Below, piece by piece: positions 1-64,000 of a DNA stretch of 64,000 nucleotides (the stretch's first letter is position 1; every line of letters starts with the position of its first letter). The position numbers and the translations under genes are program-made. The notes under the pieces are model-generated. The model saw only the letters and a program-made list of their open reading frames with translations, was not told where the DNA came from and made no database searches. The stretch spans positions 2,076,501 to 2,140,500 of the forward strand of contig NZ_AP025516.1 of assembly GCF_023169885.1 (NCBI RefSeq), given 5' to 3'. Source of the stretch: Desulfofustis limnaeus (GTDB taxonomy: Bacteria > Desulfobacterota > Desulfobulbia > Desulfobulbales > Desulfocapsaceae).

Positions 1-239
1 GCAACCCCGTCCCGGGCCACCCGGTCAAGAATCATCCGTGATTTGATGAGGCCGAGCAGAACGCCCGCTCCAATAAGCCACACATATTCATCGTTTTTCA
101 ATAAAATTATGCCGCGCACCAGGAGAAATATTCCGGCGCCGCTCCACAACAATGCGGCACACAGGAGATGGACCGTGGGCACGACACCGGGCTTGAAACG
201 CCGGAGTCCTCCACCTTTGCCTCCGTCCGGGGAGATCAT
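1..239 (-). CDS. Partial hypothetical membrane protein
   Basis: An open frame on the minus strand starts with ATG at 239 and runs off the left edge without a stop, giving about 79 residues. After a Gly/Lys-rich start (MISPDGGKGGG) it has two hydrophobic stretches, at roughly residues 20-43 and 52-64, separated by a short charged loop (LKNDEYVW). It therefore reads as the N-terminal part of a small membrane protein. No Shine-Dalgarno site is obvious. A hairpin terminator lies just upstream, between it and the ferredoxin gene. I do not recognise the family. Confidence 0.5.
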   Translation of the reverse strand, partial: MISPDGGKGGGLRRFKPGVVPTVHLLCAALLWSGAGIFLLVRGIILLKNDEYVWLIGAGVLLGLIKSRMILDRVARDGV

Positions 240-248
240 AACGAAAGA

Positions 249-277
249 AGCCCATTCCCCGTGGTGGGGAATGGGCT
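249..277 (-). terminator. Hairpin terminator after ferredoxin gene
   Basis: A 12-bp perfect stem (AGCCCATTCCCC with its complement) closes a 5-nt loop and is followed on the minus strand by TCTTTCGTT. It lies 26 bp past the ferredoxin stop, so it probably ends that transcript. The T-tract is short. Confidence 0.65.
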
Positions 278-303
278 TAAAGCTGAAACAACGGAGAACG
301 GTA

Positions 304-489
304 TCAGATTTCCGTCACGGTAATAGCACCTTCCGGGCATACCTCGACGCAGGTCTCGCAACCGAGACACTCGTCGGCTTCAACCGGCTCAGCTTTGCCG
401 TCAACCATCTCAAAGACCTGGGCAGGACAGGCTGCTACACATTCTTCATCGCCGATACACTTATCTTTGTCTACCACGACCTCAAACAT
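304..489 (-). CDS. Ferredoxin with Asp-ligand first cluster
   Basis: A 61-residue two-cluster ferredoxin, a soluble low-potential electron carrier. The second motif is canonical (CLGCETCVEVCP). In the first motif the second cysteine is aspartate: CIGDEEC, with Asp14 between Cys11 and Cys17, followed by CP. This is the arrangement of the 61-residue Desulfovibrio africanus ferredoxin III, whose Asp14 site interconverts between [3Fe-4S] and [4Fe-4S] forms and can take up other metals. I chose the ATG at 489 because TGGAGGTG precedes it by about 7 nt; an upstream in-frame extension would lack such a site. The gene is monocistronic, with a perfect inverted repeat upstream (518-540) and a hairpin terminator downstream. 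Confidence 0.93.
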   Translation of the reverse strand: MFEVVVDKDKCIGDEECVAACPAQVFEMVDGKAEPVEADECLGCETCVEVCPEGAITVTEI

Positions 490-517
490 CACACACCTCC
501 ATAAAGAAATGAAATTA

Positions 518-540
518 GCCAAGCATTACAAATGCTTGGC
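518..540. promoter_or_regulatory. Perfect inverted repeat upstream of ferredoxin
   Basis: GCCAAGCATT-ACA-AATGCTTGGC is a perfect 10-bp inverted repeat centred about 40 bp upstream of the ferredoxin start codon. It could be an operator or a 5'-leader stem-loop. It has no T-tract on either side, so a terminator is less likely. Confidence 0.5.
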
Positions 541-844
541 CAGACTCAAAACGATACTCTCAGAGCAAGCATTTTGTGTAAATATCCAGATAATGTAAGG
601 CCATTCTTTTGTCAAGGAAAAAACCGGCCTACAACGTGTCACCCCGGGCAGATTGGGTTGGACCTGCCCAGAACTCCTCAGACTGTCTCGGTAACAACTT
701 GTAATGATAGCATATTTATCAAAGCAAACGAAGATGTTGCAGGGCGCAGAAGAGACCTCGAAGCAGCGTGGCGCAGCGCTAGATGCCATCTTTCTCTTGC
801 ACTACCGGGCAACAGCATTACTATCTGGAGGGAGTCTTGAAATA
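523..844. other. Intergenic stretch without a convincing gene
   Basis: After the inverted repeat this stretch has only short open frames with unlikely composition. A segment around 735-800 faintly resembles the arm sequence of the neighbouring dispersed repeat and may be a decayed piece of one. The promoter of the ferredoxin gene should lie in the first 100 bp, but I cannot point to clear -35/-10 boxes. Confidence 0.4.
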
Positions 845-1113
845 CCGGTTCATGTGGATTAGCCGCTCTTTCTAGCGAGCTACAAGCAAACGATCCGGCG
901 CAGGGCATCGCTTCCAAACGCTGCTCCTCGGCCCCATCGCCGTCACACCACGGCTGACAGACAGACCATCCATGGTCTGTCTGTCAGGTGCGGACGTCCT
1001 GTCCGCACCCCTCCGGGCCTGTTGCGGTGTAACGGCGGGTCTTCGCGAGACGTTTTCCAGCGTTACCCTGCGCCTCCCTGGTCGCAGATGCGTACCCTTG
1101 AGTCAGCTAAACC
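845..1113 (-). repeat. Dispersed palindromic repeat, copy A
   Basis: Read on the minus strand this matches copies B (12545-12809) and C (21488-21748) along its length. It has degenerate terminal inverted repeats (GGTTTAGCTGACTCAAG.. at one end, GGTTCATGTGGATTAGC.. at the other), two arms that are imperfect reverse complements, and a centre with two hairpins. These are GGTGCGGAC-GTCCT-GTCCGCACC and the near-perfect TGACAGACAGACCAT palindrome at about 953-985. It has no coding capacity for a transposase. See the repeat-family finding. Confidence 0.8.
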
Positions 1114-1304
1114 GAAAATAATGCCCGTTCGTCCAATCTCATCGTTGCGCAATCGATTTTTATACTAGTGTTATCAAATACATGACTGTAGTGCCGTGTT
1201 CGTGTGCGCCTCGATCGTGAACGAAATCTCGAATTTTTCAAGCTCCCCAATGACAGTCAATCACCATCCACGAATCGACACGATTCCACCCGAGGCAGAT
1301 ACTC

Positions 1305-1658
1305 ATGAAGAAAGAGCGTAAACAGAAGAAAAAAGAGCAGCAGTTGGAAATGCGGGAACGCGCCATGGTCGAGGGCATTCTCGAAGGCAGCCCGGACGGC
1401 GTCGGCGTGGTCGTGGTCCGGCTCGACTGCGGCTGCCGCAAGATGGCGGCGGTGGCGGTCTCGGGAGAGCCGGCCTCGAAGATCATCATGTACCGGGACG
1501 GCGCCGAGAGTATCTGCGACGCGTGCAAGGACGACCAGGGCTCGTTCATGCGGGTGACCGAGCAGTTCATTCACTGGAAAGAGCCGGAACCCGATGCCGC
1601 CGTGAAAGAAAAGATCACCCAGAAAGTGTTCGGGGCCGGCCATCCATCCGTGCATTAA
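1305..1658 (+). CDS. Conserved hypothetical protein, Cys-containing
   Basis: A 117-residue protein with a strongly basic/acidic N-terminus (MKKERKQKKKEQQ) and a compact core. The core has two cysteine pairs, DCGC at about residue 42 and CDAC at about residue 71, which could bind a metal. A GAGGCAG stretch about 8 nt upstream of the ATG is a usable ribosome-binding site. The frame's low-complexity charged start and balanced core fit a real gene better than the antisense frames. It converges with the cobyrinate amidase gene and the two stop codons overlap by 4 bp. I do not recognise the family. Confidence 0.65.
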   Translation: MKKERKQKKKEQQLEMRERAMVEGILEGSPDGVGVVVVRLDCGCRKMAAVAVSGEPASKIIMYRDGAESICDACKDDQGSFMRVTEQFIHWKEPEPDAAVKEKITQKVFGAGHPSVH

Positions 1659-3085
1659 CCGCCGACGCTCGGGCCTGTTCCGCTTTTCCCCGGCACAGCG
1701 GGGTCAGCGCCATACCTTCGACTGCGGCAGCGGTTGACGAACCCCTCGGCCCATTGCGGTGTGCCTTCGGCATGGACGTGGGTATAAAGCGCCAGCACAT
1801 TGTTGGCAACCAGGCCGTCACGTCTTCCCAGGAATCCGGTGCCGCGCTCCATACGAAGCACCAGGCTGGACGGATCCCCCTGCCAATCGAGCACCGTCGA
1901 ATAGCGGAACTCGTGACCGCGAACCTCAGTTCCTACCGGGTAGACAGGATTCTCCCCTTCCACGCGGAAGATGGAATAACCATGCGCCTGAGGTTTTGTG
2001 GACATGCCGAAACGGACCGGAAACAGGCCGACCAGGGGATATTCCTCGCCTTCCAGGACGATCGAGCGGCCGAGATAAATCAAGCCGCCGCACTCGGCAT
2101 AGATGGGCAGACCGGATTTGGCTGCAGCTCGGACCGAGTGACGGAAACGACTGTTTTGGGCCAATTCCGCCGCACTCGTCTCAGGGAAACCACCGCCGAT
2201 ATAGAGCCCGTCGAGCGGCGGTAAACAGGCATCGGTCAGGGCGTTGATCGGCACCAATTCGGCCCCGCAGCGCTGCAAGGCCTGCAGGTTCTCCGGATAG
2301 TAGAACTGGAAAGCGGCATCCTGCAACACCCCGATCCGCACATCCCGCACCGAAGGTACCTGCAGCAGGTCTCGCTGCTCTCCGCCGGCAACACTCGTCA
2401 CCGGCTCCATGGCCGCCTCGACCCGGCCTAGATCCACCGACTCGCCCACGGTACGAGCCAAAAAGTCCAGGGCCTGCACCGTGCCGTCATACTCCTGGTA
2501 GGGAACCATGCCCAGGTGCCGCATGGGAAAGATATCCCGGTCCAGACGGGGCACGCTGCCCAGCACCGGTACGCCGGTCGAGCCCTCCACCGCCTCGGTT
2601 ATCAGTCGGCGTTGCCGCTCGGTCGCCACCCGGTTGAGGACGACGCCGCCGATCTTCAGCCGCTGATCGAAAACCTTGCAGCCCAGCACCAGCGCGGCAA
2701 CCGTCCGGGTCGTCTTGGTGCAGTCAACCACCAGCAGCACCGGCATGTCGAGCAGGAGTGCCAGCTCCGCTGTCGAGTAGCCGCCGTCGGCGTTCACGCC
2801 GTCATACAGCCCCCGGTTGCCCTCCACCAAGGCCAGCTCGGCAGCCGCACAGCGTTGTTGAAAAGAGGCCAGCACCAGGTCCCGGGGCACCAGATAGGGA
2901 TCGAGATTATGGCAGGCGCGGCCGGCCGCACAGTGCAGCCAGCCGGTGTCGATGTAATCAGGCCCTTTCTTGAATGGCGCCACGATCCGTCCCGCCTTCG
3001 CCCAGGCAGCCGTCAAGCCCACCGAAACGACGCTCTTTCCGGATCCGCCGCCCAGACCGGCCACCACGATTCCCTTCGTCCTCAT
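1655..3085 (-). CDS. cobB: Cobyrinic acid a,c-diamide synthase
   Basis: About 476 residues, CobB/CbiA family: ATP- and glutamine-dependent amidation of the a and c side chains of (hydrogeno)cobyrinate in corrinoid synthesis. The N-terminus carries a P-loop (GLGGGSGKS) and the family block KKGPDYIDTGW. The C-terminal half is a class-I glutamine amidotransferase domain with nucleophile motif YAECGGLIYLG and a late THVHAEG histidine block. The start is the ATG at 3085, just after the upstream stop (TGAGATG), with GGAAGGA before it; a longer frame overlapping the neighbour is rejected. It is the last gene of a minus-strand set with rnhA, uvrB and the DUF374 gene. No other cobalamin genes are in view. 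Whether it is the cobB or cbiA type cannot be decided from sequence alone. Confidence 0.92.
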   Translation of the reverse strand: MRTKGIVVAGLGGGSGKSVVSVGLTAAWAKAGRIVAPFKKGPDYIDTGWLHCAAGRACHNLDPYLVPRDLVLASFQQRCAAAELALVEGNRGLYDGVNADGGYSTAELALLLDMPVLLVVDCTKTTRTVAALVLGCKVFDQRLKIGGVVLNRVATERQRRLITEAVEGSTGVPVLGSVPRLDRDIFPMRHLGMVPYQEYDGTVQALDFLARTVGESVDLGRVEAAMEPVTSVAGGEQRDLLQVPSVRDVRIGVLQDAAFQFYYPENLQALQRCGAELVPINALTDACLPPLDGLYIGGGFPETSAAELAQNSRFRHSVRAAAKSGLPIYAECGGLIYLGRSIVLEGEEYPLVGLFPVRFGMSTKPQAHGYSIFRVEGENPVYPVGTEVRGHEFRYSTVLDWQGDPSSLVLRMERGTGFLGRRDGLVANNVLALYTHVHAEGTPQWAEGFVNRCRSRRYGADPAVPGKSGTGPSVGG

Positions 3086-3086
3086 C

Positions 3087-3758
3087 TCAATGTCCTTCCT
3101 TGTCGTATCGGGACCACGCCTGCCCGTAGAGGGCCAACAGCGACCGTTCCAGTTCCTGGCGATGGGTTTCGATCCCGTCCGCGTCGAGGCCATCGGGCAC
3201 CCGCAGCGGTTCGCCATAGAAGAGATCGATACGGGAAAACGGCCGTGGAAGCGCCGTTCGATCCCAGGAACGAAAGGTGAAATAAGCCGATGCCGACCAG
3301 GCAATCGGCAGAATCAGCGAGCCGCTCTTGGAACCGAGCATGACCGGCCCGCCCTGCGCCTGCAGCGGCGGCCCCTGGGATCCGTCGGCGACGATGGCCA
3401 GATGCTCGCCGGCCCGAAGGTGGTCGAGCAGCTCCATCAAGGCCCGCAGTCCACGGCGATTTCTTGAGCCGCGTACCGTGGCAAACTTGAAGCGACCGGC
3501 CAGAGCGGCCAGGTAGTCGCCGTCGCGGCTGGCGCTGACCAGTGCCGCCGCCCGGTAATCACGCATATGATACAGGAGATAGGCGAGTGAATAATGCCAG
3601 AAAACGGCGATCACCGGTTTGCCCTCGGCCAGCGCCCGGCGCCGGTGCTCTTGCCCGTGTTCATGGCACCGACAGGTGGCAAACCAGCCGCGCAACAGCA
3701 ACGCCGCGCAGAACGGCACGATGCGCAGCGCCAGCCCATGCAACGCAGGATGTTTCAT
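3087..3758 (-). CDS. DUF374-type lysophospholipid acyltransferase-like
   Basis: A 223-residue protein of the DUF374 family, related to glycerolipid and lipid A acyltransferases. Visible blocks are [10 protein letters not shown] (the His in the position of the acyltransferase motif), [15 protein letters not shown] and [10 protein letters not shown]. It has a hydrophobic N-terminal segment (residues about 8-25) suggesting membrane association. It overlaps the uvrB stop by 4 nt (ATGA) and is followed after 1 nt by the cobyrinate amidase gene, so translation is probably coupled. The family placement is firm; the acyl acceptor is unknown. Confidence 0.82.
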
Positions 3759-5782
3759 CCGAGTTCGATCTCCAATGTGCGCAGCGCCTTGATCCGATCC
3801 CGCAGCCGGGCCGCCTCCTCGAAGGCCAGTTCCCGGGCAGCTGCCTGCATCTGTTTCTCCAGCCGGCCGATCTCCCGTTCCAGCTCCGCCACCGACCGGT
3901 AGGCAAACGCCTCTTCCGCCACCGCCGTCTGCTTGCCGCCGCCCTCGTCGGCAAACTGGTAGCCGGCCTCGCGCAGGTATTGATGGATGGTGTCCTTGAC
4001 CGAAGAGACAACGGTCTGCGGCACGATCTCGTGCTCTCGGTTAAAACTCTCCTGCAAGGCCCGACGCCGCCCGGTCTCGTCGATGGTCCGCTGCATCGAT
4101 CCAGTGATGTCATCGGCATACATGATCACCATGCCGTTGACGTTGCGGGCCGCCCTGCCGCAGGTCTGGATCAGGGAGCGATCGGAACGGAGGAACCCTT
4201 CTTTGTCGGCATCGAGCACCGCCACCAGCGATACCTCGGGGATGTCGAGCCCTTCACGGAGCAGGTTGATGCCGATCAGCACGTCAAACTCGTGGTTGCG
4301 CAGATCACGCACCAGTTCCACCCGCTCCAGCGTCTTGATGTCGGAATGCAGGTAGCGGACCCGCACCCCGAGTTTCTCATAATAATCGGTCAGTTCCTCG
4401 GCCATCCGCTTGGTCAGCGTCGTCACCAGCACCGCTTCGCCGCGCTCGCTGCGCAAGCGGATCTCGTGCAGCAAATCGTCCACCTGACTGGAGGCCGGCC
4501 GCACCTCGATGACCGGATCGAGCAGCCCGGTGGGCCGGATCACCTGTTCCACCACTCGCCCCTGGGCGCGCTCCAACTCATAGGGGCCGGGGGTTGCCGA
4601 CACATAGATGATCTGGTTGACCCGTTTTTCAAACTCCTCGAAACGCAGGGGTCGGTTGTCCAGCGCCGAAGGCAGACGGAACCCGTAGTTCACCAGCGTC
4701 TGCTTGCGCGACCGGTCGCCGTTGTACATGCCGTTGAGCTGCGGGATGCCGATATGGCTCTCGTCGATGAAGATCAGGTAGTCCTCGGGAAAATAATCGA
4801 GCAGGTTGGGGGGCGGCATTCCTGCCGGCTTACCGGTCAGATGCCGGCTATAGTTCTCGATGCCGTTGCAATAGCCCATCTCCTGCAGCATCTCCAGATC
4901 AAACAGCGTCCGTTGTTCGAGCCGCTGCTCCTCCACCAGCCGGTTTTCACCGTGCAACTGCTCGAGCCGCCCCCGCAGTTCCTCCTTGATGGTGCGCAAG
5001 GCGATCTGCAACCGCTCCCGGGACGTGACGAAGTGGGAACCGGGGAAGACGGTGTACTCGTCGAGCCGCTCCAACACCACGCCGCGCAGCGGATCGATGA
5101 CGGTAATCGACTCGACCGTGTCGCCGAAGTATTCCACCCGCACCGCCCGCTCCTCCTCGTGGGCCGGGAAGATGTCGATCACATCGCCTCGCACGCGAAA
5201 CGTCGACCGGTGAAAAGACAGGTCGTTACGCTCATACTGCATGAAAACCAGCCGCCGCTGCACCGTCTCCGGCGGTTGTTCGGCACCGCAACGCAGCTGC
5301 AGATGCATGTTGCGATACTCATCGGGCGAACCAAGACCGTAGATACAGGAAACCGAGGCCACGATCAGCACATCGCGCCGGGTCAGCAGCGAGCGAGTGG
5401 CGGAGTGGCGCATCTTATCGATGGCGTCGTTGATCGACGAATCCTTTTCTATATAGGTGTCGGTCTGGGGGATATACGCCTCGGGCTGATAATAATCGTA
5501 GTAGGAGACGAAGTATTCCACCGCGTTGTTCGGAAACAACTCCTTGAACTCACTGAACAACTGTGCTGCCAGGATCTTATTGGGGGCAATGACCAAGGTC
5601 GGCCGTTGCACCCGCTCGACAATGCCGGCCATGGTGAAGGTCTTGCCGCTGCCGGTGACACCGAGCAGCACCTGGTCCCGCTCTCCCCGCTGCAGGCCCG
5701 CCGCCAACCGGTCGATGGCCTGCGGTTGGTCGCCCGCCGGGGAAAAGGGGCTGACCAATTGAAAGGGCGACTCCATCATCAT
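3755..5782 (-). CDS. uvrB: Excinuclease ABC subunit B
   Basis: A 675-residue UvrB, the damage-verifying helicase-like subunit of nucleotide excision repair, of the usual family length. It shows Walker A (GVTGSGKT), the beta-hairpin region ([15 protein letters not shown]), the DEAD-like box ([10 protein letters not shown]), helicase motif VI (QTCGRAARN) and a C-terminal UVR motif ([11 protein letters not shown]-like, near residue 655) that contacts UvrC. The start has three consecutive ATG codons, so the exact initiation codon is uncertain by 2 residues. It overlaps the rnhA stop at the 5' end and the DUF374 start at the 3' end by 4 nt each, indicating one transcript. Confidence 0.97.
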
Positions 5783-6720
5783 GACTCCAGCCCCCGCTCA
5801 AATTCCCTGGCCAGTTCTTTGGCTTCCTGCATGGTGCACAATTCCCGGTCGCGATCGGCAAGATGGACGCAGACTCGCTGACGATCGAGCAGTGCCGCCA
5901 AACGCTGCCAGAGCTCCCGGTTACTCACCGGCTCCCCTTCCCGGGTCAGCCATTGGCGCTGGCGCCAGCCCTCCAGCCAGTTGCCGGCGCCATCCCGCAG
6001 GTAGCCGGAATAGGTGTAGATATGCACCGGCACATCCTTTTTCAGGACGCGCAACCCTTCGATGGCGGCATGGATGTAGAGCTGATTGGCAGTCATCCCT
6101 TCCACCCTGCCTCCCAGCACCCGAACCCGGTCGCGCCAACGCAGGATCACCGCCCACCCCCCGACACCAACTGCCTGTCGACAGGTGACTCCAAGCGACA
6201 GACAGACATCGTCCGCTGCCGGTCCGTGGTCCGGCGCTGGTGAATCATGGCGCCGTTCTTCTCCACTCTTGCGGGCCAGTACGGCCAACTCATCGGCCCG
6301 CAGGTTCCAACGGTCGGAGCCATGACCGCGCACCCATTTCCAGGTGACCTGATGGCGTTTGATGAGGACCAGCAATTCCTGCCAGAGATCGGCATTCTTC
6401 ACCGGTTTGCGGTCCGCGGTCAACCAGCCGTTGCGCTGCCAGCCGTTGATCCAGTCACTCATGCCGTGACGCAGATAGGTCGAATCGGTATACACCGTCA
6501 GCCGCTGCGGGCTGTCCAGCGACTGCAGAGCGGCAACAGCGGCCGTCAATTCCATCCGGTTGTTGGTCGACTGACCGCCGAATCCGGAAAGCTCTTTGAC
6601 CACCTTGCCGCCGGCGAGCAATACCGCCCCCCATCCACCCGGGCCAGGGTTGGGACTGCAGGCGCCGTCGGTATAGATCACCACTTCGGGGGAATGAGGG
6701 AGCTTTTTGTCTTCAGCCAT
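5779..6720 (-). CDS. rnhA: Tandem RNase HI: active plus degenerate domain
   Basis: A 313-residue protein with two RNase HI-like domains. The first (about 11-150) keeps all catalytic residues: Asp18 (YTDGACS), Glu57 (NRMELTAA), Asp79 (YTDSTYL), His133 (VRGHGSD) and Asp143 (ADELA). It should cleave RNA in RNA-DNA hybrids. The second (about 172-295) repeats the fold signature ([30 protein letters not shown], parallel to the first domain's [10 protein letters not shown] and NADLWQELL) but lacks the acidic residues. Ser/Leu replaces the first Asp, Tyr215 the Glu, and Tyr237 (IYTYSGY) the second Asp. It is therefore probably non-catalytic, perhaps substrate-binding. It is first in the overlapping set with uvrB. 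Confidence 0.92.
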
Positions 6721-6909
6721 CTTGTCTCATGAGCACCTTCGCGGTGTTTTCCAAACACGCCCGGCCACCGGAACAGGCGCCCCGAAGCAACGGGACAACC
6801 GCAGCATTGCCCGGCAGTGAGGGGCATGGCAGAACTAACAAGTTGTCCAGATCGCGTCAAGAGAATTAGCGGGGATGCAAGCGTCGTCTGACGACGTGAC
6901 AGAGAGGGA

Positions 6910-7185
6910 TCAATCTTCCTCCCAGTGGATGCAATCTTCAGGGCAGAACTTCATCACTTCGGCCACCAGTTCCTCATCGATGGTGGTGGTATCGACCACC
7001 TCGATCAGGTCGGTGTCGGGCCGCAACCGGAACAACTGCGGGGCCAGCTCGACACAACCGCAACAGCGGGAGCAGGCGCCCACATCGACCACGAGTCGAC
7101 GCAACCGCCGCGTGCCCGCCCCCTGCGGTCTCTCAACCTCACTTTTTTCAAGGTCATGCCAGCTGCCTTTGCCTCTTTGTTTCAT
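6910..7185 (-). CDS. Single-cluster [4Fe-4S] ferredoxin
   Basis: A 91-residue protein whose last 60 residues match small one-cluster ferredoxins: ACSRCCGCVELAP provides three cysteines in C-x2-C-x2-C spacing (with an extra Cys) and FCPEDCI supplies the fourth. The first 30 residues are basic and have no recognised domain. I start at the ATG at 7185, with CCGGGTG upstream; an in-frame GTG two codons earlier is possible. It lies 190 bp upstream of rnhA on the same strand and is probably a separate unit. Its redox partner cannot be told from sequence. Confidence 0.85.
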   Translation of the reverse strand: MKQRGKGSWHDLEKSEVERPQGAGTRRLRRLVVDVGACSRCCGCVELAPQLFRLRPDTDLIEVVDTTTIDEELVAEVMKFCPEDCIHWEED

Positions 7186-7334
7186 GGTCACCCGGAATCA
7201 CACCCCTGCCGCACTGCGTCGCAGCGTAGCTCGTCCCTTGTTATGTTGGTTCATCGCACTCACGTTTCCCTTACGTAGTCACCTCTTCGACCGAAGAGGC
7301 GACGGGCCGTCGTACCGATATAGTTTCAATTATT

Positions 7335-7349
7335 TGATAATAATTACCA
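7335..7349. promoter_or_regulatory. Fur/PerR-type 7-1-7 box
   Basis: TGATAAT-A-ATTACCA sits within the longer palindrome TTTGATAATAATTACCAAA. It matches the Fur-family 7-1-7 consensus TGATAATNATTATCA at all but one position. It is about 130 bp upstream of the flavodiiron start and about 65 bp upstream of the proposed promoter. Given the oxygen-stress genes downstream, a PerR-like sensor is as likely as Fur. Confidence 0.55.
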
Positions 7350-7401
7350 AATGATCAAAAGAAAAGAGGCCCCGGGAAAACGCCCGGCAATCGAACAATT
7401 C

Positions 7402-7430
7402 TTGTAATCATTGCCGGGGATAAGTATTAT
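7402..7430 (+). promoter_or_regulatory. Candidate sigma-70 promoter of the fprA operon
   Basis: TTGTAA (7402-7407) and TATTAT (7425-7430) are 17 bp apart and lie about 50 bp upstream of the flavodiiron start. It is the best promoter-like pair in the 290-bp gap between this gene and the divergent ferredoxin gene. Confidence 0.4.
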
Positions 7431-7478
7431 GCGTACGACAAATTTTACAACCATGCGGTGCAACGAACAGGAGCCTTC

Positions 7479-8687
7479 ATGAGCCACAAAGAACTCGCCC
7501 CGGGAATCCATTGGGTCGGTGCGGTCGATTGGGATGTGAGAGATTTTCACGGTTACTCCACCCTGCAGGGTACCACCTACAATGCCTTCTTAATCGTCGA
7601 CGAGAAGGTGACACTGATCGATACCGTCAAACGCAGCCATCACTCCGACATGGTGCATCAGTTGCGGCGAATCATCGACCCGGCCCGCATCGATTATCTC
7701 ATAGTCAACCACGTGGAACCGGATCACTCCGGCTCGCTGATCGAGATCATCGACTTGATCCGGCCGGAGAAGCTGATCTGCTCACCCCTGGGCAAGGCCG
7801 CTCTGCTCGCCCATTTTCACCGCGAAGACTGGCCTTACGAAGTGGTCAAAACCGGAGACGAATTGAGCATCGGCGCTCGCACCCTGCAATTCATCGAGAC
7901 CAGGATGCTGCACTGGCCGGATTCCATGTTCACCTATGCCAAAGAAGATGGGGTTCTCTTTTCCAGCGACGCCTTCGGCCAACACCTGGCCACCAGTGAG
8001 CGATTCGACGACGAGGTGCCGCTGCCCACCATCATGGAGCAAGCCGCCAAGTACTACGCCAACATCCTTTATCTCTACAGCCCGCTCATCCAAAAATTGC
8101 TGGCGTCGGTTGCCGAGATGAAACTCGACATCAAGATGATCGCCCCCGATCACGGCGTTATCTGGCGAACCAACATCAACGAGATCATCGCCGCTTACGA
8201 CCGCTGGTCCACAGGTGCTGCCGGCAAAAAGGCCCTGGTCATTTTTGATACCATGTGGCACTCCACCGAAAAAATGGCCAAGGCCGTCGCCGCCGGTATC
8301 GAGGCCGAAGGGGTGCCGGCCGACCTGTTGAACCTCAAGGTGCAACACCGCAGCGACGTGATGACCAGGGTGCTTACTGCCGGCGCCATCGTGCTTGGCA
8401 GCCCTACCCTGAACAACGGAGTGCTGCCGCGTATGGCCGGGTTTCTCTCGTACCTGCGCGGCCTCAAACCGACCAACAAGGTGGCCGCCGCCGTTGCCTC
8501 CTACGGCTGGAGCGGGGAATCGCTGAAGGTGCTCAACGAGGCCTTGACCGACATGAAGCTGGATGTCGTCGATGAGGGAATCCGCTGCAAGTATGTGCCC
8601 ACGCACGACGATCTGGCCGCCTGCGTCCAGCTCGGTCGACGCGTCGGCCAGGCTCTACAGCACAAGCTGGCGAAACAGAACGGCTAA
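7479..8687 (+). CDS. fprA: Flavodiiron protein (O2/NO reductase)
   Basis: A 402-residue A-type flavodiiron protein (rubredoxin:oxygen oxidoreductase family), which reduces O2 to water and/or NO to N2O in anaerobes. The N-terminal metallo-beta-lactamase-like domain has the complete diiron ligand set: His78, Glu80, Asp82, His83 (HVEPDHSG), His145 (RMLHW), Asp164 (SSDAFG) and His225 (PDHG). The C-terminal flavodoxin domain starts near residue 250 with the FMN loop DTMWHSTEKMA. There is no rubredoxin domain, so a separate donor is needed. The ATG at 7479 has AGGAG 5-9 nt before it and is preferred over an upstream GTG. It heads a plus-strand set of stress genes. Confidence 0.95.
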   Translation: MSHKELAPGIHWVGAVDWDVRDFHGYSTLQGTTYNAFLIVDEKVTLIDTVKRSHHSDMVHQLRRIIDPARIDYLIVNHVEPDHSGSLIEIIDLIRPEKLICSPLGKAALLAHFHREDWPYEVVKTGDELSIGARTLQFIETRMLHWPDSMFTYAKEDGVLFSSDAFGQHLATSERFDDEVPLPTIMEQAAKYYANILYLYSPLIQKLLASVAEMKLDIKMIAPDHGVIWRTNINEIIAAYDRWSTGAAGKKALVIFDTMWHSTEKMAKAVAAGIEAEGVPADLLNLKVQHRSDVMTRVLTAGAIVLGSPTLNNGVLPRMAGFLSYLRGLKPTNKVAAAVASYGWSGESLKVLNEALTDMKLDVVDEGIRCKYVPTHDDLAACVQLGRRVGQALQHKLAKQNG

Positions 8688-8722
8688 CGCCGTTCTCGGA
8701 TCTTTCGCTCACCGACGCCCAC

Positions 8723-9202
8723 ATGCAGCTACTGGCCAGACATCTGATTCTCGTCTCCGCCGAGAGCGAGAGCGATGCGGAAACGAGAATCAGGCATTTC
8801 TTTGACAATACGTCTCTCGTCCGCTACGATCGCATCTCCATCGCCGAACCGCCCGTGGCGGCAGCGGCAGAAAAGTTCCAGGAGCGACTGGACGAGGGGT
8901 TGGCGGAGAACCGCCGATTGTTGAAACAATTCATCGGGGAGTTGGGTACCGCCGGCTGCCAGTCCCGGCAGGACTTGGCAGAGTTGCCCCAGGGGTATCA
9001 AAGCAAGGTGCTCCATATCATCGCCCATTTTCTCGACGGGTTCATCGGCATCGATTCCGCCTTTTACAACCTGGTGGACGACAGCCACTGGCTGACTGAA
9101 CAAACTGAAAAAGCCATCCAAGATCAGCCCGATCGTTTTTGGCTCTTTTCTCTGGAAGGCTTTGCCGCCAAGCCGGAGACAGCGGTATTGCTGCACCGTT
9201 GA
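8723..9202 (+). CDS. Conserved hypothetical protein beside fprA
   Basis: A 159-residue soluble, mostly helical acidic protein (for example AAAAEKFQERLDEGLAENRR) with a hydrophobic aromatic middle (HIIAHFLDGFIGIDSAFYN). It has no cofactor motif and no signal peptide that I can see. It begins 35 bp after the flavodiiron stop and is followed 60 bp later by the rhodanese-ferritin gene, so it is probably cotranscribed. No convincing Shine-Dalgarno precedes its ATG. I do not recognise the family; the location points to a role in oxygen or sulfur handling. Confidence 0.7.
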   Translation: MQLLARHLILVSAESESDAETRIRHFFDNTSLVRYDRISIAEPPVAAAAEKFQERLDEGLAENRRLLKQFIGELGTAGCQSRQDLAELPQGYQSKVLHIIAHFLDGFIGIDSAFYNLVDDSHWLTEQTEKAIQDQPDRFWLFSLEGFAAKPETAVLLHR

Positions 9203-9261
9203 TCGGCTGCGAACGGCCGGATTATGCAACACGACGACTACTGCGACACAGGAACAACACT

Positions 9262-10080
9262 ATGAATTGGGAAACGTTCTTTGAAGACTCGGAAAACGTC
9301 ACCGCCGAGGAGACCCGGCAGTTCATCGAATCCGGAGAGCCGGACCGCTACCAGTTGGTCGACGTCCGTCAACCGAAGGAGTACGAACAATTCCATCTGC
9401 CGGGAGCCATTTTGTTGCCTCTGGCTGAACTGTCATCCCGGACCGGCGAGCTGAATCGTGACAAACCGACCATCGTCTACTGCCGCAGCGGTGTGCGCAG
9501 CAGAGCCGGTTGCCAGATCCTCGCCCAGGCAGGAATCAAATATGTCTTCAACATGACCGGCGGCATTCTCGGCTGGCAAGGGGTCCATGCCGAAGGTGAC
9601 GCCGAGGCCGGGCTCGAATTTTTCGCCAACGGCAATTTTCCGACAACCTTCGAACTGGCCTACCAGATGGAAGACGGGCTACGCCGGTTTTACCGGGCCC
9701 TGGCCGAACAGGCCTCCCTGGCCACGGAACGGGACATGCTGCTGCAGTTAGCCGGGTTCGAGGATGGGCATATGGCGCGGCTCCAGGAAAAATACCTGCA
9801 GAGTGGCGGCATCACGCCGCTGAACACCATGGAGGGCGGTTTCAACATCGCAGAAATGATCGACATCTTCGGCGGCCAGCTGAGCTCGGTCGAGGATGTT
9901 CTGCAATTGGGCATGAAGATGGAAGCCCAAGCCTTCGACCTCTACCAACGGCTGGCGCGCAAATATCACAACGATGTTGCCGGCGCTTTCTACCGTGACA
10001 TGGCCAAGGACGAACACAATCACCTGCTGCAGCTCTCCCGAGAGCTTGACCGTATCCTCAGCGAAGCCCAGAACGGCTGA
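9262..10080 (+). CDS. Rhodanese fused to ferritin-like domain
   Basis: A 272-residue fusion. Residues about 10-115 form a rhodanese domain, with active-site loop YCRSGVRSRAG (catalytic Cys in CRSGVR) and the typical LVDVRQPKEYEQFHLPGA start. Residues about 130-270 form a ferritin/rubrerythrin-like four-helix domain, with Glu and His candidates for a diiron site in MEDGLRRFYRAL, FEDGHMARL, MEAQAFDLYQRL and DEHNHLLQL. It lacks a rubredoxin domain. The likely role is sulfane-sulfur transfer coupled to peroxide or redox chemistry; that coupling is inference. AGGAACA precedes the ATG. It is flanked by another rhodanese gene. Confidence 0.85.
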   Translation: MNWETFFEDSENVTAEETRQFIESGEPDRYQLVDVRQPKEYEQFHLPGAILLPLAELSSRTGELNRDKPTIVYCRSGVRSRAGCQILAQAGIKYVFNMTGGILGWQGVHAEGDAEAGLEFFANGNFPTTFELAYQMEDGLRRFYRALAEQASLATERDMLLQLAGFEDGHMARLQEKYLQSGGITPLNTMEGGFNIAEMIDIFGGQLSSVEDVLQLGMKMEAQAFDLYQRLARKYHNDVAGAFYRDMAKDEHNHLLQLSRELDRILSEAQNG

Positions 10081-10102
10081 GACCACCCCGAAGGAGATGG
10101 CA

Positions 10103-11260
10103 ATGGCACTTTTTTCCTACCAGGCAAGCGACCTGTTTCAATGGATCGCCGGCAAATCCGACTTCGTCCTGCTCGACGTCCGTAACAAGGTGGATTTTGA
10201 ACGATTCAAGGTTGAAGGACCGTACCCGTTCACCATGATGAACATCTCCTATTTCGATTTCATGGAGATAGAGGATGAGTGCGTCGGCCGCCTCCCCGCC
10301 AAGAACACCCCCATCCGCATCGTCTGCGCCAAAGAGGGCTCGGCTCAGTACGTGGCCGAGATCCTGGAAAAACACGGTTTCATCGATGTGGGTTTTCTGG
10401 CCGGTGGCATCAAATCCTGGGGCAATCTGCTGGTCCCCAAACGGCTCTCTCTCGGTCCAGGCTACGAGTTCTACCAATTCATCCGCCCCGGCAAAGGTTC
10501 GTGCAGCTACGGCCTGGTGGCCGGTGAGCAGATGATGCTCATTGACCCGTCCCGCAACATCGAATTCTACCGGGACTTCGCCGATGACCACAACTGCCGT
10601 ATTGTCCAAACCGCGGAGACTCACCTGCAGGCCGATTACATCGCCGGCAGCCGGTTACTCAGCGAACAGACCGGCGCCCGGATCTTTGCCAACGAAAACG
10701 ACTTCAAGGAGGCCAAGATCCCCTATATCCCGCTGCAGAACGATGCCGACATCGGTTTCGGCAACGGATGCCCGACCATCACCGTGCGCTTCGCCCCCGG
10801 CCACACCCCGGGTTCCACCATGTTCCTCATCGACAGCAGGTATCTCATTGCCGGCGATACCGTCTTCATCAAGTCCATCGGCCGCCCCGACCTCGGCGGC
10901 AAGGTCGACGAGTGGTCCGACTATCTCTTCGACACTATCAGAAAAGTGGCGGCCATGGACGGTTCGACGACCATTCTACCGGCTCACTTCATCGACTGGA
11001 GCGAAGCGAACAACAAACTCACCTTCGCCGAACCGCTGGACAAGGTTCGCTCCTACAACAAAGACATTTACGCCATCGACAACAAGGACGATTTTCTCGC
11101 CTTCATCAAGGCCAATATGCGTGAGCAACCACCCGAATATGCGACCATTCGGCTGGTCAACGCCAACCTTAAACAGGTCGACGACGAAGAGGCGGAAGTC
11201 CTCGACTTGGGCAAAAACGAATGCGCCGCTTCCGCTTACGCGGCCCAGCAAAAAGCATAA
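10103..11260 (+). CDS. Rhodanese–metallo-beta-lactamase fusion, altered ligands
   Basis: A 385-residue protein with an N-terminal rhodanese domain (Cys75 in VCAKEGS) and a metallo-beta-lactamase domain (about 125-300) like persulfide dioxygenases. The ligand set is partly changed. The usual THxHADH is THLQADY here (His174, Gln176, Asp178, Tyr179), while His234 (PGHTPG), Asp252 (GDTVF) and the late LPAHF histidine remain. It may bind metal differently or have lost dioxygenase activity. A C-terminal extension (about 320-385) has no recognised domain. AAGGAG ends 6 nt before the chosen ATG. It follows the rhodanese-ferritin gene by 22 bp. Confidence 0.85.
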   Translation: MALFSYQASDLFQWIAGKSDFVLLDVRNKVDFERFKVEGPYPFTMMNISYFDFMEIEDECVGRLPAKNTPIRIVCAKEGSAQYVAEILEKHGFIDVGFLAGGIKSWGNLLVPKRLSLGPGYEFYQFIRPGKGSCSYGLVAGEQMMLIDPSRNIEFYRDFADDHNCRIVQTAETHLQADYIAGSRLLSEQTGARIFANENDFKEAKIPYIPLQNDADIGFGNGCPTITVRFAPGHTPGSTMFLIDSRYLIAGDTVFIKSIGRPDLGGKVDEWSDYLFDTIRKVAAMDGSTTILPAHFIDWSEANNKLTFAEPLDKVRSYNKDIYAIDNKDDFLAFIKANMREQPPEYATIRLVNANLKQVDDEEAEVLDLGKNECAASAYAAQQKA

Positions 11261-11336
11261 CGGGAACCTCAAGCGAAACCAAGCATATCCGGACCCGCAG
11301 GGGTGACCAGAAAGGACATCCTGCGGCATTGAACTC

Positions 11337-11609
11337 ATGAGCATCACTGTCGACAAACCCTGCATCTGCGGCAAGCAGCATCGGACCCTCATCTTTCGGG
11401 CAGGGATGCCGATCGAAGTCGTCGACCGCGTCTACTGTCCCACCTGCATCGAACAGGGCCTGAAAAACGGCGAAGCGTTCCCTGTTCGGGGCGGCTGGTA
11501 TCTCCATTTCAACCTGGATGTGGCTCGGATGTTCGCCATGGCCAAGCTCGGAATCGACCCGGCCCTGGTCAACCCCGGCTTCATCATCGACGGCGGCTAC
11601 GTCGACTGA
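11337..11609 (+). CDS. Small zinc-ribbon-like conserved protein
   Basis: A 90-residue protein with two cysteine pairs, CICGK at residues about 9-13 and CPTC at about 34-37, spaced as in a zinc ribbon. A hydrophobic/aromatic C-terminal part follows (GGWYLHFNLDVARMF). No clear Shine-Dalgarno is seen. It sits 76 bp after the rhodanese-MBL gene and 46 bp before a methyltransferase gene on the same strand, so it probably belongs to that transcript. I do not recognise the family. Confidence 0.65.
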   Translation: MSITVDKPCICGKQHRTLIFRAGMPIEVVDRVYCPTCIEQGLKNGEAFPVRGGWYLHFNLDVARMFAMAKLGIDPALVNPGFIIDGGYVD

Positions 11610-11655
11610 AACGGCGCGCCATCCTCTCGCGGCGCCCGTTGAGAGCCTTTCGGCC

Positions 11656-12459
11656 ATGCAGACAGACGACGCGACCGGCAACGAACGAGAACCCGTAGAA
11701 CACTTTGAACCGCTGCCGGCCGGACTTGCCGCCACCTTTTACCGGCTGGCAACACCCCACCAGCGCGACGGCCTCTATTATCGGCGGGTCCTGACCGAAC
11801 ACCGCTGCCACCGGGTCCTGGAACTCGGCTGCGGCACCGGCCGCATCAGCGACTACCTGACCCGTTCCGGCTTTGCCGTGGTCGGTATCGACATCTCCCC
11901 GGCCATGCTCCAGGATGGCCGCAATCAGCGGCTCGCCCCGGTCGCCCAAATGGACATGTGCCGACTCGGCTTCCACAGCCGCTTCGATGCCGCGATCATC
12001 GCCTGGAACACCCTGAATCTGCTGGGCCGTAAGGCGGCAATTCGTTCCTGCCTGGAAGAGGTGCGTACGGTCCTGGCCCCCGGCGGTCTGCTGCTCCTGC
12101 ACCTGTTCGTCCCGGATCAGAACCTCATCGATCACCCCGGACAGCGCTTCTTCCAATTTTCCCTGTTCGATCTGCCCGCCGGCGGCAGACTGATCAAGGA
12201 AACCCTGCGCAGCTACGATCCTTCCGCTCACTCCCTGCTACTCGAGGAACGCTACAAACTGCGCTTTCTCCCCAACGGCAGGGCCAACGAGAATTACCGC
12301 CACGACCTCCACCTGGCCGCCTTTCCGGCCGATACCTGGCTCTCCCTGCTACACACCACCGGGTTTACCGTCCACCATCGACAGGCATCATTCGAAGAAC
12401 AATCCACCACCCATACCCAACCATCAATACTTCTCATCATCGCGCAATGCGCCACCTGA
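11656..12459 (+). CDS. Class I SAM-dependent methyltransferase
   Basis: A 267-residue Rossmann-fold methyltransferase. SAM-binding motif I is VLELGCGTGRISDYL, followed by the acidic motif VVGIDIS and the post-motif ALAPGGLLLLHLF-like strand (LAPGGLLLLHL). The C-terminal half is a beta-rich variable region. The substrate is unknown. The ATG at 11656 was chosen because methyltransferase homology begins soon after it and the longer frame overlaps the upstream gene in an unlikely composition. It is the last gene of the plus-strand set, and repeat copy B follows 85 bp later. Confidence 0.8.
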   Translation: MQTDDATGNEREPVEHFEPLPAGLAATFYRLATPHQRDGLYYRRVLTEHRCHRVLELGCGTGRISDYLTRSGFAVVGIDISPAMLQDGRNQRLAPVAQMDMCRLGFHSRFDAAIIAWNTLNLLGRKAAIRSCLEEVRTVLAPGGLLLLHLFVPDQNLIDHPGQRFFQFSLFDLPAGGRLIKETLRSYDPSAHSLLLEERYKLRFLPNGRANENYRHDLHLAAFPADTWLSLLHTTGFTVHHRQASFEEQSTTHTQPSILLIIAQCAT

Positions 12460-12544
12460 ACATCACTCCCCCAATCCATGCCAGGAGCGCCCACGGTAGG
12501 CGATGCCGGAGACACCTCATGTAGACCCGCCACGGTAAAAAAAT

Positions 12545-12809
12545 GGTTCATCCGACTCAAGCGTACATCTCTGCAACCGGGGAGGCGTTAGGCATCGATG
12601 CGAAACGGTTCACGGAGGCCCGCCGGCGCGCCACCGCTGGTCCGCAGGGTTGCGGACCAGACCGCCGCACGTGACAGCAGGCCACGGACGGCCTGTGTGT
12701 CAGCCGTGCCGTGACGGTGATGAGGTCGAAGAGCAGCATGTGGAAGCAATGCTCTTCGCTGGGTTCTTTGCCGGCAACTCAAAAAAAGTTCGCTCAATCC
12801 GGATGACCC
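12545..12809 (+). repeat. Dispersed palindromic repeat, copy B
   Basis: This copy has terminal inverted repeats GGTTCATCCGACTCAAGCG.. and, from the other end, GGGTCATCCGGATTGAGCG... Between them lie the two arms and the central hairpins (GGTCCGC..GCGGACC and the GACAGCAGGCCACGG / GGCCTGTGTGTC palindrome). It is in plus orientation like copy C. It lies between the methyltransferase gene and the 3' end of the split oxidase gene and fills most of the 380-bp gap. Confidence 0.82.
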
Positions 12810-13419
12810 GCTTTTTTCTCCTATGACCCCGATTTTGTTCATTTCGGGGTTATGTTCAATAGCCCGGGGAAAAGATTTTCTGGATCGTATGCGGCCTTAA
12901 CAGATTGTAACCGCGGCAAGTTTTCCCCATAGGCGCCACGCAGCATTTCATCGATATCCTCGACATAGCCAGGGAAGTTCAGGTGATTGCCTCCCGATGA
13001 GAAGGGTTTAAGCGCCGTATGCAGGTTGCGGGCCCAGGCGATATTGGCTTCCGAATCAGTCTGGACACTCCAATTCGCCTCGATGCCAACCAGGAATGGA
13101 TGTCGCCGATTATAGAACGCGGTTGCATCCTGTGCTACGCGAGCGGAAGCTCCACCGAGAAACCAGACATCGATTGAGGATTCGGCCGATGGTCGGTTGC
13201 GCGTGTACTCTTCGAGAACAGACATGCATTCATCGTCCAGTCGTTCGAGATAGATCGATTTCCAATAGTAGTACTTTCCGTCAGGATAGTCCTCGTCGAG
13301 CAATCGCTGAACGTCCTTCCACCCCATGTCGGCACTCAGATCAGCGATCGGTTCGCAAATCGTCCGCAACGGGGCGATAACCTCCTGGGCGTGCTCCGGT
13401 GAACCGCTATAGCAGCCTA

Positions 13420-14669
13420 GTATAAAGTTCTCTATATAACGTTACATTTGTTTGTCATCGTGTTACATTCCTTCTTGGGCTATAATCAACCAAGGAGGAG
13501 TGCAATGCGCAACCAGAAGCCGGATTTGGTTCTTGCCGACAGCGACCGGCAAGAACTCGACAAAATCAGCCGGAGCCGGACCGAGCCGGCAAGCCGTGTT
13601 CAGCGAGCCACGATACTTCTGATGTATGCCAGCGGAACCACCATTACGGCAATTACCAAGACGTTGGGCACCACCCGCCCGCTGGTGTATCGAACCGTCG
13701 ATAAAGCCTTGGCCTTTGGGCCGTTGGCCTCGCTTGACGATATGAAGCGTTCCGGCAGAAGTCGTGTCATCGATGACGCGGCGAAGAGCTGGGTTATTTC
13801 TTTGGCTTGCCAGCGACCGACCGAACGTGGCTATGCCGCCGAAACCTGGACCTACAGCAGTCTCGTCACGCATATCAGGACCCATGCCGACCGGAGCGGG
13901 CACCACTGCTTGAAGAAAGTGAGCAGGAGCAAGGTTCATGATATTCTGACCGAAGGAGACATTCGCCCACATAAAATCAGCTATTATCTGGAGCAGCGGG
14001 ACCCTCAGTTTGAGGAGAAAATGATCGACGTCCTCTGTGTCTACAAGGACGTGGAAATGATCAATCAGTCTCCTGACAGTACCCAGAATCGGGAATCAAC
14101 CACCGTGTCATACGACGAGAAACCGGGCATTCAAGCCATCAAAAATATTGCTGCCCAACTCCGACCGGTACCGGGAAAGCACTCGACCATCGGCCGTGAT
14201 TATGAATACAAACGCTTGGGCACCGTCTCCTTGCTCGGCGGTATTGATCTCCATACCGGCAGGGTTCATGCACTGGTCAAAGACCGCCATCGGAGTCGCG
14301 AGTTTGTTGAGTTTCTTGATCTGATTGATGGCAGGTACCCGGAAGACTGGGTAATCAGGATTGTTTTGGATAACCATTCTGCTCATGTGTCAAAAGAAAC
14401 GCAACGATATCTTCAGTCACGACCGAACCGGTTTCATTTTGTTTTCACACCGAAACATGGCTCCTGGCTCAACCTGATCGAATCGTTTTTCAGCAAGATT
14501 GCCCGATCCTTTCTCCGCCATATCCGCGTTGATTCAAAGCAAGAACTCGTGGAGCGTATTTACCAGGGGATCGAGGAAATCAACAAGGACCCCGTGGTCT
14601 TCCGGTGGCGGTATAAAATGGAAGAAATTGCCACCGCATAAACGTAATGTTATTTTGCGAACGAACTAC
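13420..14669 (+). mobile_element. IS630-family insertion sequence, complete
   Basis: A 1250-bp element bounded by TA dinucleotides (13418-13419 and 14670-14671), the target duplication typical of IS630/Tc1-mariner elements. The ends are imperfect 26-bp inverted repeats: GTATAAAGTTC..AACGTTAC at the left and GTAGTTCGTTC..AACATTAC read inward from the right, identical at 18 of 26 positions. It carries one intact transposase gene and lies antisense to the oxidase gene it interrupts. Confidence 0.93.
13505..14641 (+). CDS. IS630-family transposase
   Basis: A 378-residue transposase. The N-terminal third is a helix-turn-helix region (TTITAITKTLGTTRPLVYRT). The catalytic domain has the DDE triad: Asp in SYDEKPGI, Asp in IVLDNHSAH and Glu in SWLNLIESFFSK. 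The start at 13505 follows a strong AAGGAGGAG site. The gene ends 28 bp before the right terminus of the element and appears intact, so the element may still be mobile. Confidence 0.93.
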   Translation: MRNQKPDLVLADSDRQELDKISRSRTEPASRVQRATILLMYASGTTITAITKTLGTTRPLVYRTVDKALAFGPLASLDDMKRSGRSRVIDDAAKSWVISLACQRPTERGYAAETWTYSSLVTHIRTHADRSGHHCLKKVSRSKVHDILTEGDIRPHKISYYLEQRDPQFEEKMIDVLCVYKDVEMINQSPDSTQNRESTTVSYDEKPGIQAIKNIAAQLRPVPGKHSTIGRDYEYKRLGTVSLLGGIDLHTGRVHALVKDRHRSREFVEFLDLIDGRYPEDWVIRIVLDNHSAHVSKETQRYLQSRPNRFHFVFTPKHGSWLNLIESFFSKIARSFLRHIRVDSKQELVERIYQGIEEINKDPVVFRWRYKMEEIATA

Positions 14670-15518
14670 TAGCAGGATGACCACCGGTTTCCCCTGATGG
14701 TTTTTCGGAACCTCTGGTAGTGGGGGCCCGCTCCAGTAAACACCAAGCACCATCAGATCGTCAGGAGCAGCAGCCATGTACTTTTGACAGGCGGTCATAA
14801 CCTCCCGAGCATTTTCCATGGCATATATCGGCATGGAGATGGAAACCTGCCGTCCAATGGGGTGCAGCCTGAACTCGAACTGTGTTGCTACCCCGAAGTT
14901 TCCACCGCCGCCGCGCAAAGCCCAGAACAAATCGGGATGTTCATCCGCCGAAGTCCTGAGCATCTTACCGTCGGCAGTGACGATTTCTATGGCGTGCAGG
15001 TTGTCGATGGACAGCCCGTGCTTCCTCATCAGCCAGCCGGTACCTCCGTGCAGGGTCAAACCGGCAACTCCGGTCTCCGAAACCACGCCAACCGGCGCGG
15101 CTAGACCAAACGCGACCGTCTCGTGGTCGAGATCGCCAAGCCTGGCGCCGGCTTCGACCCGGGCAATCCGTGCATGAGGATCAACATGGACACTACGCAT
15201 CTGTGAAACATCGATAACCACACCGCCGTCATTCACGGACGCCCCTGAGACATTATGGCCACCGGCCCGAACGGAGAACAGCAGGCCGTGGTCGCGAACG
15301 AAATCGACAGAGGCCATAACATCGGCGGTACCATGACAGCGAACGATCATCGCTGGTTTTTTATCAATCGATCCGTTCCAAACCTTCCGCGCCACTTCAT
15401 ATTCAGGGCTTTCATTCAAGAGGAGAGACCCACGAAGCTTCCTGCTGAATTCATCGATCGTTTCCTGGTGTATGTGGATCGGATTTCCTCGTCGGTTTTT
15501 CAGTTCAAGGGTGCTCAT

Positions 15519-15923
15519 TATACACCTCTTTTTTGCTAGGTTTACTTTGCAGATCTGTGTGGAGTTTTTTTCAATGAGTCTTGCAGATCTGGGTGAATAT
15601 GGAAAGACTATAAGAGCGCCTGACGCTATATCAACCAGCACCCCTTGATGAATATGAATACCGCTGATTGTTCCCGATCATCCACCGATTTGAAACGGGG
15701 GTATATCCTTCAGCTATTCTTCCATTAAGGTGTTAGAAGTGAGTCGACGCACGGTCGTAAAGGAGAGCTCCCTAAACTCTTTTCCAACGATGAACGAACC
15801 AATCCACTGCCTCAAGACACTTGACCACGTGATGCTCCGCTGAAATCGTCTCATCCAGATGGATGAATGATCGACTGCGCAGGCGGCGGCCAACGGCTTG
15901 GAGGGTGGATTGCGTGCGCAGGT
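15519..15923. other. Gap between oxidase and hcp with coding remnant
   Basis: No intact gene. On the minus strand a frame from about 15930 to 15769 reads ..FIHLDETISAEHHVV.. then ..CLEAVDWFVHRWKRV and a stop. It has coding-like composition but no start and no recognised family. It begins exactly where the half repeat copy D stops matching the other repeats, so it is probably a gene fragment joined to, or inserted in, the repeat. Confidence 0.4.
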
Positions 15924-16002
15924 CGAAGGCAGTGTTTGGAGCCGATGCCCTTCGTGAGTTCTCTGCCGGTAGTTCAAAAAAGCACGCTCACTCCGGATGA
16001 AC
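15924..16002 (+). repeat. Dispersed palindromic repeat, half copy D
   Basis: Only the right arm and right terminus of the repeat family are present (GTTTGGAGCCGATGCCCTTCG.. to AAAAAAGCACGCTCACTCCG.. and GGATGAACC). The left half is replaced by unrelated sequence. The repeat ends 26 bp before the HcpR-like site of hcp. Confidence 0.7.
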
Positions 16003-16028
16003 CTTATTTTTTAACTTTTTTCTGGCCA

Positions 16029-16042
16029 TTGACCTAGGTCAA
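16029..16042 (+). promoter_or_regulatory. HcpR-like operator of hcp
   Basis: TTGACCTAGGTCAA is a perfect palindrome and fits the TTGACC-N2-GGTCAA motif known for HcpR, a CRP/FNR-family regulator of hcp and frdX in anaerobic deltaproteobacteria. A TATCAT -10 box at 16065-16070 places the site centre near -41, the standard activator position. Confidence 0.8.
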
Positions 16043-16145
16043 AGAAAACCTGGCGACGACAGGCTATCATCTCTCCAACAAGCAACGATGAGGCCACATT
16101 CCTCATAGCGGTTCAACCGAAAAAAAAATGAAAGGAGGTAGCTCC

Positions 16146-17780
16146 ATGTTTTGTAACCAGTGTGAACAGACTGCCAAGGGCATCGGATGTGAGAAAGTCG
16201 GTGTGTGCGGCAAGAGCGAAAACGTCGCCGGCTTGCAGGATCTTCTGACCCACGCCGTTCAGGGTCTGGCCATTGTCGCCACGGCCGCCCGCAAGGTGAA
16301 TGTCGCCGATCCGGCGGTCGATCAATTCATCGTCGAAGCGACCTTTGCCTGCCTGACCAACGTCGACTTCGACCCGGCCCGCTTCGAAACTTGGATCCGC
16401 AAGGCTGTCGAGCTGCGCAACGATCTCAGGACCCGAGCCGAAGCAGCCGGCGCCACCATCGACAGCACGGCCGCCGCCCTGACCTACCTCCCGGCCGTCG
16501 ACCGGGCCGGACTGGAAGCCCAAGGAGCCGCCCTCAACCTTATCCAGTCTCTGGATCCCAACGAAGATCTGCGCTCGCTCAAGCAGATCGCCCTGTACGG
16601 CCTGCGCGGCCTGGCCGCTTACACTGACCACGCCGCCATCCTGGGCAAGAAGGACGATGCGGTCTACGCCTTCATCGAACAGGCCCTGGCCGATCTGACC
16701 CGCACCGACCTCGGTCTCAACGACCTGATCGCCCTGGTCCTCAAATGCGGTGAAGTCAACCTCAAGGCCATGGAACTGCTCGATGCCGGCAACACCGGCA
16801 CCTATGGTCACCCGGTGCCGACCCCGGTACCGCTCGGTCACAAGGCCGGCAAGGCAATCCTCGTCTCCGGTCACGACCTGCGCGATCTACACCTGCTGCT
16901 CGAGCAGACCAAGGATAAGGGCATCCACGTTTACACCCATGGAGAAATGCTGCCCTGCCACGGCTATCCGGAATTGAAAAAATATCCGCACTTCTACGGC
17001 CATTACGGTACCGCCTGGCAGAACCAGCAGAAAGAGTTCGCCGAGTTCCCCGGCGCCATTCTGTTCACCACCAACTGCATCCAGAAACCGCGCGAATCCT
17101 ATCAGGACAACGTCTTTACCACCGGCCTGGTGGGTTGGCCCGGCCTCACCCATATCGGTGAGAACAAGGACTTCACGCCGGTGATCGAGCGGGCTCTGGC
17201 CCTGCCCGGTTTTCCGAGCGACGAGGAGCGCGGCGAGGTGCTGACCGGTTTTGCCCGCAACACCGTGCTCGGCGTCGCCGACAAGGTAATCGACGGCGTC
17301 AAGTCGGGCGCCATCAAGCATTTCTTCCTGGTCGGCGGCTGCGACGGCGCCAAGCCGGGCCGTAACTACTACACCGAGTTCGTCGAGCAGGTCCCCCAGG
17401 ACTGCATAGTGCTCACCCTGGCCTGCGGTAAGTTCCGCTTCTTCGACAAGAAACTCGGCGACATCGGCGGTATCCCGCGCCTTCTCGACGTCGGTCAATG
17501 CAACGATGCCTATTCGGCCATCCAGATCGCCGTTGCCCTGGCCAACGCCTTCAACTGCGGGGTCAACGACCTGCCGCTGTCGCTGGTCCTCAGCTGGTAC
17601 GAGCAGAAGGCAGTCATCATCCTGCTGACCCTGCTGCACCTGGGTATCAAGGATATCCGGCTCGGACCGTCCCTGCCGGCCTTCATCTCGCCCAACGTCC
17701 TCAACGTGCTGGTGGAAAACTTCTCCATCAAGCCGATCGCCGCGACGCCGCAGGAAGACCTGCAGGCTATCCTGGCCTGA
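16146..17780 (+). CDS. hcp: Hybrid-cluster protein (hydroxylamine reductase)
   Basis: A 544-residue hybrid-cluster protein of the usual length for the family. It handles nitric oxide/hydroxylamine stress and in anaerobes typically acts as an NO reductase or nitrosylase. The N-terminal cubane motif is Cys3-x2-Cys6-x8-Cys15-x5-Cys21, the class I spacing of strict anaerobes. Hybrid-cluster ligand regions are visible further on (for example HGEMLPCHGYPEL, TTNCIQKP, GGCDGAKPGR, LACGKFRF). ATG 16146 has AAAGGAGGT 7 nt before it. Its promoter carries an HcpR-like site. It is monocistronic with a hairpin after the stop. Confidence 0.96.
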   Translation: MFCNQCEQTAKGIGCEKVGVCGKSENVAGLQDLLTHAVQGLAIVATAARKVNVADPAVDQFIVEATFACLTNVDFDPARFETWIRKAVELRNDLRTRAEAAGATIDSTAAALTYLPAVDRAGLEAQGAALNLIQSLDPNEDLRSLKQIALYGLRGLAAYTDHAAILGKKDDAVYAFIEQALADLTRTDLGLNDLIALVLKCGEVNLKAMELLDAGNTGTYGHPVPTPVPLGHKAGKAILVSGHDLRDLHLLLEQTKDKGIHVYTHGEMLPCHGYPELKKYPHFYGHYGTAWQNQQKEFAEFPGAILFTTNCIQKPRESYQDNVFTTGLVGWPGLTHIGENKDFTPVIERALALPGFPSDEERGEVLTGFARNTVLGVADKVIDGVKSGAIKHFFLVGGCDGAKPGRNYYTEFVEQVPQDCIVLTLACGKFRFFDKKLGDIGGIPRLLDVGQCNDAYSAIQIAVALANAFNCGVNDLPLSLVLSWYEQKAVIILLTLLHLGIKDIRLGPSLPAFISPNVLNVLVENFSIKPIAATPQEDLQAILA

Positions 17781-17795
17781 TCGCTCCGCATCACC

Positions 17796-17827
17796 CCCCC
17801 GGCCATGCCAGCCTGCATGGCCGGGGG
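17796..17827 (+). terminator. Hairpin after hcp
   Basis: A 13-bp perfect stem (CCCCCGGCCATGC with its complement) and 6-nt loop begin 15 bp after the hcp stop. There is no T-tract, so it may be an RNA-stabilising or factor-dependent terminator rather than an intrinsic one. Confidence 0.5.
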
Positions 17828-17931
17828 CTGCCCTCCTCGAAATCCCTTGGCCGCCATGGAAAAAACGGCTACCCTGTCCGGAACAACGATTTGAGGGAAC
17901 CTTGAACCAATTCTTCCAGGGGTGACGGCAG

Positions 17932-20445
17932 ATGAACCTCGTCCGGCAGTGGCGCTACTGGAGCCGGTTCCTGTTTTTTCCCGGCCAGCTGCTGCGGGAC
18001 AAATACCGATCGTTTCGCGAACTGCTGCAGCACGACCGTAAATGTCTCGAACTGCTGAGCGACCTGGAGGCGATTCACTACACCGGGACCCCGGTCGACT
18101 GGTCTCGGGTCACTCGCCTGGTGGTCGCTCTGCGCTGGTCGATGAGCAACCTGGTCCGATCGCTGGACGCCATGCATCCGGACCGCTACCTGCCCCTGAT
18201 CGATCGCTTCCAGCAGCTTGAACAACAGCTGCAGCAGGCGGTCTCCCTGCCCGCCGAAGATACCGCGCCACCCTACGTCATTACGCTTGCCGAGGCCGCT
18301 TCCGCTGCCCCGTTGGCCGGCGGCAAAGCCCATCAGCTCGGTGTCCTGCTGAACCGGACGGAGCTGATCCAACCACAAGGCTTCGTCATCACCGCCACGG
18401 CCGGCCGCCTCCTGCTCGCTACCAATCGATTGCGCGAACCCATCGACGAACTGCTCGGCGAGGTCGACATTACCGACACTCCACGCCTGCACTCCATCTC
18501 CCGGGAGATCGTCGACTTGATCACCGGCGCGGAGATCCCGCCACCGGTTCTCGATGCGGTCAGCAGCCGGCTCGACCAGTTTCAACGGCCGAGCCATACC
18601 ACCTCATGGGCAGTACGCAGCAGCGCTGTGGGGGAAGATGGCGTGTTCTCCTTCGCCGGTCAATACCAGAGCCTGCTCTCGGTCACCGACGCTGATCTCC
18701 TCGATGCCTACAAAACGGTGCTGGCCGGGAAATATCGGCCGGAAGCCATTGCCTACCGAATCCGCTGCGGCCTCGCCGACCAGGAGACCCCGATGGCGGC
18801 ACTGATCATGGAAATGGTAGAGGCCCGGGCCGGAGGCGTTATTTACAGCCGGGATCCGGAACAAAGAGATGTCCCGGACGATCCGGCTCCCATCGCCGTC
18901 TATGCCGTAGCCGGTCTGGGTGCCTCCCTGGTTGACGGCAGCGCCGCCCCCGAGATCCATCATTTTATACGGCAACCTGACGGAACCCTCGACACGCTCG
19001 ACACGACGACTGCGAGCCGAAAAGCCGACTCCGGATCGCCGCTGCTCGATCCGGCCACGGCACGCCGATTGGCCGGGTGGGGCCAGAGCCTGGAAAACCT
19101 GCTGGGCTCACCACAGGATATTGAATGGTGCCAGGACGAAACGGGCCGCTGCCTGCTTCTGCAGTGCCGCCCCCTGCTCGACCGGCAGGAGACGACCGAC
19201 GCCACCGGTACCGACACCCCTCCCGTCCCGGTCCAGCCCCTGCTGATCGGCGGCCTGAGCGCCGCACCCGGCGTTGGTATCGGTGTCGTGTACCTTGCCG
19301 AAACCGGAGATCAGCTGCAGGAGACCCCACCAGGATCGGTGCTCGTCCTCACCCATCTCCCGCCGACTTTGGCCGCCATCATCGACCGGTTGCAGGCGGT
19401 GGTCTGCGAAGGGGGCAGCCGGGCCAGCCATTTTGCCACGATCGCCCGCGAGTTCGGCCTGCCGGTCATCACCGGCCTGCAGGGGGCCACGACCGCTCTA
19501 CGCCAGGGTGACATGGTCACCGTCGATGGTTGGTCGGCCATCGTCTATCCCGGCCGACTCGACACGCTGGCGGAGCGTTACCCGCAGCGGACAACGATCC
19601 TGGCCACCCCCTTCGCCGAACGGATGGGTGCGGTCATCGATCTGGTCTCCCCGCTCCACCTGGTGGATCCAACCGCATCTAATTTCAGGCCGCAGCACTG
19701 CCGGAGCATGCACGATGTGATCCGCTATTCTCACGAAAAAGGCATGACCGAGATGTTTTCGCTGGTCGGCCGCAGCGGCCGGGAGTTGTCGGGAGCCAAG
19801 CGGGTCGACGGCGAATTGCCGTTCACCCTGTCGATCATCGATCTGGGCGGCGGCTTGACGATGGATGCTGCCCACCGTCGCACGATCACCCCGAAGCAGT
19901 TTGCCTCCCCTCTGCTGCGCGCCTGCTGGCGGGGATTGAGCCACCCGGACGTCACCTGGCACGAGGGCCTGCTCTACCTGGACTGGCAGGAGGCCGACCG
20001 GATGGCCGGCGGCATCGTCAACCTGAAATCGGCCAAACTGGGCAGCTATGCGGTGGTGGCCCGCGACTACCTGCATCTGATGCTGCGCTTCGGCTACCAT
20101 TTCGCCATCATCGACTCGCTGGCCGGTGACGAACCGGAAGCCAACTACCTGACCTTTCGCTTCAAGGGCGGCGGCGGCAGCTACGACAACCGTCTGCGCC
20201 GGCTGCGGCTGGTCAGTGACGTGCTGACCTGGGCCGGATTTTCCACCCACGCCCACGGCGACTTGCTCGATGCCCGCTTCGATCGCCGGAGCGCCGCCGA
20301 GACGATCAGCCGACTGGTTGCCGTCAGCATCATTCAGGGCAAATGCCAGCTGCTGGACATGAAAATGGATTCGGACGACTCCATCGCCGCGCTGGTCGAG
20401 TCCATGAAAAAACCCTTAATTGCCGTCATCGACGGATCGCCCTAA
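17932..20445 (+). CDS. PEP-synthase-like phosphotransferase with novel C-terminus
   Basis: An 837-residue protein. After a helical N-terminus (1-115) comes an ATP-grasp/PPDK N-terminal domain (about 118-415: LAGGKAHQLGVL, SWAVRSSAVGEDG, DIEWCQDETGRCLLLQCRP). A swivelling phosphohistidine domain follows (about 438-560: GLSAAPGVGIG, then EGGSRASHFATIAREFGLP with His500). These domains pass phosphate from ATP through a histidine. The usual PEP/pyruvate-binding TIM barrel is missing; residues about 565-837 are a different region (LPFTLSIIDLGGGLT, FRFKGGGGSYDNR, HAHGDLLDARFD). The acceptor is therefore unknown. It starts 110 bp after the hcp hairpin, with AGGGGTGACGGCAG upstream, and is followed 16 bp later by a phosphatase gene. 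Confidence 0.8.
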   Translation: MNLVRQWRYWSRFLFFPGQLLRDKYRSFRELLQHDRKCLELLSDLEAIHYTGTPVDWSRVTRLVVALRWSMSNLVRSLDAMHPDRYLPLIDRFQQLEQQLQQAVSLPAEDTAPPYVITLAEAASAAPLAGGKAHQLGVLLNRTELIQPQGFVITATAGRLLLATNRLREPIDELLGEVDITDTPRLHSISREIVDLITGAEIPPPVLDAVSSRLDQFQRPSHTTSWAVRSSAVGEDGVFSFAGQYQSLLSVTDADLLDAYKTVLAGKYRPEAIAYRIRCGLADQETPMAALIMEMVEARAGGVIYSRDPEQRDVPDDPAPIAVYAVAGLGASLVDGSAAPEIHHFIRQPDGTLDTLDTTTASRKADSGSPLLDPATARRLAGWGQSLENLLGSPQDIEWCQDETGRCLLLQCRPLLDRQETTDATGTDTPPVPVQPLLIGGLSAAPGVGIGVVYLAETGDQLQETPPGSVLVLTHLPPTLAAIIDRLQAVVCEGGSRASHFATIAREFGLPVITGLQGATTALRQGDMVTVDGWSAIVYPGRLDTLAERYPQRTTILATPFAERMGAVIDLVSPLHLVDPTASNFRPQHCRSMHDVIRYSHEKGMTEMFSLVGRSGRELSGAKRVDGELPFTLSIIDLGGGLTMDAAHRRTITPKQFASPLLRACWRGLSHPDVTWHEGLLYLDWQEADRMAGGIVNLKSAKLGSYAVVARDYLHLMLRFGYHFAIIDSLAGDEPEANYLTFRFKGGGGSYDNRLRRLRLVSDVLTWAGFSTHAHGDLLDARFDRRSAAETISRLVAVSIIQGKCQLLDMKMDSDDSIAALVESMKKPLIAVIDGSP

Positions 20446-20461
20446 TCCTGGAATGGTCGCC

Positions 20462-21469
20462 ATGAAACACGCTCACTACCGGGTCGACTGGGTCACCGAC
20501 AATCTCGCCGTCGGTCAGGCCCCCATGTCCTACGATGCCCTCGACGCCATCCGGGCTCTGGGGATCGGCGCCGTACTCAACCTCTGCGCGGAATTCTGCG
20601 ACCTGCACTGGATCGAGGAAAAAGCCGGCTTCGAAGTTTATTACCTGCCCATCCCCGACGAAGAAGCCCCGGACCTGGCGGAGTTGGAAAAAGCCCTCGA
20701 CTGGCTCGACGAGTGTCTCTATCTCGGCAAGAAAGTGCTGGTCCACTGCCGGTTCGGCATCGGCCGCACCGGCACCGTCGTCAACGCCTACCTGCTGCGC
20801 AAAGGACTCGGCCACCGGCTCGCCGGCAAGACCTTGAAAGGGCTCAAGTCCCAGCCGGCCAACTTCAACCAGTGGTGGTTCATCAGGAAATACGGGAAAA
20901 AAGAGAAACCGTTGAAGATCAAGCAACCGTCCCTGAACAACCAACACCTGGTGGACCTGTTCCCGTTTTTTTCCGATCACCAGCAGCTTCTCAGCCGTAT
21001 CGACGAAGCCGCGCCAGGTGACGAGAGCCGTCCCTGCTGTGGCCTGAACCACGACCGCTGCTGTTGCACCATACTGAGTTTGAGCTTTATCGAAACGATC
21101 TTCCTCAGCCACCTGGTCAACACCACACTGCCGCGCCAGGCCCGCCTGGACCTGATCGATCGGGCCATCGCCACACCGCTGACCCGCTGCCCGCTCAGCG
21201 TCGACGGCCGCTGCCTGGTCCCGGCCGGTCGGCCGGTGGCCTGCCGGTTATTCGATCTGGAGACGGACCGACGCCAGGCCATCGAGACACCGCTGCAAGA
21301 TGGGCTGAAACGGTTGTCCGGCGACGTTTATTTCGCCTTCACCTCTCACTTCCCGCATGACCCGCCCCTCAGTTTCCCGTTGCCCCACGCGGTCTCCGGA
21401 AAATACGTGCAAACCCTGTTTCACCGGCTTTTACGAGACCAAGCACAAGCCCCTGGAAGATCGGCATAG
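20462..21469 (+). CDS. Dual-specificity phosphatase fused to Cys-rich domain
   Basis: A 335-residue fusion. Residues about 8-150 are a dual-specificity/tyrosine-phosphatase domain with signature VHCRFGIGRTG (Cys96, Arg102) and a general-acid candidate in PIPDEEAPDL. The C-terminal half has clustered cysteines (CCGLNHDRCCC, RCPLSVDGRCLV, GRPVACRLF) resembling the RP-x2-C layout of YkgJ-type metal-chelating domains. I prefer ATG 20462, which has GGA at a workable distance; an ATG three codons earlier is possible. The 16-bp gap from the PEP-synthase-like gene suggests cotranscription and opposing phosphoryl-transfer roles (inference). Confidence 0.8.
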   Translation: MKHAHYRVDWVTDNLAVGQAPMSYDALDAIRALGIGAVLNLCAEFCDLHWIEEKAGFEVYYLPIPDEEAPDLAELEKALDWLDECLYLGKKVLVHCRFGIGRTGTVVNAYLLRKGLGHRLAGKTLKGLKSQPANFNQWWFIRKYGKKEKPLKIKQPSLNNQHLVDLFPFFSDHQQLLSRIDEAAPGDESRPCCGLNHDRCCCTILSLSFIETIFLSHLVNTTLPRQARLDLIDRAIATPLTRCPLSVDGRCLVPAGRPVACRLFDLETDRRQAIETPLQDGLKRLSGDVYFAFTSHFPHDPPLSFPLPHAVSGKYVQTLFHRLLRDQAQAPGRSA

Positions 21470-21487
21470 GGAAGCTTGAATAATTCA

Positions 21488-21748
21488 GTTCGTCCGACTC
21501 AAGCGTGCGTCTCTGTAACCGGGGAGGCGAAAGGTATCGATGGAAAACGCCTCGCGGAGACCCGCCGGCGCACACAGTAGACCCATAGGGTTACGGACAG
21601 GACGTCCGCAACTGACAGCAGGCCATGTATGGCCTGACTGTCAGCCGGGGCGTGATGGCGATGAGGCCGAAGAGCAGCGTTTGGAAGCGATGCCCTTCGC
21701 CGGGTTCTTTGCCCGTAGCTCCAAAAAAGTACGCTCGAACCGGATGAA
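21488..21748 (+). repeat. Dispersed palindromic repeat, copy C
   Basis: A full copy with terminal inverted repeats (TTCGTCCGACTCAAGCGTG at the left, TTCATCCGGTTCGAGCGTA inward from the right). The arms are related by imperfect palindromy: GGCGAAAGGTATCGATGGAA against GGCGAAGGGCATCGCTTCCA. The central hairpins are GTTACGGACAGGACGTCCGC and CTGACAGCAGGCCATG..GGCCTGACTGTCAG. It ends 14 bp before the frdX HcpR-like site. Confidence 0.85.
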
Positions 21749-21762
21749 GTTTTTTTCGATGG

Positions 21763-21776
21763 TTGACCCAAGTCAA
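21763..21776 (+). promoter_or_regulatory. HcpR-like operator of frdX
   Basis: TTGACCCAAGTCAA differs from the perfect palindrome at one position per dyad. A TAGATT -10 candidate at 21798-21803 puts the centre near -41, the same geometry as at hcp. Both genes belong to the known HcpR regulon. Confidence 0.72.
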
Positions 21777-21881
21777 AGAATCTTTACCGCATTGTGGTAG
21801 ATTCATCGGCAAGAAGACGGGAAACCGTACCGCAAAAAAACAACGGCCGACCTGACGGGCCATCACCATCGAGGAACCATC

Positions 21882-22652
21882 ATGAAACAGATCAGAAAAA
21901 TCATCCAGATCGACGAAGAATTGTGCAACGGCTGTGGGCAGTGCGTCCCCGACTGCGCCGAAGGCTCCCTGCAAATCATCGACGGCAAGGCCCGCCTGGT
22001 GGCCGACAAACTCTGTGACGGCCTCGGGGCCTGTCTCGGCTCCTGTCCCACCGGCGCCCTGAAGATCATCGAGCGGGAAGCGGACGACTTCGACGAAAAA
22101 GCGGTTGAGGAATTTTTGGCCAATCAGAAGAAACAGGAACAGGCCGCCAAAGCCGAGCCCATGGCCTGCGGCTGCGCCTCCACCCATATCCAGAGTTTCC
22201 GACCGGCAGCCGCCCCCACGCCTTGCCAGGCGGCCAACCTCCCCACGGCCATGCCGGCCGCGTCAGCTCAGGATTCGCAGTTGCGCCACTGGCCGGTGCA
22301 GATCCGCCTGGTGCCGCCGCATGCACCGTTTCTGAAGGGTGCCGACCTGCTGGTCGCGGCCGACTGCACCGCGGTTGCCGCCGCCAACTTTCAGCAGGAC
22401 TACCTGGCCAACAAGGTGGTCATGATGGGATGTCCGAAATTCGACGACGCCGAAGCCTATATCCAGCGTTTCACTGAAATTATCGACACCTGCGGTCTGA
22501 AACGGATCACCGTGCTGATCATGGAGGTGCCCTGCTGCTCGGCCATGACGGTCATCATCAAACGCGCCCTGGAACGGGCATCGGCAACGGTGCCGGTGGA
22601 GCAGATCGTCATCTCCGCCCGCGGCAAGGAATTGCAGCGCATCTCCTGGTAA
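21882..22652 (+). CDS. frdX: FrdX-type ferredoxin with C-terminal domain
   Basis: A 256-residue protein with an N-terminal two-cluster ferredoxin segment. The first motif is complete (Cys15, 18, 21, 25: CNGCGQCVPDC). The second reads CDGLGACLGSCP, with Leu48 in place of the second cysteine, so that cluster may be [3Fe-4S] or altered. A Cys-containing linker (ACGCAS) leads to a C-terminal domain (about 135-256) with conserved-looking GCPKFDD and EVPCCSAMT. FrdX is coregulated with hcp in HcpR regulons and probably supplies electrons to Hcp. GAGGA precedes the ATG. It is followed by a strong bidirectional hairpin. Confidence 0.86.
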   Translation: MKQIRKIIQIDEELCNGCGQCVPDCAEGSLQIIDGKARLVADKLCDGLGACLGSCPTGALKIIEREADDFDEKAVEEFLANQKKQEQAAKAEPMACGCASTHIQSFRPAAAPTPCQAANLPTAMPAASAQDSQLRHWPVQIRLVPPHAPFLKGADLLVAADCTAVAAANFQQDYLANKVVMMGCPKFDDAEAYIQRFTEIIDTCGLKRITVLIMEVPCCSAMTVIIKRALERASATVPVEQIVISARGKELQRISW

Positions 22653-22692
22653 CCTGCCGGGAACCGTGAAGAGACCGCTTGGTAGTGTAGTG

Positions 22693-22726
22693 ACAGGCCC
22701 CCTCGTCAGACGACGAGGGGGCCTGT
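22693..22726. terminator. Bidirectional terminator
   Basis: A 15-bp perfect stem (ACAGGCCCCCTCGTC with its complement) and 4-nt loop are followed by TCTGTTTC on the plus strand. It lies between the convergent frdX and YkgJ-like genes and can serve both. Confidence 0.8.
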
Positions 22727-22732
22727 TCTGTT

Positions 22733-23401
22733 TCAGGTGGTTGATCTGGACGCTTTCTTCCAGGTGATAAGCAACCGTCCCTCCACCTCCATCACCTCGG
22801 CGCCGATGGAAACGAACAGGTGAAAGAGCGGACGGCCGAAATAGAACAGCTCCTCGCCCAGGCTCAGGTCGAACCGCTGCACCGCCTGGGTTCGATAACC
22901 AATCTCGTCGTTGGCCCGCTGCTCCAGTTCCGCCGCCCGATTTCCCGGGCCGTCCTGTTGCAACTGCAGCATATCTGGACAGGGAAAAAGCTGTTCATGT
23001 TCGACGATGAGCGGCCGCAGCGGGTCATCGTCAGCCAGCAGGTCGAGACGTTCCAGGGTGTCGGTTTCGATCAGCGCCTCCACCTCTTCTGTATCCCAAC
23101 AGCGAAGGGCCTTGCAGGCCTGCGGCCGCATGTCGTAGATGGTGCAGCCCCTCTGTTCCGGATCAAAGTAATAGCAGTTCCACTCTCGACCGACGCCGCT
23201 GATCTTCACCAACTCCCTTTTCACCGGCTGGATGGTGTCGGAAAGCGGGTTGTAGGCCAGCTCTCCTTTCCTGATGGTGATCAACTGTGCCAGCGGCAGA
23301 TGACCTTCCAGGACCAGCCGCCGATCCTCCGAATGGAGGGCCGGACCGCCGCTGACACAGCAATTGCCGCAGCGTTGACATTCCAGTTGGTTGCTTTCCA
23401 T
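22733..23401 (-). CDS. YkgJ-family Cys-cluster protein
   Basis: About 222 residues. The N-terminal Cys motif CQRCGNCCVSGGPA and the later GCTIYDMRPQACKALRC give the C-x2-C-x2-CC ... C-x7-RP-x2-C pattern of the YkgJ family, predicted zinc- or iron-chelating proteins of unknown function. The C-terminal half is acidic and helical. I use the ATG at 23401, with AGGAG 11 nt upstream; an in-frame GTG at 23434 would add 11 residues. It follows the CoA-transferase-GNAT gene by under 50 bp and is last in that operon. Confidence 0.82.
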   Translation of the reverse strand: MESNQLECQRCGNCCVSGGPALHSEDRRLVLEGHLPLAQLITIRKGELAYNPLSDTIQPVKRELVKISGVGREWNCYYFDPEQRGCTIYDMRPQACKALRCWDTEEVEALIETDTLERLDLLADDDPLRPLIVEHEQLFPCPDMLQLQQDGPGNRAAELEQRANDEIGYRTQAVQRFDLSLGEELFYFGRPLFHLFVSIGAEVMEVEGRLLITWKKASRSTT

Positions 23402-23446
23402 GCGCGTCGAGATCTCCTGGCGGTCAGATGACACCCGGCCAGGGCG

Positions 23447-25327
23447 TCAAAAATCCATGATGTAACTGTACACACCCTCTTCGATGGTGCTGGTCACATT
23501 CAGACCGGAGTGGTTGAAGATCGCCTGCATCCGGTTGTTGTTGCGCAGGACCTCAGCGGTGAACCCGGAGATGCCGTTGGCCTTGGCGATGTTGACCAGG
23601 TGCTTGAAGACGAAGGTACCGAGCCCCTTGTTCTGCCATTTGTCACGGACCACAAAAGCCACCTCGGCGCGATTGCTGCGCTCGTCGAGATAGTAGCGGC
23701 CGACGGCGATGATCTCGTCGCCGTAGGCCTCCGGCAATACGCCGACGATGGCCACGTCCTTGCGGTGATCGATGTAGACGAAATTCTGGATCTGCCGCTG
23801 GCCGAACCGCTCCTGATGACTCATGAACCGGTAGTAGAGGGTCTCGCGTGACAGATTGTAGAGCAGGTCGCGCATCCGCGGCTCATCGGTGGGGTGGATC
23901 GGCCGGAAATTGATCTCGGTGCCGTCCTTGAGCAGGAACTTGGTGCGCATGAAGCTCTGGGAAGCGACTACGAATTTGCCCTCCACATCGGCAAACTCCT
24001 CGCGGATGTATTTGGCTTCGATGGCCTCTTTGAGCAGTTGTGGCCGGGCCTCGGGGTGGGCAATGGAAATCAGGGCCAGGGTGCGATCCTGGACCGACTT
24101 GCCCCGCAGATAGGCGCTGCCGTACTCGGTCACTACATAATGGACGGTGCCCCGCGAGATCACCACCCCGGCGCCGGGACTGAGCCGTGACACGATCCGC
24201 GACCGCCCTTCGCTGTCGGTCGACGGCATGACGATGATCGGCCGGCCGCCGCTGGAGCGGGCGGCGCCACGATTGAAATCCACCTGGCCACCGATGCCCG
24301 AATAGAACTTGCCGTTCTCCGAATCGGAACTGACCTGCCCGGTGAGATCGATCTGCAGCGCCATATTGATGGTGACCATGTTGTTGTGCTTGCCGATCAC
24401 GTTGGCGTCGTTCACATATTGGGTGGGCCGGAAGGAAAAGAGCGGATTGTCGTCCAGATAGTCATAGAGCCGGCGGCTGCCCATGGCAAAACTGCCGATC
24501 ACCTTGGCTCGATCCACCGTCTTGCGCCGGCCGGTCACCACCCCGCTCTCGATCAACTCCATGACCTCGTCGGAGATCAGCTCGGTATGAATGCCGAGGT
24601 CCGCCTTCTCTTTCAGATACGGCGCCACCGCCAGCGGGATGCGCCCGAACCCGGGAACGGTACCGAGACCGAACTCGATGGTGGCCCCGTCGGGCACGAG
24701 GGCGGCCACCAGTTGCGCGATGGTTTTGGTCACCTCCGGCACCGAATCGCGCTTCCGCTCGATCAGCGGCACATCGACCGGCACCAGGATATCCAGGTCG
24801 TAGACGTCAACCAGGCTGTCGCCGCGGGTCCACGGCATCTGCGGGTTCACCTGGGCGATCACCAAAGAGGCGTTTTCGGCGGCGCTCTTGACAATGTCCA
24901 CCGAGATGCCGAGGCTCATCTTGCCCCGGCTGTCCGGCGGCGTCACCTGGATCAGCGCCACATCCAGCGGCAGCTGGCCGGATTTGAGCAGGGCCGGGAT
25001 GTCGTACATGAGGATCGGCGTGTAGTCCCCTCGCCCTTCCTGGTACAGCGAACGGACGTTGCCGCCGATGAAAAAGGAATTGACCTTGAAGGTCTCGGCA
25101 TACTGACGGTCGATATAGGGGGCCTCACCCTTGGTCAACAGCTCGACAATCTCCACGTCGGCCAGGTTGCGGGCGTTCTTCACCAGCGCTTCCACCAAGA
25201 CCACCGGTTCGCCGCAGCCGGTCCCGAGAAACACGCGATTGCCGGATTTCACATGGGCCAGCGCCTTTTGCGGCGTCATGATCATGTCCCGGTATTTTTC
25301 CTGCCAGGCGCTATCGTATTCAACCAT
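23447..25327 (-). CDS. CoA-transferase/hydrolase fused to GNAT acetyltransferase
   Basis: A 626-residue fusion. Residues about 1-440 are an acetyl-CoA hydrolase/4-hydroxybutyrate CoA-transferase-type domain (FLGTGCGEPVVLVEAL, FGLGTVPG, and EYGSAYLRGKSVQDR carrying the probable catalytic Glu). Residues about 455-626 are a GNAT N-acetyltransferase with the acetyl-CoA loop VVRDKWQNKGLGTFVF. The fusion suggests CoA-ester turnover tied to protein acetylation; that link is inference. It follows the ADP-forming synthetase by 28 bp and precedes the YkgJ-like gene. Confidence 0.9.
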   Translation of the reverse strand: MVEYDSAWQEKYRDMIMTPQKALAHVKSGNRVFLGTGCGEPVVLVEALVKNARNLADVEIVELLTKGEAPYIDRQYAETFKVNSFFIGGNVRSLYQEGRGDYTPILMYDIPALLKSGQLPLDVALIQVTPPDSRGKMSLGISVDIVKSAAENASLVIAQVNPQMPWTRGDSLVDVYDLDILVPVDVPLIERKRDSVPEVTKTIAQLVAALVPDGATIEFGLGTVPGFGRIPLAVAPYLKEKADLGIHTELISDEVMELIESGVVTGRRKTVDRAKVIGSFAMGSRRLYDYLDDNPLFSFRPTQYVNDANVIGKHNNMVTINMALQIDLTGQVSSDSENGKFYSGIGGQVDFNRGAARSSGGRPIIVMPSTDSEGRSRIVSRLSPGAGVVISRGTVHYVVTEYGSAYLRGKSVQDRTLALISIAHPEARPQLLKEAIEAKYIREEFADVEGKFVVASQSFMRTKFLLKDGTEINFRPIHPTDEPRMRDLLYNLSRETLYYRFMSHQERFGQRQIQNFVYIDHRKDVAIVGVLPEAYGDEIIAVGRYYLDERSNRAEVAFVVRDKWQNKGLGTFVFKHLVNIAKANGISGFTAEVLRNNNRMQAIFNHSGLNVTSTIEEGVYSYIMDF

Positions 25328-25355
25328 GGTGGATCCGTATCCTCTGCGCGGCTCG

Positions 25356-27452
25356 TCAATCTTTGGTCAGCGTCATATGCACGTCGGCGACGATCGGTTC
25401 GGTGCCGATGTCGCCGACAATAAACGGGTTGATGTCCAACTCGGTGATCTGCGGAAAATCGGTGGTCAACTGACTGATCCGCTGCAGCCCCACGGCAATG
25501 GCGTTGATATCCACGCCCTGCTGGCCGCGCCGCCCCTCGAGCATGGCGTAGGAGCGGGTGGACATGAGCATCTGCACCGCTTCGGCCTCGGTGATCGGCG
25601 CCAGATGAAAGGCCACGTCCTTGAGCACCTCGACAAAGATGCCGCCGAGACCAAACATCAGCATCGGCCCGAACTGCGGGTCGCGGTTCATGCCGAGGAT
25701 CACCTCGAGACCGCGCGGGATCATCTGCTCCACATAGATCCCGTCGATCCGGGCATCCGGGGCCCGCTTGCGGATCTTCAGCATCATCAGGTCGTAGGCA
25801 TCTTCGATCGCCTCGGCATGGCTCAGATCCAGCTGGATGCCACCCATGTCGCTCTTGTGGACGATGTTGGGCGAGACGATCTTCAGCGCCACCGGATACC
25901 CGATGCGCTCGGCGATCTCCACCGCCTCCTCCTGGGTGATGGCCATGGCCCCCTGGGGAATCTTGAAACCGTAGGCGCTGAGGATATCCTTGCCCTTGAC
26001 CTCGCCGACCATCAACCGGTTGGTCCGCAACCGCCGGGTAATGATCCGCTCCACCCGGCGGCGGTTCACCCGAAAGTGGGTGATCTGCCGGGGCGGCCGG
26101 TTCTTCCACAGCGAGTAATGGTACATGGCTCGCAATGCGGCCACCGCCCGCTCCGGCGAGCCGTAGTGGGGCAAGCCGGCGGCGCACAGATGCTTGCGGC
26201 CGGGCAATACGTCCTCGCCGCCCATGAACGAGGCCACCACCGGCTTCGATCCATCGATCGCCGAGGCGATGGCCAGGGCCGTCTCGGCCGGCTGAGTCAT
26301 GGTCTGCGGCGTCATGATGACCAGGATGGCGTCCACCGACGGATCCTGCTGAGCCGCCTCGATGGCGGCGGCATAGCGCTCCGGCACCGCATCGCCGAGC
26401 ACGTCGATGGGATTGGTGATGGAGGACTCGCGCGGCAGTTTCTCGCGCAGGAAGGTGATCGTCCGGTTTTCCAGGATCGCCACCTGCATACCCGCCTTTT
26501 CCACCGCGTCGGCGGCGATGGTGCCCGGTCCGCCGGCGTTGGTGACGATCAACACCCGATTGCCGGTGGGCAGGGGCTGCAGGGCAAGGGCCGCGGCATA
26601 GTCGAACAGCGCTTCGAAGGAATCGGCCCGGACCACGCCGGAACGCTTGAAAGCAGCGCCGTAGGCCGAATCGGTAGCGCTCAGCACCCCGGTGTGTGAG
26701 GCCGCCGCCCGGCGTCCGGTGGTGGTGGTGCCGGCCTTGAGGATGATCACCGGCTTGACCGAGGCTGCCTCCTCGGCGGCCTTGACAAAGGCGTCGCCGG
26801 CGCTGATGTCCTCCAGATAGCCGATGATGACCTTGGTCTTTTCGTCCTTGGCCAGCCAGGACAACAGATCGATCTCGTTGATATCGGCCTTGTTGCCGAT
26901 ACTGATCATCTTGGCCACGCCGAGATGACGGGAGCTGCAGAGATCAAGCATGGCGGCGCAGATGGCGCCGGACTGGGAGAATATGGAGATTGAACCGGGC
27001 TCGGGATAACGGCCGATGAAGGAGGTGTTCAGAGCGGCTTCGGTATTGATGATACCCATGCAGTTCGGGCCGAGCAGGCGAACGGCCCGGCGCCGGCAGA
27101 TATCCACCATCTTTTTCTCGATCTCAAGCCCCTCGTTTCCCATCTCCCGGAATCCGGAAGAGATGACCACCACCCCCTTGGCCCCAGCGTCAATGGACTC
27201 TTTCACCGCGCTCAAGGCCGCTTCCTTGGGCACGACGACCACCGCCAGGTCGATCTCCCGGTCAAGCGCATCAAGATTCGGGTAACAACGACGGCCGAGC
27301 AACTCGTCGGTGGTCGGATTGATGGGGAAAATCTCACCGGGAAACCCGGCGTTGATCAGATTGGCCAACAGATCGTGACCGACCTTGCCGGGAGTGCGGG
27401 AGGCCCCGACCACCGCAACCGATCGGGGGGTAAAAAACACGTCGAGATTCAT
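25356..27452 (-). CDS. ADP-forming acyl-CoA synthetase
   Basis: A 698-residue single-chain acetate/acyl-CoA ligase (NDP-forming) that couples acyl-CoA to ATP formation, or the reverse. In order it has a CoA-binding domain (VAVVGASRTPGKVG), a ligase domain with the phosphorylatable histidine (AAASHTGVLS), and a C-terminal ATP-grasp domain (VALKIVSPNIVHKSDMGG, ELDINPF). The length suits the fused alpha-beta form. GGAG precedes the ATG. It lies between the AcuB-like CBS gene and the CoA-transferase-GNAT gene. Confidence 0.93.
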   Translation of the reverse strand: MNLDVFFTPRSVAVVGASRTPGKVGHDLLANLINAGFPGEIFPINPTTDELLGRRCYPNLDALDREIDLAVVVVPKEAALSAVKESIDAGAKGVVVISSGFREMGNEGLEIEKKMVDICRRRAVRLLGPNCMGIINTEAALNTSFIGRYPEPGSISIFSQSGAICAAMLDLCSSRHLGVAKMISIGNKADINEIDLLSWLAKDEKTKVIIGYLEDISAGDAFVKAAEEAASVKPVIILKAGTTTTGRRAAASHTGVLSATDSAYGAAFKRSGVVRADSFEALFDYAAALALQPLPTGNRVLIVTNAGGPGTIAADAVEKAGMQVAILENRTITFLREKLPRESSITNPIDVLGDAVPERYAAAIEAAQQDPSVDAILVIMTPQTMTQPAETALAIASAIDGSKPVVASFMGGEDVLPGRKHLCAAGLPHYGSPERAVAALRAMYHYSLWKNRPPRQITHFRVNRRRVERIITRRLRTNRLMVGEVKGKDILSAYGFKIPQGAMAITQEEAVEIAERIGYPVALKIVSPNIVHKSDMGGIQLDLSHAEAIEDAYDLMMLKIRKRAPDARIDGIYVEQMIPRGLEVILGMNRDPQFGPMLMFGLGGIFVEVLKDVAFHLAPITEAEAVQMLMSTRSYAMLEGRRGQQGVDINAIAVGLQRISQLTTDFPQITELDINPFIVGDIGTEPIVADVHMTLTKD

Positions 27453-27486
27453 CCGGTCATCTCCGGCGGCGAGGTCGGGGCCGCAA

Positions 27487-28131
27487 CTACGGTTTGATCA
27501 GCGTAAAACCGGCATCCTGCAGCATCTTGTGGACGTTGCTCACTTTATAGGTGTTCACCCGCAGGTAAATCCGATCAAACCCACTGTCCTGGGCGATCTT
27601 GATCAACCGGGTACACTGGACATCATTTTCTTCCAGCAGCGAGGCAATGCGGCTCAGGCTCTTGCGCGATTTACCCTCATCCAGCACGGCGATCAGCGAC
27701 GATCCTTTTTCGGCAGCGCCAAAGAGTTTTTTGTAAGCGGCCGTCAAATCACGCATGGAGAAGATACCGATGACCTCGTCATCGTCGGTCACCACCGGCA
27801 GCGCCCCGACCTTGTCCCGCTCGAAGACCATCAAGGCGTCGTCCAACGTCGCATCGATACCGATGCAGGAGCAATTGACCGTCATAATCTGGCTGACCGG
27901 CGTCTTCTCGATAAGGCGAAAGATCTTTTCCCGCAGCGCGTCATCGACCACCGTTGAGGGGTAGGCCAGCCGCAGATCGCGATCAGAGATCACGCCGATC
28001 AGTTTTTTGTCCTTATCCACCACCGGCAGATGTCGGAAATGATAGTCGTCGAGCAGGCGTCTGGCCTCGGGCAACGACATATCAGCGGTGATCGTCACGG
28101 GATCGGCGGTCATGTAGTCAGCGATAAACAT
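27487..28131 (-). CDS. AcuB-like CBS-domain protein
   Basis: A 214-residue protein with two CBS domains (about 7-60 and 80-135: YMTADPVTITADMS, IGVISDRDLRLAY, IGIFSMRDLTAAY). A C-terminal segment (about 145-214) resembles an ACT-like regulatory fold, as in AcuB proteins. Such proteins sense adenylates and regulate partner enzymes. GGAGAGCCT precedes the ATG. It sits between the AcuC-like deacetylase and the ADP-forming synthetase genes, which makes control of acyl-CoA synthesis its likely job. Confidence 0.87.
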   Translation of the reverse strand: MFIADYMTADPVTITADMSLPEARRLLDDYHFRHLPVVDKDKKLIGVISDRDLRLAYPSTVVDDALREKIFRLIEKTPVSQIMTVNCSCIGIDATLDDALMVFERDKVGALPVVTDDDEVIGIFSMRDLTAAYKKLFGAAEKGSSLIAVLDEGKSRKSLSRIASLLEENDVQCTRLIKIAQDSGFDRIYLRVNTYKVSNVHKMLQDAGFTLIKP

Positions 28132-28166
28132 AGGCTCTCCTGATCTGGTTAAAATCGGCCCAATGA

Positions 28167-29150
28167 TTAGTGATCCAGGGAATTCCCGGCATGGTTGAGC
28201 AGACCGCGCAGGTAGGCTTCCACCGAAGGACCGAGAACCGACAATTCATAGCCCCCTTCAAGTATCGACAACACCCTGCCTCCAGTAAACAACTCGGCCC
28301 ACCGATGGATAATGCCGCCCAGGGTGGCAAACACCTCGGTGGAGTAGCACAGTCCCGACATGTCATCGAGATGATGTCCGTCAAAACCGGCGGCCACGAT
28401 GATGGCATCCGGCTTCCACTCGACAATCCGGGGTTCGATCTTGCGCACGAACAGGTCCAGCACGGCATGATCGCCGGAGCCGGGCCTCAGGGGCAGATTG
28501 ACGATGGTACCCCGGCCCCGATCGAAGCCGACCTCGTCGGCGTACCCGGTACCAGGATAGCTGAAGCTCGGATGCTCATGCACACTTATATAATACGATC
28601 CAGCCTCACGTTCAAAGGCTGATTGAATTCCATTACCATGATGAGCGTCAAAATCAAGGATCAAGACACGTTCGCGGCCATAAACCCGCTGCCAGTGGCG
28701 TGCGGCAATCACACAATTATTGAAAAAACAGAATCCGAACGGCCGCGCCGCCTCGGCGTGATGACCGGGCGGACGCACCAGGCAGAAGGCCTGCCGGGTC
28801 GCTCCCCGCTCCAGCAGATCGACCCCGGTAATACCGGCGCCGGCGGACAGGCAGGCAACCCGATAGGTTTCGTAACAGACCTGGTTGTCGCTATGATCGA
28901 TGAAGGAGCGGCCGGACAGCACCAACTCCTCGAAGCGAAAGAGCCATTCCTCACGGTGCGCCAGCAGCAGCTGCTGCCGCGCGGCCGCGTGGGGCGGGAC
29001 GAAATCGAGCAGGGGCAGGATCGGGCTGGTCACCAGACGGTCCATGATCACTTCCAGGCGCACCGGGTTTTCGGGATGACCGAAGCCGCCGGTATCATGG
29101 TCGAAGTAATTGGAATCGGTGATAATGGTCAATTGCTTTCCCGTTTCCAT
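28167..29150 (-). CDS. AcuC-like histone-deacetylase-family protein
   Basis: A 327-residue class II-like deacetylase. The metal and catalytic motifs are complete: RPPGHHAE, DFDAHHGNG, VAAGFDGHHLDD and EGGYEL. In acuABC systems the AcuC deacetylase reactivates acetylated acetyl-CoA synthetase; here the neighbours are AcuB-like and synthetase genes. The longer frame upstream has no homology and runs into the divergent promoter region, so I start at ATG 29150 (METGKQL). Its Shine-Dalgarno (GCAGG) is very close to the start, so the start is less sure. It is first in a minus-strand operon of five. Confidence 0.9.
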   Translation of the reverse strand: METGKQLTIITDSNYFDHDTGGFGHPENPVRLEVIMDRLVTSPILPLLDFVPPHAAARQQLLLAHREEWLFRFEELVLSGRSFIDHSDNQVCYETYRVACLSAGAGITGVDLLERGATRQAFCLVRPPGHHAEAARPFGFCFFNNCVIAARHWQRVYGRERVLILDFDAHHGNGIQSAFEREAGSYYISVHEHPSFSYPGTGYADEVGFDRGRGTIVNLPLRPGSGDHAVLDLFVRKIEPRIVEWKPDAIIVAAGFDGHHLDDMSGLCYSTEVFATLGGIIHRWAELFTGGRVLSILEGGYELSVLGPSVEAYLRGLLNHAGNSLDH

Positions 29151-29370
29151 CCTGCACTCGTATAACACGTTTCGTTCGGGGTCGGCTGCACCGACACCGG
29201 GCAAACACCGCTTGCGCCCGTCTCCGGTTGTCGGTATGTTGACCCGGATCGAACAGCCGCCGGGGTCCTGACGCTGCTCACCCATCCCTGTTTGTCTGCC
29301 CGTCCCTCCGGCGACAACCCGTATCCAGCGGAAAACTATAGGTGGAGCCGGCGGAAAATACAACGAGATT

Positions 29371-29640
29371 ATGAAGATCACCCTCTACCACAGCCGCTGG
29401 TGCCCACGTTGCCGTCAGGCCTCCGGCTTTCTTGAGCAAATCGGTCAATCACGAGGCGACCTTGAGATCGAGCGCGTTGACGTCCTGCATCATCCGCTCC
29501 AGGCCTGGAAGACCGGTATCCGCATGATTCCGGCCCTGACCTGCGGCGGCGAAACACTCAGCGGCCTGACCCTGAGCCGGGAAGCAATCTTGGCATTTCT
29601 CGCCAAACACGCCTCCTCCCTTGCTACCGAACCAAAATGA
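29371..29640 (+). CDS. Glutaredoxin/thioredoxin-fold protein
   Basis: An 89-residue protein with redox motif WCPRC at residues 10-14 and a cis-Pro candidate in RMIPALTCGG, typical of glutaredoxin-like proteins. Another cysteine follows the cis-Pro. It is divergent from the deacetylase gene and its last codons overlap the start of the exchanger-like gene (ATGA), so the two are translationally coupled. Confidence 0.83.
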   Translation: MKITLYHSRWCPRCRQASGFLEQIGQSRGDLEIERVDVLHHPLQAWKTGIRMIPALTCGGETLSGLTLSREAILAFLAKHASSLATEPK

Positions 29641-30473
29641 AACAGATCCTCACCAACTCCCTGAGTCTCATCGACCTGCTGGTCTGGTTACTGGTCATCG
29701 GCTTTTTCTGCGGCAGCAGTCTGCTCTTCGGCGGTGATCTGCGCCTGTCGTTTCTCGGGGCCACCGGCATCATCATCGAGATGCTGCTCATCGGCATCTG
29801 CATCGAGATCATCATCGAGGCCCTGAAGATGACCCGGGGGATCGGCACCATCACCGGCTTTATCACCAACGGTCCGGAAGCGCTCTGTCTCGTGGTCGGC
29901 CTGGTGGCCGGGGATATCCTGTTTGCCGCCTCGACCCCGCTCGGTTCCAATTTCATGAACCCGCTGCTGCTTTATATCGCCGCGTTGCTCTGCAGCTGTC
30001 TCTGGGCGGTACTGCGCTGCCGGCCGGTCTACTCGCTGCTGACCATCGTCGTCACCGCCCTGTTCGCCGGCGGCTTCTTTTTCATCGAGCCCAGCGCCTA
30101 TTTCTGGTGGGCGGTCGCCGCCTTTGCGGTCAGCACCCCCTTGTTTCTCATTCGACCGGGCGAACCGGATCCGGTCATGGAGGAGGGTGAGATCCCGCAA
30201 CCGAAGCGCTGGCTGGTGCCTGCCGTCATTATCCTGATCGGCGCCGGATACCTGCTGGACGGGGTGGTCAGTTTCGCCTCGGAGCATTCGCGTGCCCCGA
30301 AAGGGGTCATCGGCTTCTTCGTGTTGGCCGCCCTGACCAGCTGGCCGGAGTTCAAGTCCTGCCTGGCCCTGCTCAACCGCGGCAACCACCTGGCGGCCAT
30401 CCTCAACATCACCGTCTCCAACCTCACCAACATCTGGCTGGCCCTGCTCGGCGTCATCATTTATCTGATCTGA
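29637..30473 (+). CDS. CaCA-family cation exchanger-like membrane protein
   Basis: A 278-residue integral membrane protein with about 8-9 hydrophobic segments. Two alpha-repeat-like regions are visible: TNGPEALCLVVGLVAGD with STPLGSNFMNPLL near residue 80-105, and LTSWPEFKSCLALLNRG with NITVSNLTNIWLAL near 230-265. These match Na+/Ca2+ exchanger repeats. The protein is shorter than typical exchangers and the acidic residues are within NGPE and SWPE. The ion specificity is unknown. It is translationally coupled to the glutaredoxin-like gene. Confidence 0.75.
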   Translation: MKQILTNSLSLIDLLVWLLVIGFFCGSSLLFGGDLRLSFLGATGIIIEMLLIGICIEIIIEALKMTRGIGTITGFITNGPEALCLVVGLVAGDILFAASTPLGSNFMNPLLLYIAALLCSCLWAVLRCRPVYSLLTIVVTALFAGGFFFIEPSAYFWWAVAAFAVSTPLFLIRPGEPDPVMEEGEIPQPKRWLVPAVIILIGAGYLLDGVVSFASEHSRAPKGVIGFFVLAALTSWPEFKSCLALLNRGNHLAAILNITVSNLTNIWLALLGVIIYLI

Positions 30474-30589
30474 GCGGTTCGCTCCGCTCCCTGGTGTTGA
30501 CGGTTAAGAACAGGTGCATTATTTCTTGAAGAACGGTGTTGTATCGGCTCCCTTCGAAATGAGAAACCTTTACCTGGAACCGCGCCCCC

Positions 30590-31300
30590 ATGGCTTCTTC
30601 GAGCCTCCTCTACTCGTTGCTGCTGCTCTTCCTCGTGCTGATCTCCACCATCGGGGTTCCCCAGGTGAAAGGAGCGACCATGCCGAACTCTGAGGGTCCA
30701 GCGCCACCGATCGTGGTGCTCGGCGCCTCCTACGCCGCCGGCCTCGAACGCACCGCCCTGGCCGGTTACCCGCTGATCAACAAGGGTGTCGGCGGCCAGC
30801 AGTCCCATGAAATGCTCGCCCGTTTCCAACAAGATGTGATCGATCTGCAACCGGGCATGGTTATCATCTGGGGATTCATCAACGACATCTTTCGCTCCGA
30901 AAGAGCCGCCATGGAGCAGACCATCGCCGCTGTGAAGCAGAACTATGAGGCGATGGTCGATCTGGCCCGGAGCAACGGCATCACCCCCTTGCTGGCCACC
31001 GAGATAACCATGAGCAGCCGTCCGGGACTCATAAACCAGCTGCGTTCTCTGATCGGCAGGCTTGCCGGTAAGACCAGTTATCAGGAACACATCAACAGCC
31101 AAGTGATGGCCGTCAATCGCTGGCTGCACGAGTATGCCGACGAAAACGGGCTGATCCTGCTCGATCTTCAGGCCCAGCTGGCAGATGGCGGGGTCATGCG
31201 CAACAGCCGCTACGCCCAGCCGGACGGCAGCCATGTCTCGAACGAAGGGTATCAGATCCTTGCCGACTATCTGGAACGACGATTGAAAGATCTTCCGTGA
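30590..31300 (+). CDS. Secreted SGNH/GDSL hydrolase
   Basis: A 236-residue esterase-family protein with an N-terminal signal segment (about 5-28, LLYSLLLLFLVLIST). SGNH blocks are present: Ser in LGASYAAG, Gly in NKGVGGQQS, Asn in WGFINDIF and the Asp-x2-His pair in QPDGSHVS. It probably deacylates a lipid or polysaccharide outside the cytoplasm. It lacks a strong Shine-Dalgarno. nadE follows 54 bp later. Confidence 0.85.
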   Translation: MASSSLLYSLLLLFLVLISTIGVPQVKGATMPNSEGPAPPIVVLGASYAAGLERTALAGYPLINKGVGGQQSHEMLARFQQDVIDLQPGMVIIWGFINDIFRSERAAMEQTIAAVKQNYEAMVDLARSNGITPLLATEITMSSRPGLINQLRSLIGRLAGKTSYQEHINSQVMAVNRWLHEYADENGLILLDLQAQLADGGVMRNSRYAQPDGSHVSNEGYQILADYLERRLKDLP

Positions 31301-31354
31301 CCGGCACGGGCCGGCAAACCGGTGTCACATCATCCTCAGCAACAAGGCGCAACC

Positions 31355-32344
31355 ATGACCCAGGCACAGACCATTGAGCAGCGACTGGCCATCGATCCGG
31401 CGCAAGAAGTCGAACGAATCGCCTCCGGCCTGACCGAGGCCTTGCGTTCCATTCGCCGCAAAGGACTGGTGGTGGCGGTCTCCGGCGGCATCGACAGCAG
31501 CGTCACCCTGGCGCTGGCGGCACGCATCCTCGGCAGGGAACGGGTCCTGGCCCTGCAGATGCCGGAGCGCCATTCGGCCGAGGAGACCCTCGGCTTGAGC
31601 GGCGTGCTCGCCGACACCTTCGGCGTCGAGCGGATTCATGAGGACATCTCCGGCCCCCTTGAAGCGGTCCGCTTTTACGAACGCTACGATGAAGCCGTTC
31701 GCCAGGTGATCCCCGCCTATGGCTCCGGCTGGAAATCCAAGATCGTCATCCCCAGCGTCATCGACAACCCCGGCTACACGATCTTCTCGATCATCGCCCA
31801 ATCCCCGACCGGGGAGACCGTCAAGAAACGGCTGCCGCTGGCCGCCTATCTGGGCATCGTCGCCGCCACCAATTTCAAACAGCGTATCCGCAAGATGTTC
31901 GAGTACTACCATGCCGACCGGCTCAATTTCGCCGTGGCCGGGACCCCGAACCGGCTGGAGTATGACCAGGGATTCTTCGTCAAACTCGGCGACGGGGCCG
32001 CTGACATCAAACCCATCGCCCACCTCTACAAGAGCCAAGTCTACCGTCTGGCAGAGCATCTCGGCGTTCCCGAAGAAATCCGGCGACGACCGCCCACCAC
32101 CGACACCTACTCCCTGGCCCAGGGCCAGGATGAATTCTATTTCAGCCTCCCCCACGACAAGATGGACATCTGTCTCTACGCCAGGAACCACGGCATCGCA
32201 GCCGGCACCGTGGCCGAGGAAATCGGCCTGACCGAGGAGCAGGTGACCAGGGTCTTCCGGGACATCGACACCAAACGCTCAACCACCGCCTACCTGCACC
32301 GCGCCCCGATTCTCATAGCTGAAGTCCCGGAGATCACTCACTGA
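31355..32344 (+). CDS. nadE: NAD+ synthase
   Basis: A 329-residue ATP-dependent NAD synthase that amidates deamido-NAD with ammonia. It shows the PP-loop SGGIDSSVTLAL, the deamido-NAD region AGTPNRLEYDQGFFVKLGDG with PIAHLYKSQVY, and RPPTTDTYSLAQGQDE. There is no nitrilase-type glutaminase domain, so it uses free ammonia. I take the ATG at 31355 rather than an upstream GTG. Repeat copy E follows 50 bp after the stop. Confidence 0.92.
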   Translation: MTQAQTIEQRLAIDPAQEVERIASGLTEALRSIRRKGLVVAVSGGIDSSVTLALAARILGRERVLALQMPERHSAEETLGLSGVLADTFGVERIHEDISGPLEAVRFYERYDEAVRQVIPAYGSGWKSKIVIPSVIDNPGYTIFSIIAQSPTGETVKKRLPLAAYLGIVAATNFKQRIRKMFEYYHADRLNFAVAGTPNRLEYDQGFFVKLGDGAADIKPIAHLYKSQVYRLAEHLGVPEEIRRRPPTTDTYSLAQGQDEFYFSLPHDKMDICLYARNHGIAAGTVAEEIGLTEEQVTRVFRDIDTKRSTTAYLHRAPILIAEVPEITH

Positions 32345-32394
32345 CCTCGACAATAACTCGACCGCAGTGTCACTCTGCGGGGCCATCACCGGCA

Positions 32395-32575
32395 GGGTTG
32401 GCTGGATGTGCCGGAGGCTGCCTCGCGGAGGCCCGGCGGGCCGGAGAAAAGGCCCGAAGGGTTGCGGACAGGACGTCCGCAACCGGCGGTCAGGCCATGG
32501 ATGGCCTGTCTGCCGGCCGATCCGTCCCGCCGATCAGGCCGGAGAGCAGCAGCCGGAGGTATATCCAGCCAACCC
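32395..32575 (+). repeat. Palindromic repeat, short relative (copy E)
   Basis: A 181-bp element with its own terminal inverted repeats (GGGTTGGCTGGATGTGCCGG at the left, GGGTTGGCTGGATATACCTC inward from the right). The same central pair of hairpins is present: GTTGCGGACAGGACGTCCGC followed by GGTCAGGCCATGGATGGCCT. The core matches copies A-C but the termini differ, so it is a separate subfamily. It lies between convergent nadE and ligase genes. Confidence 0.8.
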
Positions 32576-32606
32576 GGAAACGTGCAGACAATCTCCGAAA
32601 CGAACT

Positions 32607-34118
32607 TCAGGTGGCGGACAGCGCCCGTTCAATCAACGTTTTGAGTTCGGCAGTCTGAATCTTCCCGGTCGAGGTCTTGGGCAACTCATCCCGGAAAATC
32701 ACCTGATGCGGGACTTTGAACGCCGGCAGCTGACGCCGGCAGTGTTTGAGGATGTCTCTGGCGCTCAAGGCCGCACCCGGCTTGAGGACCACCAAGGCGA
32801 CGATCTTCTCGCCGAGGATCTGATCCGGCGTCCCGGCCACCGCAGCCTCGTGAACGGGCCGCAGTTCCATGATCGTCTCTTCGATCTCCTTGGGGGCGAT
32901 ACGATGTGAGCCGGACTTGATCATGGCGCTCCGGCGCCCCTCGATGAACAGGAACCCCTCATCATCCAGCCGCGCCAGATCCCCGGTCCATAGCTTGCCG
33001 TCCCTGAGAACGGCGGCCGTCGCCTGCGGCTGGCGCCAGTAACCGAGCATGATGTTGTCGCCTGAAGCCACAATCTCCCCCACTTCTCCGACCGCAGCCG
33101 GCGAGCCGTCCGGACGGCAGACTTCCAGCACGACGCCGGGGATCGCCTTGCCGATGGAGCCGGCCTTGTCGAGGATGCGGTGTGGCTCGAGATAGCTGAG
33201 CCGCGGCGCCGCCTCGGTCTGGCCGTACATGATGTAGATTTCCGCCTCCGGGAAGACCTGCTGCAGCTCGCGGGCCACCACCGGCGCCATGGCCGCTCCG
33301 GCCTGGGTGAGGTAGCGCAGCGCCGGAAACCGATAATCGCGGACGGCGGAACGATTCAGCAGAATGGCAAAACTGGAAGGCACTCCGGAAAAACCGGTGA
33401 CCTGCTCGGCGACCATCTGATCGAGGATCAGATTCGGGTAGAGGAAACTCTGGTTGACCACCAGGGTGCCGCCCACCGCCACATGGGTGAGGAGCACGGA
33501 ATTGCCGTAGGAATAAAAAAACGGCAGCACCGCCATCACCGAATCGTCCCTGGTCAACTTCAGATAAGAGACATTGGAACGGGTATTGGCCAGCAGATTG
33601 CGATGGCTGAGCATCACGCCCTTCGGGGCACCGGTGGTTCCCGAGGTGTAGATGATCTGGCAGAGGTCGTCCGGCCTGAGATCCGGCCACGCCCGGTGGG
33701 CCGTCGTTCCGCCGAGGGCACGGATGTCGAAGCTGAGCACGGCCACCGACGGCTGAGCCTCGATCACCGGCCGATAACTGCGAAACCGCTCCTGGGCCAA
33801 CACTGCCGCCGCCTCGCTGTCGGCCAACACGGTGGCCAAGGTTCGCTCAGACGTCTGGGTGTTGAGCCCGACCGCCACCGCCCCGGCGCTGATGACGCCA
33901 AAGTAGGAGGACACATAATCGATGGCGTTTTCGGTCAGGATACCGACCCGGTCGCCGGGCCGTATCCCCCCGGCCAACAGCCACTGGCCGATGGCCTCGG
34001 CACGCTGCTGCAACTGCCGATAGAAAATCCGCTCCGCTCCCTGGACCAGGGCCGTCCGCTCCGGCTCATCCAGAGCCGCACGACGGAGCAGGGAATGAAC
34101 CAGGCCGTCGTCGCTCAT
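32607..34118 (-). CDS. AMP-forming acyl-CoA ligase, EPS-locus type
   Basis: A 503-residue adenylate-forming enzyme of the ANL superfamily that activates a carboxylate as an acyl-adenylate. Motifs are the P-loop YTSGTTGAPKGVMLSH, YGQTEAAPRLS, the WTGDLARLDDEGFLFIEGR core and the C-terminal catalytic lysine region LPKTSTGKIQ. Its start overlaps the stop of the acyl carrier protein gene by 4 nt, so the ACP is its likely acceptor. Ligase, ACP and amidotransferase in this order are known from exosortase-associated exopolysaccharide loci. Confidence 0.9.
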   Translation of the reverse strand: MSDDGLVHSLLRRAALDEPERTALVQGAERIFYRQLQQRAEAIGQWLLAGGIRPGDRVGILTENAIDYVSSYFGVISAGAVAVGLNTQTSERTLATVLADSEAAAVLAQERFRSYRPVIEAQPSVAVLSFDIRALGGTTAHRAWPDLRPDDLCQIIYTSGTTGAPKGVMLSHRNLLANTRSNVSYLKLTRDDSVMAVLPFFYSYGNSVLLTHVAVGGTLVVNQSFLYPNLILDQMVAEQVTGFSGVPSSFAILLNRSAVRDYRFPALRYLTQAGAAMAPVVARELQQVFPEAEIYIMYGQTEAAPRLSYLEPHRILDKAGSIGKAIPGVVLEVCRPDGSPAAVGEVGEIVASGDNIMLGYWRQPQATAAVLRDGKLWTGDLARLDDEGFLFIEGRRSAMIKSGSHRIAPKEIEETIMELRPVHEAAVAGTPDQILGEKIVALVVLKPGAALSARDILKHCRRQLPAFKVPHQVIFRDELPKTSTGKIQTAELKTLIERALSAT

Positions 34119-34366
34119 GTGCTCTGCTTTCTCTCGATATAGGCGGCCACCTTGACGACACTGTCGAGATTTTCCGGGATCAGTTCCTCGTCCTCAACAC
34201 TGATGGCAAACGTCTCCTCAAGCCAATCCACCAACTCCAGAATACCGGTGGAATCGATTATCCCCTGCTCGAGAAACGATGCGTCGTTGACCAGGGCGTC
34301 AGCGTCGGCATCAAAGAGGAAGTGTTCGAAGATAAATGCTCGAATTTTCTCAATCGTGTCTTCCAT
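34115..34366 (-). CDS. Acyl carrier protein
   Basis: An 83-residue acidic carrier protein. The phosphopantetheine attachment serine is in GIIDSTGILELV (the DS motif), followed by a typical third-helix region. It is coupled to the downstream ligase by a 4-nt overlap and follows the amidotransferase gene by 30 bp. It is probably loaded by that ligase in exopolysaccharide or lipid-linked modification. Confidence 0.9.
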   Translation of the reverse strand: MEDTIEKIRAFIFEHFLFDADADALVNDASFLEQGIIDSTGILELVDWLEETFAISVEDEELIPENLDSVVKVAAYIERKQST

Positions 34367-34396
34367 GCGGGAGCCTTTTCTTTTGCGGAGTTGAGG

Positions 34397-36355
34397 TTAT
34401 GACACCACTTTCACATTTTCCAGGACCGGAGGTGTCTCAGCCCGGAAATGCTTCACCATTTTTTCCCAGAGGATCTGGGTTGAAAGAATGCCCACGAAGG
34501 CCATGTTCTCCCGGAACCCCTGCCGCTGCTTCTTGCGGCATTTGGCCACCAGTTGCCGGACGGCGTTGTTGCGAAACAGACCGGCCTCGTCGAGCAGCTG
34601 TTCCGAGAGATAATAATCCAGATAGTCCGGTTCGCCGTCGCCGAAGAAACTGAGGATGTCCGGCGCCATGTAGGGCTGCTTCTTGCGCTGTGTCACTCGC
34701 GGCGGCAGCAGGTCGCGCACCGCCCGTTTGAGGATGTTCTTCTCGTTGAGCCCTTTCATCTTGTAGGCGGTCGGGATGGTCCCGGCAAACGTCACCACCC
34801 GGTGATCGAGGAACGGAAAACGGCCCTCCACCGAGTTGGCCATGCCCATCCGGTCTCCCTGGGAGGACAGCAGGTAGTTGGCCAACAGCAACCGGGACTC
34901 CAGGTGCTGGGCGCGGTTGAAAAAATCCAGCCCACCCAGATCGAGGTGCAGCCGATCCAGGGCCCGGTCGGGCTCCACAAACCGGGAAGCCACTTCCTCG
35001 CGAAAAAAGAGATGGGTGCCGGAGGTGGTCCGCCAGCGTGGTCGATGGGCATAATAGGGGTCAGCCGGATCGGCATCGGTGGAGAAAAACTGCCGGGCGT
35101 AATCCGCAGATCGCGTCGGTGACAGGGCCAGATACGGGTAGAGTCGTTTGAGCAGCTGCGGGCGACAGGCGGAGCCGGGCTGGGCGTGAATGAACGCGCG
35201 GATCTTGGCTTCTTTGAACAGGTCATAGCCGCCGAGGATCTCATCGGCACCTTCCCCGGTCAGCACCACCTTGTAATCGTTTTGCCGCACCAACCCGGAA
35301 AGCAGGCTCAACGGCGCCGGCGCCGTGCGCAGGATCGGCGTCTCGGTATGATAGATCACCTGGGGAAAGATCCGAGAGATGGTCGTGTAGGAGCATTCCA
35401 CCCGATGATGATCGGTGCCGAGATGCTGAACCATCTCGTCTTGCTCGGCGGCCTCGTCGTAAACCTTGTCGGTAAACGTCACCGAAAAGGTCTTCAACGG
35501 ATTGCCGGTATAATGTTTCACGAGAGCGGTGATCGTCGACGAGTCAAGCCCGCCGCTCAGATACGCCCCCACCGGCACATCGGCGCGCAACCGCAGACGA
35601 ACCGAATCAACGAGCAATTCGCGCAGCTCCTCGGCATAGTCATCCTCGCTTCTCAGTCCCACCTCGTCGGGCGCAAAAGGAACGCTCCAGTATGCCTGCG
35701 GCAGGGAGACGCCGGCTGGAGTCACCTGGAGACTATGACCGGGCTCCAGTTGTTTTACCCCGGCAAAGACGGTCTCCTCACCTACCGGGCTCCAGAAGGT
35801 AAAGACCTCGCCCAGCACCTCCGGTGTCAGCTGCCGGGGAATGCGGGAATCGGCGCTGAACAGGGCCTTGATCTCCGAGGCGAAATAGAGGGACCCGTTA
35901 TGCACGGTATAAAAGAGGGGCCGAATACCCATCCGGTCCCGGGCCAGAAACAGCGAGCGCTCCCTGCTGTTGTAGATAACAAAGGCGAACTGACCGTTGA
36001 GGTGCTGCACGCAGGCCGGACCGTACTGCTCGTAGAGATGGACGATGACCTCGGTGTCGGAAACGGTGGCGAAGCGGTGGCCGCGGGCCTGCAGGTCATC
36101 GCGCAGTTCCGGATAGTTGAAGATCTCGCCGTTGAAGATGATCCACAGCGACTTGTCTTCGTTGCCGATCGGCTGCCAGCCCCCGTCCAGGTCGATGATC
36201 GACAGACGGGCATGGGCCAGGCCGGCGGTGTCGTCGCGGAAAAAGCCGAACCCGTCCGGCCCCCGGTGGCGAACAGACCAGATCATCCGTTCCAACACTC
36301 GCCGGTCGTTGTCCTGCCGATTATCGAACTGAAAATAGCCTGCTATGCCGCACAT
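34397..36355 (-). CDS. Asparagine synthase-like amidotransferase (EPS)
   Basis: A 652-residue glutamine-dependent asparagine-synthetase-type enzyme. The start is fixed by the N-terminal nucleophile sequence MCGIAGYFQF (Cys2). The glutaminase domain has HRGPDGFG and IFNGEIFNY. The synthetase domain has the PP-loop YLSGGLDSST, LTGEGADEILGGYD and RFPFLDHR. It resembles the exosortase-associated amidotransferase 1 type, which probably amidates a sugar or peptide rather than aspartate. It is followed by the ACP gene. A second, distinct paralogue lies at 53741-55585. Confidence 0.9.
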   Translation of the reverse strand: MCGIAGYFQFDNRQDNDRRVLERMIWSVRHRGPDGFGFFRDDTAGLAHARLSIIDLDGGWQPIGNEDKSLWIIFNGEIFNYPELRDDLQARGHRFATVSDTEVIVHLYEQYGPACVQHLNGQFAFVIYNSRERSLFLARDRMGIRPLFYTVHNGSLYFASEIKALFSADSRIPRQLTPEVLGEVFTFWSPVGEETVFAGVKQLEPGHSLQVTPAGVSLPQAYWSVPFAPDEVGLRSEDDYAEELRELLVDSVRLRLRADVPVGAYLSGGLDSSTITALVKHYTGNPLKTFSVTFTDKVYDEAAEQDEMVQHLGTDHHRVECSYTTISRIFPQVIYHTETPILRTAPAPLSLLSGLVRQNDYKVVLTGEGADEILGGYDLFKEAKIRAFIHAQPGSACRPQLLKRLYPYLALSPTRSADYARQFFSTDADPADPYYAHRPRWRTTSGTHLFFREEVASRFVEPDRALDRLHLDLGGLDFFNRAQHLESRLLLANYLLSSQGDRMGMANSVEGRFPFLDHRVVTFAGTIPTAYKMKGLNEKNILKRAVRDLLPPRVTQRKKQPYMAPDILSFFGDGEPDYLDYYLSEQLLDEAGLFRNNAVRQLVAKCRKKQRQGFRENMAFVGILSTQILWEKMVKHFRAETPPVLENVKVVS

Positions 36356-36473
36356 TGAGATAAGGGGCGATCCTGTCAACGTTGCTTATTACCGAATCAG
36401 CCGTGACGCCACCACGGCAGACGGCCGTTTTGCCGCGAAGAACGATACGCAGCTGCTCGTTGTCATTGCTCAT
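36321..36473 (-). CDS. Possible 50-residue leader ORF
   Basis: ATG at 36473 opens a 50-codon frame (MSNDNEQLRIVLRGK.. to ..LFSVR) that overlaps the amidotransferase start by 35 bp. It has plausible composition but no Shine-Dalgarno and no recognised family. It may be chance, or a short gene coupled to the amidotransferase. Confidence 0.22.
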   Translation of the reverse strand: MSNDNEQLRIVLRGKTAVCRGGVTADSVISNVDRIAPYLNVRHSRLFSVR

Positions 36474-36482
36474 AACTAATCA

Positions 36483-37676
36483 CTATCGGCCACTCGTACC
36501 ACTTCGTTGTGCTAAAACCTCTTCATAGACCTGCATCAAGAGTTCAACCCTTCGCTGCTGGTTGAAATGCTCGGCAACGTATCTTCGTCCCCGGCGGGCC
36601 TTCTCTTCATATCGGCCCCGGTCGGCCATCACTCTTTCTATTCCTCCGACCAGCGCCTCGACCGTCCCCGGTTCGATCAGGAAATCCTCGCACACCGGCT
36701 GCACGATCTCGGCAGTTCCTCCCACGTTGGTAGCCACTACCGGCACCTCCATCAGCATCGCCTCCAGGACCACATTGGGCATCCCCTCGGTATGGGAGCT
36801 CTGCACCACCAGGTCGAGATTCCGGTACACCCGGGCCATGTCCTTCTGAAATCCGGCAAAACACACTCGATCTTCGATGCCGAGTTCCCGGCTCATGGAT
36901 CTGAGAAGTGACTCCTGCGGGCCGATACCGATAAAGACCAGATGGATTCGGGGTTTTCTGACAACCAGCTGCTGCACGGCACGCAGCAGCAGATCCTGCC
37001 CTTTTTCCGGGCTCAATCGACCGATATTGCCAACCAGGAAGGCATCGGTCGGCACCTCCCATTCCTGCCTGAGCGTACCGTCACGTCCCGGCTGATAATT
37101 TTCGACCACCAGCGCATTTACAATGACCGTCGTGCGTTTTTGCGGCACACCAAACCTGGGCAAAGTTTGGGCCATGTGACCAGACACCGCAATAACCCGA
37201 TCGAACCAGCGCAACAGCCCCTGATCGAGTCGGCAGCGCAGCTTGCCCTTGACGGAGTTGGCTATCCAGCCATGACAGGTGGTAACCGCCGGGATACCGG
37301 AACGCTTCGCAGCCAGCAGCGCAAACACGTTGGAACGAAAATCATGGGCGTGAACGATGTCGATGGTCTCGGTTCGGATCACCCTGAGAATTTGCTTGAG
37401 GACACCGATATCGAGCGAACGGTTTTCCGTGATGGGGATCACCGGCAACCCGAGAGATCGAGCCGACTGCAGATAATCGTGGTCGGCGGGGGAAGCCGGA
37501 CAGAAGGCGCCAACCGAGATCGAGCAGCGGTGGCGCTCAACCATGGCAGCGCATTGCAGAATTGTCCTGCCCGGGCCATCCAGCCAGGGAGAATCCCGCA
37601 GGTCAAGCACCGTGACAGGGCGATGCCTCCCCCCCCCTGTCCCCCTATCCGGAAACGCCGCCGAACCCACTTTCAA
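36483..37676 (-). CDS. GT4-family glycosyltransferase
   Basis: A 397-residue GT-B retaining glycosyltransferase. The N-terminal part has LRDSPWLDGPGRTIL and IVHAHDFRSNVFA. The C-terminal donor domain has GNIGRLSPEKGQDLLL and the EX7E block SSHTEGMPNVVLEAMLMEVP. It probably adds a sugar during exopolysaccharide repeat assembly in the cytoplasm. Initiation appears to be at a TTG that overlaps the stop of the upstream sugar transferase gene (TTGA), preceded by AAGGGCGG; a short N-terminal correction is possible. Confidence 0.87.
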   Translation of the reverse strand: MKVGSAAFPDRGTGGGRHRPVTVLDLRDSPWLDGPGRTILQCAAMVERHRCSISVGAFCPASPADHDYLQSARSLGLPVIPITENRSLDIGVLKQILRVIRTETIDIVHAHDFRSNVFALLAAKRSGIPAVTTCHGWIANSVKGKLRCRLDQGLLRWFDRVIAVSGHMAQTLPRFGVPQKRTTVIVNALVVENYQPGRDGTLRQEWEVPTDAFLVGNIGRLSPEKGQDLLLRAVQQLVVRKPRIHLVFIGIGPQESLLRSMSRELGIEDRVCFAGFQKDMARVYRNLDLVVQSSHTEGMPNVVLEAMLMEVPVVATNVGGTAEIVQPVCEDFLIEPGTVEALVGGIERVMADRGRYEEKARRGRRYVAEHFNQQRRVELLMQVYEEVLAQRSGTSGR

Positions 37677-39055
37677 CGGCCGCCCTTGGCAAAGACAACC
37701 GTCTTGATCGTTCTGAAAATAATCAACATATCAAGGGCAAATGAGACGTTCTTCATATAATACAGATCATATTCAAGCTTGCGCAAGGCATCCTCTTCAG
37801 AGGCCCCATAGGGATAGCAGACCTGGGCCCAGCCGGTAACGCCAGGCCGAATATCGTGCCGGATGTCGTAGAACGGAATGATCTGTTTGAGCCGCTCGAC
37901 AAAGACCGGCCGTTCAGGACGAGGGCCGACCACACTCATTTCCCCCTTGAGGACATTGATCAACTGCGGCAACTCGTCGATCCGTGTCTTGCGGATGAAT
38001 TTTCCGAATCGGGTGACCCGAGCATCATTGGCAACAGCCCAGACCGCCCCATTCTTTTCGGCATCCTGGACCATCGACCTGAACTTCATGACCTTGAACA
38101 AACGCCGTCCCTTACCCACCCGTTGCTGCAGATACAGCACCGGGCCAGGGCTCTCCAATTTGATGATCGCTATGGTCAGAATCATGACCGGAGAAGTCAG
38201 GATGAGAAGGATCAAGGATACCAGGATATCCGCACTGCGTTTCAAAAAGGCCTGCAAGCGTCCGATGGTAAAGCCCTTGGAAAAAATGATCCATGACGGC
38301 TTGACCTTATTGACCAGGATCTTGCCAGCCAGCCGCTCGTAGAACGTTATGCCGTTCTCGATCGTGACCCCCTTCAATTTGTAATTGAGCAACAAATCAA
38401 TCGGCATCCCCCCCCGGGGATCATCCAAGGCCACAACAATTCGATCAACAAACCGATCCGACAGGGACAGATGCAGATCGTTCAGACTCTTATAGACAGG
38501 AACCTGATTCGGATTATACGCAGGCGTATCTTTGCCGACAAAGGCAACCATTCGATAAGGGGTATCGAGACGCCCCTCGAGCTCTCTGGCAATATCCCTT
38601 GCAAATTCGCCGGTTCCCATTATCGCCACCGACTGGACGAAAAGTTTATGTTTGAAGATATAGTTATAGGTTACTCGCCAGAGGGTGATGACGATGTAGA
38701 TAACCAGGCACCCCACCCAGAATGTTCGGCTTTCGATCACGGTTTGCGGAATGAAGTAGTACAGCGCCGCCAACACGATGCACCCGGATCCAAAGGCCTG
38801 TGTAATCTTGATGGCCATTACCAAGAGAGGCCGGTCGTCACGTAACTCGTAGACATCAAAAAAATAAAGGCACAGCTGAAAAACAATGGTAACCACCAAC
38901 ACTTGTGGCACCAGCAGTATAACGTTATTGTCGGAAACGGTTTGTTCCTTGAACAACCAGGAAATGAAAAGAAGCGAAGAGAAAATCAATAAGCTTTCCC
39001 CGATAACGAAAACCACGTTTCGTATCGGGTAATATTTGTTGAAAAATACAGGCAT
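37673..39055 (-). CDS. Polyprenyl-phosphate sugar-1-phosphate transferase
   Basis: A 460-residue initiating transferase that loads the first sugar phosphate onto undecaprenyl phosphate in the inner membrane. It has four N-terminal membrane segments (about 10-125), a Rossmann-like central domain (SVAIMGTGEFARDIA) and a C-terminal bacterial sugar transferase domain (KRSADILVSLILLI, KFRSMVQDAEKNG, RKTRIDELPQLINVLKGEMS, VGPRPERP, PGVTGWAQV). The string with AVWA, VTRFGKFIRKTR and YPYGASEEDALRK is typical of the PEP-CTERM-system-associated EpsB type. The ATG at 39055 has no good Shine-Dalgarno, so the start is tentative. Confidence 0.9.
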   Translation of the reverse strand: MPVFFNKYYPIRNVVFVIGESLLIFSSLLFISWLFKEQTVSDNNVILLVPQVLVVTIVFQLCLYFFDVYELRDDRPLLVMAIKITQAFGSGCIVLAALYYFIPQTVIESRTFWVGCLVIYIVITLWRVTYNYIFKHKLFVQSVAIMGTGEFARDIARELEGRLDTPYRMVAFVGKDTPAYNPNQVPVYKSLNDLHLSLSDRFVDRIVVALDDPRGGMPIDLLLNYKLKGVTIENGITFYERLAGKILVNKVKPSWIIFSKGFTIGRLQAFLKRSADILVSLILLILTSPVMILTIAIIKLESPGPVLYLQQRVGKGRRLFKVMKFRSMVQDAEKNGAVWAVANDARVTRFGKFIRKTRIDELPQLINVLKGEMSVVGPRPERPVFVERLKQIIPFYDIRHDIRPGVTGWAQVCYPYGASEEDALRKLEYDLYYMKNVSFALDMLIIFRTIKTVVFAKGGR

Positions 39056-39223
39056 AAAAAAGAGGCGGTCAGTTGGAGTAAGCGACCGAGCGGATTCCCC
39101 CGATCCCCAGAGACGTGTGTTCAAGTGATTAGCATAAGATGGGTGTCTTGACAAAGAGAAACAGCATTCGCCGTCTTGTTCCGAACAGCTTGATAGCACA
39201 AAATCTCTGCTTCTCCCGTAGGA

Positions 39224-39260
39224 CAAAAAAACGCCGCAAACCAAACTGACTTGCGGCGTT
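39224..39260 (-). terminator. Intrinsic terminator
   Basis: On the minus strand, AACGCCGCAA and its complement enclose an 11-nt loop and run into TTTTTTTG. It lies 29 bp past the stop of the small secreted protein gene and 170 bp before the sugar transferase gene. Confidence 0.85.
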
Positions 39261-39288
39261 GTACAAAGACTATCAAACAGGAAAGAAA

Positions 39289-39690
39289 CTAACGTGCAGC
39301 TACCGTTCTCCTTAAAAATTCCGAAAACCCGACCATTCCGACCCCCAAGAGCAGCATAAACAGCGGCTCATACCCTGTATCTGGAGCGTCGGGAACGACA
39401 GAATGCTTAATGGGCGTGCTTTCTGCCTCTATGATCTTCGCTGGAACACCAGTCGAAGAAACAAGTTTTGCCGATTCCCGAGGACCGGTAGCAAACATCA
39501 CCCGACTTGCGGCCATGGCCTCGTCAACCCAAGCGTTGTGTGTTATTTCAATGGATCTTGTGGGGCTTGGGCTTGAAACACGAACCTCCACCTGATCTGC
39601 CCGCAGGACTTCAGCGTATGAACTACTGACACCCAAGAAAAGCAAGGCGCAACACACACCGATTACCCATACATAGTTTCCCTCTCTCAT
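39289..39690 (-). CDS. Secreted protein with sorting-signal-like tail
   Basis: A 133-residue protein with a signal peptide (about 5-27: VWVIGVCCALLFLGVSSSYA). A Ser/Thr-containing middle follows, then a C-terminal tripartite end of a PDAPDTGYEP motif, a hydrophobic stretch (LFMLLLGVGMVGF) and basic residues (RRTVAAR). The layout is like PEP-CTERM/exosortase or sortase tails, but the PEP motif is absent and a PDTG is present. The gene lies upstream of an exosortase-type polysaccharide locus and has its own terminator. Function unknown; it may be an envelope-anchored matrix protein. Confidence 0.65.
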   Translation of the reverse strand: MREGNYVWVIGVCCALLFLGVSSSYAEVLRADQVEVRVSSPSPTRSIEITHNAWVDEAMAASRVMFATGPRESAKLVSSTGVPAKIIEAESTPIKHSVVPDAPDTGYEPLFMLLLGVGMVGFSEFLRRTVAAR

Positions 39691-40644
39691 GACGTAATCC
39701 CCCCCCTTTCTCGGTTTCCGTCAACGCTCTGGTCGTTCTTTATCCTAGCTCTGGTGAAGCTTCCCCCTTTCACCGATTGTACCTTTCTGGATATGTTGCA
39801 GGCTCTGTGCCATCTGTACGAACTCATGGCATTCAGAGAAACAAGATCTCTCCATTCCAGCCCTTATTAGGGTCAACGATAATCATTTACAAGCTAATGA
39901 CCAGTACAATTCTGGGAATGGTTGTTATTTTTTATACCGTATTTCCTGTTTTCCAAACTCGCGCAGAAACACGTATTTATTTGATTTATCATTTTTTATA
40001 TTCACGGCCGTCACATGTATCAAACAGAAGTCGAGGTCACAGCATTAAAGGCATCAACAACCGACTGGAATGAGGCGAGTAATGAAGATAAGGCAGGGAG
40101 CTAATCGTTTTTCCGGTTTTCCGGAAGAAGAACCGCCCTTACGAACAAATCATTCATCTCAAAAGACCCTGATAGGAACAGTGAATTCTGCGAAAATGCT
40201 GCAAACGGTCGCATCGTCTTGATACCGGCTGCAACGGCAATGACGAAACTTTCGTTTACTCTTGTCGGATTCTCAATACATTCCATTTTTCCTCGTCAGG
40301 TCGGGAAATTACATCAGCCTCAAGACTCTTTTCCGAGAGACTCTATCATCTGCGTGTATCCGCAAAACGACAACAAGGTTGCCGGATTCACCATAAAATC
40401 ACTCGCAATCGGTCGACCATCTGACCTCTCGTCTTATATAATACTGATATAAAAGCTTATTTAAGATTGGAATAAAACTTGCTAGTTGATTTTTGCTGTG
40501 GCGTTCGTATCGTCTGAGAAAAAGCGACTCTCCGGGCCTGACGACCGACTCGCCACCAGCAACACATTCATGGCGAGCAAAGGAACCTAAGCCGGCAACC
40601 ACTTATCAAAGGAAGCAGAAACGCGTGAACCGAAGGAGTAACCG
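39691..40644. other. Long intergenic stretch, no convincing gene
   Basis: About 950 bp without a believable gene; the short frames here have no Shine-Dalgarno or family signal. It holds the divergent promoter regions of the small secreted protein and the fibronectin-III protein, and an inverted repeat GGTGAA..TTCACC near 39753-39774. The last 150 bp before 40645 form a likely structured leader. The stretch is AT-richer than the DNA to its left. Confidence 0.45.
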
Positions 40645-41313
40645 ATGACCTTTCCCAAATATCCATTCCCCAGAACAAGGAAGCGAATTTCTGGATTTGT
40701 AGCCTTATCGATTCTCAGTCTATTGGTGTTTTCTGCGAATCTTCAGGCAAAAGACATCACCTTTATCTGGTCTGCAAACCCGGAACCTGTTTCCGGTTAT
40801 AAGCTCTATTACAAGACCGGAGAAGATACGGCGCCGCCATACAACGGTACCGGAATCAATCAAGGTGCCTCACCTATCCTTGTCGGTGATGGGACCTCTT
40901 TCACCGTTACGGACTTGGATGATGACCAGACCTACCAGTTCAGCTTGACCGCGTACAACGAGTACGGGGAGAGCGGGTATTCAACGGTAGTGACAATAAG
41001 CCCGGGAACAGCTTCCGTCCGGAGCGTTAATTTCACGTGGAATCCGAATGCTGACCCGGTGACCGGCTATAAGCTCTATTACAAGATCGGTGATAACCCT
41101 GGCGATCCGTTCAATGGTACCGGCCTTGTGGAGGGAGACTCGCCCATTGTTGTCGAAAATGTGACCAATTTAACCTTGAACGGCCTCAGCACCGAGACCA
41201 CTTATCAGTTCGCCCTGACCGCCTATAATGCACATGGCGAAAGTGGTTATTCGGAAATACTCACTCTCAGGCCTGATCCGATTCCCATTATCATAGATAT
41301 TAAACGCCTTTAA
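40645..41313 (+). CDS. Secreted double fibronectin-III protein
   Basis: A 222-residue protein with a signal peptide (about 15-36) and two adjacent fibronectin type III-like repeats (about 38-125 and 128-212). The repeats align closely: GYKLYYKTGEDTAPPYNGTG against GYKLYYKIGDNPGDPFNGTG, and TYQFSLTAYNEYGESGYS against TYQFALTAYNAHGESGYS. It probably acts in the extracellular matrix or in carbohydrate contact. AAGGAGTAACC precedes the ATG. No C-terminal sorting tail is present. It is followed 87 bp later by another secreted protein gene. Confidence 0.83.
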   Translation: MTFPKYPFPRTRKRISGFVALSILSLLVFSANLQAKDITFIWSANPEPVSGYKLYYKTGEDTAPPYNGTGINQGASPILVGDGTSFTVTDLDDDQTYQFSLTAYNEYGESGYSTVVTISPGTASVRSVNFTWNPNADPVTGYKLYYKIGDNPGDPFNGTGLVEGDSPIVVENVTNLTLNGLSTETTYQFALTAYNAHGESGYSEILTLRPDPIPIIIDIKRL

Positions 41314-41400
41314 ATTAGGTTTATCGGACAGATTAATACATCACGAAATTCAATTTGATTCATTAATACTCAAAGAAATTCTATAGAAAAGGAGTTCGTT

Positions 41401-42453
41401 ATGCGTTTTTCAATAAAGATTTTAACAATTTTAGCTCTCATATACTTCCCAAATTCAGCATTTTCATCAATAATTGTATTTGATGATTTTGAGTATTCGG
41501 TCAACAGAAACACTCCTAATGATGCTCTAAAATTCAGGAAAGACGGATTAGGGCAATGGGATGGTGTAAAATCATCGCAGAACGATGGACAATCAGGTGC
41601 AAGAGGATATCTGTATACAGTCTCTTCTATACCAGGTTATAGTGGTACATTTCCAGGCAGTTCATCACAAAAAGTACTATGTATGGAATTTCTTCCCGAG
41701 AGCTTGGGATTCCAGACTGATGCCTATTTAGCGTTAGGCGACATGGCCGCTCCTCAGAATACGATTCCAGCAAATGTGTGGTATCAATATTGGATATATA
41801 TCAACAATTATGGCGAACAGCAGACAGCATGGGCAAGAGACGGAGGTAAGTGGCTGTATCCGTGCATTAACGGTTCACCTTCCTGTTCACCATCATATGT
41901 GTCTTACCTCGGGTTACTCAAACCAATTAGCTACAATCCATTTAACGAAGAAGCCTCAAATGCAAATGTTTACCACGGAATAGAGGCAACTGGCGCTAAT
42001 TATGCTCCTGGCAGCGACCCTGGAGTTTGGAAACTAGGGCACAACCGTGCAGCATATGGAGGTCTTTTGCAAAGTAATAGATGGACTCTTGTAAAAATAC
42101 ACATTGATCATACCGGCAACAGTCCTTTGGCGGCTAATGGTCAAGGAGTGTATGAAGAATGGCATAAACCCTACGGGGGCGATTGGGTCAAGGTAGCAGA
42201 GTGGATAGGTGGATCTACTCCCAATTTCACTTGGGACGTTACTAGGATGGGTACAGGCTATAACATAGGCAACAAATCATTTAAGCTTGGCACTACTTTT
42301 AATGGCAGAGATAGTTGGATCTATGTTGACGACTTCGTAATAGCAACCTCAGAGGCTGATCTTCCTGCATACGATGGAGAAGATGGTAGTGGTACTGGCA
42401 GTAATGACGATTTACTCCCCACTATTCCGAGAGGCTTCCAAATGTCCCAATAG
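41401..42453 (+). CDS. Secreted lectin/polysaccharide-lyase-like protein
   Basis: A 350-residue protein with a signal peptide (about 4-23) and a beta-rich body containing DDFEYSV near the N-terminus, WYQYWIYINNYGEQ, WTLVKIHIDHTG and DSWIYVDDFVIATSEADLP near the C-terminus. This is a jelly-roll pattern like laminin-G or polysaccharide lyase folds; I cannot name the family. Two Cys (PCINGSPSC) may form a disulfide. AAAGGAG precedes the ATG. The base composition is AT-rich. A hairpin terminator follows at 42527. Confidence 0.7.
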   Translation: MRFSIKILTILALIYFPNSAFSSIIVFDDFEYSVNRNTPNDALKFRKDGLGQWDGVKSSQNDGQSGARGYLYTVSSIPGYSGTFPGSSSQKVLCMEFLPESLGFQTDAYLALGDMAAPQNTIPANVWYQYWIYINNYGEQQTAWARDGGKWLYPCINGSPSCSPSYVSYLGLLKPISYNPFNEEASNANVYHGIEATGANYAPGSDPGVWKLGHNRAAYGGLLQSNRWTLVKIHIDHTGNSPLAANGQGVYEEWHKPYGGDWVKVAEWIGGSTPNFTWDVTRMGTGYNIGNKSFKLGTTFNGRDSWIYVDDFVIATSEADLPAYDGEDGSGTGSNDDLLPTIPRGFQMSQ

Positions 42454-42526
42454 TTGTAAGTCAGCTCGAGAGATTTGTCGCCATGATTTGCAAAGTAATT
42501 TCATAGGATGGAGTAGAGCCCACGGA

Positions 42527-42552
42527 GAAGGGCCAGCGGTAGCTGGCCCTTC
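42527..42552 (+). terminator. Intrinsic terminator
   Basis: An 11-bp perfect stem (GAAGGGCCAGC with its complement) and GGTA loop are followed by TTCATTC. It lies 74 bp after the stop of the secreted lectin-like gene. Confidence 0.7.
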
Positions 42553-42580
42553 TTCATTCAACCATTTAATAAAATGTCTT

Positions 42581-42858
42581 TTAATGAAACTCAGCCGTCT
42601 TCACAAGAACGTGAGCAAGACACGCATTGAGCGGCAGCTCGGGTTCCCAAAAACTGCGGTTGAAGTAGCGATAACAGAACTCGTCTGGTCTTGCAGATAC
42701 CGAGACGAAACTCCATGAAACCTGCCGTTCAGAAACTTCTTCATGGTGCCGATCATGATATGCACCAAGGGTAACCACTCGGCAGCTTTCTCCAGCGGCG
42801 ACACCTTCTTCTGGTGAACATGTTCCCTGGCCACCGCATTCAACCTAAATTCCCGGAT
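42581..42858 (-). pseudogene. IS1595/ISXO2-like transposase remnant
   Basis: The fragment reads REFRLNAVAREHVHQKKVSP, then IMIGTMKKFLNGRFHGVS and RYLQ in one frame, and continues after a shift as DEFCYRYFNRSFWEPELPL. This is the C-terminal end of an ISXO2-like transposase. It lacks the N-terminus and catalytic start, has a frameshift, and abuts the IS66 remnant. It is inactive. Confidence 0.72.
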
Positions 42859-43194
42859 CATTGTAACGAGGCGGGAGGCCGTACCGCAAACTTCTGATAC
42901 AACTCCGCCTGCCGTTTTGTAATCTCGCCGATCTGAAGTTGTTTGCCGGGTACGGCGAAGCATTCGATAAGTAACCGTCAATTAAACCCCCTCTGGCAAT
43001 ATTCTTCAGTTCCACATCCTCCGGACGAAGCCGCATCGGCAGTAGTGCCTGGTACTCTTCCGAGTTCCGAGCAAACGGCAGTTTCTCGAACAGATAGCGG
43101 AGATACCGATACGGTTCCAGCCCGTTTGCCTTGGCCGTCTCGATCAGGCTGTAAAGATCGGCACTGGCCCGCGCGCCTTTCGGGGTCCCAGCAA

Positions 43195-45012
43195 GTCGAG
43201 TCAACCAGGAGGAGTTTCACCCCCTGGTTGCTCACAGAACCGTACGTGACAGTCTCCTGTCATACGGCTCTTGGACACGCATTTGCTGCACGTAATAAAT
43301 ACCAATGAGCAAACAACCGCGGATTTTCCTTTCTCATCATCGCCAATTTTCTTTCAGCCTTCTTTCCTGGGATTCGATACTTCGAACGTATCCACTTAAC
43401 CAGTCTCGACTGAAATACGCGCCACACATGATAGCCAAAGTTTCGATACCAGAACTTCCCGTAGTAGTTGATCCAACCACGGAGAATTGTATTGTACCGT
43501 TTCGCTATCGTTTCTGCGTTATCCACTGTCGATCGATGAATCCGCCACCCTTTTATGGTCTGAGTGATCTGACGCAACGCTTTCTTTGACGCCCCCGGCA
43601 TGCATTTGCGGTAGACTTCCCCTTTGTAATTCTTCAGGGTTCTTACCTTGAAATCGTATCCGAGAAACGTGAAACAGGTTTCAACATTGAAGCGCTTGAA
43701 CGTATCGATGTAGACGATCTTTGATTTCTCTTCGTTTATTTCGAGCCCTACTTCCTGAAAACGTTTTCTTACAAGCGCTCTCATATGGCTCGCATCCTTC
43801 ATCAGACTACAATGAATTACTATATCATCAGCATATCTTTCAAAAGGTACAAAGCGAAATTCACGACCCATCCACTGATCAAATGCGTAATGAAGAAATA
43901 GATTCGCCAATAGTGGCGATATTACACCACCTTGAGGTGTGCCTACTTCTCGTTTCCGCAAGTCACTATCGACCACCGAGCCTTGCATTGGTGCCTCAAG
44001 CCATCTCCGACAATACAAAATGACCCATCTCGGCATATGGTGATGTTCTAACGCCTTGATGATTAAATCATGCCTTACGCTATCAAAGAATGTCCTAATG
44101 TCCACCTCCAATACCCAGCTGTACCTCCAACATCGCCGGGCACATATCTCAAGCGCCTGGTGTGCTGATTTTCCGGGTCGATATCCATACGAGTCTTCAT
44201 GAAATAGAGGATCGAGTCGTTCCTCGACAAAAAGCTTAACCGCACCTTGGGCGATTCGATCTGATACCGTGGGTATTCCGAGCACTCGCTCTTTTCCATC
44301 TCCTTTCGGGATCCGCTTCTCGCGAACCGGCGGTGGAAAATAGGAGCCGGAACTCAGGCGGTTCCAGATCTTATAGAGGTTTCCGTCTCGATTTTCATCA
44401 AACTGCGTTATGGTCTGCCCATCGCATCCAGCAGCACCCCGGTTCTTGCGAACTTCAAGGTAGGACTTCCAGACCAGTTCTTTTGGTATTGCAAATGCTT
44501 TTCCTTGCCCCACGCCATCATCCTCTTCCGAGTTGTGAACGGTGCAATTCGTTGCCCCATACCCCTTCGCTCCCTGATCATTAAAATCAGTTCATCACTA
44601 CTACGGGCATGTCCGTCCCTGTCCTCCAATGCGTGCTGAGAACAGGTTCTCACGTTCCCCAAATTGGCCTGACCTGGGCTCTCGCTGCCTTAACACCGGA
44701 TGCCGTGCAGACAATAAACAGGTTTCCTCTGCACTCTTCAGGGCACGGCTATACAAGCCCCTTTTGACATCGTCTAAGATTTCGATGCTTCTTCGAACAG
44801 TTCACTTTCGTTCGACTTCCCAGATCGCACGTGACGGTAGTATGTCCGCCTTTTCCCGAAACGCTCACCACCAAATCCCTGAGGAAATAGCAGCTTTCGG
44901 GTCGTTTGGTCAGTGCTCCTGTAAACCCTGACCGAAGGGCCATCCTTCATCCAACTTGGAACATGGATGTTTTATGCTAATCTTCTTTCATAAAACCTCC
45001 TTCGTGACACAC
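43195..45012 (-). mobile_element. Group II intron inserted in IS66 tnpC
   Basis: A 1818-bp intron on the minus strand. The 5' end is GTGTGTCACG, fitting the GUGYG rule. The 3' end is GGTTGACTCGAC after a domain VI hairpin, CAACCAGG paired with CCTGGTTG. Domain V is at 43234-43270 (GAGCCGTATG.. to ..CGTACGGTTCTG). Joining the exons at these points restores the IS66 frame exactly. It carries one reverse transcriptase gene. The boundaries may shift by 1-2 nt. Confidence 0.88.
43260..44513 (-). CDS. ltrA: Group II intron reverse transcriptase/maturase
   Basis: A 417-residue intron-encoded protein with reverse transcriptase blocks (GIPTVSDRIAQGAVK, SYGYRPGKSAHQALE, FFDSVRHDLI, GTPQGGVISPLLAN, and the catalytic RYADDIVIH). 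A maturase X domain follows (GWINYYGKFWY). There is no C-terminal HNH endonuclease, so it belongs to the classes without target-strand cleavage. Its stop codon (TGA) lies inside the 5' strand of domain V. It looks intact, so the intron may be splicing-competent. Confidence 0.93.
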   Translation of the reverse strand: MGQGKAFAIPKELVWKSYLEVRKNRGAAGCDGQTITQFDENRDGNLYKIWNRLSSGSYFPPPVREKRIPKGDGKERVLGIPTVSDRIAQGAVKLFVEERLDPLFHEDSYGYRPGKSAHQALEICARRCWRYSWVLEVDIRTFFDSVRHDLIIKALEHHHMPRWVILYCRRWLEAPMQGSVVDSDLRKREVGTPQGGVISPLLANLFLHYAFDQWMGREFRFVPFERYADDIVIHCSLMKDASHMRALVRKRFQEVGLEINEEKSKIVYIDTFKRFNVETCFTFLGYDFKVRTLKNYKGEVYRKCMPGASKKALRQITQTIKGWRIHRSTVDNAETIAKRYNTILRGWINYYGKFWYRNFGYHVWRVFQSRLVKWIRSKYRIPGKKAERKLAMMRKENPRLFAHWYLLRAANACPRAV

Positions 45013-45776
45013 ACAACCAGTTTTTCCTCCCCACCACGAACGGCCGGATGGCATTTTCAGCCTGATTGTTATCCGGTGTCATCTCACCATGCTCCAGATA
45101 CACCACCAACCGGTCCCACTGGCTCAGTGCATAATGAACCGCCACACCGAGCAGGCTCTTCGGCACCACCTGGGTGGCTTTCTTGTGCAGCCAGGTACGG
45201 AAGTCATCGAAGATCGGTTTAGCCCGCTCCTGGCGCAGCGTCCGCAGCTCTTCGGAAGTCAGCCCTTTTCGCTTGGCCTCGGATTCGATCCGATAGAGCT
45301 TGCCGATATAACTCAGGGCCACGTCGGCGCTCCCCGTTTTCCCGGATGGTTTGCCGCTGCCTCGTCTTGCCTCGTCGAACTTCCGCCGCACATGGGCCAG
45401 GCAACCGGCATGGAGGATCGCCGGATCGTGGTCGAGATAATCATAGCCACTATAACCGTCGGTCTGCACGATCCCGGCATAACCATCGAGCAACTCCCGG
45501 GCCACCGTGGAAGAGCGGCTCGGTGCGTAATGGTAGCGGATGCCCGGTGTTCCGGTTGGACCGCCACGACAGACCCACATATATGATTTCGTCGTCGCGG
45601 CGCGACCCGGTTCATCCAACACCTGCACCGTCGTCTCGTCCATATTGATCAACGGTCCCGAGCGGATCTCCCGGTGTAATAACGTCAGCACCGGCTGACA
45701 GGCCTCGGCTGCCTTCATCGCCCAGTTGCACATGGTGGCCCGCCCCACATCGGAGCCCAGCCGGTCGAACTGCTTC

Positions 45777-45842
45777 GGCTCCTCGTCATTTCGTGTGGAT
45801 TTGATCTTATGATATCAAATCCACACGAAATGACGAGGAGCC
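45777..45842. repeat. 29-bp-arm perfect palindrome
   Basis: GGCTCCTCGTCATTTCGTGT.. forms a perfect inverted repeat with 29-bp arms and an 8-nt loop (arms 45777-45805 and 45814-45842). Its right arm is nearly identical to that of the palindrome at 46299. It marks the truncation point of the IS66 tnpC gene. Confidence 0.85.
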
Positions 45843-46800
45843 CATCTTGTTCTTGCATTAAAATATAATTATTCAGCTGAGCTTTTTTGAACCACATTTA
45901 ATAATATTCTGTTAGCAACCGCCAAAAATATAATCAGAAAAGATTCTAAACATCTGATGAATTCTAATCCTGTTTTATCAAGGTATTAACTCGGTAAATG
46001 AACTAAGATTGCTTTCTTCTCATCAGCACGACTTTCACCACCGAATTTCAATCTTTTGGTCACTAGACGGCCGATCCGATCATTTAAAATTATGGCTCTT
46101 CGTCGTTTCAAGTGGAATTTGCCTATGACAGGGGGTTCGGCATGGGCCGAGATAATGATGCCGCCCAGAGCAGAAAACCTCGGATTGCCTTCAGTAGCCC
46201 TGCTCTCCGGACACTCAGGTGGCAGCCATTGTTGGAGATGCCTTTGTACCCTGATTGGGGGTATCCCATGAAACAACATGTTGTTTTTCTGTCTTTTTGT
46301 CGTTTTGTGTGGGTTTGATCTCTTGAAAAATCAAATCCACACAAAACGACGAGGAGCCAAAATTATTACTAAGCTGCCCTGGACTATAAAGCCGTAAATG
46401 GCAATTGTCAAAATGTCTGGATCCTCGGATGATTTCTCCTTCGTGCTCACTTTTGCTGCGCGTGATAGGATACCGATCTGAATCAATCTCTACTGTTACT
46501 GCATGATATTGAGGCAATCGGGCCGGTCGTTAGCTGTCGTATTGCCTTTGAGTCGCGGTAAAAATCTGTAAACAACACCAACTAGTCCGGAATACCTGAT
46601 AGGAATTTTCCAGTTTTATAAAGCCTCCATTGGAATTCATAACTATAATTGAGCATATAATCAAATGAATTGATTAGCATTTTATTGAAATAATTTCTTT
46701 CTTGATATAATTGCTCAGTGGACCTATAATTAAGTAAAATTAAAATGGTCTTACATATGATCATATAATAATATTACTTCCCTTTTAATATTTAATAAAA
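45843..46800. other. Gene-poor stretch around two palindromes
   Basis: No convincing gene. Short frames between the palindromes (about 45986-46279 minus) and beyond the second (about 46380-46517 minus, reading AVTVEIDSDRYPITRSKSEH) have coding-like composition but no recognised family. An inner palindrome AAACAACATGTTGTTT is at 46271-46286. From about 46560 the sequence becomes very AT-rich and leads into the polysaccharide island. Confidence 0.45.
46299..46350. repeat. Related palindrome
   Basis: The arms (21 bp, one G-T pair) are 46299-46319 and 46330-46350. The right arm plus the following GAGGAGCC matches that of the first palindrome with two substitutions. The two palindromes are about 455 bp apart in the same orientation. 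Confidence 0.75.
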
Positions 46801-48492
46801 ATGAAGTCAAAAGATATAAGTTTTGACATTGCCCTTTTAGTTATATTTCCTTTAATATTTTTCTCGTATTATGGCAGGGTACTCCCACATGGTGATGCTT
46901 TAAGGATAGTTGACCAAATCAAATCATCTGAATTGATTTGGAACCCAAACCACCTTCTTCTAGACCCTGCTGGATATTTGTTTTTCAGAATTGTTACTTT
47001 TTTCAACAAAAACATATCAATACTTGGCTCTTTCGAAATTTTAAGCGTCATTTCGACCATTTTCACTTTATCAATTTTCAACTATTTTTTACGGTTGTTG
47101 AACTTTGACAAATTCCTTAGGGCAATCGCAACTCTCGGGCTATTCTTTTCTGCAAGTTTTCTTGAACTTTCTAATAGTCAGTATTATTTGATGCTGCAAA
47201 TGCCGTTTTTACTTGGAGCCTTAACCCTGATAGTCTCTGCTCTTTCATGCGATAACCTAAATACCCCAATAAACCATATTCGTATAGCAACCGCCTCGAT
47301 TTTATTATCAATAGCCACCGCAATAATGTTCAACAATTTGTTACTATATTTTGCGGTTGCTGTTTACCTTTTTTTCATCAATTCGTCATTGAAAATTAGT
47401 CGTCATTTTACTTTAATCGTATATATAATATCAGGCGGATTTTCAGGATTATTGATTTTCTTTATTGGATATATATCCTCGGGCACAAACGCTCAATTCT
47501 TTCTTTGGTTATCATCATACCAAGGAGAAACATCATCAGAATTGAATAACTTTTATGGTCTTGCATTTACGATTCATGGAATTTTAGAATCTGCAACAAA
47601 ACTAATTTATAAATTTTTTGTAGGAAACATAGTTGAACTTGCTGGCTTACCCACAATTTTATCGAGCTTAATCTTTTCTAAAGATATTGAATTCATTCCT
47701 CAGTGGAGTTTAATAATTGCAGGAATGCTTGCCGTTCCAGCTTCATTACTAATATCATGTTGTGCATTTTTTGAAATAATAAAAAGCATTTCGTTCAATA
47801 AGTATTTAAAATTTTTAACTGTCTGCATAGTTCCATATATAGTTTTCAATTTCTTTTGGAATGCTAATGATGCAATTTTTTGGATTCAAATATTGCCTAT
47901 TGTGTGGACAATATATCTTTATTTTTTAAATCGTAATTCACAAATACATCAGATAATTGATTCTCGACCAAAACTCAAATATCATATGAATTTTGTGAAT
48001 TCTAAGTTGCTCCTTCCAACTATTATTGTAATTTTAGCGTATAGCAATATACAAACTATTGTTACACCAGTAACCAATAAGGATTTTTATACTAATCAAT
48101 TATTACATAATAGACTTCTGTCTAATTTTCAAGTTGAGATTATTCCTGGTTGGGACAATCAGAAATGGATGTTACTCAACGACGAATCACCTCCAGTTAA
48201 ACGCTATATACTGATGAATATGGCGCTAAAAACGTCAAATGGGAAGAGCGCCCTTGAAGATCTGCCTGAAATAATAAATTCTCATTTGAATAATAAAGAT
48301 CGTATACTTATAGCCAGACTATATGATCTAGATAAAGATTTGATGCCTTGGAATGCTTTGCAGAAGCTAGGTTGGCAGAGATCAAAAATCAAGGAGTTGC
48401 TAGAATCATTTTGTATAATAAATGTTGGAACGATTGATTCAATTACTTTTTACGAAATTGAACAGTGTATTTCACAAAATTCCAAGCACTAA
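46801..48492 (+). CDS. Multi-pass membrane protein, glycosyltransferase-like
   Basis: A 563-residue protein with about 10-11 hydrophobic segments up to residue 420 and a soluble C-terminal tail. An early loop (YYGRVLPHGDALRI) carries an acidic residue after the first membrane segment, as in GT-C-type glycosyltransferases; this is weak evidence. No Shine-Dalgarno precedes the ATG in the AT-rich leader. It points toward the neighbouring minus-strand genes, ending 8 bp from the GT2 stop. The AT-rich composition suggests transfer. Family uncertain. Confidence 0.65.
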   Translation: MKSKDISFDIALLVIFPLIFFSYYGRVLPHGDALRIVDQIKSSELIWNPNHLLLDPAGYLFFRIVTFFNKNISILGSFEILSVISTIFTLSIFNYFLRLLNFDKFLRAIATLGLFFSASFLELSNSQYYLMLQMPFLLGALTLIVSALSCDNLNTPINHIRIATASILLSIATAIMFNNLLLYFAVAVYLFFINSSLKISRHFTLIVYIISGGFSGLLIFFIGYISSGTNAQFFLWLSSYQGETSSELNNFYGLAFTIHGILESATKLIYKFFVGNIVELAGLPTILSSLIFSKDIEFIPQWSLIIAGMLAVPASLLISCCAFFEIIKSISFNKYLKFLTVCIVPYIVFNFFWNANDAIFWIQILPIVWTIYLYFLNRNSQIHQIIDSRPKLKYHMNFVNSKLLLPTIIVILAYSNIQTIVTPVTNKDFYTNQLLHNRLLSNFQVEIIPGWDNQKWMLLNDESPPVKRYILMNMALKTSNGKSALEDLPEIINSHLNNKDRILIARLYDLDKDLMPWNALQKLGWQRSKIKELLESFCIINVGTIDSITFYEIEQCISQNSKH

Positions 48493-48500
48493 TTTTATTT

Positions 48501-49457
48501 TTAAGGCTTTTTGCTTCTCTTAATAATATACAATGGTCTTTGCTTGGTTTCAGTAAACATCCTTCCCAGATATTCTCCAATTATACCGATACAAATAAGC
48601 TGAATCCCTCCTAAAAATAGTATCACAACCATCAAGGATGGATAGCCTGGAACAGGATCACCGTAAATTAATGTTTTTGCAATTACGAAAATACCGTATA
48701 AAAATGCTCCGAAGGCTATCATCAGACCTAAATAGGAAGATATTTTTAAGGGTGCTACAGTAAATGAAGTGATACCGTCAATTGCAAAATTCCATAATTT
48801 TACATAGTCCCATTTTGATTTTCCCGCAAATCTAGAATCTCTTCGATAAAGAATTTCCTTTTGCGAAAACCCTATCCACGCAAACAATCCTTTCATGAAC
48901 CGGTTTCGCTCTCGCAAAAGCAGTAATGAGTCTAACGGTTCCCTACTTAACAGTCTAAAATCACCTGTGTCTTGCGGTATTGTGATTTTGCTAAAATATT
49001 TTATAATTCTATAGAATAAGAAAGCGGTTGATCTTTTTAATATTGTTTCACCTTCTCTAGCGATTCGCTTTGCATAGACTACTTGATATCCTTCTTCCCA
49101 TTCTTTCAGCATATCATGGATTAGTTCTGGAGGATCCTGTAAGTCAGCATCTATAACTATTATTGCTTCACCTTTAGCATTATCTAAACCTGCAGTTAAA
49201 GCAATTTCTTTGCCAAAATTTCTACTCAAGTGATACAATCGAACTCTTTGATCTTCTTGAGAAATATTATTAAGTACATTTATCGTGCAATCAGTACTCC
49301 CGTCATTTACATATAATATTTCTGACCTATACGCTATTGTATTTAGTACGTTAGAAAGCCTCTTATGAAATTCTAGCAAAACATCTTTTTCATTAAAAAC
49401 TGGAACTACTATAGATATCAATTCATCCTTATTTGAATTGCTCTTAATATCCTGCAT
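48501..49457 (-). CDS. GT2 polyprenyl-phosphate glycosyltransferase (GtrB-like)
   Basis: A 318-residue family 2 transferase of the dolichol-phosphate-mannose synthase/GtrB type, which makes polyprenyl-phosphate sugar donors. It has VVPVFNEKDVLLEF, VNDGSTDCT and the metal-binding VIDADLQDPPELI. Two C-terminal membrane segments (about 235-260 and 272-297) precede a basic tail. GGAGGTG precedes the ATG. The multi-pass protein next door may be its GT-C partner. Confidence 0.9.
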   Translation of the reverse strand: MQDIKSNSNKDELISIVVPVFNEKDVLLEFHKRLSNVLNTIAYRSEILYVNDGSTDCTINVLNNISQEDQRVRLYHLSRNFGKEIALTAGLDNAKGEAIIVIDADLQDPPELIHDMLKEWEEGYQVVYAKRIAREGETILKRSTAFLFYRIIKYFSKITIPQDTGDFRLLSREPLDSLLLLRERNRFMKGLFAWIGFSQKEILYRRDSRFAGKSKWDYVKLWNFAIDGITSFTVAPLKISSYLGLMIAFGAFLYGIFVIAKTLIYGDPVPGYPSLMVVILFLGGIQLICIGIIGEYLGRMFTETKQRPLYIIKRSKKP

Positions 49458-49532
49458 ATAACACCTCCAGAAAAAGTATCCGAGTGCTATGAATACTAAT
49501 CTATTTACCCATAGATTTTTCTACGATAAGAA

Positions 49533-50687
49533 TTAGCTAAAAATTACAGACTTTATCAATTCACAGAATTTTGAATTCATTGTAGACAAATTAAAATGAG
49601 ACGCAACGTGCATTGAAGCTTGATTTCCCATTTTCTCCATCAATTGTCTATCCGAAACGAGCACACAGAATTTATTATATAAATCGTCAATATCTCGGTA
49701 TTTATAAAATAATCCAGTTTTACCATCAATAATCTGTTCCAAATTTCCACCAACTGGTGGCGCTAATACTGGTAACCCTGCAGACATATATTCTAGAATT
49801 GCGAGAGAACATGCTTCAGCAGGCGAGGCATGAATCGCCAAATCTGCTCCTTGCAAAATGTCACCAACGTTGGAACAATGACCTAAACATCGAAAATAGT
49901 TGTGCATGTTATTGTTTTGTATTCTTTTTCTAAAATCATCTAGATCTGGACCTCCACCACAATGTATAAATTTAAATTCAATATTTGGCATCTTAGATCT
50001 TGTTAAGCCGGCAAATTCAATTAAAAAGTCTATTCCTTTGTAATAGCAGGCTCTTCCCGTTGTCACGACTACAATGTCATCTGAAGTAAAATTTAATTCA
50101 TCTCGAATTTTTTTTCTAACAGATTTACTTCGAGTTACTGGATATATGCCATTTACTATTACATGACAAATTTTAGGGTCCAGACCTACAATATTAATTA
50201 ATTTATTGTATACGTAATTTGACACAGCAATATAACAATCACAATGCGATTGCTTATTTCGGTAAATATTCTGTCGAAAAAATTTAATAATTTGTGATTT
50301 AGTTGTTTTTGTTCCGGGGCTATGATCATGATTGATAATATATTTCACACCGATTTTATGCAACTTATTATAAACATTACTAATATATGGACGATCAGAT
50401 AAGTAAACTATTTCTATACTATTTTTTTTGATGAATCTTTCGAAATCATTCCAAGAATGGCTTCTGTACGTAGGAAATGTCAACTCAGAACAATTTATGT
50501 TCGATTCATGAATATGTTTAGGTAACTTATTAATTTTAGGATAAATTAAATATGTTTCCATGTTATGATTAAAAGCTATAATCGAGAATTGAATCCAAAA
50601 ATTCTCCATCAACCACCACGCATAACCTACATCAGATTCATAATTAGCAACGAGAAGTACATTACCATTTCTATGCTTCATTTCCAT
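49533..50687 (-). CDS. GT4-family glycosyltransferase
   Basis: A 384-residue GT-B transferase. The C-terminal donor domain shows VTTGRACYYKGIDFLIEFAG and ADLAIHASPAEACSLAILEYMSAGLP (the EX7E block), followed by PVGGNLEQIIDGKTGLF. The N-terminal part has a NYESDVGYAWWLME start and INHDHSPGTK. AT-rich. The start at ATG 50687 is preferred to a GTG four codons earlier; neither has a strong ribosome-binding site. Confidence 0.82.
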   Translation of the reverse strand: MEMKHRNGNVLLVANYESDVGYAWWLMENFWIQFSIIAFNHNMETYLIYPKINKLPKHIHESNINCSELTFPTYRSHSWNDFERFIKKNSIEIVYLSDRPYISNVYNKLHKIGVKYIINHDHSPGTKTTKSQIIKFFRQNIYRNKQSHCDCYIAVSNYVYNKLINIVGLDPKICHVIVNGIYPVTRSKSVRKKIRDELNFTSDDIVVVTTGRACYYKGIDFLIEFAGLTRSKMPNIEFKFIHCGGGPDLDDFRKRIQNNNMHNYFRCLGHCSNVGDILQGADLAIHASPAEACSLAILEYMSAGLPVLAPPVGGNLEQIIDGKTGLFYKYRDIDDLYNKFCVLVSDRQLMEKMGNQASMHVASHFNLSTMNSKFCELIKSVIFS

Positions 50688-50891
50688 GCTGATGCTCACA
50701 ATTAAAAATAGTGTTATATTATAAAATATTTAGTGATTTAGTTAACTAGCAATTTTCATTTATCCATTTTTTGATTCTTTCGGATTAATTTTCCCGTTAA
50801 AATCAATTATGTTTTTACCTAATTGATTCTTTTTTCTTGTATCATTCTGTTTTGAAATTTCTTTCATGACATATATTTTTTAACAATTAAG

Positions 50892-51464
50892 TCATAATTT
50901 ATTATACAATTTTAATATAATTTCTTGATCCTTTTCCATAATCCATTTTCCATCTTTGAAATATGCGGGACCATCAATAGTCCATTTATAAAATTTATTA
51001 TTCATTATCATATCGCTTTTTCTGACAATTAACTCAGCCGAGGTAACGATTGAGTTTTCCTCAACATCTTTATATACTGTACAATTTGCTCCAATCCGAC
51101 AATCGTTACCGATTGATATATTTCCGATAAGCGCAGCACCTGCTCCAATGTAAACGTTGTTGCCAATTGTAGGTGATCCTACCCTCTTTGAATTTGGTAA
51201 TGAATTTGAACCTATCGTTACATTTTGAAAGATTACACAATTTGAACCAATTTTCGCACCACCCGAAATAAAAATTCCTTTAAAACCATGCGGAAAGCAA
51301 GATTGACCTGTAAAACGAGCGCTGTGTCCAATATAAAATCCATATTTTTTTTGATAGAGATAATAAATTGTCATACATATCTTTCGCTGCAACCCTCTAG
51401 GTCCATTAACTATTCTTTCTTTCAAATCCCAAAAGCCACCTAGAAGCCAAACAAGTATATCCAT
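50892..51464 (-). CDS. Hexapeptide-repeat acetyltransferase
   Basis: A 190-residue left-handed beta-helix acyltransferase of the serine acetyltransferase/sugar O-acetyltransferase superfamily. Hexapeptide turns are visible from about residue 70: GGAKIGSNCVIFQNVTIG, PTIGNNVYIGAGAALIGN and ISIGNDCRIGANC. It probably acetylates a sugar in this polysaccharide locus, although a serine acetyltransferase role is possible. Its start is 28 bp from the IS5 element's left end; the gene looks complete. Confidence 0.85.
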   Translation of the reverse strand: MDILVWLLGGFWDLKERIVNGPRGLQRKICMTIYYLYQKKYGFYIGHSARFTGQSCFPHGFKGIFISGGAKIGSNCVIFQNVTIGSNSLPNSKRVGSPTIGNNVYIGAGAALIGNISIGNDCRIGANCTVYKDVEENSIVTSAELIVRKSDMIMNNKFYKWTIDGPAYFKDGKWIMEKDQEIILKLYNKL

Positions 51465-51492
51465 AGATATTAAATATAAAGTACAGATTTTA

Positions 51493-52826
51493 GGGCACCT
51501 TGAATAATGCCATTTTCAATAAACGCGTTGTTGCGCCGTAAAAATCTGCACTCATGAACACCGTTTTTCGTCAAACTATGACGGCCATGAGACGATTTTC
51601 TGCTCTCTTGATCTCACGTATCGCTCTTTCAGGAGCCGGTGAGCGCCTTCTACGTTCTGAAGGCGCACGTCTGCTGTTAAGCGGTGGCCAGCAGTGCAAA
51701 ACGGCTCACATTGTAAGCCAAATTGCGCAAGCCGATCTTGGCCCTGATTCTGACCATGCCAATCCCGCGCATCAGTGTACTGCCGGTACGCATGGCCATC
51801 ACCCCGAAGACATGTTCGACACGGCTACGGATCTTCGATCTGGTCCGATTCGCCTGGCGCTCTTCGTCGGTCAGCTTTCGGTGCCGGTTGCCCTTGAGCT
51901 GCAGGTGTTCTTGAAACCCTTGTTGTGCCAACTCCTGCAACGATTCTTCGGAACGGTACGCAGAATCGGCCCAGACGTCATTACTGGTATTTTCCGGGTC
52001 AAGCAGCTCGGTAAACACTTGACTGTCATGGACACTGGCGTCGGTGACCTCATAGCTGCGAATGAACTTGTGACCGACGTCGATACTGACATGGTTCTTG
52101 TAGCCAAAGAACGCTTTGCCGTTCTTCTTGGTCCAGCGGGCATCGGTATCTTTTTGCCGGCGTTTCGGTTCGTCCCATGAGGTGATGGGTGTGCCGGCTT
52201 TGATATCTTCGTTTTCTTCCCGGCTGTTGCGCTGAGTGGGAACGCGGATAATGGAGGCATCGACAATCTGGCCCTTTTGCGCACGAAAGCCATGCTCACG
52301 GAGGAACTGATCGAACTGGGTAAACAGCAGCTCCACCACGCCGGCTTTGGCCAGTTCATCCCGGAAGCGGAAGATGGTGGTGGCATCGGGCACCTTGGAA
52401 CCTTCACGAATACCAAGGAACCGGGAAAACGAATAGCGATCAAGGATCTGATACTCCATGGCCTCGTCGGAGAGATTGTACAAAGACTGGAGAATCAGGA
52501 TCTTGAACAGCAGGATTGGGTCGTAGCCCTTGGCACCGGCTGGAGATTTACGCGGTTTCTCAAGTGCACGGTTGATGAGGACACGGAACTGTTCCCAATC
52601 AACCACCTTATTGAGTTCGATCAGGGGATCACCGGCTTTATCGATCCGGGAGAGTCGCTTGTGATAATCGAAGAGGCCGAATTGTGTCATGGCGCTATCT
52701 CTGAAAAGGGGGAATGAAATGGTGATATCATAACCAACGTGTTGATATTAATATATTTTCAGAGATTTTTCGCTGATTTTTTTGAATAATTTGCCAGATT
52801 TTTAGCCCCTATTTTTCAAGGAACCC
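51493..52826 (-). mobile_element. IS5-family insertion sequence, complete
   Basis: A 1334-bp element with imperfect terminal inverted repeats (GGGCACCTTGAATAATG at the left, GGGTTCCTTGAAAAATA inward from the right) and a TTTA direct duplication at both edges (51489-51492 and 52827-52830). It carries one intact transposase gene. It is GC-richer than the island around it, so it arrived separately. Confidence 0.88.
51677..52690 (-). CDS. IS5-family transposase
   Basis: A 337-residue DDE transposase. The N-terminal IS5-type domain has GAKGYDPILLFKILILQSLY and LSDEAMEYQI. Catalytic residues are Asp in QIVDASIIRVP, Asp in VWADSAYRSEE and Glu in RSRVEHVFGVM. It is intact, so the element may still be mobile. 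It lies between the acetyltransferase and methyltransferase genes. Confidence 0.95.
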   Translation of the reverse strand: MTQFGLFDYHKRLSRIDKAGDPLIELNKVVDWEQFRVLINRALEKPRKSPAGAKGYDPILLFKILILQSLYNLSDEAMEYQILDRYSFSRFLGIREGSKVPDATTIFRFRDELAKAGVVELLFTQFDQFLREHGFRAQKGQIVDASIIRVPTQRNSREENEDIKAGTPITSWDEPKRRQKDTDARWTKKNGKAFFGYKNHVSIDVGHKFIRSYEVTDASVHDSQVFTELLDPENTSNDVWADSAYRSEESLQELAQQGFQEHLQLKGNRHRKLTDEERQANRTRSKIRSRVEHVFGVMAMRTGSTLMRGIGMVRIRAKIGLRNLAYNVSRFALLATA

Positions 52827-52909
52827 TTTAACTAGAGTATTTCAATTTTTGAAATCAATTATCTACCAAGTTAATAAAATTTATTCCGATTACATTCGAT
52901 TAAATATTG

Positions 52910-53722
52910 TCAATTAATTTTTTTAAAAATGAAAATATTGCCGAATGCTGGACTTGGAATTTTGATAAATTCAAACCATATGTTATTGAATATATGTATT
53001 ATTTTCTTTATAAATTTAGTATTTACTAACCAGTACAATTCAGTAAATTGTCCGGCATTTCTATTTACTAATTTCATCCCATGCTTTTCAAATTCTAGAA
53101 CTAACCATTTTGCATTTGTCTGACGAGTCATCAGATCTCCTTCATCTGTTTTCTCCCAAAACTCAAGACCTGCACTGGTGTTTTTGATTTCAGCTTTCTC
53201 TTTTTTCAACAATCTTTTAAGCATCCGGATAGTGATAGCTTGTAACGAGTACATATTAGATTCACTAACTGCTATATATCCACCGTTTTTTACTATTCTA
53301 CACATTTCAGCTATCGCTTTATCGATCTGTGGAATATGCATAAGCACTCCCCAAGAGATTAGATAGTCAATACTTTTATCAGAAAGTTTTATATCAGTCA
53401 AATTATGTTGTTGTAGATCGATGTGATTTTCATATTCTGTACCATTGATGCTATCACGCGCCATTGATAGTGCACTAGCAGAAATATCGATTCCCAACAC
53501 ACGATATCCAAAATCTACGATAATTTTAGACTTATAACAACTCCCACATCCTGCATCTACAATCGTATAGCCTTTAGGGGCTTTGAATATTCGAAATATT
53601 CTTTTAAAAGCACATCTATAAAAAAGATCATTGTCTCTTGTTCTATAATTAGTCGTCCACTCTTCATGAATTCGAGATAGCTGCAATGTATTTTCTGCTT
53701 CACTCGCTGAATATTTTTTCAT
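52910..53722 (-). CDS. SAM-dependent methyltransferase
   Basis: A 270-residue class I methyltransferase with SAM motif I (TIVDAGCGSCYKSKIIV), the following acidic strand (VLGIDISASAL) and SIDYLISWGVLMHIP. It probably methylates a sugar or lipid-linked intermediate of the surface polysaccharide. AT-rich. It follows the second asparagine synthetase gene by 18 bp. Confidence 0.83.
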   Translation of the reverse strand: MKKYSASEAENTLQLSRIHEEWTTNYRTRDNDLFYRCAFKRIFRIFKAPKGYTIVDAGCGSCYKSKIIVDFGYRVLGIDISASALSMARDSINGTEYENHIDLQQHNLTDIKLSDKSIDYLISWGVLMHIPQIDKAIAEMCRIVKNGGYIAVSESNMYSLQAITIRMLKRLLKKEKAEIKNTSAGLEFWEKTDEGDLMTRQTNAKWLVLEFEKHGMKLVNRNAGQFTELYWLVNTKFIKKIIHIFNNIWFEFIKIPSPAFGNIFIFKKIN

Positions 53723-53740
53723 TATAATCTCAAAATGTTA

Positions 53741-55585
53741 TTAAATTTTAAAACACTTTTTCCATAATATAAAATTTACTACAGTCCAGATCATTTCAGA
53801 GTAATCTTTTTTACCAGATCGATGTTCTCGATATATTTTTAATAAATAATTCCGATCAAAATAATCTTGACCATCACTATCGAACATCGTGTCTTCTATC
53901 AACTCAGCCATACCTCCTTTAGATTGTAGCCAAGTCTTCAAAGGAACTCCAAATCCTGATTTTTTTCTATTCACTACCTCCATGGGTAAATACTTTTTGG
54001 CCACTTCCTTAACTAATAGTTTGCTCGTGTGTCCTTTCATTCTTAAAGAACCTGGCAAAAGATTTGCAAACTCAACTATTCGATAATCGAGAAATGGTAC
54101 TCTAGCTTCTACACTGGCTCCCATACTCATTTTATCTTGCCGATTTAGAATTGATACTAAATATGTAAGTTGATCCTGTAACGACAAACACTCAAGTACT
54201 TCTATATTTTCGAAAATTGACTCAAATAATTCATTACGATAGCTTAAATCTTTTTTAAAAATACCAGGAATCATGATCTGGTCTATTAGCTCTTCTTTGT
54301 TTACTGCAGCGTTACATTTAATAATATCAGACAAGTCTTTATCTAAGAAATACAACAATTTTTCTATACGATGATCATTCAGAATAGTTCCTACGTTTTT
54401 CAAAATGAACCCTGCAATTAGCTTAAATCGCTTAAGGTTACTTACCAGCTGGGGAATTTTATACCTAGGATAGCCAAAGAATAATTCGTCTGCTCCTTCG
54501 CCAGTTAACACCACCGTAACATGTTTTTTAGCCAATTGACTGATAGCAAAAATATGTATCGAGTTTTGAAAATTAAGAGGTTCATCATTAAGATATATTA
54601 AATCTGGAAGGAGCTGCGCGTACTCTTTATTTGTAAGCTTCAATTCATGATGATTTGTGCCGTACTCTGAAGAAACTAAGCGAGCAAAATAGCCCTCATC
54701 AAAATCAGATTCATAAAAACCCACTGAGAAGGTATTTATCGGATGACCAATGGCCTTAGCGGCAATAGCTGTGACTAGACTCGAATCAATACCGCCGCTG
54801 CAAAAGGTTCCAAGGGGTACCTCACTCATCAACCTTAGACGAACTGCATCCACAAGCAACTCTTCTAAACGCTCTACTGCCTCATTAAAGGTGAATACCA
54901 AAGGCTGCCGGCTACAATGCTCCCAATACTGTTTCGCCACTGTTTTTTCTTCAGTCACCAACAAACAATGTCCAGGCAATAGCGACCGCACCCCTTCGAA
55001 CATAGTTCGTTTTCCCGATACAGCCCTGAAGAGAAAGTACTCAAATACGGAATCTCTATCACAATCCGTCTGAAATCCTGGATAAGCGAGTACTGCTTTT
55101 ATTTCTGATCCAAAGATCAATGCACCGTTTACTTCAGCATAGTAAAATGGTTTTATACCTAATCGATCACGAGCCAAAAAGAGCCGTCTATTATTTTTAT
55201 CCCATATCGCAAACGCAAACATTCCATTAAGATGATGAACGCAATTTTCACCGTATTCCTCAAATAAATGAATAATCACCTCGGTATCGGATTGTGTCCT
55301 AAATCGATACCCTTTACTCTCCATAGTAATTTTCAGCTCAGGATAATTGTAAATCTCACCATTAAAAACTATCCATACCGTCCCAGCCTCATTGCTCATA
55401 GGCTGATGTCCCGAGCTTAACCCAACAATACTTAGACGGCGATGACCGAGGCCAACATTGCCCGAAAGATATATCCCAGCATCATCAGGGCCTCGGTGTA
55501 CCATCGTGTCGCGCATTATAGATATATCTGCCCCATCGACAGCCCGCTCACGATTCTTGTAATATATTCCTGTAATTCCACACAT
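53741..55585 (-). CDS. asnB: Asparagine synthetase (glutamine-hydrolysing)
   Basis: A 614-residue AsnB-type amidotransferase. The start is fixed by MCGITGIYYK (Cys2 nucleophile). The glutaminase part has MVHRGPDDAGIYL and FNGEIYNYPEL. The synthetase part has FCSGGIDSSLVTAI, LTGEGADELFFGYPRYK and ARVPFLDYR. In polysaccharide islands such enzymes often amidate sugar acids; substrate unproven. It is divergent in sequence and composition from the paralogue at 34397-36355, so the two were probably acquired separately. Confidence 0.92.
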   Translation of the reverse strand: MCGITGIYYKNRERAVDGADISIMRDTMVHRGPDDAGIYLSGNVGLGHRRLSIVGLSSGHQPMSNEAGTVWIVFNGEIYNYPELKITMESKGYRFRTQSDTEVIIHLFEEYGENCVHHLNGMFAFAIWDKNNRRLFLARDRLGIKPFYYAEVNGALIFGSEIKAVLAYPGFQTDCDRDSVFEYFLFRAVSGKRTMFEGVRSLLPGHCLLVTEEKTVAKQYWEHCSRQPLVFTFNEAVERLEELLVDAVRLRLMSEVPLGTFCSGGIDSSLVTAIAAKAIGHPINTFSVGFYESDFDEGYFARLVSSEYGTNHHELKLTNKEYAQLLPDLIYLNDEPLNFQNSIHIFAISQLAKKHVTVVLTGEGADELFFGYPRYKIPQLVSNLKRFKLIAGFILKNVGTILNDHRIEKLLYFLDKDLSDIIKCNAAVNKEELIDQIMIPGIFKKDLSYRNELFESIFENIEVLECLSLQDQLTYLVSILNRQDKMSMGASVEARVPFLDYRIVEFANLLPGSLRMKGHTSKLLVKEVAKKYLPMEVVNRKKSGFGVPLKTWLQSKGGMAELIEDTMFDSDGQDYFDRNYLLKIYREHRSGKKDYSEMIWTVVNFILWKKCFKI

Positions 55586-55615
55586 ATATTATACTTTATT
55601 CCGGTTGTTCACTGG

Positions 55616-57022
55616 TCAAATTCCTAAACCGACCTTGGATACCACCCACTTGAACTTACCACTCCTCGTTCGTTCAAGTTTCTCAACCTTTTCGATTCGC
55701 ACCTGCATTGACTCACCAAGCCTCTCCTTGAAACCATTAATCAAACTTGTAGCATCCTGCTCGGTGAAGTCCACGTCTGTCACGAGCTTAATACAAATGG
55801 TATCAAGATCCTCCTGTATCACCTGAGAAGCCTCAATAGAAGTTAATGGTTTGAAAGGATGCGTTAACACCGACGGCGATATTAATCTACCATCACGAAG
55901 GGTTAAGATATCTTCAGCTTTAGTTGTCACATCATCCATGAGAGGCAAACCGCGTCCGCAGGAGCAACTCTTTGATCTAATAGCGGACATATCATTAGTC
56001 AGATAGCGAATCATTGGCATTGCAGTGTTATGAAGGGAGGTTGCCACCAAGTTCCCGAAACAATCAGGGCCAATCGGCTGCAAATCCTGATCGACGACCT
56101 CGGTGATACCGTACTCCATGGCGAGATGATGTCCTTCGTGTTCACTACATTCAGTGGCGAACAGGACTCTTTCTGCAGATCCGAAATAGTCGAAAATTTT
56201 ACATTGAAAACTCTCTTCGATCACGTCTCTCTGAAAATCAAAAAGAGTTTCTGAGGAAGTCAACACAGCATCCAATTTCATTTTCATGTTTTGGTTTCGA
56301 AGATATCTGGCAAGCACAAAAACAGTAGAAGGATACCCGTCAAGAACAAGCGGCTTGAAACGAAAAAGTTCATCTATATAAAAACATAGATTATCCGGTG
56401 ACATATGAAACGAAGACAGAAGAAGGTGGTTATGAAAATGATTATACCTCCAAAATGGGGGCTTCTTTTGTGAGAGGGGCACAATAACATTACCGCGAGC
56501 CACCGCAATGCGATCTCCACGCCGCTTAAAATGAATTCCTGCCCAGCAATATTGCCTATCGAGCAAAGCGTAGTTGATATGAATAAGGTCTTCACTGTAG
56601 CAGATTTCAAGTGGCGAGCCTGTAGTACCACTGGTATGCCCTTTCTTGACGGATCGCATCGAATACTCATCAGAAAGTAGGTCCCTGAAGTGACATTTGA
56701 GGTCATTTTTTGTCAGGATCGGCAGCTTTTCCAAGTCATCAATTGTCCGGAAATCTTCAGGCTCCAGGCGGCGCTCCTTCATGATACGGCGATAATAAGG
56801 TACATGAAGATAGCTGTAAGAGATGAGTTCATTTAGCTTACGCTCTTGATATTCCTTCATCCTTTCTGGAGGATACCATTGACTCTCATCGAGGAACCTC
56901 TTAAACGCAGAGAAGCTGCCTCCGTAACGTTCGAAATCAAGCAACCCACTGAAGCCGCTGAGCAGCATATTTTGAACGCAAACTGGTGATCGATCATACA
57001 GAGACTTTAGTCGTGAATCCAT
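55616..57022 (-). CDS. Phenylacetate-CoA-ligase-like (CapK/PaaK) protein
   Basis: A 468-residue adenylate-forming protein of the PaaK/CapK type, common in capsule loci. It has the P-loop HTSGTTGSPLEICYS, DYFGSAERVLFATEC, the Cys cluster CSCGRGLP and a C-terminal RTRSGKFKWVVS. It may activate an acyl or amino group for transfer to the polysaccharide. I start at ATG 57022, 5 nt after the upstream stop, with AGGAAAAGGG before it. The longer frame overlaps the neighbouring gene. Confidence 0.86.
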   Translation of the reverse strand: MDSRLKSLYDRSPVCVQNMLLSGFSGLLDFERYGGSFSAFKRFLDESQWYPPERMKEYQERKLNELISYSYLHVPYYRRIMKERRLEPEDFRTIDDLEKLPILTKNDLKCHFRDLLSDEYSMRSVKKGHTSGTTGSPLEICYSEDLIHINYALLDRQYCWAGIHFKRRGDRIAVARGNVIVPLSQKKPPFWRYNHFHNHLLLSSFHMSPDNLCFYIDELFRFKPLVLDGYPSTVFVLARYLRNQNMKMKLDAVLTSSETLFDFQRDVIEESFQCKIFDYFGSAERVLFATECSEHEGHHLAMEYGITEVVDQDLQPIGPDCFGNLVATSLHNTAMPMIRYLTNDMSAIRSKSCSCGRGLPLMDDVTTKAEDILTLRDGRLISPSVLTHPFKPLTSIEASQVIQEDLDTICIKLVTDVDFTEQDATSLINGFKERLGESMQVRIEKVEKLERTRSGKFKWVVSKVGLGI

Positions 57023-57027
57023 TGAGA

Positions 57028-58266
57028 CTATCCCTTTTCCTCGACCTTCTCGTCGAGGGAACTGTATGCTGCTTGCAAAACCACACCAACAGATTCCCAT
57101 CCGTAACGGGATTCAGCCAAATGTCGCGCCCGCAGACCTAATTGGTTTCGCAAAGCTTGGTCTCCTAGCAAGTCAATTACCCGTAAAGCAAATTCTTTAT
57201 CATCATCTTCTATCAAAATGTCATGGCCGTCAGTGACGCCTATGCCTTCACAACCAATCGACGTAGATACAATTGCTTTTCCTTGTGCTAATGCATCTAA
57301 CACTTTAAGACGCGTTCCTCCTCCAACCCGTATCGGAACTACATATACGGCAGCCTTGGCGACGTAGGGTCTGATATCGTCGACATATCCGAGAACTTGG
57401 ATAGATGGATCCAAACGAGATTGAGAGAGTAATTCCGAGGGTGGATCTTGTCCAATAACAACAAAACGGGCATTAGGAACTTTATGTTTAACTATGGGCC
57501 AAATGTCTGTTATGAAATGAAGAACAGCGTCTTTATTTGCAAACATGTTCATACCACCTGTATAAATTATTATATTCTCTTGAATATCTTTACACATGGT
57601 GAAATATTCAAGATCAACCCCATTAGGTACAATAACAGTTGAACATAAAGGTTCTATAGAAAGCAACTCTGCAGCATCACGCTCTGACATCATAATATTG
57701 ATATCAAAACAACCGCTCATTTGTTTCTCATAAAGACGTAGCCGCCTAGCTTGAAGCTCTATATACCACCTCTTGAGTATATTCTCTTCAACTTTGGCTC
57801 GACGTGCCATTAATGATGATTCTATGTTATGATGAGTCAAAGTAGTTGGTAAACCTTGTACCAGTGGGAGATAAGGTGCCAAACCTATAGTATCGAAGTG
57901 TACTATATCTACTCTTTTACTAGAAAGTATTTCCTCTATTTTTTGTTTAAAGGCTGTCGACCGATGAGCAAGAGTGCTAAAAGGTTTTTGATAAATTAAC
58001 CCGAGCGCATATGCTGTCCATTTGTGCAAAAGAGATTTCTTGGGCCACAGCGGGAAAAACGAAACATCTGTACATATTTTTTTCAGTTCTTCCATGCTAT
58101 TGGATATGCGTTCCTCTGTAGCAAGCATTTCTGGATGAACAAAGGCTAACAAGTAGATATCGTTGTATCGGGCAATTTCTTTGATCAGGTTATAACCACG
58201 CTGCAAAACGCCACCATGTGGAGGATATGGGACTATCTGTGATAAAAACAGAACATTTTTACGCAT
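57028..58266 (-). CDS. GT4-family glycosyltransferase
   Basis: A 412-residue GT-B transferase. The N-terminal FLSQIVPYPPHGGVLQRG and HFDTIGLAPYLP resemble exopolysaccharide GT4 enzymes. The C-terminal donor domain has YTGGMNMFANKDAVLHF and GGTRLKVLDALAQGKAIVST. ATG 58266 with AGGAC upstream is preferred to a GTG six codons earlier. It overlaps the stop of the next upstream gene (58259) by 8 bp. Confidence 0.83.
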   Translation of the reverse strand: MRKNVLFLSQIVPYPPHGGVLQRGYNLIKEIARYNDIYLLAFVHPEMLATEERISNSMEELKKICTDVSFFPLWPKKSLLHKWTAYALGLIYQKPFSTLAHRSTAFKQKIEEILSSKRVDIVHFDTIGLAPYLPLVQGLPTTLTHHNIESSLMARRAKVEENILKRWYIELQARRLRLYEKQMSGCFDINIMMSERDAAELLSIEPLCSTVIVPNGVDLEYFTMCKDIQENIIIYTGGMNMFANKDAVLHFITDIWPIVKHKVPNARFVVIGQDPPSELLSQSRLDPSIQVLGYVDDIRPYVAKAAVYVVPIRVGGGTRLKVLDALAQGKAIVSTSIGCEGIGVTDGHDILIEDDDKEFALRVIDLLGDQALRNQLGLRARHLAESRYGWESVGVVLQAAYSSLDEKVEEKG

Positions 58267-59410
58267 TGGTAATGTCCTTGCCACTTTTATTTAAAATAGA
58301 CCTATAGAGTAATTCGTAGCGGGCTGCCATTTTTCGTGCCGTGAATTCTGAAAGATAACGTTGTTTTGCTTTCGTTCCTAACCTTATCCTCTCTTCTCTA
58401 TTGCAAATCAGATTGGCAAGAGCTTCAGTCATACCAACAATATCTCTTGGTTCAGTTATAATACCTTCTCGGCCATGGTGAACAAGTACAGGTGTTTCTC
58501 CAACACTTGTGGTAACTATAGTTTTTCCTGCGGCCATTGCTTCTAATAAAACCATTGACATTGCCTCCCAGAGAGAAGGCTGAAAAAAAATGTCAAGATG
58601 TGGCATGATCGTTTGAGCAGCATCAGGAACCCACCCAAGAAAACGAACTTCAGACTCAATATTCAACTCTCTCGCAAGTTTTTCAAGTTCAGGTTTAAGA
58701 TAACCGTCACCAGCTATTATAATAATGAATCTATGAGGAAGTCTTAGTTTGAGCCGTGCCGCTACTTGAAGAAGATCAAACATTCCTTTTTGTTCTATTA
58801 ATGTGTTTATAGCGCCAATTACCACTTTTTTGTCATTTCGAATAAAATTTAATATTTCAGAAGGCTTAAATGAATTTTCGAGATCAACACCATTCCAGAC
58901 CGTAGTAAGCCTATCCTCTTTTACCTTGAGATAACGAGCGAGCTGAATTCTCTGAAAATTCGAGACGGATACTAATTTGTTTGGAAAACGCCAGAATAAA
59001 CGTTCTAAACGACGCAAGGATCTGTCTCGATGCGGATAATTGCCGTAATGAAATGTATGCACAAACTTAAGCTGGGGCATGGTTAGTTTGCATAATGAAC
59101 AATCGGCTAAAGCGTGAACATCCTGGGAATGAACAAGATCAATTTTCATACGGCGAATGATGGATCTTAACTGAAGAAATGTAAGATAACTAATTTGGCC
59201 GTCAATTCTATTTTTTAGACTAACAACATTTATTCCGTAAGATTGAATTTTTTCTGCAATGATTCCTTTCTCTTTAAGGCAGCAGACAGAAACATTAAAT
59301 TGAGAATTATCAAGCTTTCTACAAAGCTGCGCTGTAACTTCTTCTGCTCCACCTATATGGAGGGTAGAATGGACGATTAAGATTCGAATTTTCTGTATCG
59401 GTAAAGTCAT
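58259..59410 (-). CDS. GT4-family glycosyltransferase
   Basis: A 383-residue GT-B transferase. The N-terminal domain has ILIVHSTLHIGGAEEV and DLVHSQDVHALADCS. The donor domain has IGAINTLIEQKGMFDLL and FFQPSLWEAMSMVLLEAMAA. ATG 59410, 10 nt after the upstream stop, fits the gene order; the longer frame would overlap the polymerase gene by over 100 bp. It transfers a sugar during repeat-unit assembly (inference from family and context). Confidence 0.85.
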   Translation of the reverse strand: MTLPIQKIRILIVHSTLHIGGAEEVTAQLCRKLDNSQFNVSVCCLKEKGIIAEKIQSYGINVVSLKNRIDGQISYLTFLQLRSIIRRMKIDLVHSQDVHALADCSLCKLTMPQLKFVHTFHYGNYPHRDRSLRRLERLFWRFPNKLVSVSNFQRIQLARYLKVKEDRLTTVWNGVDLENSFKPSEILNFIRNDKKVVIGAINTLIEQKGMFDLLQVAARLKLRLPHRFIIIIAGDGYLKPELEKLARELNIESEVRFLGWVPDAAQTIMPHLDIFFQPSLWEAMSMVLLEAMAAGKTIVTTSVGETPVLVHHGREGIITEPRDIVGMTEALANLICNREERIRLGTKAKQRYLSEFTARKMAARYELLYRSILNKSGKDITNA

Positions 59411-59420
59411 TACATCCAAT

Positions 59421-60719
59421 TCATTGCTTTTTAAATCGGGATTGAAATTTTTTTTCCATTGTAGTTTTAACTGCCGGTTCCGTGTTAATAGGTCTAAATT
59501 GGCCATTTTGGAAAGTATCATCTTTAGAGGAAACTGCAATATATTGACTTGCAGAAAATATTCCTAACAATAGATACAAATGAGGATAATAAGCAACAGA
59601 TAGGAATGCACCCCCAACAGCAAAAGCAATAAGACTAGCATTTAGGCAGATGAAAAGTCTGCTAATTTGGCTTGCATTTTGAACCTCATGTTTTTTGAAA
59701 TAATTAGCGATTTTTTTATTACGGTAAAAATTGCCGATCAAAAAAGTCAGAAGACACAGTATTCCAGGAATCCCTAACTCACCTAAAAAAAGAAAGTACA
59801 CTGAATGAGCATTTAGCCAGGGCAAATTTTGGGTCCCAAATTCTTCCGGTCTAAATTCAGTTCCAAACTTTACCGGAAAATGTCCTGACCCAACACCCGT
59901 TAAAGGATGCTCCAACATCATCCTAATTGCCGCTTTCCATGCAATTAAACGGCCTTGTGCAGATTCCTCTTGTTGATAATCAACAATAGTATCAAGACGA
60001 TCGAAATACTCTTGGGGGGCGTAATGAAGCACAACAAGAACCAAAGATACAAGAAGAACAGCACCAGTGAATTTTTTTCTTCCTTCCAACCATAGATATA
60101 GAAATACGGCAGCTAACGCTAGAGCACCTCCACGAGACTGAGTTCCAATTATAGCAAGAATAAGTAAAACCATTGCAATTATGAATATAGTTTTTATCAT
60201 GAAGTTAGTTGACTCCCCTACTAAATAAAAACACATCGGCAGAACTATGCATACAGAAAGAGCGAAATCATTACCATCTCCGAGAAACGGATTATTACCT
60301 ATATAATGACGATTAGCTGGATCTGTAATAACTTGAATATTTAGAAATATTAACAGAATATGCGACAAAACTAACACGACAAATAGGGCTCGCATTTGTG
60401 AATATGTAGTTGTAATCCGTACAATAATATAATACCAAAATGTAAATCCTAAAACGACCTTGAAAGCATTGTATGAGTACAAAGTAACATCTGCAAAAAT
60501 GACAGATATTAGAAGTAATATTAATAAAAATATTAGCCACTTAGAATTACTTAACTTACAAATTTCCGAGTTGCTTACACCTTTTTCATAAAAAATCGCT
60601 AGAGCAAGCACCGCAAGAGGAACCACAGAGTTAAGCTTCAATACCGAAATGAATGGCAGAAAGCCGTCCGGCCTAACATAATCGATAAAAACAGACGATA
60701 AGAACAATACGTAAAGCAT
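59421..60719 (-). CDS. O-antigen ligase/polymerase-like membrane protein
   Basis: A 432-residue polytopic protein with about 11-12 membrane segments. A large periplasmic-type loop with ESAQGRLIAWKAAIRMM, LEHPLTGVGSGHFP and LNAHSVYFLFLGELG is the Wzy/WaaL_C (O-antigen ligase) signature. It probably polymerises or ligates the polysaccharide repeat. ATG 60719 is chosen; a TTG two codons earlier is possible. Confidence 0.85.
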   Translation of the reverse strand: MLYVLFLSSVFIDYVRPDGFLPFISVLKLNSVVPLAVLALAIFYEKGVSNSEICKLSNSKWLIFLLILLLISVIFADVTLYSYNAFKVVLGFTFWYYIIVRITTTYSQMRALFVVLVLSHILLIFLNIQVITDPANRHYIGNNPFLGDGNDFALSVCIVLPMCFYLVGESTNFMIKTIFIIAMVLLILAIIGTQSRGGALALAAVFLYLWLEGRKKFTGAVLLVSLVLVVLHYAPQEYFDRLDTIVDYQQEESAQGRLIAWKAAIRMMLEHPLTGVGSGHFPVKFGTEFRPEEFGTQNLPWLNAHSVYFLFLGELGIPGILCLLTFLIGNFYRNKKIANYFKKHEVQNASQISRLFICLNASLIAFAVGGAFLSVAYYPHLYLLLGIFSASQYIAVSSKDDTFQNGQFRPINTEPAVKTTMEKKFQSRFKKQ

Positions 60720-60871
60720 AATCAAAAAGTTTCTTATTTGAATATTAATAATTATTTAACCAACTTTTAACCATCCTGGAAATCTTAACTAATCAAATTT
60801 ATCATTGATATTTTATGGACGTTAATGATTATGAGTCTATCGTCTCGAAAAATACCCATTTGTTAACACTA

Positions 60872-62083
60872 TTATTTTAGTAATTCATCATACAATCTCA
60901 TGGTACTATTAATATTTATTTTAATATCAAATAATTCCACCAATCTTTGGTAAGCATTAGTACCGAATTTGAAAGCAAGTTGTTCATCCGCCAAAAGCTT
61001 ACATATTTTTTCAGCCAAACTGTGCCAATCACCTGGAGGAAACCCAAACCCTGTTGAACCTTCCTTCACTATTTCTGATACCGCTCCCGCCCAAGCGGCA
61101 ATCAGTGGCTTTTTCATGGCCATCGCCTCAATTAGCACCCGACCGAAAGGTTCCGGCTCTAAAGAAGTATGCAAAACAATTTTCATGCAATTCAGATAAT
61201 TAGCGACATTTTCTATGTACCCAGTAAAGGTTATATGCTGTTCTAGTTTCAGTTTTTGGGTCAATTTTTTTAGATATTCAAGGTAATCTTTATCGTATTC
61301 CGAAGTATCCCCGACCAACAAACACATAGTTTTGGGGAACAATCTAACGACATGCTCCATCGCTTTAATTGCAGTCTCTTGGCCTTTCCATTTTTTAATG
61401 TTCCCTACTACGCCGATAATTGTCCAATCACCTTCTATTCCGTGCAGCTTACGGATGCCACCCTCGTCAGTATCAGCAATAATCCGTTCAGGGTCAATCC
61501 CATTATAGATGGTAACGGATCTACGAAGCACAACCTTATTATCAATCAAACCCTTCGTCACAGCTTGAGATATGCATATGACGGCATCTAATTTTTTAGC
61601 ATAAAACCGGGCCAAACGAGAAAATGATGTATTAATACCTCTTTCATGGGTGATACATCTAACTCTACCCAAACAAGCAGCAAGAATCCATTCATGATTT
61701 TTTGTTATCGAATTATTCAGATGAAGCAAATCAATTTTGTACTTTTTCAGCAGCAAAGCATATTTTATACTAAGAATTATATGAAATTTTGTAAAATTTA
61801 TTGCTTTTTGAAAAATCAATGGAATCGAAAATGAGCGTGAACGTCCTCGATCCATTCTTTTTACTGAGATATATGGTTTTGGTCTTCTCAAGATTATAGT
61901 TTTAATATTTAATTTTTCTAATTTTTCTGCAACACTGTTCGAATAATAAAATACTACGACCGGATTGTATTTCGCTCTGTCCAATCCACTAACTAAATAA
62001 AATAGACTATAAAATGATCCGCCTATAGTTCCATCGGTGTTTCCTTCACAATACAATATATTCAATTGCTTATTCGAATTCAT
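60872..62083 (-). CDS. GT4-family glycosyltransferase
   Basis: A 403-residue GT-B transferase. The N-terminal NILYCEGNTDGTIGGSFYS and HLNNSITKNHEWILA bind the acceptor side. The donor domain has VVGNIKKWKGQETAI, TSLEPEPFGRVLIEAMAMKKP and EIVKEGSTGFGFPPGD. ATG 62083 lies 5 nt after the flippase stop; a TTG start 9 nt upstream is possible. AT-rich. Confidence 0.84.
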   Translation of the reverse strand: MNSNKQLNILYCEGNTDGTIGGSFYSLFYLVSGLDRAKYNPVVVFYYSNSVAEKLEKLNIKTIILRRPKPYISVKRMDRGRSRSFSIPLIFQKAINFTKFHIILSIKYALLLKKYKIDLLHLNNSITKNHEWILAACLGRVRCITHERGINTSFSRLARFYAKKLDAVICISQAVTKGLIDNKVVLRRSVTIYNGIDPERIIADTDEGGIRKLHGIEGDWTIIGVVGNIKKWKGQETAIKAMEHVVRLFPKTMCLLVGDTSEYDKDYLEYLKKLTQKLKLEQHITFTGYIENVANYLNCMKIVLHTSLEPEPFGRVLIEAMAMKKPLIAAWAGAVSEIVKEGSTGFGFPPGDWHSLAEKICKLLADEQLAFKFGTNAYQRLVELFDIKININSTMRLYDELLK

Positions 62084-62088
62084 AAAAA

Positions 62089-63642
62089 TCAATATTTTGT
62101 AGTTTTAAGAAAGTTCAAAACGTCTCTGATTGCTCTTCTAATTATTATTCTTTCTCGACCTGAGAAGCACATCATATATACACAAACTATATAAATGCAC
62201 AATAGGGCAAATACCTGAAAAAAAAACACTGCCATAGATGCAGCCAAATACCACTTATTCACCAATATAGATAATACAAAAAAAGGCAAAGCTGTAGCAA
62301 TCGGTGCGAGATAGACCTGCCGATAGTAATTACCGATAGAAAAACCGACAACTCTTGATACACATATAGGAAGTACCATACCCATCATAATAACCTGAGG
62401 AACAGCCGTACCTAACGCAACACCGACTATCCCAAGAAATTGAACGAGGGCCAAGCTCAAAATTAGATTGGCGATTGCCTCAACCAGTCTCAGTTTTGCT
62501 ATCACATGATGCTTGCTGATGCCATAGAGCACGCTGCTTATCGTGTTCTGAGGCAAAGACAGCAGGGTCGAAACACTCAGGATAAAGAGGATGTCTCCGG
62601 AGCGCTGCGCGTACTCGCTGCCCATCCAGATACCGATGAAGTTTCTCCCCATGGTCAGGTAGGTTATGCAGATCGGCAGGGCCACCAGAACCGAAAACCT
62701 GCTCCCTTGGACCAGCAGTTCCTGAATGCTGCCGGTCTCAGCCTTGCTCTCCAGTTCGCTGACTGCCGGGTTGAGAACTGAATTGGCGAGCAGGATCAAG
62801 CGTCGCAGATATTCTATGAGATTGCCGGCAATGGCATAGAAGGTGACGGCGGGAGCCGACACGAAAAGACCGATGACCAGAGCATCGGTATAATAGATGG
62901 CCTTTTGCCCCAGATTGTTGATCACCACGTGGATGCTATAGCTGTAAAGGGTCTTGAAGATGGTGACCCGTTCGGCCCAGGGGGCACGGACAAACGTCAG
63001 CGGTATCTGTTTCTTGCGCAGTTCCCGAGCGGCGTACCATGCCACGGCACTATTGTTCAACAAGCCGAACACGAGTTGAATAAGGGCCAATGCCAACAGC
63101 GTATAGCCGAGACTCAGCAGCAAGACAATAGTGGCGGTTCTGAACAAGGCGAGTACGATGCCGATGCCGTTGAGAACATCATAGCGCTGCAGGCCCATCA
63201 CGATACCGATGAACACATTGAAAGCCAGTGCCTGGGCAATCGTCGCGCCGCATATGACCACCACCATCCGCGCCACGAAATGATCCTCGGCCTCAATGCT
63301 GAATAGATAGGGAAACCCCCACGCCAAAAGGAGGGAGATGAGCATGCAGAGCAAGCCGATCAACGTATAGAGCACTGCCCCGCCGCTGATGATCTCATTC
63401 AGCTCACGAACGTTTTTCACCGCCTCGAATTTCGAGACATAGCGGATGATCGATTCTCTGATCCCGAAATCGAGCAGATACAGGTATCCGGTGAACTGCA
63501 TCATGATCACCCAGATCCCGTAGTAGGTGTTTCCCAGCTTCTGGACGACAAACGGGGCAAGGAAAAATGAGATAACGATATTGACGATCAATCCGGTCCA
63601 ATTGGACAAGATGTTCTTGATGAGCTTCTCGGCAAGGGCCAT
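62089..63642 (-). CDS. Polysaccharide flippase (Wzx-like), mosaic GC
   Basis: A 517-residue MATE/Wzx-type flippase with about 13-14 membrane segments, moving lipid-linked repeats across the inner membrane. The base composition changes sharply within the gene. The 5' part (about 62500-63642, residues 1-380) is GC-rich like the core, and the 3' part (residues about 380-517) is AT-rich like the island. This suggests a recombination joint. It is flanked by a GT gene (5 nt) and an MBOAT gene (4 nt). Confidence 0.83.
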   Translation of the reverse strand: MALAEKLIKNILSNWTGLIVNIVISFFLAPFVVQKLGNTYYGIWVIMMQFTGYLYLLDFGIRESIIRYVSKFEAVKNVRELNEIISGGAVLYTLIGLLCMLISLLLAWGFPYLFSIEAEDHFVARMVVVICGATIAQALAFNVFIGIVMGLQRYDVLNGIGIVLALFRTATIVLLLSLGYTLLALALIQLVFGLLNNSAVAWYAARELRKKQIPLTFVRAPWAERVTIFKTLYSYSIHVVINNLGQKAIYYTDALVIGLFVSAPAVTFYAIAGNLIEYLRRLILLANSVLNPAVSELESKAETGSIQELLVQGSRFSVLVALPICITYLTMGRNFIGIWMGSEYAQRSGDILFILSVSTLLSLPQNTISSVLYGISKHHVIAKLRLVEAIANLILSLALVQFLGIVGVALGTAVPQVIMMGMVLPICVSRVVGFSIGNYYRQVYLAPIATALPFFVLSILVNKWYLAASMAVFFFQVFALLCIYIVCVYMMCFSGRERIIIRRAIRDVLNFLKTTKY

Positions 63643-63646
63643 GGGC

Positions 63647-64000
63647 TTAGAATTGAAAGTAGATGAATACCTGCTGGGTCAGCGGCGGGAACAGCCAGAT
63701 CATCAGCAGAAAATAGCAATAGATGAAGCCCTTGACCAGCCAATGACTGCTCACGACTCTGAGCAATTCATCGGACCGTTCGAGCCAATACTCCAACAAT
63801 AATAATGGACCGGCAAAAAACAGGATCATCGCCGCCGAATACACGGCAAAATCGGTGAGATGCTGGTCGACAACAAGCACCTTCAGCAAGACGCCAACCT
63901 GGGATATGGATTCAGCCCGAAAAAATAACCATCCCAGACACACCAGATGGAAAAAGAGTATCACCCGCAGCACGGTAGCGGCCCGGCCACAATCGGACAG
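63647..64000 (-). CDS. MBOAT-family O-acyltransferase (AlgI-like), partial
   Basis: The C-terminal 118 residues of a membrane-bound O-acyltransferase; the rest lies beyond the right edge. The frame is open to 64000. VLRVILFFHLVCLGWLFFRA is the conserved AlgI-type C-terminal segment, followed by hydrophobic stretches. It should acylate extracellular polysaccharide with a membrane partner. GC-rich like the 5' part of the flippase gene. Confidence 0.85.
   Translation of the reverse strand: MSDCGRAATVLRVILFFHLVCLGWLFFRAESISQVGVLLKVLVVDQHLTDFAVYSAAMILFFAGPLLLLEYWLERSDELLRVVSSHWLVKGFIYCYFLLMIWLFPPLTQQVFIYFQF

Follow-up and report, generated by a model that had tools for sequence, protein, structure and literature searches.

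A PEP-synthase-like phosphotransferase paired with a phosphatase–Cys-cluster protein in sulfate-reducing bacteria: candidate opposing arms of a two-component-controlled anion-transport module

What might a phosphotransferase resembling PEP synthase do beside a phosphatase fused to a cysteine-rich domain, and do the genes on either side of the two have a part in it? The question is raised by a locus in the 64,000-nucleotide stretch of Desulfofustis limnaeus DNA analysed here (the window), in which the phosphotransferase gene K and the phosphatase gene P are flanked by hcp and a gene that fits frdX (Table 1). An earlier note on this DNA had described the pair as an uncharacterised reversible phosphoryl-transfer system, possibly metal-linked and lodged between hcp and frdX.

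Table 1. Features of the K–P locus and its flanks, in window positions.
Feature	Position	Strand	Basis or remark
hcp	16128-17780		flanks K–P
RNA hairpin between hcp and K, 13-bp stem, without T-run	17796..17827	+	-35.5 kcal/mol for 80 nt, z -2.1
K, 837-aa PEP-synthase-like phosphotransferase	17932..20445	+	ORF and Pfam
K residues 1-126, N-terminal extension	17932..18309	+	without Pfam family; conserved among aligned full-length homologues
K residues 127-424, PPDK_N ATP-grasp domain	18310..19203	+	PF01326, E 1.2e-57
K residues 466-533, PEP-utilizers phospho-His (swivelling) domain	19327..19530	+	PF00391, E 2e-18
K residues 565-837, C-terminal domain without recognised family	19624..20442	+	Pfam, PDB, hhalign
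P, 338-aa dual-specificity phosphatase and YkgJ-like Cys domain	20453..21469	+	ORF, Pfam
P phosphatase loop, His98-Cys99-...-Arg105-Thr106	20744..20770	+	Cys99 and Arg105 in 69/69 family members
P conserved cysteines Cys196, 203, 204, 246, 254, 264 and motif RPxxCR	21038..21244	+	YkgJ-like (PF03692)
256-aa two-[4Fe-4S] protein, fits frdX	21882-22652		flanks K–P

Homologues of K, many of them full-length, were found in 114 of 117 relatives. The N-terminal two thirds of the protein are clearly PEP-synthase-like (E 2.5e-65), and the matches to PF01326 and PF00391 bear out the ATP-grasp and phosphohistidine domains named in the earlier note. Ser230, Glu235, Glu398, Gln411 and Arg413 of the ATP-grasp domain are invariant in 98/98 homologues, as is the catalytic His500 (19429-19431), which lies within GSRASHFATIARE; all catalytic residues of the nucleotide and His domains of K are intact, as is the phosphatase loop of P. 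K nevertheless falls short of the curated equivalog models, scoring 221 bits against a cut-off of 598 and 209.8 against 739.75 for PEP synthase and pyruvate phosphate dikinase (PPDK), and 148 bits against 999 for the full model of rifampin phosphotransferase (RPH). With PEP synthase (pyruvate, water dikinase) and PPDK it shares the ATP-grasp and phospho-His domains and their conserved catalytic residues, but it has no PEP/pyruvate barrel, its C-terminal domain is unrelated and it carries some 126 extra residues at the N-terminus. RPH is built from the same two modules with a different acceptor domain, whereas the domain order in K is ATP-grasp, His, C-terminal domain.

The C-terminal domain is the least familiar part of K. 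No Pfam family was matched beyond residue 533 of the window protein, none recurred in the last 270 or so residues across 68 homologous C-termini, and comparison with PDB sequences returned nothing better than E 0.43. The PEP/pyruvate domain PF02896 was absent from all 68 C-termini at E up to 1, and profile–profile search with hhalign against ten PF02896 proteins from relatives gave a probability of 0.1%. On these sequence comparisons a PEP/pyruvate barrel is rejected, and the earlier statement that K lacks this domain and ends in some 270 residues that look unrelated holds. The hhalign output also contained a brief LDLGGGL/LDVGGDK-like stretch reminiscent of the barrel family, which at that probability we take as chance. 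Seven residues of the domain (Asp595, Arg598, His601, Glu602, His723, Arg757 and Asp809) are invariant in 98/98 homologues. Structure prediction for residues 552-837 suggests a mixed alpha/beta sheet domain (pLDDT 81.9, weak over the first 70 residues), for which neither the best Foldseek match in the PDB (2plg, E 5.4e-3) nor the best VIA-align match (coproporphyrinogen oxidase, Z 6.3) stands out. Since the conserved segment at about 590-602 is modelled with low confidence, the domain may still have a known fold.

The first ATG of the P reading frame lies 7 nt past the K stop codon, but a second ATG at 20462, favoured by the N-terminus of the closest homologue, would give a protein of 335 residues and a gap of 16 nt. 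From this second start the catalytic residues are numbered Cys96 and Arg102 (Cys99 and Arg105 from 20453), in agreement with the earlier description of a Cys96/Arg102 phosphatase, fused to a YkgJ-like Cys-rich region, encoded 16 bp past K. The phosphatase half matches PF22785, PF22784 and PF00782 (the last at 51.6 bits, cut-off 33.5), carries the putative general acid Asp69 in 68 of 69 family members, and resembles the dual-specificity phosphatases ShufPTP, Tk-PTP and DUSP10 in fold and in its HCxxGxxR loop (Foldseek E about 6e-8 to 1e-7), although these matches leave the additional C-terminal Cys domain uncovered. By fold, loop and general acid, the N-terminal half is thus a dual-specificity phosphatase of predicted activity. 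PF03692 is matched by 38 of the 69 P-family members (best E 1.2e-4), and a P profile in turn picks up free-standing proteins at about 1e-25, with two confirmed members of PF03692 among them. Judged by these matches in both directions, the conserved cysteines and the RPxxCR motif, the C-terminal region is a divergent YkgJ/CxxCxxCC domain, which differs from that family in its fusion to a phosphatase and has diverged so far in the window protein that PF03692 gave no match to it alone at E up to 1. The six conserved cysteines of this half are the grounds on which P may be linked to a metal.

K and P are genuinely conserved as a pair in sulfate-reducing bacteria. Neither of the two findings that would have told against the earlier note, a known PEP/pyruvate domain in the C-terminus and a pair not conserved, was made. 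In relatives, 52 of 64 P matches sit immediately downstream of a K gene. When named Desulfobacterota loci were retrieved by alignment search with P alone (best 80 of 268 relatives), K lay directly upstream in 73 of 79. The K proteins linked to P form a single clade (70/70, support 0.95), and one genome encodes a natural K–P fusion of about 1253 aa.

In relatives the pair belongs to a larger cassette comprising a TauE permease, a small membrane protein, a PhnD-like binding protein, a histidine kinase, a receiver of canonical appearance, K and P, in this order in many loci. Among the K–P loci with full flanks (best 80 of 268 relatives), TauE was present in 23/44 and PhnD in 28/44, whereas each was found in 0/20 stretches of 18 kb picked at random from these genomes as a control. 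Histidine kinase and receiver genes occurred in 12 and 11 of these 20 stretches, respectively; their presence nearby is therefore weak evidence alone, and for them only direct adjacency to K was counted. In 24 of 54 K–P loci (best 80 of 268 relatives) the receiver gene stands right next to K. K paralogues without P were accompanied by TauE, histidine kinase and receiver in 21/21 loci examined, with the receiver gene touching K in 19 of them. Membership of K–P in a TauE/two-component module is thus well supported. A survey of sulfate transporters has described TauE-type proteins as abundant and their function as unpredictable.

The window itself presents another arrangement. K–P indeed lies between hcp and frdX here, as first described, but this is not its natural setting: among the loci inspected it recurs only in Desulfofustis glycolicus (L063), where K–P stands beside genes of the same size as the window hcp and frdX, and the recurrent neighbours elsewhere are those of the TauE/two-component cassette. 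Placement beside hcp and frdX is a local matter of the Desulfofustis lineage, and the idea of these genes as functional partners of K–P is rejected for the general setting. The strong hairpin between hcp and K suggests that K–P is not simply co-transcribed with hcp. In the window genome the cassette is split, with K–P at 2.094 Mb, adjoining neither a receiver nor a permease gene, and TauE, membrane protein, PhnD, histidine kinase and receiver at about 4.053-4.062 Mb. The distant TauE and small membrane protein are 82% and 65% identical, respectively, to their counterparts in L064, a close relative whose cassette is in one piece. At about 1.96 Mb from K–P, the remaining cassette genes would act in trans.

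The pair is not wholly uncharacterised, as had been thought, since equivalent genes have a published phenotype in Desulfovibrio. The 'nitrate cluster' DVU0251-DVU0245 / Dde_0597-0605 (Korte et al. 2014, PMC4001038) has the gene set and order that we find in Desulfovibrionales (TauE, hypothetical membrane protein, PhnD/PtxB, histidine kinase, receiver, PPDK/PEP-utilizer protein and dual-specificity phosphatase), unlike the split cassette of the window genome, where some 2 Mb separate K–P, next to hcp, from the other genes. We infer that DVU0246 and DVU0245 are the equivalents of K and P from the order of the genes, their annotated domains and their size. Disruption of DVU0246 (PPDK/PEP-utilizer), 0247 (receiver), 0250 or 0251 (TauE) made D. 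vulgaris resistant to nitrate, specifically not nitrite (PMC4001038). As nitrate resistance follows from disruption of either the K or the TauE gene, K and the permease are required for one and the same trait. A transposon insertion that lies upstream of K could be polar. The phosphatase phenotypes conflict, the D. vulgaris DVU0245 mutant being still nitrate-sensitive whereas in D. alaskensis mutation of the equivalent Dde_0605 raised fitness in nitrate (+2.08) (PMC4001038). As to mechanism, the same study proposes nothing for K or P beyond the idea of a leaky thiosulfate transporter, and genetics papers published since on D. vulgaris and D. alaskensis do not take up the cluster in their main text.

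We tentatively propose, with confidence a little short of an even balance, that K and P work against each other as the phosphoryl-transfer arms of an anion-transport module under two-component control in sulfate-reducing bacteria; judged from the sequences, a reversible phosphoryl-transfer system remains the best reading of the pair. The periplasmic PhnD-like protein and the membrane histidine kinase would sense a solute and signal to the stand-alone receiver. K would autophosphorylate on His500 from ATP through its ATP-grasp domain, like PEP synthase, and its C-terminal domain would relay the phosphoryl group, the likeliest recipient being a part of the TauE permease/membrane-protein unit or a small factor that turns this unit on. 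P would strip the group off again, and its Cys cluster may couple dephosphorylation to metal or redox state. Domain anatomy, catalytic residues, co-conservation, cassette context and fusion are observed, and the mutant phenotypes are published; which way the phosphoryl group flows, what accepts it and what the Cys cluster does are inferred here. More doubtful is the fuller version, in which a two-component sensor acts via a PEP-synthase-type dikinase whose C-terminal domain phosphorylates the TauE-family anion permease unit, with a Cys-cluster-gated phosphatase reversing the step.

Characterised ATP-grasp and phospho-His enzymes act mostly on small molecules; rifampin phosphotransferase and phenylphosphate synthase, for example, phosphorylate their acceptors from phospho-His. 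K might accordingly be a metabolic dikinase whose C-terminal domain binds a small molecule, perhaps the solute that TauE brings in, and transfers a phosphoryl group to it from His500, with P hydrolysing the product, so that trapping rather than signalling would drive transport. The invariant polar residues of the C-terminal domain are active-site-like and the TauE link is compatible with substrate import. We nevertheless regard this as unlikely, though worth serious consideration: receiver and histidine-kinase genes are linked to K, the receiver touching it in most paralogue loci, no dedicated downstream metabolic enzyme recurs in the cassette loci, and disruption of the receiver gene has the same phenotype as that of the K gene (PMC4001038).

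The adjacency of receiver and K, together with the canonical appearance of the receivers, might instead point to K as an unconventional kinase of the stand-alone receiver, passing the His500 phosphate to the receiver aspartate while P resets the relay. This seems improbable to us, as the cassette also has conventional histidine kinases that would serve the receiver, a Cys-dependent dual-specificity fold such as that of P usually targets phospho-Ser/Thr/Tyr or small molecules rather than phospho-Asp, and the window has no receiver gene beside K–P. A nitrosative-stress system acting with hcp and frdX would fit the flanking genes in the two Desulfofustis loci and the altered nitrate sensitivity of the related Desulfovibrio cluster, but we hold it to be very improbable given the neighbourhood that recurs elsewhere, the hairpin between hcp and K and a published resistance that spares nitrite (PMC4001038). 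That K is a plain PEP synthase or PPDK with a diverged C-terminal barrel, as its N-terminal two thirds might invite, is scarcely credible in view of the missing PF02896 match, the hhalign result, a predicted fold that, though weak over its first 70 residues, is a mixed alpha/beta sheet and not a (beta/alpha)8 barrel, the score far under the curated cut-off, and a separate 914-aa PF02896 protein in the window genome that is a PPDK by size.

Were the fuller version to hold, which we consider less likely than not, it would amount to a control principle that is new, with oxyanion transport in Desulfobacterota switched by phosphorylation. The C-terminus of K is probably a phosphoryl-acceptor domain, one for which Pfam has no family. 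A large PEP-synthase-like family, often with several members per genome in sulfate reducers and previously recognised only by its PPDK/PEP-utilizer domains, is now tied to TauE-type permeases and two-component sensors. The model offers a testable mechanism for a published, unexplained nitrate-resistance locus, and bears on the control of oil-field souring by nitrate.

The PEP-synthase-like phosphotransferase, here termed K, carries two domains, and a domain search of the window protein recognised none after residue 533. This C-terminal region is nevertheless a genuine conserved domain; seven of its residues (Asp595, Arg598, His601, Glu602, His723, Arg757 and Asp809) are invariant in 98 homologues, comprising both those with the phosphatase gene, P, beside them (P-linked) and paralogues without it (P-less). 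His500 and five ATP-grasp residues are likewise invariant in this set. A PDB sequence search with the K C-terminus returned no match. As the earlier note had proposed, the usual PEP/pyruvate domain is missing: no Pfam family recurred in 68 C-termini of K homologues, and a match of the region to ten PEP/pyruvate-barrel proteins from relatives had a probability of 0.1%. The AlphaFold2 model of the C-terminus (pLDDT 81.9, pTM 0.77) predicts a mixed alpha/beta sheet domain rather than a (beta/alpha)8 barrel, with low confidence for the first 70 residues of the domain, where the 590-602 motif falls. Foldseek and VIA-align found no convincing structural neighbour for the modelled domain, so its predicted fold is not proven to be new.

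Positions of features in the window and of domains within K
Feature	Position	Strand	Remarks
Fragment flanking transposase gene	12839-13369	-
DDE_3-type transposase gene (IS630-like)	13448-14641	+
Fragment flanking transposase gene	14580-15641	-
K	17932-20445	+	open frame, 837 residues
K, PPDK_N ATP-grasp domain	residues 127-424		E 1.2e-57
K, PEP-utilizers phospho-His domain	residues 466-533		E 2e-18
P, start	ATG 20453 or 20462	+	7 or 16 nt after K stop
P, Cys45	20585-20587	+	phosphatase half
Free-standing YkgJ/CxxCxxCC protein	22733-23434	-	PF03692, E 5.4e-9
Acetyl-CoA hydrolase-like protein	23447-25327	-	acetyltransferase-like C-terminal region
ADP-forming acyl-CoA-synthetase-like gene	25356-27452	-	adjoins the preceding gene

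Among 117 related genomes, 52 of the 64 P matches sit just downstream of K. Named Desulfobacterota loci were retrieved through P alone (80 loci, the best 80 of 268 relatives); 79 of them have sequence before P, and in 73 the gene immediately upstream is K. Desulfobulbales, Desulfobacterales, Desulfovibrionales and Syntrophobacterales are all represented among the named loci. In a tree, the 70 P-linked Ks group in a single clade that leaves out the 28 other Ks, and one genome encodes a single-polypeptide K-P fusion of ~1253 residues (L215, 5974-9789). The two genes are therefore conserved together, which bears out their proposed pairing. P was also present in all 23 genomes with K matches >320 bits in a sample of 297 across the phylum, a check that is partly circular since the K profile was built from P-linked Ks. 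A second, distinct K branch likewise has a phosphatase beside K: in the loci L147 (3571-7005 and 6851-7429 (-)) and L148, K is lengthened by a C-terminal extension, and the gene immediately upstream encodes an unfused dual-specificity phosphatase that lacks the Cys domain.

The 20462 start of P fits the residue numbering of the earlier note and is also favoured by the closest homologue. P consists of a dual-specificity phosphatase, with the fold and catalytic loop of that family and invariant Cys99 and Arg105, and a cysteine-rich C-terminal half that keeps Cys196, 203, 204, 246, 254 and 264 and the motif RPxxCR. Besides the catalytic Cys99, Cys45 is invariant (69/69 homologues) and could conceivably form a redox disulfide. 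On sequence grounds, the Cys half belongs to the YkgJ/CxxCxxCC group, because 38 of 69 P family members match at the family level and the P profile strongly matches free-standing proteins, including two confirmed PF03692 members. The description of P as a phosphatase fused to a YkgJ-like region holds. A free-standing YkgJ/CxxCxxCC protein is encoded 1.3 kb downstream of P.

The order hcp-K-P-frdX is present in the window, and same-sized genes flank the pair in Desulfofustis glycolicus. In the window, hcp and K are set apart by a strong hairpin. However, hcp and frdX, between which the pair had been described as lodged, are not its true neighbourhood: elsewhere K-P forms the end of a cassette that runs from a TauE/TSUP permease through a small membrane protein, a PhnD-like binding protein, a histidine kinase and a stand-alone receiver to K and P. 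Of 44 K-P loci with complete flanks, 23 contain TauE and 28 contain PhnD; the same search of random 18-kb stretches from related genomes gave 0/20 for each. TauE also accompanies P-less K paralogues in 21/21 loci, among them the second K of the window genome, with a receiver gene directly adjoining K in 19; since histidine kinases and receivers are common generally, only direct adjacency to K carries weight. There is good support for placing the K-P pair in a sensor/permease module. P-less K paralogues also occur in tandem in several genomes (L149, L163, L168, L169). The cassette is split in the window genome with K-P kept together as a unit, since its remaining genes are grouped at about 4.053-4.062 Mb. 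Of these, TauE shares 82% identity and the small membrane protein 65% with the counterparts in L064, a close relative whose cassette is in one piece.

Elsewhere in the window, the transposase gene is flanked by two fragments on the opposite strand, one bearing a BBE domain and the other an FAD_binding_4 domain; it looks as though an insertion had broken up one berberine-bridge-type oxidoreductase gene. Beyond the free-standing YkgJ-like gene, a putative acetyl-CoA hydrolase adjoins a putative acyl-CoA synthetase.

Judged by gene order, annotation and size, the cassette corresponds to the 'nitrate cluster' of Desulfovibrio (DVU0251-0245 / Dde_0597-0605; PMC4001038). Mutants with insertions in DVU0246 (the presumed K equivalent), DVU0247 (receiver), DVU0250 or DVU0251 (TauE) could grow in 100 mM nitrate, but they did not grow better in nitrite. 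A mutant in the phosphatase gene DVU0245 was still nitrate-sensitive, whereas the D. alaskensis phosphatase mutant gained fitness, and the authors suggested that nitrate leaks in through a thiosulfate transporter (PMC4001038). If the cluster is read from DVU0251 to DVU0245, as in the relatives, the K gene is followed by the phosphatase gene alone, and polarity would hardly account for the K phenotype. The main rival explanation would make K a metabolic dikinase with the imported solute as its substrate. In our best reading, K is controlled by the sensor kinase and receiver, or acts jointly with them, and K and P work in opposition; the phosphate acceptor, the flow direction and the role of the Cys cluster of P are inferred. 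K would take phosphate from ATP via His500, its C-terminal domain would hand it to the permease unit or its activating factor, and P would reverse the transfer.
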